This document shows, in pieces, positions 1-34,008 of a stretch of DNA of 34,008 bases. Below the pieces are notes generated by a model. That model was not told the origin of the DNA, searched no databases, and saw only the letters and a list, made by a program, of their open reading frames with translations. The translations under genes and the position numbers were made by a program. This stretch comes from a virus, in the IMG/VR virus record IMGVR_UViG_3300032323_001427, positions 1-34,008 of that record; one strand, given 5' to 3'. Every line of letters starts with the position of its first letter. Position 1 is the first letter of the stretch.

Positions 1-627
1 AAAATCTATATCTGTATCTATATCATTTGGATTATACTTCTGTTCCCTCCAAGACATTCCACCATAATGTTTGAAATATTTATTTTCTAGATCGACATCT
101 CCAATCGATAATTCAGATTTTATTACATCTTCAAACATAGTTGAACCAATATCATAAACTCTTTCACTCGGATTTATTTTTTTACTTCTGATCGGATCAA
201 AAAATTGAATGTTGTATTTTTTCAGAGAGTGCAGGTCCATGAAACAATACCATGGTTCTATTCTTGGGTATAATTTTTTATTACCGCAATCTCCAACAAC
301 TTTACCCATAAGAGTCAAACCTCTTTCTTTAAATTTTTCAAAAGGCTTTCTAAAATCTTGTAAAAATAATATGTCAGTATCCACTAATAACACATTACGA
401 GTTGTAATATTAGATAGTCCTAAATTCACCCCATTCCCATGCGTTCCACTTGGAAGATTTAAATGTCTGATATTATTTTTTTCTAAAATATTATTCGATT
501 CTTCTTCAGTTGAAGTATTTACTACTAATATATCTGGAAGTTCGGCACACACTAATTTAAGACTTTTAATCAAATTTATGACAAGCGTGGGTGTGTTGTA
601 ATTACAAGTTAGAATTGTTAAATCCAT
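1..627 (-). CDS. Glycosyltransferase, GT2-like (3' end outside window)
   Basis: This minus-strand frame opens at an ATG (625-627) and stays open for 209 codons to the left edge, so the C-terminus is missing. It begins with LTILTCNYNTPTLV, the first beta strand of a GT-A fold glycosyltransferase. It continues to LVDTDILFLQD, where D83 and D85 form the expected DxD sugar-nucleotide/metal motif. The middle (GTHGNGVNLGL) resembles the usual G-x-G-x-x-x-N-x-G loop of GT2 enzymes. It lies one base downstream of the methyltransferase gene and is the last visible gene of a four-gene operon. Family GT2 is likely; donor and acceptor cannot be read. In this phage the acceptor could be a virion protein or a host surface glycan. 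Confidence 0.8.
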   Translation of the reverse strand, partial: MDLTILTCNYNTPTLVINLIKSLKLVCAELPDILVVNTSTEEESNNILEKNNIRHLNLPSGTHGNGVNLGLSNITTRNVLLVDTDILFLQDFRKPFEKFKERGLTLMGKVVGDCGNKKLYPRIEPWYCFMDLHSLKKYNIQFFDPIRSKKINPSERVYDIGSTMFEDVIKSELSIGDVDLENKYFKHYGGMSWREQKYNPNDIDTDIDF

Positions 628-628
628 A

Positions 629-1207
629 TTATATATTCTTTAAAAAATTAACAACCCATTCTTCTAAATCCGCAGTTGTTTTCTTATTATTTGCTATCAA
701 ATTTACAAAATCGCCATATGATATATTACTATACGAATTAATTTCTTTATTGTTGAATATTTGGGTAAGACCCATGTCTGGAATATATGTTAAAAAATCC
801 CGTTCTAATATGATGAGGTCTGATAAAAGTCTAAAACCATCTCCGCAATAACCGGGAATGGTGAATTCGATATTAGGTGGAAATAGATCATGTATAAATA
901 TTACTCCTCCTTCGTTTAATGCTTTAACACTATTGTTGTAATCTAATAATACTTGTTCATAAGTATGACCGGCATCAATATAGATAATATCGAATTTATG
1001 TTTATTTATTTTAAAAAATTCATCAGTAGTCATAGTATATGTAGCATTATGATTGTTCATATCTACTGATATTTGACTTTTAAATCCGTCAACTTGTTTA
1101 AAATTATTCCCAACATTTTCTAAATTTTCATATCCTAGTTCTAGGTATGACATATTTATCTTATGCTCTGGCGGTATTCGTGTTAATGTATTATGCAGTA
1201 TGCTCAT
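629..1207 (-). CDS. Class I SAM-dependent methyltransferase
   Basis: A 192-residue protein with a Rossmann-type methyltransferase layout. YLELGYENLENVG at residues 21-33 fits motif I (E23-x-G25). The acidic residue ending strand 2 is D49 (ISVDM). FDIIYIDAGHTYEQV (D78, H81) matches the strand-4 motif of the Methyltransf_24-like family, and GGVIFIHD (100-107) matches strand 5. It overlaps the upstream glycosyltransferase by 17 bases and is followed one base later by another glycosyltransferase, so it is probably translated from the same mRNA. That neighbourhood suggests methylation of a sugar or glycosylated product, as in many glycan loci; this is inference. The fold is clear, the substrate is unknown. 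Confidence 0.75.
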   Translation of the reverse strand: MSILHNTLTRIPPEHKINMSYLELGYENLENVGNNFKQVDGFKSQISVDMNNHNATYTMTTDEFFKINKHKFDIIYIDAGHTYEQVLLDYNNSVKALNEGGVIFIHDLFPPNIEFTIPGYCGDGFRLLSDLIILERDFLTYIPDMGLTQIFNNKEINSYSNISYGDFVNLIANNKKTTADLEEWVVNFLKNI

Positions 1208-1994
1208 TTTTTATTTTTTTTAATATATTTTTAAGTTCTTGTTCATTCACTAATGGAGTTTGCTGCGGCAAATGCCCATGCTTTTCTATAAAAATTTTAT
1301 CCGCATCAGTTACAAACATATGAGCCTTTGGATTTGAAAGTATAGATGATGTTTGAGGGGACCATTCTTCATCACCAATAAATTCCCAAGAATTTTCAAT
1401 GTCTGCAAAATACCAAAAAGGTGGGTGCATCCCGAATTTTATGATCTCATATGTATGATCGACATGTTCACATGCATTATAATATCTATAATCAATAAGA
1501 CCGACATTTTCTAAGCATTTTTTAGAATAATAAGAAAAAGCACCAACGCAATGAGGGTACAGCGGAATTTTAATTGACCCATAATTTATAATCACTCTGG
1601 GATTTGGATCACGATTGGAGTCAAATGATTTATTCATAACCCCATGTTGGGAAAAATTGAAATGCTGGATTCCCGATATTTTGGATGCTTCTATATATTT
1701 GTGAAACACTGTCACATCTTTAATAAAGATATCATCTTCAATCAAAAAGATGTGATCACATCCTTTATCTAACAAATGTTGTATAGCGACATTTTTTGAT
1801 TTACCAACACCTAAATTAGTCTCATTATTTACAAGAAAATAATTCCACCCTTTTAAGTTATCAATGCGCTCACCATCATTCACAATGATGAGATCAATGA
1901 AATTACAGCTCGATATGCTGTTTAATAATTTTTCCAGTAAATGAGGGCGATTGTATGTAACAATGCCCACTCCTATTTTTTCATTACTTTCCAT
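1191..1994 (-). CDS. Glycosyltransferase family 2-like protein
   Basis: A 267-residue GT-A type glycosyltransferase. GVGIVTYNRPHLLEKLL (8-24) is the typical N-terminal strand-helix, IIVNDG (36-41) the second strand, and NLGVGKSKNVA (60-70) the nucleotide-binding loop. IFLIEDDIF has E86-D87-D88 in the DxD position. EHVDHTYEIIKFG near residues 175-190 is the usual acceptor-side acidic motif. It overlaps the kinase gene by 11 bases and the methyltransferase by 17, so the operon is compact and no Shine-Dalgarno site is visible. It probably transfers a sugar onto a virion or cell-surface acceptor; which one cannot be told. Family call is secure, function is not. Confidence 0.85.
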   Translation of the reverse strand: MESNEKIGVGIVTYNRPHLLEKLLNSISSCNFIDLIIVNDGERIDNLKGWNYFLVNNETNLGVGKSKNVAIQHLLDKGCDHIFLIEDDIFIKDVTVFHKYIEASKISGIQHFNFSQHGVMNKSFDSNRDPNPRVIINYGSIKIPLYPHCVGAFSYYSKKCLENVGLIDYRYYNACEHVDHTYEIIKFGMHPPFWYFADIENSWEFIGDEEWSPQTSSILSNPKAHMFVTDADKIFIEKHGHLPQQTPLVNEQELKNILKKIKNEHTA

Positions 1995-2718
1995 TTTTCT
2001 TAATTTCTTTCATTAATTTTTCAATTGCTGCATCCGCTTTACCTGCGTCTTCTTGATCTTTCAGCATGGTTTCCAATAGCTGAAGATTTTCTTCGCTGAA
2101 GAAATTTGGATCTGGTTCTATCAATGCGCCAGCATCATCGATGAATTGAGAGATATAAAACAACCTATCATCAATAGTCTTACCTTCTACTGGAATAATC
2201 GCTGGGCAATCTTCCTTTGGGTAGAATATATCAGTTTCTAGATCATCGGAATAATGATCATATAACTGTGAGAATACTTGATCAACTTCTTTTAGATGTT
2301 CGATTTTTGTATCTCTAACGCCATCATCCACGACTTTAATATCTTCATCGAAAGGAATCCAAAAGATAATATCGAGATGCTTCATGCTTTCCCTAACCAG
2401 TGAAATGGTAGCGGCAGTGACTTCATCGGAAATTTGATCATAAGAATTTGCAACCAGTGTGTATGCCAAATTATCCCAAGTGCATCGATCATAGATCATG
2501 TTGGTTTCCTTTGTCATCTTCTCCTGAGTCTTCATCATCCAGTCCAAGATAAGCAACTGCGTTTCCTCGTTGGTTTGTGAGGAATGCTCTAGATTAGCTT
2601 CCTTGATGATGTCTCTGTATGTTTTAACAGGAGTGCCATACATAGGCCATTTTTGTAAAAATGCATTGACTAATGTTGACTTTCCCGAATTTTGGGTACC
2701 GCTGATAGCAATTCTCAT
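1984..2718 (-). CDS. P-loop kinase of the NadR/AAA_28 type
   Basis: A 244-residue protein starting with MRIAISGTQNSGKST, in which G7-T15 is a Walker A P-loop at the very N-terminus, as in NadR-type and nucleoside kinases. A second motif, IYDRCTWDNLAYTL (about 75-88), has the D-R pair expected at the catalytic/lid site. IIFWIPFDED follows. The tail from about residue 200 is charged and probably helical. NadR C-terminal domains phosphorylate nicotinamide riboside; similar phage proteins are often left as ATP-binding proteins, so the substrate is open. It is the first gene of the operon and has its own early-type promoter inside the end of the HNH gene. The ATG follows the -10 element by six bases. 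Confidence 0.7.
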   Translation of the reverse strand: MRIAISGTQNSGKSTLVNAFLQKWPMYGTPVKTYRDIIKEANLEHSSQTNEETQLLILDWMMKTQEKMTKETNMIYDRCTWDNLAYTLVANSYDQISDEVTAATISLVRESMKHLDIIFWIPFDEDIKVVDDGVRDTKIEHLKEVDQVFSQLYDHYSDDLETDIFYPKEDCPAIIPVEGKTIDDRLFYISQFIDDAGALIEPDPNFFSEENLQLLETMLKDQEDAGKADAAIEKLMKEIKKNGK

Positions 2719-2724
2719 AAAGTT

Positions 2725-2752
2725 AATTTATCAGACATTATTCAGATTTCAA
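2725..2752 (-). promoter_or_regulatory. Early-type promoter of the kinase-glycosyltransferase operon
   Basis: On the minus strand TTGAAA (2752-2747), a 16-base spacer and TAAATT (2730-2725) are followed by six bases and the ATG of the kinase gene. It belongs to the TTGACW-N16-TAnnnT set found repeatedly in this window and overlaps the 3' end of the HNH gene. The spacing predicts a leaderless transcript. Confidence 0.6.
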
Positions 2753-3403
2753 GAACATTTCCCAATCTTCCAGAAAATCAACAAAAACATATCCATTTTT
2801 CGGTTTTTGGACAGGTTTCATCAATTTTAATCGACGACCTTGCGTGCTCAGCCAATTTTTTAAATCGGGATCTCTCGGGTTGAATGTTTTTAAATCGCAC
2901 TCTTCTAGTAATTTATCACCTTTCCACATATTCAGCTCTCTGTGACAGGCTACTTGGTTTTCCCAAGTGTTTGGGTTTGATTTATATCTAGACCTCGGAT
3001 AGATGTGATCCAATGTTAAAGTTTCTTTTTCTAACTTCAATCCAGTGTATCCGCAGATGTTTTTATCTCTCTTGAAAATGTTGTGTTTGGTTGGAAAAAG
3101 CACCTTTTTATGGGGTATCCCTTCGTATGTAGCACACACCACCACAGATGGAATTCTTACATCTCCTCGTGTTGTTTTTATTCGATTGTCGTAGTCGCGA
3201 ATTGGAAGACCCATCCAATCTTTTGCGGTTTTTATGACATTGAAATATGAAATGGTTTCAAGTTTGTTGCCATCGGTATCTTGGTCATAAACGATGTCCA
3301 AAGGATGCACAACTTCGGAAAATATGTTTCCAAAGGTTTTCTTCACATCACAAGTTCCGACAGGGAAATAGAACCTGTTTAGAACCAAAATTTTATCATT
3401 CAT
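2738..3403 (-). CDS. HNH endonuclease-like protein
   Basis: A 221-residue protein whose C-terminal half holds an HNH nuclease domain. LTLDHIYPRSR carries D132-H133, TWENQVACHRELN carries N149 and H154/N158, and KGDKLLEE is the usual ending helix. In related phage HNH proteins two CxxC pairs bind zinc. Here the first pair reads C117-x-x-T120 and the second is reduced to C153, so structural zinc binding may be lost. The N-terminal half, with RIPSVVV (83-89) and a KVLFPTKHNIFKRD linker, matches the common phage arrangement. It could be a free-standing homing nuclease or a phage-encoded nuclease acting in DNA metabolism. It is divergent from phoH and has a good early-type promoter. Confidence 0.8.
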   Translation of the reverse strand: MNDKILVLNRFYFPVGTCDVKKTFGNIFSEVVHPLDIVYDQDTDGNKLETISYFNVIKTAKDWMGLPIRDYDNRIKTTRGDVRIPSVVVCATYEGIPHKKVLFPTKHNIFKRDKNICGYTGLKLEKETLTLDHIYPRSRYKSNPNTWENQVACHRELNMWKGDKLLEECDLKTFNPRDPDLKNWLSTQGRRLKLMKPVQKPKNGYVFVDFLEDWEMFLKSE

Positions 3404-3409
3404 GCGTCG

Positions 3410-3437
3410 ATTTTACATGAAATAAAATTCTTGTCAA
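3410..3437 (-). promoter_or_regulatory. Early-type promoter of the HNH gene
   Basis: Minus strand: TTGACA (3437-3432), exactly 16 bases, TAAAAT (3415-3410), then six bases and the ATG at 3403. Both hexamers are close to the bacterial sigma-70 consensus. Transcription would begin at or next to the start codon. Confidence 0.7.
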
Positions 3438-3484
3438 GCTTATATATTTAGTAAATTCAACTGTCTAACAGAATTACACATCCA

Positions 3485-3510
3485 CGATAATATTCGATTA
3501 AATACTATCG
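3485..3510 (+). promoter_or_regulatory. Late-type promoter and hairpin abutting the phoH start
   Basis: TAAATA at 3499-3504 stands six bases before the phoH ATG, the spacing of the late-type elements elsewhere in the window. The same stretch is an imperfect palindrome: CGATAATATT (3485-3494) pairs with AATACTATCG (3501-3510) with one mismatch, and the right arm touches the ATG. If transcription starts at the ATG the hairpin is DNA-only; if it starts upstream it could mask the start codon. Confidence 0.45.
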
Positions 3511-5292
3511 ATGAGCGTAAAACGTGCTGCGCGAAAGCGCAAAGAAGTGCCTGACCTCGAAAGAGAATTCATGGAGTCATACAAAAAGAATTTCAATCTT
3601 AACAATCTGAAATTGAAAAAACACTTCCCGTTTACAGACAACCAAACGAGGTGTTATTATACCATCAACGACAACAACACAAACATGATGTTTATTGATG
3701 GTCTAGCGGGAAGTAATAAAGCGCAGCCTTTGTCTGAGCCTATACCGACTCCGAATGGGTGGGTTACAATGGGGGATCTGTCGGTTGGGGATGATGTATT
3801 TTCTGTAAATGGAAATCCTACTAAAATTACAGGAATTTTTCCTCAAGGAGAGAAAAAAATATATAATGTTATGTTTTCAGATGGGTCATCGACTAGATGT
3901 TGCGGTGATCACTTGTGGAACACCACTAGTTATAGTAATAGAAATAAATGGAAAACGAAAAGAGAAGGCGGTAAACGAATTAAAATAAAAAAACTCGAAG
4001 ATGTTTATAATACCTTGACAACTGATGAAATACGAAATTCTCTTTATCACAAAGGTAAAATAAATCACATGATACCTATAATCACCAATCCGGTATCATA
4101 TAATAAAAAAGAATTACCAATAGATCCATACGCATTTGGGTTATTGTTAGGGGATGGGTCTTTTAGAACCACGCCTATAAGAATAACCACATCCGACGAT
4201 GAAATTTTAAATTATTTAAAAAATCTATACGGAGATAATCTTAAACACTTACAATCTTATGATTATAGGATACTTGAGTTGACAGATATTATCAAGAATA
4301 TGGGATTGTATAAATTATACAGTCATGAAAAATTCATACCAGATATCTATAAGCTATCATCTATCCATGATAGGATAAATTTATTACAAGGAATATTGGA
4401 TTCTGATGGATGTGCGACAAAATCTGGCTCAGTTATATTTACAAGCGCATCTAAACAACTTACATTAGATGTGCTCGAAATTGTAAATTCCCTCGGTGGT
4501 ATAGCTCATATGTCTAGTAGATCTGGGATGTTGAATGAAATTGAATATAAAATTTGCTATAGATTATGTATAAATCTACCATCCGATATATTACCATTTA
4601 AATTAACTCGGAAATTGCAAAGATATACACCAAACACGAAATATAGTCCTAAACGATACATTGTAAGTGTGGAGCCTGCTGGAGTGGAACAATGCCAATG
4701 CATAATGGTTGAACACGATAGTCATTTATATCTAACAAAAAATTACATTGTGACTCACAATACATACATGTCCGTATATGCAGCCCTTGAGCATTTAAAA
4801 GAAGGAAAGTGTGAACAGATCATTTACATCAGATCCGTTGTGGAAAGCTCATCCAGAAGTTTGGGTGCATTACCCGGAGAATTGGATGAGAAATTCGGTC
4901 CATATACACTACCACTCATGGATAAGCTTGCTGAGATTGTGGACGAGACCAGCACTCATGCGCTGTTCAATCAGAAATACATCAAAGCAATACCCGTAAA
5001 CTTCGTTAGAGGTTTAACATTCCACGATTCATTTGTCATCATCGATGAAGCTCAAAACTTAACCAGAGGTGAATTAGCTACAATTCTAACTAGATTTGGT
5101 AGAAATAGCAAATACATCATTTGCGGTGACGCAAAACAAAGTGACATCAAGGATTCTGGATTTGAAAAAGTATTTCAATTATTCAACACTGAACATTCAA
5201 TTAAAAATAATATTCATTGCGCCAAATTTGATGTCGATGATGTTGTAAGAAGCCCAATACTCAAGCATATCACTCAAGTATTGGGCGTTTAA
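3511..5292 (+). CDS. phoH: PhoH-like ATPase precursor interrupted by an intein
   Basis: The 593-residue precursor splits into two PhoH exteins and a 347-residue intein (residues 71-417). Joining the exteins gives about 246 residues, the usual size of phage PhoH-like P-loop ATPases. The spliced P-loop reads GLAGSNK followed by T, so the intein sits between the Walker A lysine and threonine. The Gly normally before that Lys is Asn here. FVIIDEAQN (D512, E513) is Walker B, and ICGDAKQSD fits the later sensor motif. PhoH-like proteins are widespread in marine phages; an RNA-helicase or nuclease-associated role is proposed but unsettled. The precursor should lack ATPase activity until splicing rebuilds the P-loop. 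It ends five bases from a convergent small gene. Confidence 0.9.
   Translation: MSVKRAARKRKEVPDLEREFMESYKKNFNLNNLKLKKHFPFTDNQTRCYYTINDNNTNMMFIDGLAGSNKAQPLSEPIPTPNGWVTMGDLSVGDDVFSVNGNPTKITGIFPQGEKKIYNVMFSDGSSTRCCGDHLWNTTSYSNRNKWKTKREGGKRIKIKKLEDVYNTLTTDEIRNSLYHKGKINHMIPIITNPVSYNKKELPIDPYAFGLLLGDGSFRTTPIRITTSDDEILNYLKNLYGDNLKHLQSYDYRILELTDIIKNMGLYKLYSHEKFIPDIYKLSSIHDRINLLQGILDSDGCATKSGSVIFTSASKQLTLDVLEIVNSLGGIAHMSSRSGMLNEIEYKICYRLCINLPSDILPFKLTRKLQRYTPNTKYSPKRYIVSVEPAGVEQCQCIMVEHDSHLYLTKNYIVTHNTYMSVYAALEHLKEGKCEQIIYIRSVVESSSRSLGALPGELDEKFGPYTLPLMDKLAEIVDETSTHALFNQKYIKAIPVNFVRGLTFHDSFVIIDEAQNLTRGELATILTRFGRNSKYIICGDAKQSDIKDSGFEKVFQLFNTEHSIKNNIHCAKFDVDDVVRSPILKHITQVLGV
3721..4761 (+). mobile_element. 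Intein with LAGLIDADG homing endonuclease in PhoH
   Basis: The in-frame insert starts with Ala71 (AQPLSEPIPTPNGW) and ends with IVTHN417, followed by Thr418 as the +1 extein residue. MGDLSVGDDVF fits block A and DGSSTRCCGDHLW the block B region. FGLLLGDGSF (about 209-218) and LLQGILDSDG (291-300) are the two LAGLIDADG helices, with KFIPDIY between them. CQCIMVEHDSHLYLTKNYIVTHN-type spacing gives blocks F and G. An alanine at position 1 means splicing by the Ala1 route, where the +1 residue (Thr) of the C-extein is attacked directly. All required motifs are present and the frame is open, so both splicing and homing look functional. Confidence 0.93.
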
Positions 5293-5297
5293 TCGAA

Positions 5298-5501
5298 TCA
5301 GGAATTCCCCCAACTTGTTCCATTAAACCAATCCAGCCCTCTTTGATTTTCAATCGGGGCTGGTTTCGGTTGTGGATAATTCACAACTTCAACAGGAACT
5401 TCGACAACTGGAGTTTCTTTCTCTACGACTGTTGGCGTATTTGAGTTAATTCCAACAATTTTGAAATTATCATCTTCTTGTGTAATCAGTTCGATTTGCA
5501 T
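5298..5501 (-). CDS. Small hypothetical protein, early-type promoter
   Basis: A 67-residue frame read from the ATG at 5499-5501. An open frame continues upstream to a TTG and another ATG. The promoter TTGACT-N16-TACATA ends five bases before the 5501 ATG, which decides the start. The protein begins MQIELITQEDDNFKIVGIN, then has a Val/Glu/Pro-rich middle and ends GLDWFNGTSWGNS. There is no signal peptide, membrane segment or known domain that I recognise. It is convergent with phoH (five-base gap). Early timing, small size and lack of a domain fit the many small host-takeover proteins of T4-like phages, but that is only a guess from position. Confidence 0.55.
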   Translation of the reverse strand: MQIELITQEDDNFKIVGINSNTPTVVEKETPVVEVPVEVVNYPQPKPAPIENQRGLDWFNGTSWGNS

Positions 5502-5506
5502 ACACA

Positions 5507-5534
5507 TATGTATGCTCAAACTTAATTAAGTCAA
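5507..5534 (-). promoter_or_regulatory. Early-type promoter of the 67-residue gene
   Basis: Minus strand: TTGACT (5534-5529), 16 bases, TACATA (5512-5507), five bases, ATG. The -35 is near-perfect, the -10 weaker. It fixes the start of the downstream small gene. Confidence 0.55.
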
Positions 5535-5543
5535 TAAAAAACT

Positions 5544-6017
5544 TTATGGAGATGCTGTTGGAGAAGTTGAAGCTGGTGTAGTTGAAGAAGTTGCAGCTGG
5601 TGTATTCGAAGCTGGGGGATTTAATATAACTCCATCTTTATCTACATAATAGCTAACCTTTTTCCCAGCATTATTGTAAACAGTCGCTTTATATATATGT
5701 TTTCTAGTCGCCTGATCATAAGATTGATAAGTAATCGGTATGGACGATAATCGAATATTTTGTCTAAGCAATCCTTGCTTTATAGATTGCGTTACTTCAG
5801 GTGTCACTGTTCGTGCCGATTTATCAACAACTGATCCTCCGGTGGCGAGTGTTTTAACATCTTTGAATGTATCCCTAACATCTCTGACCGCTTGAGTTGT
5901 AACTGGTAGTGCTTTTGCAGCAGCATATTTTGCAATATTACCAGCTCTTTTGGCAAAAGTACCAACACCTTTCCAAAAGCCTTCATTTAATAATTCTTTT
6001 TGTGTATATTTTTTCAT
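5544..6017 (-). CDS. Hypothetical late protein with prohead-type N-terminus
   Basis: A 157-residue protein beginning MKKYTQKELLNEGFWKGVG. The start resembles the capsid-targeting peptides of T4 internal proteins (MKTYQEFIAE type), which the prohead protease cuts after (L/I)-x-E; here LNE is followed by Gly13. A basic, Ala-rich helical stretch follows (about 20-50), then a beta-rich middle (KHIYKATVYNNAGKKVSYYVDKD type). The Ser/Thr/Pro/Ala-rich tail runs from about residue 133. No enzyme motif is visible. Its ATG overlaps the end of the retropepsin-like gene by four bases, so the two are likely co-translated in the late cluster. A capsid-internal or scaffold-associated role is inferred from the leader and neighbours only. 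Confidence 0.6.
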   Translation of the reverse strand: MKKYTQKELLNEGFWKGVGTFAKRAGNIAKYAAAKALPVTTQAVRDVRDTFKDVKTLATGGSVVDKSARTVTPEVTQSIKQGLLRQNIRLSSIPITYQSYDQATRKHIYKATVYNNAGKKVSYYVDKDGVILNPPASNTPAATSSTTPASTSPTASP

Positions 6018-6460
6018 AAATTTACTTCCAAGTTCCTACCTGCAACATTTGATAAACTAACATCAATCAGCGCATCTAAAGATTTTTGAATAAAGTCTTT
6101 ACCAATTAAAATTTTCTGATTGTTGCTGCTTCTATTACCAACGCTGAACGGAACATTTTTGAAAATCCGATCACCTACTTTTATATTAAAACTAACAACT
6201 GGTCTAGCTTCGCTTTTACCAGCTCCTACATTTATAACAATTTCGTCAATTAAATCTTTCTCCAAAGATACAGAATTGACAGTGGTGAATCGAACGAGCT
6301 TTTGTTTCTTATCGATTTGTATATCTTCTCCGTGAATTACATTATATGCACCGTTTCCACTATCAATTTTTGATGATATTTTTCCGAGACCGTCAATATA
6401 TACATCTTCGATCAAACCGATTATATACTTTTCAAAAAAGAAATCGTGGAAATTAATCAT
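6014..6460 (-). CDS. RimB-like retropepsin-type aspartic protease
   Basis: A 148-residue single-domain protein matching the putative 'ATP-dependent zinc protease'/RimB family (PF05618), which has a retropepsin fold. IIGLIEDVYIDGLG (13-26) corresponds to the family's opening strand. KIDSGNGAYNVIHG (31-44) is the active-site region with D33-S34-G35 in place of the common DTG. ARPVVSFNIKVGDRIFKNVPFSVGNR and ILIGKDFI match the conserved second half and closing strand. RimB itself trims poly-glutamate from ribosomal protein S6. Here the gene lies directly beside a very Glu/Asp-rich protein and several proteins with prohead-type leaders, so maturation proteolysis in the virion is an attractive alternative. 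The family call is firm; the phage substrate is inference. Confidence 0.8.
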   Translation of the reverse strand: MINFHDFFFEKYIIGLIEDVYIDGLGKISSKIDSGNGAYNVIHGEDIQIDKKQKLVRFTTVNSVSLEKDLIDEIVINVGAGKSEARPVVSFNIKVGDRIFKNVPFSVGNRSSNNQKILIGKDFIQKSLDALIDVSLSNVAGRNLEVNL

Positions 6461-6466
6461 GATTAA

Positions 6467-6943
6467 TTATTGGTCGCAACCGCAATTGGCGTAATCGGCT
6501 TTTGTAGAAAGTCTGAAATAAACATCGCTGGTGTAATCAGATGCTTTGGTGATCTTTGCAGCCATCCATTCTTCGAAATCCGCATCTTTTGACATTTCAC
6601 TCAAGCGATTTGCAAACTCAACCAATTTGGCCAATTCACTTCTAATCATGTCATTACGCTCAGTTGTAGCATAGTCATCATGATCGTCTTCGTGATGGTC
6701 GTCGTGATCCATTTCAACGGGCTCTGAGGTGTCGAATGACATCACGACACTCTGTTGACCTTCATCACCAAAGTCATCACCAAAGTCATCATCACCGAAA
6801 TCGTCATCGCCATATTCATCTGAATGGTCATATTCACCTTCGTCCATGATGTTGTCATCTCTATCATCTTCTTCGTCTTGTGATCCAAAACGAGTCATGT
6901 AGTTTTCCCAAATCAATCCGTGTTCTTTTAATTTAAAATCCAT
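6467..6943 (-). CDS. Highly acidic late protein, possible prohead core component
   Basis: A 158-residue protein with an N-terminus MDFKLKEHGLIWENYM, containing an IWE site of the (L/I)-x-E prohead-cleavage type. An extreme Asp/Glu/His-rich middle (about 22-95) includes GDDDFGDDDFGDDFGDEG. The structured helical C-terminus has EEWMAAKITKASDYTSDVYFRL. That last segment resembles a short helical domain I associate with small proteins of other marine T4-like phages, without known function. T4 core protein gp67 is also very acidic, so a scaffold/core role is plausible. A TAAATA late-type element lies five bases before the ATG. The end, NCGCDQ, has two cysteines. The function is not established. 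Confidence 0.6.
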   Translation of the reverse strand: MDFKLKEHGLIWENYMTRFGSQDEEDDRDDNIMDEGEYDHSDEYGDDDFGDDDFGDDFGDEGQQSVVMSFDTSEPVEMDHDDHHEDDHDDYATTERNDMIRSELAKLVEFANRLSEMSKDADFEEWMAAKITKASDYTSDVYFRLSTKADYANCGCDQ

Positions 6944-6948
6944 AATAT

Positions 6949-6954
6949 TATTTA
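6949..6954 (-). promoter_or_regulatory. Late-type promoter of the acidic protein gene
   Basis: Minus strand TAAATA (6954-6949) ends five bases before the ATG at 6943. A second overlapping TAAATA lies four bases further upstream (6958-6953). The spacing equals that of T4 late promoters to +1, so the transcript would start at the A of the ATG. The AT-rich context lowers certainty. Confidence 0.45.
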
Positions 6955-7338
6955 TTTAATGTTGCCGAGTAATGTTCTCATTTCATCTGGCATATGAGAG
7001 TTCATTACTTTTTGATATTGTTTGTAGTATTCCCTGCCGTTAACTTGTCCTTGTTTAAGTGCATCATCGAATGAATTTGCAATTTGATCGATTTGATCTT
7101 TATCTTCCAAGTTTCCAACAGCGTCCAAATAAAGTTTACTTAATTCCAGAATGCTTTTAACATACTCATTTTCGCCCTGCTGTGTCATTTTCAACTGCTC
7201 GGGTTCCGGGGGTGGCATAGGAGCCTCCATAGCGCCTTCTGGAGCTGCTGCGGGGTCCATGGCAGCGGGATCTTGCTCGTCTTGTTCTAAGAGCATTTTA
7301 TGATACTTACGCATCAATGATAGTGTTTTGCTTTTCAT
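6952..7338 (-). CDS. Hypothetical protein with Pro/Ala/Met-rich segment
   Basis: A 128-residue protein. The basic N-terminus MKSKTLSLMRKYHKMLLEQDEQ holds an LLE that fits the prohead-protease (L/I)-x-E pattern. It is followed by a low-complexity DPAAMDPAAAPEGAMEAPMPPPEP stretch with repeated AMDPAA/GAMEAP units. The second half (about 50-128) is helical and ends SHMPDEMRTLLGNIK. It starts one base after the preceding late gene ends and stops eight bases before the acidic protein gene, so it belongs to the same late operon. No family recognised. A structural or scaffolding role is suggested only by the leader and the company it keeps. Confidence 0.55.
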   Translation of the reverse strand: MKSKTLSLMRKYHKMLLEQDEQDPAAMDPAAAPEGAMEAPMPPPEPEQLKMTQQGENEYVKSILELSKLYLDAVGNLEDKDQIDQIANSFDDALKQGQVNGREYYKQYQKVMNSHMPDEMRTLLGNIK

Positions 7339-7339
7339 A

Positions 7340-7807
7340 TTAATATGTTGTGTTTATTGCCGTATTATTAACAGCTCTTAAACCATTTCTAATTCTTTCG
7401 GAGCCTTTCTTGTATGCTGCGACTGCATCTTTTGCCAATTTCTGTCTTTCAGCAACCGCGCTTTTTGCTTGTTGAGCCGATGTTCCAAATAATCTCGCGC
7501 CAAATCCTTTAAGGCCGCTGGATGCAGTGTTAGCCAAATTCTGAACTTCCTTATCAATTTCATAAGTCCCGGTCCCAGCATTGATGCTTTCAACATCTTC
7601 TTCAGCGTTATTAGATGATTCAACATCTTTTATCTCAAGAACATAGGTTTTTTCATTCGCAGCATCGTCAATATAAAAAACGCCATCGCCACTCACTCCA
7701 AATTTTATTCCGTGAGACTTCAACAGCATTTTTAGATCATGCACATCACTAACAAATGTGGAATTTTCAGGATTGTAATTTTCGACAAGGGTTAAAAACT
7801 TACTCAT
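7340..7807 (-). CDS. Hypothetical late protein with prohead-type leader
   Basis: A 155-residue protein starting MSKFLTLVENYNPENS, where LVE could be a prohead-protease site. The first half is a mixed alpha/beta region (VHDLKMLLKSHGIKFGVSGDGVFYIDD). The second half from about residue 85 is basic, Ala-rich and helical (SSGLKGFGARLFGTSAQQAKSAVAERQKLAKD). That profile is reminiscent of DNA-contacting internal virion proteins, but I recognise no family. A late-type element (TCTAAATA) stands six bases before the ATG, and it heads the run of late genes down to 5544. Confidence 0.55.
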   Translation of the reverse strand: MSKFLTLVENYNPENSTFVSDVHDLKMLLKSHGIKFGVSGDGVFYIDDAANEKTYVLEIKDVESSNNAEEDVESINAGTGTYEIDKEVQNLANTASSGLKGFGARLFGTSAQQAKSAVAERQKLAKDAVAAYKKGSERIRNGLRAVNNTAINTTY

Positions 7808-7813
7808 GCATAA

Positions 7814-7821
7814 TATTTAGA
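7814..7821 (-). promoter_or_regulatory. Late-type promoter at 7807 gene start
   Basis: Minus strand TCTAAATA (7821-7814) is followed by six bases and the ATG at 7807. It is a one-mismatch version of the T4 late consensus TATAAATA at leaderless spacing. It lies inside the 3' end of the next gene upstream. Confidence 0.5.
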
Positions 7822-8359
7822 TAAATAGGCACAGCTTGTTTGTAAAATCTTTAAAATAAGTATCATTCAAGTATGTCAATCCATTCTTTTCAAAGTATTT
7901 TTTTATACTTTTGAATGATTTACATTTTCTAGTTTCATTTAAAAATATATCAAGTGATGTCATCGTCAAACAATCTTGTTTTTCAATGTTTTCATAGAAA
8001 ATGTTCATGTCTTCGTAAGATTCCATCAGATTAAATCCGAAAATGGTTTTTAATTTCTTGACAAGTCTATTTCTAAAGTCATCTTTCGATAACATATTAC
8101 TATAAATTAAAATTTTTTCAGTTCTCGATCTATTTTTGATGTATTCCATGAATGTTTTTATAAATTCATGGGTATAAAGCTTTTTATTGTCTGATTTTTT
8201 AAAATCAAAATCAACTTTCAGACCAAGTTCATCTAAAAGTTTTGCAAAATTGCGGTTTGTATCTTTGAAAATTTGATCGATATCTATAATTTCTTTATTT
8301 TTAGATTCAAATATAATTGAAACGATATCATCATTTATTTTTTCTCTCAGCACACTCAT
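7817..8359 (-). CDS. Unknown protein paired with the GIY-YIG gene
   Basis: A 180-residue, Lys/Asp/Phe-rich protein read from the ATG at 8357-8359; the frame is open further upstream but that part runs inside the GIY-YIG gene. The chosen start still overlaps that gene by 29 bases. Visible features are an N-terminal MSVLREKINDDIVSIIF helix, a repeated LDELGLKVDFDFKKSDNK-type segment and a Lys/Phe-rich C-terminus. No catalytic motif or known family is evident. Overlap with a probable homing endonuclease suggests the two moved as a pair into the late cluster. It could alternatively be an ordinary phage gene whose upstream region was colonised. Confidence 0.5.
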   Translation of the reverse strand: MSVLREKINDDIVSIIFESKNKEIIDIDQIFKDTNRNFAKLLDELGLKVDFDFKKSDNKKLYTHEFIKTFMEYIKNRSRTEKILIYSNMLSKDDFRNRLVKKLKTIFGFNLMESYEDMNIFYENIEKQDCLTMTSLDIFLNETRKCKSFKSIKKYFEKNGLTYLNDTYFKDFTNKLCLFI

Positions 8360-8789
8360 TAAAATCGAAGTTTTTGTATTTTTCCTGTAAAGATTTCGGA
8401 ACAGAATTAATTCTAACATTGATTATGCCATTGTATGATTGATTGTCAAATAAAACATTGTGTTTCATCTGTTCAAACATTTCTAGGAATTTCATTTCCC
8501 ACTGAGTTTCACATAGGTGTAATATTTCTTTAGAAAAACACTCTAATCCGTATGTTTCGATGTCTCTTTTTAATTCTTCTGAACTTCCCCAATATTTTTC
8601 AACATCATTATCAACATAAGATATTCTAGGACGCTTTTTACCTTTTAATGGCTTTCTTTTTAATCTTTTTAAAAGCTTTTTACACCCAATATAATATTTT
8701 TTTAAAGAATCAGGGTGATTATTATAAATTTTATATACAAATCCATGATAACCCTCTGTGTTATCCGGCATATTTTTCCAATTTGACAT
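8331..8789 (-). CDS. GIY-YIG family endonuclease-like protein
   Basis: A 152-residue protein. GFVYKIYN (16-23) followed by KKYYIGCKKL (30-39) is a GIY-YIG motif with the spacing of phage Seg-type enzymes. YWGSSEELKRDIETYG and FSKEILHLCETQWEMKFLEMFEQMKH supply the conserved Arg and Glu (the catalytic Glu is probably that of WEMKFLE). SYNGIINVRI is the ending common to T4-type free-standing endonucleases. Such enzymes nick or cut DNA and spread by homing. The basic KRLKRKPLKGKKR stretch (about 40-53) probably contacts DNA. It sits in an otherwise late gene cluster with an unusual AT-rich upstream region. Confidence 0.75.
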   Translation of the reverse strand: MSNWKNMPDNTEGYHGFVYKIYNNHPDSLKKYYIGCKKLLKRLKRKPLKGKKRPRISYVDNDVEKYWGSSEELKRDIETYGLECFSKEILHLCETQWEMKFLEMFEQMKHNVLFDNQSYNGIINVRINSVPKSLQEKYKNFDFNECAERKNK

Positions 8790-9001
8790 GTATTAATTAT
8801 ATTTATTATATAATATAACAAGTCGGATTACTATCGTAATCCTCCAGATGAAGTAATAATTATAATAGCTTTAATAATTATATATTAATTATAATATATT
8901 ATATATTACCCACCCACCACCCAATAATTATCACCCTTTATTCAATTGTCAAGGGGGTATATTGAAAATAGTGTAAAATACTACATTATTATAATATAAT
9001 A
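8790..9001. other. AT-rich intergenic region with hairpin and G-rich tract
   Basis: 212 bases without a gene. From left to right it holds a TAAATA element on minus ten bases before the 8789 ATG; a perfect 7-bp hairpin GGATTAC-N4-GTAATCC (8824-8841); about 70 bases of almost pure A/T with many small palindromes; and a C-rich run (8909-8923) whose minus strand is GGG-T-GG-T-GGG-T-GGG, a possible G-quadruplex. An early-type minus promoter lies at 8925-8952. No open frame of note and no tRNA fold were seen. The minus transcript would carry a leader of roughly 130 bases, unlike the other promoters here. Confidence 0.5.
8925..8952 (-). promoter_or_regulatory. Early-type promoter with a long leader
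   Basis: Minus strand TTGACA (8952-8947), 16 bases, TAATTA (8930-8925). The first gene downstream on this strand starts about 135 bases away at 8789. The start of the RNA would fall in the G-rich tract. It may drive the endonuclease pair or a small RNA. Confidence 0.5.
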
Positions 9002-9265
9002 TTACATTTTCTTCTTAATCTTACCATTCTTTTTATTCTTTTGATGTTTAGCTGGATCAAATAATGGTTTGATTTTATTTCTTCTTTGAACACCGAGAAC
9101 TGTTGGTATTCTAGTATCGCCCTTGGCATAACTATCTTCATTCTCAATAGGTATTTCTTGTATTTCTGATGATCCACCAACAACAGATGCTGAATTCATA
9201 TCTTCAAAATACATAGATTCGTATATATTTTCCATTTTTTCTATTTCTTTTCTTGACAATGACAT
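9002..9265 (-). CDS. Small hypothetical late protein
   Basis: An 87-residue protein read from the ATG at 9263-9265 (MSLSRKEIEKMENIYES). An open frame extends nine codons upstream, but a TGTAAATA late-type element five bases before 9265 favours the shorter form. The N-terminal third is charged and helical; the middle reads YAKGDTRIPTVLGVQRRNK; the tail is strongly basic (KHQKNKKNGKIKKKM), suggesting nucleic acid contact. No family recognised. It is divergent from uvsY, with only 28 bases between the two ATGs, and the two promoters overlap. Confidence 0.5.
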   Translation of the reverse strand: MSLSRKEIEKMENIYESMYFEDMNSASVVGGSSEIQEIPIENEDSYAKGDTRIPTVLGVQRRNKIKPLFDPAKHQKNKKNGKIKKKM

Positions 9266-9280
9266 AATTGTATTTACAAT
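9253..9280 (+). promoter_or_regulatory. Early-type promoter of uvsY
   Basis: TTGACA (9253-9258), 16 bases, TACAAT (9275-9280), then 13 bases to the uvsY ATG. The -35 lies within the 5' end of the opposite gene. The leader would be about seven bases. Confidence 0.65.
9271..9278 (-). promoter_or_regulatory. Late-type promoter overlapping the uvsY early promoter
   Basis: Minus strand TGTAAATA (9278-9271), five bases, ATG at 9265. It shares bases 9275-9278 with the early -10 element on the other strand, so the two cannot be occupied at once. Confidence 0.5.
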
Positions 9281-9293
9281 ATAACACAACACT

Positions 9294-9698
9294 ATGAATG
9301 TTATTCAAAAAAGAGAAGAACTATCCAAGCGTTATAAGGACTTTGTTTCTGATATTAATGATCTCACACTCCGTGATAAGTTGAATCAGGTTCCAAGTGA
9401 AAAAGCGTTTTGGGCAATGGTGTTGACTGACTACGAAAGAGCACTTTCAAAGCTCGAATCGAAGCGTTCTAAGATGATCAAGACATTATCAAGCGAAGTG
9501 ATTGGAAAAGCTCCTGTCGTTTTGACAAAAATCGCACTGGATAATGTTAAAAATGATGATTCATTACAGGAAATCAATGAGAATATTGAAGAACTCAAAC
9601 TCTGCGTCAGTTTATTTTCAAAAATCTACGACAGCGTTCGATATATCGCTAGAGACTTTGAAAATATCTTGAAATTTAAACAATTGCAAGAATTATGA
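9294..9698 (+). CDS. uvsY: UvsY-like recombination mediator
   Basis: A 134-residue, all-helical charged protein, close to the 137 residues of T4 UvsY. The pattern AFWAMVLTDYERALSKLESKRSKMIKTL, then a short linker, then ENIEELKLCVSLFSKIYDSVRYIARDFENILKFKQLQE follows the layout of UvsY. The T4 C-terminus likewise has a helix ending in a single aromatic/basic stretch before the tail. UvsY loads UvsX recombinase onto gp32-coated single-stranded DNA. Its place directly before uvsW repeats the T4-type gene pairing and supports the call. It is the first gene of the plus-strand recombination block and has its own early-type promoter. Similarity is at the pattern level, so a profile search would settle it. 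Confidence 0.7.
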   Translation: MNVIQKREELSKRYKDFVSDINDLTLRDKLNQVPSEKAFWAMVLTDYERALSKLESKRSKMIKTLSSEVIGKAPVVLTKIALDNVKNDDSLQEINENIEELKLCVSLFSKIYDSVRYIARDFENILKFKQLQEL

Positions 9699-9722
9699 AA
9701 AACGAAATTCTACTAAATTTAG

Positions 9723-9757
9723 AATTTGAATTAGTCTTATTAGAACTAATTCAAATT
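9723..9757 (+). promoter_or_regulatory. Perfect 13-bp hairpin reaching the uvsW start
   Basis: AATTTGAATTAGT (9723-9735) and ACTAATTCAAATT (9745-9757) are perfect inverted repeats around a nine-base loop. The right arm ends on the first base of the TTG that begins the uvsW frame. There is no T-run after the stem, so a simple terminator is unlikely. It could control uvsW translation or readthrough from uvsY. Confidence 0.55.
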
Positions 9758-11202
9758 TGATCACTATACACTACGATAAAAGTACAGGTAAAGGCCAAAT
9801 CATTTGTGATATGGTCGTCAATACCATATTGAAACGGCACTTCAGTGTAAAAAACGAAGCTGCTAAGTTTCTTAAAGCAAAAGGTCGTCATATGCCTGAT
9901 AAAAAATATGCGATTGATAAAACTGGCAAGTTTGATTTTGGATTGTATAAAGAAATTATCGAGTTTTTGAAATCCGAAGGGTTTAAAACTATCGAGTATA
10001 CACCAGAATTTAAAGATCACCTTAGATGCGGCATCGGTGATTGCGTGCTCTACGATGGCTTTAAATACCCCCACAGGGACTTCCAGAAGGAAGTTGTGGA
10101 GAGATGCCTGAAACACGGTAGAGGCACTATAAAGAGTGCTACAGGCTCAGGAAAGAGCTTCTGCATAGCGTCTCTTATTGAGAACATTTGGAGGAATAGA
10201 ATCGCTAGAAGTTTTAAAGCGATTGTGGTTGTACCCGGCATATCCTTAGTGAGTCAGCTGAAGGGTGATTTTGAGAGTTACGGTGTTAATTTCTCATACA
10301 GTGTGTGGACTGGAACATCCAAATTGCAAAATACCGATGTCGTTATCGTAAACACTGAAAATTTAATATCAAAAATTAAAGACAATGAATGGGTTTACGA
10401 TGTAGATCTTCTAATTGTCGATGAGTGCCATAGAGTTACGACTACCAGTAAGATATCCAAGATTGCAAACAAGTTTAAAACTCCAAATAAATTTGGATTT
10501 ACAGGAACTTTACCGAAAGATCAATACGAATGTTGGAAAATTACTGGGATATTTGGACCTGTACTCTTTGAAAAGAGTAGCAAGGAGTTGAGAGATGAAA
10601 ATATTTTAACTGGTGTATCGATTAAAATGCTCAAAGTGATACATCCAGAGCATCTAATACCTAAAAAATCTAAAAAGAAGGACAAGTCGCCAACTGAAGA
10701 TTACACAAATGAGTTGAATTTTATCTATAATTCAAAGGATCGCAATGAATTAATAAGAAAAATAGCATCCAAGTTAACCAACAATACATTGATACTTGTA
10801 AATCACTTGGAACATGGTGATGCCCTGATGGAAGTGATGAAATCTGTAAAAGATAAAGAAGTAATTTACATAAAGGGCGATATAGATATTGAATCTAGAA
10901 TGCAAAGCATTGTTGATATGGAAACAAATAACAATGTGGTGTGTATAGCAATGAGCAGTATATTCTCAACAGGTATCAATATAAAGAATCTGCATAATAT
11001 TTTGTTTGTATCCGGTGGTAAAAGCTTTATTCGAATTGTGCAAGGCATCGGAAGAGGTCTTAGATTGCATGAAAACAAAGAAAAACTTGTAATTATTGAT
11101 ATTTATGATAATCTAAAGTACTCAGAAGATCATGCATTGGAACGTAAATCAATATACATTGATGAAGAAATACCTTGGAATGATAAAGATATAATTTTAT
11201 GA
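9757..11202 (+). CDS. uvsW: UvsW-like superfamily 2 helicase
   Basis: A 481-residue helicase (T4 UvsW 502). An N-terminal domain (1-100, MITIHYDKSTGKG) precedes motif I SATGSGKS (127-134). Motif II is DECH (222-225), motif III FGFTGTL, and motif VI QGIGRGLR near 430. UvsW unwinds branched intermediates and R-loops and moves T4 from origin- to recombination-dependent replication. The start is unusual: in frame between the upstream TGA (9727) and 9757 there is no ATG, so TTG at 9757 is the best start, and its first base lies in a hairpin arm. The T4 protein also begins with a short beta strand, which supports keeping this N-terminus. The end overlaps the next ATG by four bases. Confidence 0.9.
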   Translation: MITIHYDKSTGKGQIICDMVVNTILKRHFSVKNEAAKFLKAKGRHMPDKKYAIDKTGKFDFGLYKEIIEFLKSEGFKTIEYTPEFKDHLRCGIGDCVLYDGFKYPHRDFQKEVVERCLKHGRGTIKSATGSGKSFCIASLIENIWRNRIARSFKAIVVVPGISLVSQLKGDFESYGVNFSYSVWTGTSKLQNTDVVIVNTENLISKIKDNEWVYDVDLLIVDECHRVTTTSKISKIANKFKTPNKFGFTGTLPKDQYECWKITGIFGPVLFEKSSKELRDENILTGVSIKMLKVIHPEHLIPKKSKKKDKSPTEDYTNELNFIYNSKDRNELIRKIASKLTNNTLILVNHLEHGDALMEVMKSVKDKEVIYIKGDIDIESRMQSIVDMETNNNVVCIAMSSIFSTGINIKNLHNILFVSGGKSFIRIVQGIGRGLRLHENKEKLVIIDIYDNLKYSEDHALERKSIYIDEEIPWNDKDIIL

Positions 11203-11648
11203 AAGTAAATGAAAAAGTTAAGAAAGCATATTATGTAAGTCCATCCGAATTTACAAAACAAATCAATGAATATTATGAAACAGACATCATGAAAGATGAA
11301 TTAGCTGTTAATATATTAAAGATTGCTGAAAATTTAAGCTATAATTGGAGATTTATAAATTACACAAAGGGGTGGAAGGAAGAAATGATTGGCGATGCTG
11401 TAATTAAAATGTATTCAGCACTGGATGGTAAGAAATTTAGAATGGATTCTGGCTTCAGTCCCTTCAGTTACTTCAATCAAATTGCATGGAATGCCTTTAC
11501 GAATCGTATAAAGAAGGAAAATAAGCAACATGAAGGCTTGTTGGAATACAAACAGATGATGTATGAGCAGCATTTACTTGGCTCCGAGGGTGATATTTAT
11601 GTAAAGCAATCACAGTTCGACGACGAGTACTCGGATTCCGATGATTGA
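11199..11648 (+). CDS. 55: Late-transcription sigma factor gp55-like
   Basis: A 149-residue protein (T4 gp55 185). The strongest match is NYTKGWKEEMIGDAVIKMYSAL, followed by FSYFNQIAWNAFTNRIKKENKQ. In T4 the corresponding stretch has YTQSWKQEMIADGI and ACFNAFVQRIKKERK, the sigma region-2 part that binds core RNA polymerase and reads TATAAATA. The tail is acidic (QFDDEYSDSDD). gp55 works with the sliding clamp gp45 (present at 27924) and a co-activator to drive late genes. Several TAAATA elements in this window are plausible targets. The protein is shorter than in T4, mainly at the C-terminus. It overlaps uvsW by four bases. Confident family call. Confidence 0.88.
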   Translation: MKVNEKVKKAYYVSPSEFTKQINEYYETDIMKDELAVNILKIAENLSYNWRFINYTKGWKEEMIGDAVIKMYSALDGKKFRMDSGFSPFSYFNQIAWNAFTNRIKKENKQHEGLLEYKQMMYEQHLLGSEGDIYVKQSQFDDEYSDSDD

Positions 11649-11672
11649 CTTTTAATCATACTCATGTATCCT
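11645..11672 (+). promoter_or_regulatory. Early-type promoter of gene 47
   Basis: TTGACT (11645-11650), 16 bases, TATCCT (11667-11672), eight bases, ATG at 11681. The -35 overlaps the stop codon of the gp55 gene. It excludes a longer gp47 reading that would start at the TTG of the -35 itself. Confidence 0.55.
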
Positions 11673-11680
11673 GTAATCAA

Positions 11681-12700
11681 ATGATTACAAAAACTAAAAT
11701 CGCTATTTTCAGTGATCTTCACTTGGGAATTTACGGAAATAGCGAGAAATGGCACAATACCGCACTGGAATGGGCAGATTGGATTGTTTCTGAATTAAAC
11801 AAGAAAAAAGTCACCGATATCTTTTTCTTGGGTGACTTTTTTGATAATAGAACTGAAATCAGTGTACAAACCCTACATATTGCCTCTATAATCATCGAAA
11901 AGTTCAAAAATTTCAATATGTTCATGATTATAGGCAATCATGACGCTTATTATAAGAATAGAAGCGATGTTCACAGCCTTGGAATGGTAAAAGGACATGA
12001 AAACATCACTTTAGTTGATAAAACATTGGAATTTGAGAAGTTTGGAAAGCGATTTTTGATGGTTCCTTGGAATAATCAGCTTCCAGACTCCAAATATGAC
12101 TATATTTTTGGTCATTTCGAGATTCAAACCTTCAAAATGAACAATTTCACGGTGTGTAACCATGGTTTATCCCCAATTGATGTACTTTCTAAGGGTAAAT
12201 TGGCATTTTCTGGTCACTTTCACAACAGAAATAGTAAAAAATACAAAGAAGGCAGCATTAATTACATCGGAAGTTGCTTTTCAATGGATTTTTCCGATGT
12301 GGACAACTCAAAAGGGTATCATATTCTAGATGTAGAGGATGGTTCTATTGAATTCTTTGAAAATTCAGTGTCTCCATCGTTCATTAAACTGTATTTAAGC
12401 TCTCTTAAAGGCTTGGATAAGACTTTGATCGGCAATAACATAGTTAAATTGGTTGTTGATAAAGAAATTGAAGAAAAAGCACTGGAGAAGATCCAAGTTG
12501 CCATTTCTAAACTGACACCTTGGCAGTTTACAACAGAGCATAATGTGTCTACGAAGACTTTGGATGATGTTGAAGTGGTTGATTCGATCAATATCGATGA
12601 TATGTTTGACGAATTCTATGAAAAACTAGGTTTACCAGACGATCAACTCAAAAGAGTTAAGAAAATAAACAAAGATCTATACAATAATAACAAACTGTAA
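11681..12700 (+). CDS. 47: gp47 recombination nuclease subunit (SbcD/Mre11-like)
   Basis: 339 residues, the same length as T4 gp47. Metallophosphoesterase motifs appear in order: SDLHLG (11-16), GDFFDNR, GNHD, GHFE and GHFH with CNHG between the last two. It should form the Mre11-Rad50-type complex with gp46 and resect double-strand ends for recombination-dependent replication. An open frame begins 12 codons earlier at a TTG, but an early-type promoter and the family length support the ATG at 11681. It ends TAATG, sharing one base with the gp46 start, so the subunits are likely made in a coupled way. Confidence 0.93.
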   Translation: MITKTKIAIFSDLHLGIYGNSEKWHNTALEWADWIVSELNKKKVTDIFFLGDFFDNRTEISVQTLHIASIIIEKFKNFNMFMIIGNHDAYYKNRSDVHSLGMVKGHENITLVDKTLEFEKFGKRFLMVPWNNQLPDSKYDYIFGHFEIQTFKMNNFTVCNHGLSPIDVLSKGKLAFSGHFHNRNSKKYKEGSINYIGSCFSMDFSDVDNSKGYHILDVEDGSIEFFENSVSPSFIKLYLSSLKGLDKTLIGNNIVKLVVDKEIEEKALEKIQVAISKLTPWQFTTEHNVSTKTLDDVEVVDSINIDDMFDEFYEKLGLPDDQLKRVKKINKDLYNNNKL

Positions 12701-14508
12701 TGAAAAAAATCAAATATAAAAGATTAGCAGTCCAAAATTTCCTAAGCATTGGTAATGACACCATTGAATTGAATTTTCAGAAGGGTTTAAACCTAATCAC
12801 AGGTCAAAATATCGATAATCCAGAAAGAAAGAACGCTGTCGGTAAAAGTGCGTTGATGTCTGCCTACTTCTTTGCAATTTTTGGAGAAACTATCGGAAAA
12901 ATCAAGAATGAATTCATTGTAAACAATGTCACAAAGGGCAAAGGTCGAATTGAACTTGAATTTGATGTCGAATCACCCTCTGGAACACAAAGTTATAAAA
13001 TCATCAGACAAGTAAAGCCATCCAAAGTTGAGCTTTGGAGAGGATCTGAGGATATAACTCGTGATAGTATCGCAAATACAAACAAATATATCTGTGATTT
13101 GCTTGGGACTAACCCAATTATACACAAAAGCTGCGACATAATGACCCTAAGTGATACAACACCATTCATGTTGAAATCAGCAGCTGAGAAGAGAAAATTT
13201 ATTGAAGATATTTTCGGTATTGAGATATTTGGATTGATGTTAAAGGATCTAAAGAAGCAAATCAGTGAGAATAAGAATGATATGAATGTATCTTCAGCGG
13301 TTTTGGATGAGTTGAACACTTCAATATCTGCATATAATTCCCAACTTGAACAGATTAAAAGGCAAATAGCAGAAAGAGACGCTGTTTTAGCAGCTAGAAA
13401 GGGTGAATTGCAAGATAAGATCAAAAATGTCAGAATTAGATTGGATGATCTTCCTCCAGATGTTGATATTTCTAAATTGAATGATCAATCCAAGAAATTA
13501 AACGATGCTTTGATCGGATTGGATGCAAAGTTGCAGACGATTTCGACTAAAATAACTGAACGCAGACAAGATTTGAATTATTCAAAGGCTGAATTGTTAA
13601 AATTGAACAATGTCGATGGAGTTGAATGTGAAAAATGCCTACAGAGTATTTCACACGACCATATTGAATTCATCGAGCAGCGTAAAGTCGAAGCTTCTAA
13701 GAAAATAACAGAAATGGAGAACGATGTTATATTATTTCAAGCTGATAGAACGAAATGGGAAACCAACAAAACTCGTATTAAAAATAATATCGACTTAATA
13801 AGTCTCCAGATCAAAAATCAACAGGAAGTTAGTCGTAAAAAAGAAAATCTAACTCATCTATTGCAAGAATATGAAGAAAATCTAGAGAATTTTGAAGCTG
13901 ATAATGTTAATTCAGGAATTAGTCCTGATACTTTTGAAGAAAATATCAAAAAAGTAGAAAATCGTAAGGTAGAACATGACACGAAGTTGTCGGTATGTAA
14001 AGAAAAAGAGAGCGATTACGATATTTGTAAATTTGTTTTAGGAGAAGAAGGTGTTAAAAGTTTTGTAATTAAAAAATTACTCGACATGTTGAACCATACA
14101 ATTCAACTTTACATCAAAAACTTAGGCATGAATATCAATTGTAAGTTTGATGAGTATTTCGATGAAGAGATTTCAACAACAAAAGGTAAAAAGTTCTCTT
14201 ACAACAACCTATCAGGAGCTGAAAAACGCAGCGTCGATGTCGCATGTGTGTTGAGTTTCTCTGATATGAGAAGAAAAATAAGCGGAATATCCAGCAATCT
14301 TGAATTTTATGATGAGATTTTCGATAGTGCATTTGATGAGCGTGGATTGGATCTATTGATAGAAGTATTGAAGAAGAGAATTCAGAAAAATAACACATGC
14401 GTGTACGCTATCTCACATAGAAAAGAAACATCGAAGCATGTCGATGGTGAAATCGTTTCTCTAGAAAAAGAAAATGATATAACCAGACGGATTATGCCGC
14501 AAGTGTAA
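12700..14508 (+). CDS. 46: gp46 recombination nuclease subunit (SbcC/Rad50-like ATPase)
   Basis: A 602-residue SMC-type ATPase (T4 gp46 560). The N-terminal lobe has LITGQNIDN and NAVGKSAL, the Walker A. Coiled-coil arms flank a zinc hook CEKC (310-313). The C-terminal lobe has the ABC signature LSGAEKRSVD (504-513) and Walker B LEFYDEIFDSAFDE. The last segment, CVYAISHR, is the switch histidine region. The Walker A is preceded by an extra DNPERK insertion also seen in T4-type proteins. It forms the end-processing complex with gp47 encoded immediately upstream. No frameshift or truncation. Confidence 0.93.
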   Translation: MKKIKYKRLAVQNFLSIGNDTIELNFQKGLNLITGQNIDNPERKNAVGKSALMSAYFFAIFGETIGKIKNEFIVNNVTKGKGRIELEFDVESPSGTQSYKIIRQVKPSKVELWRGSEDITRDSIANTNKYICDLLGTNPIIHKSCDIMTLSDTTPFMLKSAAEKRKFIEDIFGIEIFGLMLKDLKKQISENKNDMNVSSAVLDELNTSISAYNSQLEQIKRQIAERDAVLAARKGELQDKIKNVRIRLDDLPPDVDISKLNDQSKKLNDALIGLDAKLQTISTKITERRQDLNYSKAELLKLNNVDGVECEKCLQSISHDHIEFIEQRKVEASKKITEMENDVILFQADRTKWETNKTRIKNNIDLISLQIKNQQEVSRKKENLTHLLQEYEENLENFEADNVNSGISPDTFEENIKKVENRKVEHDTKLSVCKEKESDYDICKFVLGEEGVKSFVIKKLLDMLNHTIQLYIKNLGMNINCKFDEYFDEEISTTKGKKFSYNNLSGAEKRSVDVACVLSFSDMRRKISGISSNLEFYDEIFDSAFDERGLDLLIEVLKKRIQKNNTCVYAISHRKETSKHVDGEIVSLEKENDITRRIMPQV

Positions 14509-14517
14509 GTAATATTA

Positions 14518-14545
14518 TTGACAATAGCCCGACTGAAAATAATTA
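14518..14545 (+). promoter_or_regulatory. Early-type promoter of the 14550 glycosyltransferase
   Basis: TTGACA (14518-14523), 16 bases, TAATTA (14540-14545), four bases, ATG at 14550. With a 17-base spacer the -10 would be AATTAT. Either way transcription starts at the codon. Confidence 0.55.
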
Positions 14546-14549
14546 TTTC

Positions 14550-15746
14550 ATGTTTGTAAAACCATTCGCTTCTCCGTTTCCAAAATCTCCGTCTAGTTCT
14601 AAGCAAACAACTGCGAATGTTGCTAGATCTCAGTCTAAATCAACTAGATATGTTAATTACATGGCTGATAGACAGGGATGTGGGATGTGGAGAATCGGAT
14701 GGGCTGAAATGCACATGAATATGTGCAATTTGGGCGACAGTACTTCTCTGACTAGCATGGTGCTGAACAAAGATTGGTACAGAAATGTAAGAACAGTCAA
14801 GCTGCAAAGACAGGCTTCGTCAGAACAAAAAGAGTTTGTCAAATTTTTAAAAAGCATTCAACCAGAATGTGGATTTAAATTGATGTATGAAGTCGATGAT
14901 GTTGTGTTTAGGGAAGATATTCCAGACTACAACATCTACAAAGAGTCATTTGATAATGATACCATCCGACAGAACTGCATCGATATAATAAACATGTGTG
15001 ATGAGGTCACTGTGACCTGTAATTACATGAGAGATCTTTACAAGTTAAGAACTGGGAAGAAAGAAATCACAACAGTTCCTAATTTCCCGCCATATTGGTG
15101 GATAGGTCATCATTATAATTACAAAGAAATTATCGATAATTTCGATAAAAATAAGAAAAAGCCACGAATTGTATATGCTGGATCTGGAGCACACTTTGAT
15201 GTTGGTAATAAAACCAATCAAGAGGATGATTTCACACATGTTCTTAAATTTATCACTGAAAATGTCGATAAGTATCAGTTCGTATTCATTGGAGCAGTTC
15301 CCCCACCGTTGCAGAGTTTGGTATTCAGTAAAAAAATCGAATTCCACCCTTGGAAAAACTTAATGCAGTATCCAAACTTCTTAAGAAGCCTCAAGGCGCA
15401 ATTATTCATCGCTCCATTGCAGGATAATAATTTCAATAGAAGCAAATCAGACATCAAATACATCGAAGCTGCTTGTTTGGGCATTCCTTGCTTGTGTCAA
15501 GATATGGTAACTTATGGTAATGCGTTGTCTGATTTAAAATTCACCAACAGTGATGATCTAGCATATAAAGTTGAAAAGCTGCTAAACTGGAAAAATAGAT
15601 CCAAGTATTATTCACTGGTTCCTGAATTGAGAAATATTGGATCTCAGCGATTCTTGGAATTGGATGACAATATTGGCGCATTCATGGAAGCCTTGAACAC
15701 AGATTACGGCGATCCCGCTAGAAAATTGCTGCCAAGATGGAATTGA
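14550..15746 (+). CDS. Glycosyltransferase, GT-B (GT4-like)
   Basis: A 398-residue protein. The Ser-rich, probably flexible N-terminus (1-35) is followed by an N-terminal Rossmann domain (GCGMWRIGWAEM). The acceptor-side segment LMYEVDDVVF and VTVTCNYMRDLY come next. The C-terminal domain begins RIVYAGSGAHFD. RSKSDIKYIEAACLGIPCLC (297-316) is the nucleotide-sugar site of GT4-type enzymes, with K299 and E306 in the key positions. It lies between genes 46 and 43, within DNA metabolism, which makes DNA-base glycosylation worth testing. T4 alpha- and beta-glucosyltransferases are also GT-B and of similar length, but specific homology is not evident by eye. Glycan or protein targets are equally open. 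Confidence 0.75.
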   Translation: MFVKPFASPFPKSPSSSKQTTANVARSQSKSTRYVNYMADRQGCGMWRIGWAEMHMNMCNLGDSTSLTSMVLNKDWYRNVRTVKLQRQASSEQKEFVKFLKSIQPECGFKLMYEVDDVVFREDIPDYNIYKESFDNDTIRQNCIDIINMCDEVTVTCNYMRDLYKLRTGKKEITTVPNFPPYWWIGHHYNYKEIIDNFDKNKKKPRIVYAGSGAHFDVGNKTNQEDDFTHVLKFITENVDKYQFVFIGAVPPPLQSLVFSKKIEFHPWKNLMQYPNFLRSLKAQLFIAPLQDNNFNRSKSDIKYIEAACLGIPCLCQDMVTYGNALSDLKFTNSDDLAYKVEKLLNWKNRSKYYSLVPELRNIGSQRFLELDDNIGAFMEALNTDYGDPARKLLPRWN

Positions 15747-15770
15747 CATCCTATCGATTCATGGTCTAAT
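15743..15770 (+). promoter_or_regulatory. Early-type promoter of gene 43
   Basis: TTGACA (15743-15748) overlaps the upstream stop codon. With 16 bases the -10 is TCTAAT (15765-15770), six bases before the ATG; with 18 it would be TAATAC. The -10 is the weakest of the set. Confidence 0.45.
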
Positions 15771-15776
15771 ACTGGC

Positions 15777-18365
15777 ATGTATCGAAATTGCGTCTACAAC
15801 AACAGGGATCGCTGCGTCCATCTGTTTACATGGGATCATGAAGGGAACAGAGTCAAATTTGATCTAGATTTCGATCCGTATCTGTTGCTCGAAAGCAAAT
15901 CGGGGGACTTGGAAAGTATCTTCAATACCAAATTGAAGAAAAAGGAATTCAAAACTCAATTCGAACGAAGTAAATTTGTAAAAGAGGCGAATATTAAGAG
16001 GATATTTGAGAATATCCCAGCATCCCAGCAATTTTTGATTGATAATTACTGGAATACAAATACAGACGACGACTTTTCCAAATTTCCGTTGAAGGTGATG
16101 TTCATCGACATCGAGACTTTCAGCAATAAGGGTAAATTTCCCGACATTCAAAATCCAGAAGATGTAATCAATCTGATTACATGCTACGATTCAATCTCTC
16201 AGAGATATGTAACATTTGGATTGAAGCCTTTTGATACCTCTCACATCAAAGGCAAGAAAGTGAAATACATCCATTGTAAGAGTGAAGAAATTCTACTCAA
16301 GACTTTCATCAAATTTTGGGAAATGGATTATCCTGATGTCGTATCAGGGTGGAATTCCAGTGGATTCGATATGCCTTATATTGTGAATCGAATTGCCACT
16401 GTATTAGATGAGGAGTGGCAAAAGAGATTATCTCCGATTGGTAGAATTTACGAGAAGGTGAAGAAAAAAGTAAAGTTCGGAGAACCTCCAATTCAAATTA
16501 TAATCGAAGGCGTATCATCAGTTGACTACATGGTACTTTATCAAAAGTTCAAACTCGATAAACAAGAATCATACAAGCTTGATTATATTGCTGAAGTTGA
16601 ACTAGGCGAACAGAAGCTGGAATACGAAGGCCAATTGTGGGAATTAGCATTAAATGATTGGAAAACTTTCGTCGATTACAATATTAAAGACGTCGAGCTT
16701 CTTGTAAATCTAGATGACAAGCTTCGATATATGAAGACCTTGAGATTCCTTGCAAACATCGGATTATCCAACATCGATAAAGCAATCGACACAGTTCCCA
16801 TCATGAATGGAGCGCTCGCTGTGCAGGCGCGTAAGAGAAATCAGTTCATTCCAACTTTCCAAAGAACAATTAAAGATGGTAAAAATCCCGGAGCATATGT
16901 AAGAGTTCCGAAAATTGGACTGAGTGAGAATATTGTCAGTTTCGATGCGAACTCTCTGTATCCTAGTGTGATGATTTCTTTGAATCTGTCACCAGAAACA
17001 AAAATTGGCAGCTACGAAGAGATCGATGGCGTTTATAAAATCCACCATGTGAATGGAACGACATATCAATTATCAGAAGATAATTTTCAAAAATATATAA
17101 ATCTTGAACAAATATGCCTCACGAACGCTGGGTTCTTATTTTCGCAAAAGCGTAAGGGAATTGTTCCAGAATATTTAGATTGGCTATACAGCGAGCGAAA
17201 AAAAATGCAGAAACTTTTCAAGGAATGCAAAAGTAAACTAGAGACAGATGTATCATTAACAAACGCTCAACGCGAAAATTTAATAGATGATCAAAATAGA
17301 TATGATTCCATCCAATACGCTTACAAGATTAATCTGAATTCATTGTATGGTTATATGGGAAATGCATACGCCCCTATGGGAGATGACGATATAGCATCAT
17401 CTGTTACATTAACAGGTCAGACGGTAATTAAAAAAACAGCGGATCTATTCGTTGAATCTATAATGAATAGACATCCTGAAATTTCTAAAACAATACTGGA
17501 GGATTCTATCGTGGCCGGTGACACTGATAGTGTGTATATTTCATTGAAATGTTTAGAAGAATTCGGTGTTTTTTTAATGGATGGTCAATCGATCAATTCA
17601 AAATTTTATGAGTATTGTGATTATATTGAAAATTACCTGAATAGTGAGATGATGAGATGGGCAAAGAGTGAATTGAAAAGTTTAGATCCTAGATTTGTAT
17701 TCAAAAGAGAAACTATATGCGATAGAGGTATATTCTTGAAGAAAAAGTATTACGTTCTTCATATGATCGATGATGAAGGTTTCAAAACAGACAAATTCAA
17801 ATATAAAGGTGTGTCAGTTGTTAAGACAACCATGCCTAAAAAGCTGAAACCATATTTGAAAGAAATTATCGAGACTATGATCATAAGTAAGAATAAAAAC
17901 GAAACGGATGATTTGTTTAAACAGGCTTACGAAACATTCAAAACACTTCCCATTGAAATGATTTCTAGACTGAGTGGCATCAATACATTTGACAAGTATA
18001 CAAACGACTGTGATGGATTTGAAAAAATAGCAAGCAGAATGCAGGAGCATATGAGAGCAGCGCACTATCATAATGAAATATTAAAAGCTCTAAATCTCGA
18101 AGGAAAGTATCAAAAGCTGAAACAAGGCGACAAGATCAGATACGTATCAGTTAAGAAACCCAACAAATTCAATATTGACGTTGTTGGATATGGATCTAAA
18201 TATCCAGACGAATTTGCTGATATTTTCAAAATTGATTATGAGCAAATGTTTGAAAATCTAATGTTTAGAAATATTGATTTTTTCTACAAGGCTGTTGGAT
18301 GGATTCTTAGAAAACCCAATGAGAATTTAAAGACAGATTTGCTCGACTTTTTCGCAGAAGATTAA
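15777..18365 (+). CDS. 43: DNA polymerase gp43, family B
   Basis: 862 residues (T4 gp43 898). The 3'-5' exonuclease has Exo I FIDIETFS with D111 and E113, Exo II NSSGFDMPYIVNRI and Exo III YNIKDVELL. The polymerase has motif A DANSLYPS (390-397), motif B KINLNSLYGYMGN and motif C GDTDS (581-585) with catalytic D582 and D584. The N-terminal domain and the C-terminal thumb (to FFAED) are complete, including a final acidic/hydrophobic tail that in T4 binds the clamp. No intein or endonuclease insertion breaks it. It is the replicative polymerase, working with gp45 and gp32 encoded later in the window. Confidence 0.97.
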   Translation: MYRNCVYNNRDRCVHLFTWDHEGNRVKFDLDFDPYLLLESKSGDLESIFNTKLKKKEFKTQFERSKFVKEANIKRIFENIPASQQFLIDNYWNTNTDDDFSKFPLKVMFIDIETFSNKGKFPDIQNPEDVINLITCYDSISQRYVTFGLKPFDTSHIKGKKVKYIHCKSEEILLKTFIKFWEMDYPDVVSGWNSSGFDMPYIVNRIATVLDEEWQKRLSPIGRIYEKVKKKVKFGEPPIQIIIEGVSSVDYMVLYQKFKLDKQESYKLDYIAEVELGEQKLEYEGQLWELALNDWKTFVDYNIKDVELLVNLDDKLRYMKTLRFLANIGLSNIDKAIDTVPIMNGALAVQARKRNQFIPTFQRTIKDGKNPGAYVRVPKIGLSENIVSFDANSLYPSVMISLNLSPETKIGSYEEIDGVYKIHHVNGTTYQLSEDNFQKYINLEQICLTNAGFLFSQKRKGIVPEYLDWLYSERKKMQKLFKECKSKLETDVSLTNAQRENLIDDQNRYDSIQYAYKINLNSLYGYMGNAYAPMGDDDIASSVTLTGQTVIKKTADLFVESIMNRHPEISKTILEDSIVAGDTDSVYISLKCLEEFGVFLMDGQSINSKFYEYCDYIENYLNSEMMRWAKSELKSLDPRFVFKRETICDRGIFLKKKYYVLHMIDDEGFKTDKFKYKGVSVVKTTMPKKLKPYLKEIIETMIISKNKNETDDLFKQAYETFKTLPIEMISRLSGINTFDKYTNDCDGFEKIASRMQEHMRAAHYHNEILKALNLEGKYQKLKQGDKIRYVSVKKPNKFNIDVVGYGSKYPDEFADIFKIDYEQMFENLMFRNIDFFYKAVGWILRKPNENLKTDLLDFFAED

Positions 18366-18368
18366 ATT

Positions 18369-18620
18369 ATGACAATACAAGAAGCATACAACAAAGGACT
18401 GGATGATGCTGAAAATGCAATCATAAAAGAACTATCGTCATTGGTTAGAACCAACAAAATGGACGATTTGCAAAATCCCAAATTAAAAGAATTGCAAAGT
18501 ATTCTATCCGAGTGGAGTGATTATTTCCACACCCAAGGAACTTCACTAACCATGACGGGAAAAAAACACAACCGAATGCTGAAAAGGCAGACGGAACAAC
18601 TTGACAATAACCAAATATAA
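18369..18620 (+). CDS. Small hypothetical protein downstream of gene 43
   Basis: An 83-residue, charged helical protein (MTIQEAYNKGLDDAENAIIKEL, then LKELQSILSEWSDYF and a basic end KKHNRMLKRQTEQ). It starts three bases after the polymerase stop, so it is probably on the same transcript. T4 has the translational repressor regA near this position, but this protein is shorter and I see no RegA similarity. The early-type promoter of the next gene lies inside its last codons. Unknown function. Confidence 0.6.
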   Translation: MTIQEAYNKGLDDAENAIIKELSSLVRTNKMDDLQNPKLKELQSILSEWSDYFHTQGTSLTMTGKKHNRMLKRQTEQLDNNQI

Positions 18621-18628
18621 TATAATAT
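18601..18628 (+). promoter_or_regulatory. Early-type promoter before the 18637 gene
   Basis: TTGACA (18601-18606), 16 bases, TAATAT (18623-18628), eight bases, ATG. A TATAAT at 14-base spacing overlaps it. It probably also serves uvsX, which follows three bases after the 18637 gene. Confidence 0.6.
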
Positions 18629-18636
18629 CAAAACAT

Positions 18637-18984
18637 ATGAGTAAAACACATACCGCAATACAGGACCAAATCGGAAGAACCATCATCGGAATCCTAGATT
18701 CAGAAACAGACACCACCCTCACACTGGAGAACCCTGTGATCCTTCATCTAGAGCTTGAAGGAAATGGACAGATTCAAGTTCAAACATTCCCAGTGTTTTT
18801 CTTTGAACTTCTCGATAAGGAAAGCAGAGACACCAACAAGTGGACTTATAACAAGTCCAATATCGTAACCAGCACCGCTGTTCTTTCCGAGAATATTATC
18901 TCTCAATATTCCAGATTGAATAATCCAGCTCCTCAAATCGCAGTTCCATCATCCCCAAATGTTATTTCAATCGACGATCTATAA
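18637..18984 (+). CDS. Conserved-looking small beta-rich protein before uvsX
   Basis: A 115-residue protein read from the ATG at 18637; the frame is open for 12 more codons upstream but that part is the promoter. It has IQDQIGRTIIGILDSETDTTLTLENPVILHLEL followed by QVQTFPVFFFELLDK. This alternating beta pattern would suit a small Sm-like or OB-type barrel. The C-terminus is Pro/Ser-rich and ends SIDDL. I have the impression of similar proteins in other large T4-like phages but no known function. It is separated by three bases from uvsX, so a link to recombination or RNA handling is possible. Confidence 0.6.
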   Translation: MSKTHTAIQDQIGRTIIGILDSETDTTLTLENPVILHLELEGNGQIQVQTFPVFFFELLDKESRDTNKWTYNKSNIVTSTAVLSENIISQYSRLNNPAPQIAVPSSPNVISIDDL

Positions 18985-18987
18985 TCT

Positions 18988-20121
18988 ATGTCTGAAATCA
19001 AACAAAAAGAACTAGACGCTCTTTGGGAGACCGTGGCGGACATCACGCCATATTCTTCTTATTTGAGCGATAATAAGGTATCTAAAGATGATTGGATCGA
19101 CACTGGTTCAATGGTGTTGAATGCTTTGATCTCTGGATCTTTATATGGAGGTGTTCCGCGTGGTCGCGTCACTCAATTCGCTGGTCCTAGCCAGACATTT
19201 AAAACTGGATTCATTCTAAAGACCCTAGCCAATGCTCAAAAGAAGGGCATGCAAGTTATCATATATGATACTGAGGGAGCGATTGATGACGAAAGTGCAA
19301 GAGCGATGGGCCTTGATACAACCAAGGTTAAGTATTACAAAACCAAGACAGCTGAAAGCACTCGTAATTCCATTTACAAGTTGCTGACTAAAGTTAAAGA
19401 GAATGGTTGGGACGGTAAGTTCATCATTGCAATCGATTCGATTGCGAACTTGCAGAGTGAAATGGAAGTCAACAGAATGGATAAGGAAAACACATCAGCT
19501 GATATGGGCTCCTTCGCAAAGAGTGTTAAATCTCTTCTCAAGACATGCACTGTTATGAGCAATCTAACAAACACTCCAATCTTGCTGACCAATCATGTGT
19601 ATGATGATCCAAGCCAGATGTATCCGACTCTTGAGAAGAATATCGCTGGAGGTAAAGCAGCTGTATATCTTCCATCAGTCACTATCCAGTTGGCTAGAAA
19701 GGCTGCAAAGGACGACGGCGGCAAGACCATTGAAGATACCAAGGCGGCTTCTCAGAAAAGCTTCTCAGGTGTTATTATTCGAGCCTTGACTGTTAAAAAT
19801 CGTTTCATTAAACAATACCTAGAAGGTGAAATGTATCTAGAGTTTGCAACTGGATTGAATAAGTACTTCGGTTTATTGGATATTATGAAAGGTATGGGAG
19901 TTGTAGTTGCAAATGGAGCAACTTATACAGACTGGAAGGGTGAGAAGCTTGGTTTTTATAAACAGTGGAAAACTCAACAGGATGTGTGGGATTATCTAAT
20001 TCCAGAATTAGAATCCCGACTCAAATCCGAGTGGTCTTATGGAAATAAACTGGATGCTGTCGAAGACATGCCAGATGAGGATGAAACAGAATATGTAGAA
20101 GATTCTGAAATAACCCAATAA
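18988..20121 (+). CDS. uvsX: UvsX RecA-like recombinase
   Basis: 377 residues (T4 UvsX 391). Walker A is GPSQTFKT (66-73), the T4-type version of the RecA P-loop. IIYDTEGAID follows as the strand-2/catalytic Glu region. FIIAIDSIANL is Walker B. LLTNHVYDDPSQMYPTLEKNIAGG matches the L2 DNA-binding loop region, and the acidic C-terminus ends EDETEYVEDSEITQ. It forms filaments on single-stranded DNA and drives strand exchange with UvsY and gp32. The gene ends the plus-strand recombination block and is followed directly by a strong terminator. Confidence 0.95.
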   Translation: MSEIKQKELDALWETVADITPYSSYLSDNKVSKDDWIDTGSMVLNALISGSLYGGVPRGRVTQFAGPSQTFKTGFILKTLANAQKKGMQVIIYDTEGAIDDESARAMGLDTTKVKYYKTKTAESTRNSIYKLLTKVKENGWDGKFIIAIDSIANLQSEMEVNRMDKENTSADMGSFAKSVKSLLKTCTVMSNLTNTPILLTNHVYDDPSQMYPTLEKNIAGGKAAVYLPSVTIQLARKAAKDDGGKTIEDTKAASQKSFSGVIIRALTVKNRFIKQYLEGEMYLEFATGLNKYFGLLDIMKGMGVVVANGATYTDWKGEKLGFYKQWKTQQDVWDYLIPELESRLKSEWSYGNKLDAVEDMPDEDETEYVEDSEITQ

Positions 20122-20125
20122 TAAC

Positions 20126-20161
20126 AAAAAAGGGGAGTGGTTAAATCCACTCCCCTTTTTT
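20126..20161. terminator. Bidirectional intrinsic terminator
   Basis: GGGGAGTGG (20132-20140) pairs perfectly with CCACTCCCC (20147-20155) around TTAAAT. It is flanked by A6 on the left and T6 on the right, so it works for uvsX on plus and for the 20161-21939 gene on minus. Confidence 0.93.
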
Positions 20162-21939
20162 CATTTGGTCATCCAATGCCAATAATTGATTGGCTTTTTG
20201 AATCCTCTATCGTTGTATTTTGAATTATCTCCTTTGAATTTGGAATCTCGTTGCAGTTGATTTTCCATATAATGGAATGCCGCATCGTAAGATTCTTGTA
20301 CAGGTTGCTCTTCAGCTGGCTGCTGTTGGACTGGTTGTTTATCAGCCATCATAGCCTTATCCGATTTTGCCATCATGCGATCAATTCTATGAGCTGCTGT
20401 CGCTTCTAAGTTTTGTAGTTGCATTTTAATAACATCTTTTACTTGTTGGAATTTGTCTCTATTTTCGGGCTTATCAAACACCGCTCTAACGACTCGATTT
20501 TCGATACCGCTAATTTCATATTGGTTGTCATCATCACCAAGATTACCGTAATCAATGCCGACTAATCCATCATGTATGCTTTGCAAAACTTCAGTTTCAT
20601 TTGGCGCAGATCCTAATGATTTTATTTTATCTACAACTTTAGTTTGAAAATCATCTGATGTAAATGCCATGCCTTTTTCATTATATTTGTCTAAAAACTT
20701 ATCGATGAAGTCTTTAATCAAATTAAAGCTTGTAACTGTCATAGCATTAACCGCTTTTCTTGGAATATTCACCGATGGTGCTGATATTGAATTTATATAT
20801 GCTGGCTTGGATGGGTCAAATGCTGTGTTGATATTTTTTCTAACATCAACTCCCCAAATAGCCAATACTGTTTCTAGATATTCATTGACATCAAATTTTT
20901 CGTCATCCGCATCAATTTCATCTGAAATTTCTCCAGTGTCTTCATACTTCTTTAATGTTGGCGATAATGCATTTGGATCTTTGCGTTTCTTAATTGCGTG
21001 TCTTTGAATTTTATTAAGATTTTTAAGTTCTTTTATCAACGGTTCCACTTCATTTCTGATAGTACTATAATCAGATCTTGTCATATTGGTGGCTTTTAGG
21101 AATATATCTTCCGATTGCATAGCTGTAGCTGACCTATGTCTATCTGAAAGACGATAGTAACGAAATGTATCCATTGTTAGTTTATCTTTAAACTCCTGTG
21201 AACTTATTATTTCTTGTCTTTTTTTGACATCTTGATCAATTTCAGATGATCTTGGATTTGAAACAAATAATATTTGATATGTATCTTTCAGACCTCTATC
21301 ACTGGTATCATTACTGTTTGTTACAAATTTAATCACATCCAATGGACCCAACACAGCAGCATCGGAATCATCTGGATTATTAATCATATCAAATCTTTGC
21401 TGTAATAATCCATCTAACTTAGAAGGATTGGATTTGGTTTTTGATATATTATCCATAATCTCCATTAACTCTTTTTGTACTGCCTTGGGAAGTTGCAATT
21501 TAGAAAACGCATCAGATGATAATTTTTTAAAGTCTGGATAATACACACTATACGCGATGGCTTCGGCTAATCTGAATGCAGAATCGTAATGGGGATCTGA
21601 TTCAGAATCTGGATATAGATCTTCAAATGTTGCGATGTCGAAATCTTTAGATTTTGGATATATTTTTTTAAATGTATCGTGTACAAGGCTGTTGATTTGT
21701 TTATTAATGGCTGGAAGTGTATATTTAAACTCTCCTGTCATATCGTTGTATACTCCAATAACAGTTTTTCTAAATAAAACTTCTCTCGCTGATGATGATC
21801 CTAGTGGATCTATCTCTCTAAGTATTGGACCCACCTGACTGAATGTATTATTCAAAACTCCATATGTCGTTGGCTGTTTGGCCATTTCGTCGATTTGCTC
21901 TAAGCATTCAAGCAAGTAATCAAATTTGATTTTTTCCAT
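20161..21939 (-). CDS. Large hypothetical late protein with prohead-type leader
   Basis: 592 residues read from the ATG at 21937-21939; 20 further upstream codons are open, but GGTAAATA five bases before 21939 marks the start. The N-terminus MEKIKFDYLLECLEQIDEMAKQP has IDE in the (L/I)-x-E pattern of the prohead protease. The rest is mostly helical and charged, without membrane segments or an enzyme motif I can identify. A Gln/Pro linker (QPVQQQPAEEQPVQE, about 540) precedes a C-terminal patch rich in Lys/Tyr/Trp. Late timing, size and leader suggest an internal capsid protein, possibly injected with the DNA as T4 Alt is. No ADP-ribosyltransferase motif was seen. Function unknown. Confidence 0.65.
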   Translation of the reverse strand: MEKIKFDYLLECLEQIDEMAKQPTTYGVLNNTFSQVGPILREIDPLGSSSAREVLFRKTVIGVYNDMTGEFKYTLPAINKQINSLVHDTFKKIYPKSKDFDIATFEDLYPDSESDPHYDSAFRLAEAIAYSVYYPDFKKLSSDAFSKLQLPKAVQKELMEIMDNISKTKSNPSKLDGLLQQRFDMINNPDDSDAAVLGPLDVIKFVTNSNDTSDRGLKDTYQILFVSNPRSSEIDQDVKKRQEIISSQEFKDKLTMDTFRYYRLSDRHRSATAMQSEDIFLKATNMTRSDYSTIRNEVEPLIKELKNLNKIQRHAIKKRKDPNALSPTLKKYEDTGEISDEIDADDEKFDVNEYLETVLAIWGVDVRKNINTAFDPSKPAYINSISAPSVNIPRKAVNAMTVTSFNLIKDFIDKFLDKYNEKGMAFTSDDFQTKVVDKIKSLGSAPNETEVLQSIHDGLVGIDYGNLGDDDNQYEISGIENRVVRAVFDKPENRDKFQQVKDVIKMQLQNLEATAAHRIDRMMAKSDKAMMADKQPVQQQPAEEQPVQESYDAAFHYMENQLQRDSKFKGDNSKYNDRGFKKPINYWHWMTK

Positions 21940-21944
21940 ATTTG

Positions 21945-21952
21945 TATTTACC
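21945..21952 (-). promoter_or_regulatory. Late-type promoter of the 592-residue protein
   Basis: Minus strand GGTAAATA (21952-21945), five bases, ATG at 21939. It is only a few bases from the -35 of the divergent early promoter at 21956. Confidence 0.55.
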
Positions 21953-21955
21953 AGA

Positions 21956-21983
21956 TTGACAAGCAAAAAGCTGATGATAGCAT
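21956..21983 (+). promoter_or_regulatory. Early-type promoter of the 21989 glycosyltransferase
   Basis: TTGACA (21956-21961), 16 bases, TAGCAT (21978-21983), five bases, ATG at 21989. It decides the start against a longer open frame beginning at 21926. Confidence 0.55.
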
Positions 21984-21988
21984 TGGAT

Positions 21989-22684
21989 ATGGAGTACAAA
22001 AAGATCGCATTTTTCTCAGCGTCTCAAAAAACAGATGCAAAAGACACCACGCTTTTAAAAAGCACTGAAAATTTCGATATAGATATCGATATAGCATTCG
22101 CTCTAGAGAATAAAGAATCATTATCGATTGTGTATAATAAAGCTATACAACACGCATTGGAAGAAAATTGGGATGCGCTGGTATTCGTACACGACGATGT
22201 TGTTTTAGAGCATGATCCACGACCCAAATTGGCGAAATTATTTGAGAAATTTGATCTAATAGGCGTTGCTGGTGCTTCATCAGTTGAAATAAAAACACCA
22301 GCGCTTTGGCATTTGATGGGAGGCGGGTTTAACTCTGGAAAACTACACGGAGCAGTCGCTCACGGGACTTCCGAAAAGAAGCAAATGACTCCATTCGGAT
22401 CATATCCCCATCGCGTTGTCATGATTGATGGTGTGTTCATGGCGATGAATCGAACTGTGATGGAAAATGTGAAATTTGACGAAACCAATCCATCCAAGTT
22501 TCATTTTTACGACATTTTATTCGGATTAGATGCGTGCTTTAAAAAATTAAAGATTGGGGTCGGTGATATTAGTATAACGCATGAATCTCCGGGATTAAAA
22601 AATTTTACTGATGATTGGATAGAAGGTGAAAAATATTTTTTAGAAAAATATTCAAAATATCACGGCAAGATTCTAGCTGTCTGA
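21989..22684 (+). CDS. Glycosyltransferase-like protein (GT-A)
   Basis: 231 residues. MEYKKIAFFSASQKT leads to LSIVYNKAIQHALEENWDALVFVHDDVVL, where H68-D69-D70 matches the HxD-type metal motif of the Glyco_tranf_2_5 family (PF13712). LIGVAGASSV, a Gly-rich loop (HLMGGGFNSGKLHGAVAHG) and MIDGVFMAMNR are consistent with the acceptor half. FHFYDILFGLDACFKKLKIGVG and ITHESPG give the closing segment. It is flanked by a divergent late structural gene and convergent with a homing-type endonuclease (25-base overlap of the 3' ends). The acceptor is unknown. The upstream promoter is of the early type, so it is presumably made before virion assembly. Confidence 0.75.
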   Translation: MEYKKIAFFSASQKTDAKDTTLLKSTENFDIDIDIAFALENKESLSIVYNKAIQHALEENWDALVFVHDDVVLEHDPRPKLAKLFEKFDLIGVAGASSVEIKTPALWHLMGGGFNSGKLHGAVAHGTSEKKQMTPFGSYPHRVVMIDGVFMAMNRTVMENVKFDETNPSKFHFYDILFGLDACFKKLKIGVGDISITHESPGLKNFTDDWIEGEKYFLEKYSKYHGKILAV

Positions 22685-23667
22685 TTTTCCTTATAAATAA
22701 TCAATTTTCCATTATTTTTATCCATTAATTTTTTAGATATCTTTATCTTTTTAAGATCATACAAATATTTTTCGCGATATGACATACCTTGTTTAATCAT
22801 AGGAACTTCTCTATATGTGATAGATTGATCTATGGTCGGATGCCAAAATTTACCATCATACTCTAATATAAGTTCGATATCCTCGCAATTTTTGGATTTC
22901 AATCCATCAACGGTTTTAAATTTTACTAAATCATAAAAATAAATTTTATTTTCGAATCTTATATAAAATTCATTCTCACCGTATAAACAAAGATTTTTAT
23001 CTAGATTGTTTTTAATAATATAATTATCTATAAATTTTGTAGCTATTTTAGAATAACCATTTATGGGATTATGATCGAGGCCATATTTTATAAACATTGT
23101 CGCTTTTCGTTTTTCTGAGGATATGTTTTTCTGACTTACACTGCGATTTAAATGCGTATATTTTATTTTATTTTTTATTTTTAAACATTCTGATGGATTT
23201 GTTTTACCATATTTTAATATATTAGTTTCTCTGATTATTTTTGATAGGGTAGAAGACGCCATGCCAAATCCGCCATAATTTTTCGTAATTGTTTTTATTT
23301 TTAAATCATGAACAGTTTTACTTTTTGATGGATTATCTACGCCGTAGTTGCGCATGCAAGTTTTAGATTTTTCAATCTGAACATTTGAATCATTGTTTGA
23401 ACATTCAGTTGAGCAAAATCTTCTATAATGCCTGTCCGCTTTTATTAAGTGGTGTGGAAATTTTACTTTATTACAGCACCCTGTTCGTTCACATACTGGA
23501 ACCGATGTAATGTCATTTAGTAGACAATAAATTCTTTCCATATTTGTCGCGGTTATATCCAGAAAATTTGTAATATTTAATAGATTCGTATAATAAGGTT
23601 CTTTTAAAACTTTATTTTTGCTTATATTTCCATTATAGATAGAAGAATAATATTCTTTTGTGGTCAT
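22660..23667 (-). CDS. Vsr-like (EDxHD-type) putative homing endonuclease
   Basis: 335 residues from the ATG at 23665-23667. Residues about 55-95 have VCERTGCCNKVKF and FCSTECSN, a zinc-finger arrangement. The middle holds two copies of a NYGVDNPSKSKTVHDLKIKT-like unit (the second LKYGKTNPSECLKIKN), a DNA-binding repeat of phage endonucleases. The C-terminal LILEYDGKFWHPT resembles the Vsr core VDGCFWHGH, followed by a long YREKYLYDLKKIKISKKL helix. Vsr-like folds define the I-Bth0305I class of homing enzymes. Upstream the frame is open for 22 more codons, but CTAAATA five bases before 23667 supports this start. It is AT-richer than its neighbours, as expected for a recently acquired element. 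Function inferred from motifs. Confidence 0.65.
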   Translation of the reverse strand: MTTKEYYSSIYNGNISKNKVLKEPYYTNLLNITNFLDITATNMERIYCLLNDITSVPVCERTGCCNKVKFPHHLIKADRHYRRFCSTECSNNDSNVQIEKSKTCMRNYGVDNPSKSKTVHDLKIKTITKNYGGFGMASSTLSKIIRETNILKYGKTNPSECLKIKNKIKYTHLNRSVSQKNISSEKRKATMFIKYGLDHNPINGYSKIATKFIDNYIIKNNLDKNLCLYGENEFYIRFENKIYFYDLVKFKTVDGLKSKNCEDIELILEYDGKFWHPTIDQSITYREVPMIKQGMSYREKYLYDLKKIKISKKLMDKNNGKLIIYKENQTARILP

Positions 23668-23672
23668 ACTAT

Positions 23673-23679
23673 TATTTAG
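23673..23679 (-). promoter_or_regulatory. Late-type promoter of the Vsr-like gene
   Basis: Minus strand CTAAATA (23679-23673), then five bases to the ATG at 23667. Confidence 0.45.
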
Positions 23680-23870
23680 CATTTTTATGTATGTATCATA
23701 AAAATGAAATATTGAAAATATTAAGATCGTCATTTTTGATGGATGCCAATACTATAAAATTCGATCATCTGGCTTATAAATGGTTTAGAAATGTGCGATA
23801 AGTGATTGACTTCTGCTCCTACGAGTGTAAAGTGAATGGAAAGAGGGAGAACGTTGGTTTTTGAATAAAT
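23680..23870. other. Intergenic region between the Vsr-like gene and gene 41
   Basis: About 190 bases between divergent genes. It contains the early-type plus promoter at 23806-23833 and a 20-codon open frame (23739-23801, starting MDANTIKFDHLAYKWFR) without promoter or ribosome site, which may be a remnant or chance. TTATAAATGG at 23774 resembles a late promoter but no gene starts nearby. No hairpin terminator was seen. Confidence 0.4.
23806..23833 (+). promoter_or_regulatory. Early-type promoter of gene 41
   Basis: TTGACT (23806-23811), 16 bases, TAAAGT (23828-23833). Unlike most of the set it lies 37 bases before its ATG (23871), so this mRNA should have a leader of about 30 bases, which includes a purine-rich GGAAAGAGGGAG. 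Confidence 0.6.
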
Positions 23871-25187
23871 ATGAATCTTGACTTAGAATACTTTGAAAAA
23901 ATAATAGCGCGTCAGTCAATCATCGACTCGTCGTATCTTACATCGATAGCTGATTATATTAAACCTGAATTTTTCGAGGATAAGCGAATCGCTACTTATT
24001 TTGAAATCGTTAAAGATTTCTACGAAAGAAGAAAAACGCTTCCTACGATTTCGGAGGTGAAAACTTATCTCACTGACGATTCTCTCAAAGAAGGATTTAA
24101 ACAATTGCTGCTATCGTTCAAGGATATTGATAAAAACTTGAACAAAGACGAATTGTATGATAATACTGAAAGATTTCTAAAAGAAAAAAGCGTATACAAT
24201 ACTCTTCTCAAAGTTGCATCTGAACTTTCCGAGGGAATTGTAGATACTTCTAAAATTTTAACTCAGTTTGAGACATCTTGTAATATCAATTTGATTTCAG
24301 ATAAAGGCATGGAGCTATTCTGCGATGCTGATTTATTGATTGATGATATTCTGAATGTGGAATCCTGTATATCCACTGGATGGGAATGGTTAGACGAAGC
24401 GCTGGGTGGTGGATACCGAGAAACTGGTAAAGGATTGTATATTTATGCGGGACAGGCCAATATCGGTAAGAGTATTTTCTTGGGAAATGCAGCGATAAAC
24501 ATTGCAAAGCAAAATAAATCTGTTTTGGTCATTACACTTGAAATGAGCGAGATGCTTTATGCCAAGAGAATGTCTTCTAACTTGACAGGAGTTCCTTTAA
24601 AAGATTTTGAGAATGCTACAGATTCACTGAAACGCTTACTTTCAAAAAGAAAGAGCGAAATTCCGAATGGGAAGATTTTCATTAAGGAATTCCCACCGAG
24701 CACAGTCACTCCAAAGCAATTAAGTTCATTTGTCAAAAAATTTAAGGACAGTGGTGAGAAAGTTGACGCTATAGTTATTGATTATGTCAACCTATTGCAT
24801 TCAACTGTTGGGACTAATTCGTATGAGCGTGTGAAATATATTTGCGAGCAAGTTCGAGCGATGAGTTATGAATTTGAATGTCCTATAATTTCAGCAACTC
24901 AGCTTAATCGATCAGCTTACAATACAAACAATCCCGGAATGGAAGGATTGTCTGAATCAATCGGGTTGGCGGCTACTGCTGATGTGATCTTATCAATTTT
25001 CCAAAATGAAGAAGATCAAGAAATGAACATCATTCGATTGGGCATGATGAAAAATCGATATGGTCCGAGAGGAATGGTTCAACCAATGCGAATTGATTAT
25101 AATACTCTCACTATTGAGCAATCCGATGAAGAATTGAATTCTTTTGGAGGTGATGATGTTTCATTACTTGAAAAATTCGCAGATTGA
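23871..25187 (+). CDS. 41: gp41 replicative DNA helicase (DnaB-like)
   Basis: 438 residues (T4 gp41 475). The N-terminal DnaB-type helical domain (1-150) is followed by the RecA-like motor. STGWEWLDEALGGG leads to Walker A GQANIGKS (194-201), then VITLEMSEMLYAKRM (motif 1a). AIVIDYVNLLHS is Walker B, ISATQLNRSAY motif 3, and MMKNRYGPRG the arginine-finger region. It unwinds the fork on the lagging strand and pairs with the primase encoded at 29475. No gp59-type helicase loader was recognised in the window. The C-terminus is acidic (GGDDVSLLEKFAD). Confidence 0.95.
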   Translation: MNLDLEYFEKIIARQSIIDSSYLTSIADYIKPEFFEDKRIATYFEIVKDFYERRKTLPTISEVKTYLTDDSLKEGFKQLLLSFKDIDKNLNKDELYDNTERFLKEKSVYNTLLKVASELSEGIVDTSKILTQFETSCNINLISDKGMELFCDADLLIDDILNVESCISTGWEWLDEALGGGYRETGKGLYIYAGQANIGKSIFLGNAAINIAKQNKSVLVITLEMSEMLYAKRMSSNLTGVPLKDFENATDSLKRLLSKRKSEIPNGKIFIKEFPPSTVTPKQLSSFVKKFKDSGEKVDAIVIDYVNLLHSTVGTNSYERVKYICEQVRAMSYEFECPIISATQLNRSAYNTNNPGMEGLSESIGLAATADVILSIFQNEEDQEMNIIRLGMMKNRYGPRGMVQPMRIDYNTLTIEQSDEELNSFGGDDVSLLEKFAD

Positions 25188-25195
25188 AGTAAATT
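25168..25195 (+). promoter_or_regulatory. Early-type promoter of the DHH-like gene
   Basis: TTGAAA (25168-25173), 16 bases, TAAATT (25190-25195), nine bases, ATG at 25205. It overlaps the last codons of gene 41. Confidence 0.5.
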
Positions 25196-25204
25196 GTATG
25201 ATAC

Positions 25205-26059
25205 ATGAACGTTTTTTTATGGGTAAATTCCGATTTAGATGGCGTCGGATCTACGATATTGCTTGGAAATATATTCAAAAAGTTTGAATATAAGCCTGTA
25301 TTTTTTGGAAATTTTGAAGAAGAGTATTTCAACTGGTATGACGACAACTTTCAAAACTATGATAAAGTTTTCGTAGTTGGAATGCCTTTGAATCAGCATT
25401 TGATCAATAGACTTGATGATAAAAAAGTGGTATTCGTATCCGATAGTGACGATATCGTGAAAGTCATCGAATCATCATTACTCCAAGAGAGAACATCATC
25501 ATGTTCTAAACTTTTATATAAAAAATTCAGTAAATCATTCAATTTTTCCAAGGATATTCAAAAATTAGTAGCTATAATTGATGATTACAATAGCTATAAT
25601 TTAAAATTAACAGAGAGTAAGATACTAAATGCTTTATTTAGAAAAAGCGGAAAGCAGAGATTCTATAATTTTGTTAATAATTTCTGGAATGGCTTTAAAC
25701 CATTCACAGATGGTGAAATTAAAGTGTTTGAAATATTCGAAAATGAATTACAGAAAGAACTTTCCAATCTTGAAATATTCAAAGGAACATATAAAGGATA
25801 CTCTGTATTAGCTACTTTTTCAAACTTCAGTGCCTCTGAGATTGCATCATCTATTTTATCAGCATATTCTCCAGATATCGTGATAGTTGTTAATTTAAAT
25901 ACTAAATTTGTATCATTTCGAAAGCGTAAGGATTCAAAATCCGATATAGTATTTATGGCAACTAACATTTGCGGAGGTGGAGGTAGTGAATTTGCATCAG
26001 GTGGACAAATCACCTCCAAGTTTTTAGAATTTACAACCACACTAGAACCACTACAATGA
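25205..26059 (+). CDS. DHH-family phosphoesterase-like protein, degenerate active site
   Basis: 284 residues with the two-domain plan of DHH/DHHA1 proteins (RecJ, nanoRNase). NSDLDGVGST (8-17) is the DxDG motif with D10 and D12, but the preceding His is Asn. The second strand, KVFVVGMPL, has Gly where an Asp is expected. The DHH position itself reads FVSDSDD (77-83), so both histidines are missing. The C-terminal CGGGGSEFASGGQI corresponds to the DHHA1 GGGHxxAxG element, again without the His. It is either a non-catalytic nucleotide or nucleic-acid binding protein or uses a reorganised metal site. Placed between helicase and gp32, it is likely part of replication or nucleotide turnover. Confidence 0.7.
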   Translation: MNVFLWVNSDLDGVGSTILLGNIFKKFEYKPVFFGNFEEEYFNWYDDNFQNYDKVFVVGMPLNQHLINRLDDKKVVFVSDSDDIVKVIESSLLQERTSSCSKLLYKKFSKSFNFSKDIQKLVAIIDDYNSYNLKLTESKILNALFRKSGKQRFYNFVNNFWNGFKPFTDGEIKVFEIFENELQKELSNLEIFKGTYKGYSVLATFSNFSASEIASSILSAYSPDIVIVVNLNTKFVSFRKRKDSKSDIVFMATNICGGGGSEFASGGQITSKFLEFTTTLEPLQ

Positions 26060-26343
26060 ACGATCCATCCAACAGCATGATAGAAACTGAACAGATGCAT
26101 CTGTTTATGTGTTACTGTACATTCATTGTCAATTTACAAGGTAAAAAAATGTCAGTGCAGAATGTTTTCGTATACACATTGCAAAACGAGAAGATGCGAG
26201 AATTATTGAAGAGACTATTGTCTCTCGATACAGATTTCGAGGTGGTTAAAACTTTCTTGGATTTCGATCCAAGCCTTGTCAAAAGCAAGTATGTCACGAA
26301 ATACTTGAACAGTCGAAAAAAACTTCCGAAAAAGAAGGCTTGA
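26056..26343 (+). CDS. Small hypothetical protein in the replication operon
   Basis: 95 residues. MHLFMCYCTFIVNLQGKKMSVQNVFVYTL suggests a small beta hairpin domain. A helical, basic C-terminus follows (MRELLKRLLSLDTDFEVVKTFL then LNSRKKLPKKKA). The ATG overlaps the previous stop (ATGA), so translation is probably coupled to the DHH-like gene. T4 late co-activator gp33 is of similar size and not otherwise seen here, but I find no convincing match. Function unknown. Confidence 0.6.
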   Translation: MNDPSNSMIETEQMHLFMCYCTFIVNLQGKKMSVQNVFVYTLQNEKMRELLKRLLSLDTDFEVVKTFLDFDPSLVKSKYVTKYLNSRKKLPKKKA

Positions 26344-26367
26344 CTTTTCCCGAGAGTTGAGTAAATT
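26340..26367 (+). promoter_or_regulatory. Early-type promoter before the membrane protein and gene 32
   Basis: TTGACT (26340-26345, overlapping the upstream stop), 16 bases, TAAATT (26362-26367). The downstream gene starts 14 (TTG) or 23 (ATG) bases later. It probably also serves gene 32. Confidence 0.6.
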
Positions 26368-26390
26368 AAAGGGGTAATCGATTGAAGCAC

Positions 26391-26591
26391 ATGAAATACC
26401 TAGCATACATCACACTTGTTCTGATTTTACTTAAATTAACAGGACTTATACAGATTAGCTGGGGATGGACACTGCTCCCAATTATATTACCAGTCTCTTT
26501 GGTTATATTTGTCATGGCATTTATAACTGGGATGACAATAATCGCATATAAACTAATAAACAAAAAGCAAACTAAAAATAAACTAAAATAA
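26391..26591 (+). CDS. Small two-span membrane protein
   Basis: 66 residues from the ATG (26391). A TTG at 26382, seven bases after a GGGG, could add three residues. Two hydrophobic segments (about 3-20 and 27-52) flank a short ISWGWTLLPIILP loop. The KLTGxIxxSWGW plus Pro-rich pattern is common in tiny phage membrane proteins of unknown role. The C-terminus is basic (KLINKKQTKNKLK), probably cytoplasmic. It sits two bases before gene 32. A lysis or membrane-anchoring role cannot be decided. Confidence 0.65.
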   Translation: MKYLAYITLVLILLKLTGLIQISWGWTLLPIILPVSLVIFVMAFITGMTIIAYKLINKKQTKNKLK

Positions 26592-26593
26592 TA

Positions 26594-27484
26594 ATGAGTA
26601 CTAAAAATAAATTCAACGCGAGCATGTTTGAGAAAATCAAGGACGCTCTAAACAAGACCACTGAATCTTCAGGAGGAGGCGCTTTTGCGAATGTTATGAA
26701 ATTTCCAGCTGGAAAGACATACACTCTCAGAATCATTCCAAATGTAGAAGATCCAGAGAAGACATTCTTTCACCACTATACCCACGGTTGGAAGAGCAAG
26801 ACCACTGGAAGTTATATTTCAACTCTTTCACTTCAAACCTTTGGTGAGCGTGATCCAATCACCGATACTTTCTGGTCTCTCATCAAGAGCGATGATAAGA
26901 ATGAAAAGGAACTTGGTAAAATCATTCGTCGTAAGGAAAATTGGTTCGCTAATGTTTATGTCATTGACGATCCATCAAATCCTGAAAACAATGGCACTGT
27001 AAAGGTTCTGAGAATTGGACCTCAGATCAAGAAAATCATCGACGATGCTCTGACTGGCGATGGCGCAGAAGAATTCGGTTTCCGTATCTTTGATATCGGA
27101 GAAGATGGTGCAAACTTGAAGATCAAGGCTGAACAAAGCGGAGATTTCGTAACATTTGCATCTTCTGGCTTCTACAATAAGCCTCAAATTAGCCTGAGCG
27201 ATGAGCAGATTGATAAGATTTATGCTTCTGCATATGATCTTGAAGCAATTTATCCAAAGAAGACCTTTGATGAACTTCAAGAAATTCTAGATGCTCATTT
27301 TTACGGTAAAAAGACTGAAGGTGTGAAGCCAAGCGCTCCTCCAGTTAATAAGACCCAAGTTGTGCATGATGATTCAGATAGTGATGATGATATTCCGTTT
27401 ACTTTCCCACAAAAAAGTAACACACCATCATCAGATCCATCCGATGATGATATTGACAAGTTGCTATCTGAACTAAATGATTAA
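26594..27484 (+). CDS. 32: gp32 single-stranded DNA binding protein
   Basis: 296 residues (T4 gp32 301). A basic N-terminus (MSTKNKFNASMFEKIKDAL) for cooperativity is followed by the core with TLRIIPNVEDP, HHYTHGWKSKTTGSYIS and NWFANVYVIDDPSNPENNGTVKVLRIGPQI. The last of these matches the T4 WANILVVKDPAAPENEGKV stretch. The acidic tail ends DDDIDKLLSELND, as T4 ends DDTDLDDLLNDL, and recruits partner proteins. The zinc-binding cysteines of T4 (C77, C87, C90) are absent: the matching region reads LSLQTFGERDPITDTFW. It coats single-stranded DNA for replication, UvsX loading and repair. Confidence 0.9.
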   Translation: MSTKNKFNASMFEKIKDALNKTTESSGGGAFANVMKFPAGKTYTLRIIPNVEDPEKTFFHHYTHGWKSKTTGSYISTLSLQTFGERDPITDTFWSLIKSDDKNEKELGKIIRRKENWFANVYVIDDPSNPENNGTVKVLRIGPQIKKIIDDALTGDGAEEFGFRIFDIGEDGANLKIKAEQSGDFVTFASSGFYNKPQISLSDEQIDKIYASAYDLEAIYPKKTFDELQEILDAHFYGKKTEGVKPSAPPVNKTQVVHDDSDSDDDIPFTFPQKSNTPSSDPSDDDIDKLLSELND

Positions 27485-27487
27485 TAT

Positions 27488-27952
27488 ATGCTAACTCCTG
27501 AAGATAAAAATACGTTGATTCAATTTGCCGGTCCTCTTTTTGCTATGAGTAAAGAGATTGACGGTATGTATTACAACGATTCCAGACCAAAAACGGATGG
27601 TATACCAGATTCAGGAATAGCTAGGGGTATTCAGGATGCGCTTGAGAGGGATTTCAGAGCCCATCAAGCGCATCCGCGCCCACAACCTGTGTATCAGGCT
27701 CCTGTATATCAACAGCCACCGGTGCAGCAGCAACCTCAACCATTGGTTGTGTATCCTGATCATAATTCAACTGGTCAACAAGCTGTCGATCAAGGTGATC
27801 AACTTGAGTTCAACTTCAATCAAAGCAAGCAAGATATCACAAATACTTTGTTAGAAGCGCAAAACAAATTATTGAAAGAGTTGAATAGTAAAATTGATGT
27901 GTTAATATCACTCACAACAAAAGATGACAAAAATAAAGGTAAACAAAGCTGA
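27488..27952 (+). CDS. Pro/Gln-rich hypothetical protein between gp32 and gp45
   Basis: 154 residues. The N-terminal MLTPEDKNTLIQFAGPLFAMSKEIDG looks like a small helical domain. A Pro/Gln/Tyr-rich linker runs from about 62 to 90 (QPVYQAPVYQQPPVQQQPQP). The C-terminal coiled-coil-like helix is NTLLEAQNKLLKELNSKIDVLISL, followed by a basic end (KDDKNKGKQS). The gene overlaps gp45 by 29 bases. A flexible-linker adaptor between replication proteins is a reasonable guess, no more. No family recognised. Confidence 0.6.
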   Translation: MLTPEDKNTLIQFAGPLFAMSKEIDGMYYNDSRPKTDGIPDSGIARGIQDALERDFRAHQAHPRPQPVYQAPVYQQPPVQQQPQPLVVYPDHNSTGQQAVDQGDQLEFNFNQSKQDITNTLLEAQNKLLKELNSKIDVLISLTTKDDKNKGKQS

Positions 27953-28643
27953 ATTTCTATTTTTCATAGATTCACTCTCACACCTAAGCGATTCCGCCAT
28001 TCTTCACATTAAGGATGGCGGAATTTCCGCTCTTGGAACTAACTTAGATGCTTCATTGTTCTTATGGAACACGATGCCAGTGGATTGTGATAGTGAAGAA
28101 GTATTAAATATCCCATCATTGATGAAACTGCACTCCGCATTAAAAATGTGTGGGACTAGTGATATTCTAGAACTCATCTTAAACAAGAACAATATAGAAT
28201 ACAGAGGTACAAACATTAAATTTAAGTATCATCTATACGAAGATGGTGTTATAATGAAGAGCAAGACAAGTCTTGCCAAACTTCAAAGTTTAAATTACGA
28301 TGCTGAAGTTAAATTCACCAAACAATTCATATCAGCATTCTTAAAATCAGCATCTTCGTTTTCTAAAATTAAAAAATTACACTTGTACACTGAAGATGAA
28401 CATTTGATATGGTCAATACAAGATAAAACTGTAGCTAATAGTGATGTGTTCAGTGTTATAGGCCAACCGGTTGATTTCGATTTGGATCAATTCATTATGA
28501 ATCTTGACAATGTTCGATTGCTGGTACTTCCCAAAGATGCTGATGTGACACTTAAAATGAATACCAAGCTTGGAATCGGTAAATTCGAGTTGAAATATGA
28601 CAGTGTTAATCTAAATTATATCATATCCACTCTAATAAAATAA
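27924..28643 (+). CDS. 45: gp45 sliding clamp
   Basis: 239 residues (T4 gp45 228). The repeating beta-alpha-beta pattern of processivity clamps is visible. ILHIKDGGISALGTNLDASLFLW matches the first clamp half. LELILNKNNIEYRGTNIKFKYHLYED and the second half, LHLYTEDEHLIWSIQDKTVANSDVFSVIG, follow, with a closing FELKYDSVNLNYIISTLIK. The clamp tethers gp43 and in T4 also activates late transcription with gp55 and gp33. Gene context (after gp32, before primase) supports it. No clamp loader (44/62) was found in the window. Similarity is structural-pattern level, so slightly less certain than the enzymes. Confidence 0.8.
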   Translation: MTKIKVNKAEFLFFIDSLSHLSDSAILHIKDGGISALGTNLDASLFLWNTMPVDCDSEEVLNIPSLMKLHSALKMCGTSDILELILNKNNIEYRGTNIKFKYHLYEDGVIMKSKTSLAKLQSLNYDAEVKFTKQFISAFLKSASSFSKIKKLHLYTEDEHLIWSIQDKTVANSDVFSVIGQPVDFDLDQFIMNLDNVRLLVLPKDADVTLKMNTKLGIGKFELKYDSVNLNYIISTLIK

Positions 28644-28645
28644 TT

Positions 28646-28978
28646 ATGATTGTTAAAAACAAAATATCAACTATGGGCTATTTCATGAAAAGACTTCGAG
28701 ATTGCGGATTCATCGCAATTCGTGTTTTTAATAAATACTCATATCAAGATCCAAGAAAATGGACTGTTATGGTAGATCCGGGAAATAGAAGCGTTTTAAT
28801 AACTTGTTATGAAAACAAAGAGTTTAAAGGAGATGTAGTTTTCGAAATCAACGATGGGGGAAATCAATTTCCTAAAAATTACAATCTGAAAACTAATTCG
28901 ATGGAAATTATCATCACAACACTATTGGAAAAGAAAGTTCCTCAAAAAACAGAGGACAATGAGTTTCTTAAAAAATGA
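28646..28978 (+). CDS. Small hypothetical protein after gp45
   Basis: 110 residues. MIVKNKISTMGYFMKRLRDCGFIAIRVFNKYSYQDPRKWTVMVDPGNRSVLIT-type beta/alpha arrangement, followed by VVFEINDGGNQFPKN and a helix ending EKKVPQKTEDNEF. The gene starts two bases after gp45 and ends overlapping the next frame. The RLRDCGF plus RKWTVMVDPG pattern looks conserved in spirit, but I cannot assign a family. A role beside the clamp is possible. Confidence 0.6.
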   Translation: MIVKNKISTMGYFMKRLRDCGFIAIRVFNKYSYQDPRKWTVMVDPGNRSVLITCYENKEFKGDVVFEINDGGNQFPKNYNLKTNSMEIIITTLLEKKVPQKTEDNEFLKK

Positions 28979-28994
28979 ATTAAATAATTATATT

Positions 28995-29279
28995 ATGGAA
29001 GACTCCGAATCAGATTATACCGACGATGATATTAAACAGTTATTAATCGATTCTCTTAAAATGAAATTGAAAGATACTAGGAGTAAGCCTAATAGAGTTA
29101 AGATAAATCAAGCCATCATATCATCACTAGGTGAGTTTCTAACATGTTTTAAACTTATAGGTTATGATATTGATGGCAATTGTGTTAATTTAACAATTAC
29201 TAAAACTGCCATGGACAAATCAGCACTTGAACAATCATTTATTAAAGAGTTTGGTAAGTTCATGAGTGACATGGATTGA
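28995..29279 (+). CDS. Small acidic-headed hypothetical protein
   Basis: 94 residues from the ATG at 28995 (MEDSESDYTDDDIKQLL). An earlier in-frame ATG at 28959 would add 12 residues and overlap the previous gene by 20 bases. The body is helical with LKMKLKDTRSKPNRVKINQAIISSLGEFLTCFKLIG and a beta pair DGNCVNLTITKTAMD, ending KFMSDMD. The stop shares one base with the next ATG (TGATG), so translation is probably coupled. No known domain. Confidence 0.55.
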   Translation: MEDSESDYTDDDIKQLLIDSLKMKLKDTRSKPNRVKINQAIISSLGEFLTCFKLIGYDIDGNCVNLTITKTAMDKSALEQSFIKEFGKFMSDMD

Positions 29280-29557
29280 TGAAATTTAAATTATTTAAAG
29301 GAATAAGATTCGGAAACGCATACGCTGTTCAAACCGGCGACTATGCTGGTCAACTTTTTATATTCATGCATAAAAAAGACGGATCTTATGAATTTCTATC
29401 GACTCCTTTGATGGAAAATCGAACAGTTCCAATTTCGGAGTTTGACTTCGCCCTCGACAATGGTATAATCGAGTATGTCAAAAGGGTTCCTAGATATGTC
29501 CGCAATATTACGCGGGCTCAATTCGAAGAAAACGCAAAATCCTCTGGTATTACCTGA
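29279..29557 (+). CDS. Small hypothetical protein overlapping gene 61
   Basis: 92 residues from the ATG at 29279; a TTG one codon earlier lies in the upstream stop region. MKFKLFKGIRFGNAYAVQTGDYAGQLFIFMHKKDG looks like a small beta-barrel, then TVPISEFDFALDNGIIEYVKRVPRYVRNI. The last 28 codons overlap the primase frame, and a full early-type promoter is embedded within codons 55-64. No family known to me. Position suggests an accessory replication factor. Confidence 0.6.
   Translation: MKFKLFKGIRFGNAYAVQTGDYAGQLFIFMHKKDGSYEFLSTPLMENRTVPISEFDFALDNGIIEYVKRVPRYVRNITRAQFEENAKSSGIT
29442..29469 (+). promoter_or_regulatory. Early-type promoter of the primase gene (best example)
   Basis: TTGACT (29442-29447), 16 bases, perfect TATAAT (29464-29469), five bases, ATG at 29475. 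It lies wholly inside the coding sequence of the previous gene and chooses 29475 over the next ATG (29496). Confidence 0.75.
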
Positions 29558-30566
29558 GAATTATGTAGTTTCTAAGTTTTTCGAAATTGGACCATATCCA
29601 ATTCAAAACGAATACAACAACACATACCAATGCTGTTGTCCCATTTGCAAAGAAGGGAAGAGTTTTGGCAAAAAGAGAAGATGTTTTTACATCCCTTCTA
29701 ATGATTTGATATTTTGTCATAATTGTGGATGGTCTAGCAAACCACTGACTTGGATTTTAAAGGTTAGTGGCATGTCGATGTCTGAAGTTTCAGATGAGGT
29801 AACTCAGGGGGGATTCGATATGTTGGACATTTCAAACTTTGATAAACCTGAAGTGGAAATTAATGTTCCTTCATTGCCAGAAGATTGCATTAATCTTTTT
29901 GATAAATCTCAGGTATCATTCTATTCAAAGAATAGCGTGGTTTTAAATATGTTGAAATATTTGAAATCTAGAAATTTATTGAGATCGGTTAATAAACCAG
30001 ATGCCGTTTATGTATCATTGAAAGATAGAACTCATAAAAATCGATTGATTATTCCATTCAAAGATTTGGATGGTAAAATAGTATTCTATCAAAGTCGTAA
30101 AGTGTTTGATTGGGATGAGAAAATTAGATACATATCTAAATTCAACGCTGATAAGAGCCTTTTCAACATACATAAAGTTGATGCAGAGCACAGTGATGCC
30201 ATATTCGCGTTTGAAGGCCCCTTAGACGCTTGTTTCGTTAAAAACGGAGTTGCTGTCGCCGGAATTACAGATGGGGGTAATTTTTTCAATGAGAAGCAAA
30301 GACAGCAACTATCCCAATTCAAATTCTTTCAAGTTATATGGTGTTTAGATAGTCAATATCTAGACAGTGCAAGTCGCTTGAAAAGTGAAGAATTATTAAA
30401 AGCTGGAGAACATGTATTTATATGGCCCGCTGTTGATGGTAAAAGGTATAAAGATTTCAATGAAATGTGCATTGATAAAGACATGAGAGAAGTATCCCAT
30501 GATTACATAAAGCAAAACACATTTTCTGGTAAGAGTGGACTTTTAAAACTATCAATCATTCCATAA
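29475..30566 (+). CDS. 61: gp61 DNA primase
   Basis: 363 residues (T4 gp61 342). The zinc-binding domain has CCCPIC (53-58) and CHNC (81-84), with RRCFYIPSNDLIF between. The RNA polymerase/toprim core follows, with NRLIIPFKDLDGKIVFYQSR and AIFAFEGPLDACF, where E and D of EGPLDA are the toprim metal ligands. QVIWCLDSQY fits the second acidic motif and KYKDFNEM the third. It makes short RNA primers with helicase gp41. It starts inside the previous gene under its own promoter and ends right at a terminator. Confidence 0.9.
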   Translation: MSKGFLDMSAILRGLNSKKTQNPLVLPENYVVSKFFEIGPYPIQNEYNNTYQCCCPICKEGKSFGKKRRCFYIPSNDLIFCHNCGWSSKPLTWILKVSGMSMSEVSDEVTQGGFDMLDISNFDKPEVEINVPSLPEDCINLFDKSQVSFYSKNSVVLNMLKYLKSRNLLRSVNKPDAVYVSLKDRTHKNRLIIPFKDLDGKIVFYQSRKVFDWDEKIRYISKFNADKSLFNIHKVDAEHSDAIFAFEGPLDACFVKNGVAVAGITDGGNFFNEKQRQQLSQFKFFQVIWCLDSQYLDSASRLKSEELLKAGEHVFIWPAVDGKRYKDFNEMCIDKDMREVSHDYIKQNTFSGKSGLLKLSIIP

Positions 30567-30597
30567 AAAAAGGCGCTTTATATAAAGCGCCTTTTTT
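30565..30597 (+). terminator. Intrinsic terminator after the primase gene
   Basis: A7, then a perfect 20-base palindrome GGCGCTTTAT/ATAAAGCGCC (30572-30591), then T6. It begins in the stop codon of the primase gene. The symmetric A/T flanks let it also stop minus-strand transcription from the late gene ending at 30621. Confidence 0.92.
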
Positions 30598-30620
30598 GTG
30601 TTGATTATTCTGATTATAAA

Positions 30621-31052
30621 TCAGACATACTTGTATTTCGCATTCTTGGTCTGAGCCATGAATCCTAAGAATCCTTGATGGAGAGCAGCTAAGTCGGATG
30701 CAACTCTGGATATTTTAGTTTGCTGTGATTGTTTCATCTTGTCAAACACGGTATCTGGCTCAGCATTCGCTAATCTGCTTTGAATGCTTGATGGATCTTC
30801 GCTGTTTAGAACTTTTAAGAATCCATCAATTTCGTTGATCCAAGTTTGTAATTCACCTACAATTTGTTGATTTCTTTTTGATAAGATATCAGCGAGTTCG
30901 CTCTGAGTGTCATCAACACTGGTATCAGCATCGAATTGGGTAGGATCGGTGCCGTCGTCTAGGGATGCTTCCATCGCATCTCTCTCGACATTCATCGCAT
31001 CATCGTCTTCTAATAGAATTTTTTTAAAACGTCTTCCGTATAGATTGGTCAT
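30621..31052 (-). CDS. Hypothetical late protein with prohead-type leader
   Basis: 143 residues from the ATG at 31050-31052; the frame is open far upstream, but ACTAAATA five bases before this ATG and the protein's character mark the start. The basic N-terminus MTNLYGRRFKKILLEDDDAMN has LLE before an Asp run, like a prohead-protease site. An acidic region (about 15-55) and a helical C-terminal half follow, with LQTWINEIDGFLKVLNSED and QGFLGFMAQTKNAKYKYV. No known domain. It is convergent with the primase gene and divergent from the late gene at 31087. Confidence 0.6.
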   Translation of the reverse strand: MTNLYGRRFKKILLEDDDAMNVERDAMEASLDDGTDPTQFDADTSVDDTQSELADILSKRNQQIVGELQTWINEIDGFLKVLNSEDPSSIQSRLANAEPDTVFDKMKQSQQTKISRVASDLAALHQGFLGFMAQTKNAKYKYV

Positions 31053-31057
31053 ACGTA

Positions 31058-31065
31058 TATTTAGT
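31058..31065 (-). promoter_or_regulatory. Late-type promoter at 31052 gene start
   Basis: Minus strand ACTAAATA (31065-31058), five bases, ATG at 31052. It forms a divergent pair with the late-type element at 31074 on plus. Confidence 0.5.
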
Positions 31066-31073
31066 GTAAAAAA

Positions 31074-31081
31074 GGTAAATA
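31074..31081 (+). promoter_or_regulatory. Late-type promoter at 31087 gene start
   Basis: GGTAAATA (31074-31081), five bases, ATG at 31087. It is identical to the element before the 592-residue late protein (GGTAAATA). Confidence 0.55.
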
Positions 31082-31086
31082 TATTA

Positions 31087-31449
31087 ATGGCAAGCAAAGA
31101 TTCTCCATATTCCACTGGTTTTTTATCATCAAATATTAATTTCAGTGATGATACTTCTGAAATGTTCAAACAAATAAAAAAAGAGGAGGACATAACACAC
31201 GAAGCGATACCTACATTACCGTTCGAGCTTTCCATGCTTCCTGAATATTTCGCAAATATGGTGGATAATGCGATGAACGCATCAATCAACATCGATAAAG
31301 TGTTAAACACTAAAGATTTAAAGAATAAAAAGGATTTGACTAGATTAAAGGAAAATGTCGATAAGATGATTCGGTTTTTGATAAAGAATGTTGATCCAAC
31401 TCTTGACAAATACGCGATTCGAAGTAAGCTAGAAACCAATGAAGATTGA
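31087..31449 (+). CDS. Small hypothetical late protein
   Basis: 120 residues starting MASKDSPYSTGFLSSN; the open frame continues upstream but a late-type element fixes this ATG. The first third is polar and probably extended. The rest is helical, with FELSMLPEYFANMVDNAMNASINID and a basic LKNKKDLTRLKENVDKMIRFLIKN. No motif recognised. It overlaps the next gene by 11 bases, so the three plus-strand genes to 32186 form a late operon. Possibly a small virion or assembly protein. Confidence 0.6.
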   Translation: MASKDSPYSTGFLSSNINFSDDTSEMFKQIKKEEDITHEAIPTLPFELSMLPEYFANMVDNAMNASINIDKVLNTKDLKNKKDLTRLKENVDKMIRFLIKNVDPTLDKYAIRSKLETNED

Positions 31450-31936
31450 TATTGGTTACAAACTACTTGGGTGTGCGGCATTGACTAATCCCCTAATCGC
31501 ATATGGGCTATCACCTTTTGTCCCATTCACAAATACACTATGTTTGCTATCTGCGATAGCAATTATATTGGGGTCGTATTTTATTTTGATAAAACCGCAC
31601 TTAGAATCTGTTCAAGATAAGCAACACACTGCTGATGAAACTGAGATTCTCAATATGTTTGAGAAAATCGCAGAACAAGAAGAAGTAATCGCTGAATATG
31701 AATCTATGTTGAGTGAACAAGTGGTGGAATTGCCCTGTAATTGTGGAAAGGTATTGTTTGAGGGTATTTTAATTCCAAATGCTGAAAATGTATGCAAATG
31801 TCAATCTTGTAATTCTTCATACAAGGTAATGGTCAGCTACGATTCGCTTCTTCTCACTGAAGAATTGAACAGCGCTCAAATATTCGACAATATTAATAAA
31901 GTTCAGAGCATGGACGATAATAAAACGTTAGAGTAA
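31439..31936 (+). CDS. Membrane-anchored protein with coiled coil and zinc ribbon
   Basis: 165 residues. Two hydrophobic spans (about 8-25 and 31-51) lie at the N-terminus, followed by a coiled-coil helix (about 60-92, EILNMFEKIAEQEEVIAEYE). A zinc ribbon follows, with CNCG (99-102) and CKCQSC near 118-123. It ends with a beta-rich YKVMVSYDSLLLTEEL. The ribbon resembles small conserved proteins of other marine T4-like phages, function unknown. Its topology would place coil and ribbon in the cytoplasm if the N-terminus is inside. The partner could be a nucleic acid or another late protein at the membrane. Confidence 0.65.
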   Translation: MKIDIGYKLLGCAALTNPLIAYGLSPFVPFTNTLCLLSAIAIILGSYFILIKPHLESVQDKQHTADETEILNMFEKIAEQEEVIAEYESMLSEQVVELPCNCGKVLFEGILIPNAENVCKCQSCNSSYKVMVSYDSLLLTEELNSAQIFDNINKVQSMDDNKTLE

Positions 31937-31946
31937 GATCATCCAC

Positions 31947-32186
31947 ATGAAGCAAGTACACATTGAACGAAAAGACGGAACTGTAGAACAAATGAACGCT
32001 GTATCCTTCGCCCGTTGGGCGTCTTTGATCGAAGCATTTGATCTAATTTCCGAAAAAGCGCATGAATTGGATGTCAAACTGGATAAATTTCTAAAACCAG
32101 TTGCAATAGAACACTATATTGAAGAGAGATTTCCTTCTATTTTACATGATGTTGAATATGAGCTTCAGCATGGTTTGCTTAGCTGA
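31947..32186 (+). CDS. Small hypothetical protein
   Basis: 79 residues: MKQVHIERKDGTVEQMNAVSFARW, then two helices (SLIEAFDLISEKAHELDVKLDKFL and PVAIEHYIEERFPSILHDVEYEL). It starts ten bases after the previous gene and its 3' end overlaps the convergent glycosyltransferase by eight bases. No signal peptide or known domain. A weak TGGACG-N17-TAAGAT lies in front but is poorer than the other promoters. Confidence 0.6.
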   Translation: MKQVHIERKDGTVEQMNAVSFARWASLIEAFDLISEKAHELDVKLDKFLKPVAIEHYIEERFPSILHDVEYELQHGLLS

Positions 32187-33003
32187 GTAATTCTCTCTCG
32201 ATTTCTTCTATTTTAGAAGATCCAACAGAATCTTTGAAGTGATTCTTGAGTTCTGTCGTGTCTAACCCCAATTCATGGAATCCGATCAAATAATTTTTAA
32301 CTCTTTGCGGCAATTCATTTGGGTAACTCACGCCAGCGGGTCTATAAAAACGGTGATTCCATCTTAAAAATGGCAAACATAGTGTCTTTTTACCATGTTT
32401 TTCGTATTTTTTATGGATATAGCCCTCTTCACCTCCGAATCCTCTAAAGTTTTTGTTGAATCCTAACCACGCATCTTTGCGACAAGAGAATAAACCCAAG
32501 CCTTGAGCGGGTATTTCAAAAGGTGGTCCATCAGGATCTTCACCGCGTTTATCGTTACCCCACACCCCCCACATATTTGATTGCCACACAAGATCAAAAT
32601 GGGTAGATACCGATCTAAGATCATCATATACAAGCGGTCCTTGTAGTAAATTTCCATCATCTTTGTTGTTGTCATAAAATTTAATTAATTTTTTAATTGC
32701 ACCGGGTTCGATGAGAACATGACTATCGATACTCATAACATACGGAGTGTCAGCTAATTCAAAAATTTTATTTCTGATAGAAGTAGATTTGAAATTGGTG
32801 AATGGTAGATACTGAATCGGTTCCTGTACCCAATCGATAAAGTCTCGTATACACTTGGAGTGATTTCCAGATGGATTATTGTCAACTACTACAAATTCAA
32901 TATCATTGAGCACTTCTTTGTGAAACATTCTTATCGCTTGTATTGTAAAATACAATCCGTCGATATCATCGTGAACAGCCATCCCAATTGTCAGTTTTCT
33001 CAT
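32179..33003 (-). CDS. GT2/GT27-like glycosyltransferase with DSH motif
   Basis: 274 residues from the ATG at 33001-33003; an ATG two codons upstream is also in frame, but the promoter spacing favours 33003. GMAVHDDIDGLYFTIQAI begins a GT-A fold. VMSIDSHVLIEPGAIKKLI carries D93-S94-H95, the DxH metal motif typical of polypeptide GalNAc-transferases. GFGGEEGYIHKKYEKHG near 190-206 resembles their GGENxE acceptor segment. RWNHRFYRP supplies a late His. It starts 13 bases downstream of a mucin-like Ser/Thr/Pro-rich protein, an obvious candidate acceptor. A run of six G (minus strand, 32570-32565) falls in the WGVWG codons. Family is clear; protein O-glycosylation is inference. Confidence 0.8.
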   Translation of the reverse strand: MRKLTIGMAVHDDIDGLYFTIQAIRMFHKEVLNDIEFVVVDNNPSGNHSKCIRDFIDWVQEPIQYLPFTNFKSTSIRNKIFELADTPYVMSIDSHVLIEPGAIKKLIKFYDNNKDDGNLLQGPLVYDDLRSVSTHFDLVWQSNMWGVWGNDKRGEDPDGPPFEIPAQGLGLFSCRKDAWLGFNKNFRGFGGEEGYIHKKYEKHGKKTLCLPFLRWNHRFYRPAGVSYPNELPQRVKNYLIGFHELGLDTTELKNHFKDSVGSSKIEEIERELLS

Positions 33004-33009
33004 TGACAT

Positions 33010-33037
33010 AATTTATCAAAAATTTAATTTTTTGCAA
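33010..33037 (-). promoter_or_regulatory. Early-type promoter of the DSH glycosyltransferase
   Basis: Minus strand TTGCAA (33037-33032), 16 bases, TAAATT (33015-33010), six bases, ATG at 33003. The -35 is a variant. It overlaps the last codons of the mucin-like gene. Confidence 0.45.
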
Positions 33038-33651
33038 TGTGTATTAATACATGATGTAGTATTAGCTGGCGGCTGTGTTGTAGCGGGTTGATTAGTTGTA
33101 GTTGGAGTCGTAGTTGGTGCTATAGTAGTCGAACTGATTGTGGATGGGTCTGTGAGGGTTTGAGCGCTTGGGATTACTACTTTGGTGATGGGAGGTAATT
33201 CAATTGGTTTTTTTGTAGTATTCTCAACGGGGGGTGGAAAAATGTATCGCACTCTTGGAGGACAACATGGTATTTTCGGCTGGACTGTTGTCGGGCTCGG
33301 TGTAGTGGGGGGGGATGTTGTCGATGTACTAGTAGATGTACTAGTAGATGTGCTGGTGGAGGTTGGAGTCGGAGTTGTTGTGGTTGATTCTGATACGGTT
33401 ATGAAAACATCTGCTGTATCTATATACGAATCATCGCTTATTCTTCTGTATTCCCAATATATATAATTGTTTCCGGGAATTAGTGAAAAATTAAATGTGT
33501 GTGATAATTCAACATAAGACTCTAGTTGAGTATAGATTACCCCACCGAAATCGTCAAATATGTATACATTGTAATAGTTTCCAGTTTCTGGAGACACTAT
33601 TATATTAACAATCAAAGGATCAGTTCCTGATAATGGAGATATATTGATCAT
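33016..33651 (-). CDS. Mucin-like surface protein with PKD-like N-terminus
   Basis: 211 residues. The N-terminal 86 residues (ISPLSGTDPLIVNIIVSPETG, then IYWEYRR) look like an Ig/PKD-type beta sandwich. A Ser/Thr/Pro-rich region follows, with an alternating Thr-Ser run at about 97-112. Next come a CCPPRVRYIFPPP block (127-139), LPPITKVVIPSAQ, a second Thr-rich stretch and a C-terminal pair of cysteines (SCINTHCKKLNF). No signal peptide. It is probably an exposed virion appendage, with Ser/Thr residues offered for O-glycosylation by the adjacent enzyme. An 8-base G:C tract (33307-33314) lies in its TSPPTT codons. The next gene upstream is a paralogue. Confidence 0.65.
   Translation of the reverse strand: MINISPLSGTDPLIVNIIVSPETGNYYNVYIFDDFGGVIYTQLESYVELSHTFNFSLIPGNNYIYWEYRRISDDSYIDTADVFITVSESTTTTPTPTSTSTSTSTSTSTSTTSPPTTPSPTTVQPKIPCCPPRVRYIFPPPVENTTKKPIELPPITKVVIPSAQTLTDPSTISSTTIAPTTTPTTTNQPATTQPPANTTSCINTHCKKLNF
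33323..33358. repeat. 12-bp tandem repeat encoding the Thr-Ser run
   Basis: Two exact copies of GATGTACTAGTA (33323-33334, 33335-33346) and a degenerate third (33347-33358). The same 12-mer with one change occurs in the neighbouring paralogue at 33995-34006. On the coding strand it reads Thr-Ser-Thr-Ser. Length variation by slippage or recombination is likely. Confidence 0.8.
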
Positions 33652-33669
33652 ACTATAAATTTTGATATT

Positions 33670-34008
33670 TTAATATCCTAATATATTACACTTTTTATCT
33701 TTGCATGGTTGTATTGAACTAGACGAAGTTTCTGTAGTCGGAGTCTGTGTTGTCTGTGTTGTCGTGGCTGTTGTCTCCGTTGTGGATGCTATATTGTCCG
33801 GGTTTGAAAGCGGGAATGATACTGGCACTACGACTTTAACGATTGGTGGAAGTGTATTATTACCTGATGGGGATTTAGTTGTTAATGATATAGGCGTCGG
33901 AGGCGTTTCTATGATCAGATCGGGGCAACTTAAACATGGATAACATGTTGTAGATACTGGAATTGGTGGATTTGGTCCAGCTGTTGTGCTAGTTGATGTA
34001 CTAGTGCT
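33670..34008 (-). CDS. Second mucin-like protein, paralogue (5' end outside window)
   Basis: The frame is open from the right edge to a TAA at 33670-33672, giving the last 112 residues. It starts in an STSTSTSTTAGP run, then CYPCLSC, PPTP, LPPIVKVVVPVSFPLSNPD, a TTETTATTTQTTQTPTTE stretch and QPCKDKKCNILGY. The order (Thr-Ser run, Cys/Pro block, LPPIxKVVxP, Thr-rich stretch, C-terminal Cys pair) is the same as in the gene at 33016-33651. The two are tandem paralogues 18 bases apart. The N-terminal domain is not visible. Probably a virion surface protein. Confidence 0.7.
   Translation of the reverse strand, partial: STSTSTSTTAGPNPPIPVSTTCYPCLSCPDLIIETPPTPISLTTKSPSGNNTLPPIVKVVVPVSFPLSNPDNIASTTETTATTTQTTQTPTTETSSSSIQPCKDKKCNILGY

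Follow-up and report, generated by a model that had tools for sequence, protein, structure and literature searches.

What would a phage do with a glycosyltransferase (GT) encoded directly behind two mucin-like proteins? This question is raised by the right end of a 34,008-nt stretch of DNA (hereafter the window), the linear virus record of a T4-like phage whose DNA polymerase shares about 31% identity with its Synechococcus phage counterparts. Considering gene order, predicted fold and relatives in phages and bacteria, it is likely that the GT O-glycosylates the co-encoded Thr-rich proteins, which would probably be virion (tail) proteins.

Gene order at the right end of the window

On the minus strand, a truncated Ser/Thr/Pro-rich ORF is followed by a Ser/Thr/Pro-rich protein of 211 aa and then by the GT, which confirms the grouping of the enzyme with two paralogous proteins that a preliminary description of the sequence had given:

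33670 to 34008, minus strand: tandem mucin-like paralogue, presumed substrate; 5' part lost at the record end, in an STSTST repeat
33016 to 33651, minus strand: mucin-like Ser/Thr/Pro-rich protein of 211 aa, presumed substrate; variable head of 86 aa and C-terminal CCPP...CKKLNF region
32179 to 33009, minus strand: GT27-like glycosyltransferase; ORF of 276 aa, with a preferred start at 33003 (MRKLTIG) giving 274 aa

The second Met of the GT ORF, at 33003, is the start in the relatives of the enzyme and leaves 12 bases between the GT and the mucin-like ORF. The 211 aa protein consists of the 86 aa head and a 125 aa tail with 61% Ser, Thr or Pro (37 Thr, 16 Ser and 23 Pro); the head, formerly described as Ig/PKD-like, remains plausible as such by eye but finds no match in Pfam. 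In the truncated upstream ORF (34008-33670), 112 residues are visible, 52% of them Ser, Thr or Pro. As it is 41% identical to the 211 aa protein (E 3e-22, low-complexity filter off) over an alignment that takes in a non-repetitive Cys/Pro region, the tandem paralogy already proposed is real. Neither the 211 aa protein nor five members of the GT family, used as protein queries, had a match among 50,697 records of isolated phages.

Regarding viral relatives, a profile search with the GT gave 57 viral loci, 36-99% identical. L005, L006 and L008 have the same order of first mucin-like protein, second mucin-like protein and GT, the last preceded by a gap of about 12 bases, and the second mucin-like protein and the GT are kept in L007, up to the end of that locus. 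Since all three genes and their synteny are conserved in L005, L006 and L008, the arrangement in the window is not due to chance. Between the window and L005, its nearest relative, the GT is 98.5% identical and the mucin head only 49%, which fits a head that is exposed and evolves fast; the homologues in L006 and L008 lack these 86 aa altogether. The window record ends at 34008 within the STSTST repeat and L005 also ends inside a low-complexity Ser/Thr repeat, so this end is probably an assembly break, which would account for the absence of tail genes from the window. In L008, the mucin-like genes and the GT come after tail genes whose products have Collar and Mtd_N domains, and this position after the tail-collar genes is the one observation suggesting that the mucin-like proteins may be virion fibres. 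In a further locus (L012, 7998-9278 and 5898-7349), a GT27-like enzyme carries an extra C-terminal domain, possibly discoidin-like. Before it come an apparent fusion of a GT with an FkbM-like methyltransferase and a sulfotransferase-like gene, and the whole group follows a protein of 808 aa that has a Thr/Ser tail.

Fold, motifs and the other glycosyltransferases of the window

By sequence, the GT has a single Pfam family above cut-off, PF00535 (38.9 bits). Searched against the PDB, the single protein found no match, a sequence profile (A3) found mainly generic GT2 enzymes, with GalNAc-T10 at an E of 0.098, below significance, and sub-profiles of the C-terminal half found no GT27 match. Whereas modelling from 5 sequences reached a pLDDT of only 55, AlphaFold2 with 41 viral sequences gave a model with a pLDDT of 96.1 and a pTM of 0.92. 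With this latter model, the best 50 Foldseek matches listed against the PDB are all polypeptide GalNAc-transferases (GT27), the enzymes that glycosylate mucins in animals, with E values down to 5e-13, and VIA-align ranks 1-29 are all GalNAc-T entries (Z 20.2-24.8), the best one aligning 253 of the 274 residues at 2.7 A. The chondroitin polymerase K4CP (Z 18.9), GlfT2 (18.3) and RmlT (18.3) come next. The closest solved structures are thus not small-molecule or polysaccharide GTs, with a gap between the GalNAc-transferases and the latter, and the structural comparison supports the original proposal. A structural relation to GT60 is seen weakly, via phage models annotated "Glycosyltransferase, GlcNAc".

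The D-S-H and GGEE-type motifs originally reported are both found, as DSH (D93-H95) and FGGEE (189-193), together with HRFYR (217-221). In a set of 109 relatives, non-redundant at 85% (35 viral and 74 bacterial), D93, H95, D41, G190, E193, W215, H217, F219 and N237 are invariant; DxH stands in place of the canonical GT2 DxD in 109/109, and the FGGEE loop has its Phe in 107/109 and its Glu in 109/109. The loop motif of GT27 is WGGEN, with an Asn at the xED position, and FGGEE has neither this Trp, which is W331 in GalNAc-T2, nor this Asn, the latter being replaced by the invariant Glu. As the xED position is the site of the catalytic base in inverting GT-A enzymes (PMC7185993), this Glu makes an inverting chemistry, and consequently a beta linkage, possible for the phage GT. 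A survey of GT-A enzymes reports the change from DxD to DxH for GT27 and GT60 alone, two families that both O-glycosylate polypeptides on Ser/Thr (PMC7185993). In GalNAc-T2, D224, H226 and H359 bind Mn and F361 is needed for peptide binding (PMC4432651). The spacing of W331, H359 and F361 in that enzyme (28, +2) equals that of F189, H217 and F219 in the phage GT; judging from order and spacing, D93, H95, H217 and F219 would correspond to D224, H226, H359 and F361.

The GT27 assignment can be maintained in part only. The phage GT shares with GT27 the closest solved folds, the D-x-H with a C-terminal His, the Phe two residues after this His and, presumably, Thr/Ser/Pro-rich acceptors; it differs by the FGGEE loop instead of WGGEN, the GT2 signature in Pfam, the prokaryotic/phage setting and the absence of a match to the ricin-type lectin domain, the protein ending at 274-276 aa. 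On account of the loop motif and the lectin domain, it is better regarded as a putative protein O-glycosyltransferase of a variant, GT27-like family than as a member of GT27. With the alpha-GlcNAc-transferases of GT60, it has in common the DxH and, presumably, Ser/Thr protein acceptors (PMC7185993), but the Pfam families listed for 41 members (E 0.1) do not include PF11397, the GT60 family.

These folds also bear on a different acceptor. Many phage GT2 enzymes act on O-antigen, and an enzyme belonging to PF00535 by sequence, whose L008 counterpart lies in the tail region, could modify the surface polysaccharide or LPS of the host, for receptor masking or superinfection exclusion, co-evolving and travelling with the tail-fibre genes. 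The nearest folds are however those of protein O-GTs and not of polysaccharide enzymes, and the same association with Thr-rich proteins is seen for the bacterial relatives, although no tail genes adjoin these in the loci examined; such a role is distinctly unlikely.

Besides the GT at the right end, the four further GTs and the methyltransferase mentioned in the preliminary description are all present according to Pfam and PHROGs:

1 to 627, minus strand: GT2 glycosyltransferase (Pfam), possibly glycan-extending; 3' part lost at the record end
629 to 1207, minus strand: Methyltransf_24 protein (Pfam), possible capping enzyme
1191 to 1994, minus strand: GT2-type glycosyltransferase (PHROG 2456/1579; Pfam)
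14550 to 15746, plus strand: glycosyltransferase (PHROG 7162), possibly linked to the glycan
21926 to 22684, plus strand: glycosyltransferase (PF13712), possibly linked to the glycan

These four GTs and the methyltransferase might build or cap a glycan of the mucin-like proteins, as the preliminary description suggested. The window also encodes a 593 aa protein (3511-5292), an unusual fusion whose residues 61-420 match P-loop families of the terminase/helicase type and whose residues 418-589 match PhoH, and, at 22660-23733 and 2738-3403, homing-endonuclease-like (DUF7487, PHROG 3339) and HNH endonuclease genes.

Virus-encoded GTs can hypermodify DNA, according to work cited in PMC12619734, and the GT at 1191-1994 matches TAGT weakly, short of the cut-off (E 0.02). 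The possibility that the GT27-like enzyme works, like TET-associated and T4 glucosyltransferases, on hypermodified phage DNA is nevertheless very improbable, since this enzyme (33003-32179) has no TAGT match and its bacterial relatives are often HprK-like fusions paired with exported-looking Thr-rich proteins.

Association with Thr-rich proteins in phages and bacteria

A genome scan gave 118 bacterial relatives of the GT, of which 80 were kept; Labrys okinawensis and Desulfofustis glycolicus are examples of cultured bacteria with such an enzyme. Their GT domain sits in proteins of about 400-1150 aa; several have an N-terminal domain like HprK-related kinase A, at 35-56 bits for a cut-off of 200, and some have further domains, e.g. 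an FkbM-like methyltransferase part. The window GT has no HprK_rel_A domain. Beside such fusion enzymes lie small proteins with a basic N-terminus, a W-x-x-P...PAHA leader and a highly variable Thr-rich tail. These PAHA-leader proteins are exported-looking and often in tandem copies (L082, L098, L124, L080, L089, L074 and other loci), and PqqD-like and nucleotidyltransferase-like genes also adjoin the fusion enzymes (L128 7490-7819, L089 6827-8050 and others). This neighbourhood is reminiscent of HPr-rel-A peptide systems (HprK-related kinase A with PqqD), with the HprK_rel_A-like N-terminus and some PqqD neighbours as common points, and with the low domain scores just given and the lack of the domain in the phage GT as differences; altogether, the bacterial loci look like a peptide- or protein-modification setting.

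For counting, a mucin-like segment was defined as 40 residues with at least 60% Ser, Thr or Pro and at least 30% Thr, and loci with GTs more than 85% identical were removed, leaving 35 viral and 74 bacterial loci; an HCN-repeat pattern applied to whole genomes gave too much noise where the GC content was high. A Thr-rich ORF lies within 3 kb of the GT in 18/35 phage loci vs. 0/36 control loci (p 1.5e-7), a statistic that the tail-region setting could inflate in phages, not in bacteria. These controls comprise 34 loci of relatives of the GT at 1191-1994, which are not near Thr-rich proteins, and two PhoH-like loci. The Thr-rich neighbour is on the GT strand in all 18 loci and is the next gene upstream in 12, with a gap of -32 to 68 bp. 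In bacteria, the corresponding figure is 33/74 vs. 1/50 regions drawn from the same genome set (p 2e-8), rising to 45/74 vs. 1/50 when PAHA-leader proteins are included (p 7e-13). The co-occurrence of both genes in other genomes, which had been put forward as a check, is therefore strongly positive relative to controls in phages and, independently, in bacteria.

The Thr-rich partners are dissimilar (T-runs, STST, TPTP, different heads), the GT relatives having such neighbours are on deep separate branches of the tree and, in L361 (7249-8100), the GT27-like gene is inverted yet overlaps its Thr-rich neighbour tail to tail. These three observations argue for function rather than inherited gene order. 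A single inherited synteny as the sole cause of the pairing was considered and rejected, given the deep separate branches.

Conversely, about half of the GT relatives have no Thr-rich neighbour within 3 kb; in L050, L056 and L061, the neighbouring protein ends in a TTTLSPTTTTPS-like sequence, a short tail under the threshold. Starting from 50 viral loci with Thr-rich ORFs (poly-Thr pattern), a GT of this family was found in 0/50 stretches examined, the control records also carry Thr runs elsewhere in the record, and L362 encodes a Thr-rich protein of 96% identity with no GT in the stretch examined; Thr-rich tails in general thus do not need the GT. Long Thr runs are also common in uncultivated-phage proteins (L235-L314) with no detectable GT of this family nearby. 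The Thr-rich segments could then be no more than flexible linkers in tail proteins, with the GT modifying something else or extending a glycan that another enzyme starts, for which other GTs are present in the window and which agrees with most Thr-rich phage proteins and about half of the phage GT relatives being unpaired. This is unlikely, as same-strand adjacency to the next gene recurs with dissimilar Thr-rich partners in phages as well as in bacteria.

A candidate prokaryotic mucin-type glycosylation

Returning to O-glycosylation of the co-encoded proteins, we infer its catalysis, acceptor, virion location and glycan function as follows. The GT (33003-32179) would belong to a GT27-like family of metal-dependent GT-A enzymes and transfer a sugar from a nucleotide donor to Thr/Ser hydroxyls in extended Ser/Thr/Pro-rich segments. 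Its substrates would be the two mucin-like proteins encoded directly upstream and synthesised in the host cytoplasm, which would probably be mounted on the phage tail, where the glycan may confer e.g. protease resistance, fibre stiffening, shielding or adhesion.

To our knowledge, the initiation of mucin-type O-glycosylation is generally treated as eukaryotic, and no precedent for phage mucin-type glycosylation was found in the open-access literature searched. Metazoan O-GalNAc glycosylation of Ser/Thr is said not to occur in bacteria, following a statement in PMC5504323. In the bacterial glycosylation of serine-rich repeat adhesins (SRRP systems), a Ser/Thr-rich protein is co-encoded with dedicated GTs (GtfA/GtfB) that place sugar on Ser/Thr (PMC6973325); the co-encoding of such a protein with its own GT is shared with the present loci, which differ from GtfA/GtfB with the accessory Sec by the single GT-A domain and the Gram-negative and phage setting; among the local genes looked at, no accessory Sec genes were noticed. 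Mycobacteriophage virion proteins are glycosylated, presumably by phage-encoded GTs (Freeman et al., 2023, as cited in PMC12619734 and PMC10955285), but, as described in these sources, at the C-termini of capsid and tail-tube subunits and not on dedicated mucin-like proteins.

The pairing of GT and Thr-rich proteins in phages and bacteria suggests that mucin-type protein glycosylation has a prokaryotic version not described before. In its broadest form, this would be a prokaryotic counterpart of mucin-type O-glycosylation, combining the metal site of polypeptide O-GTs with an inverting-type acidic residue and existing as stand-alone enzymes in phages and HprK-like fusions in bacteria; its substrates would be mucin-like virion proteins in the former and small PAHA-leader Thr-rich exported proteins in the latter, with Proteobacteria, Acidobacteriota, Actinomycetota and others as bacterial hosts. 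The arguments for and against this broader reading are about evenly balanced. If true, the existence in prokaryotes of a compact, soluble enzyme genetically paired with mucin-like substrates of its own would provide an evolutionary link from GT2 to GT27/GT60, and the enzyme and mucin-like pair would offer a tool for glycoengineering as well as a testable explanation of glycan-decorated tails in uncultivated phages.
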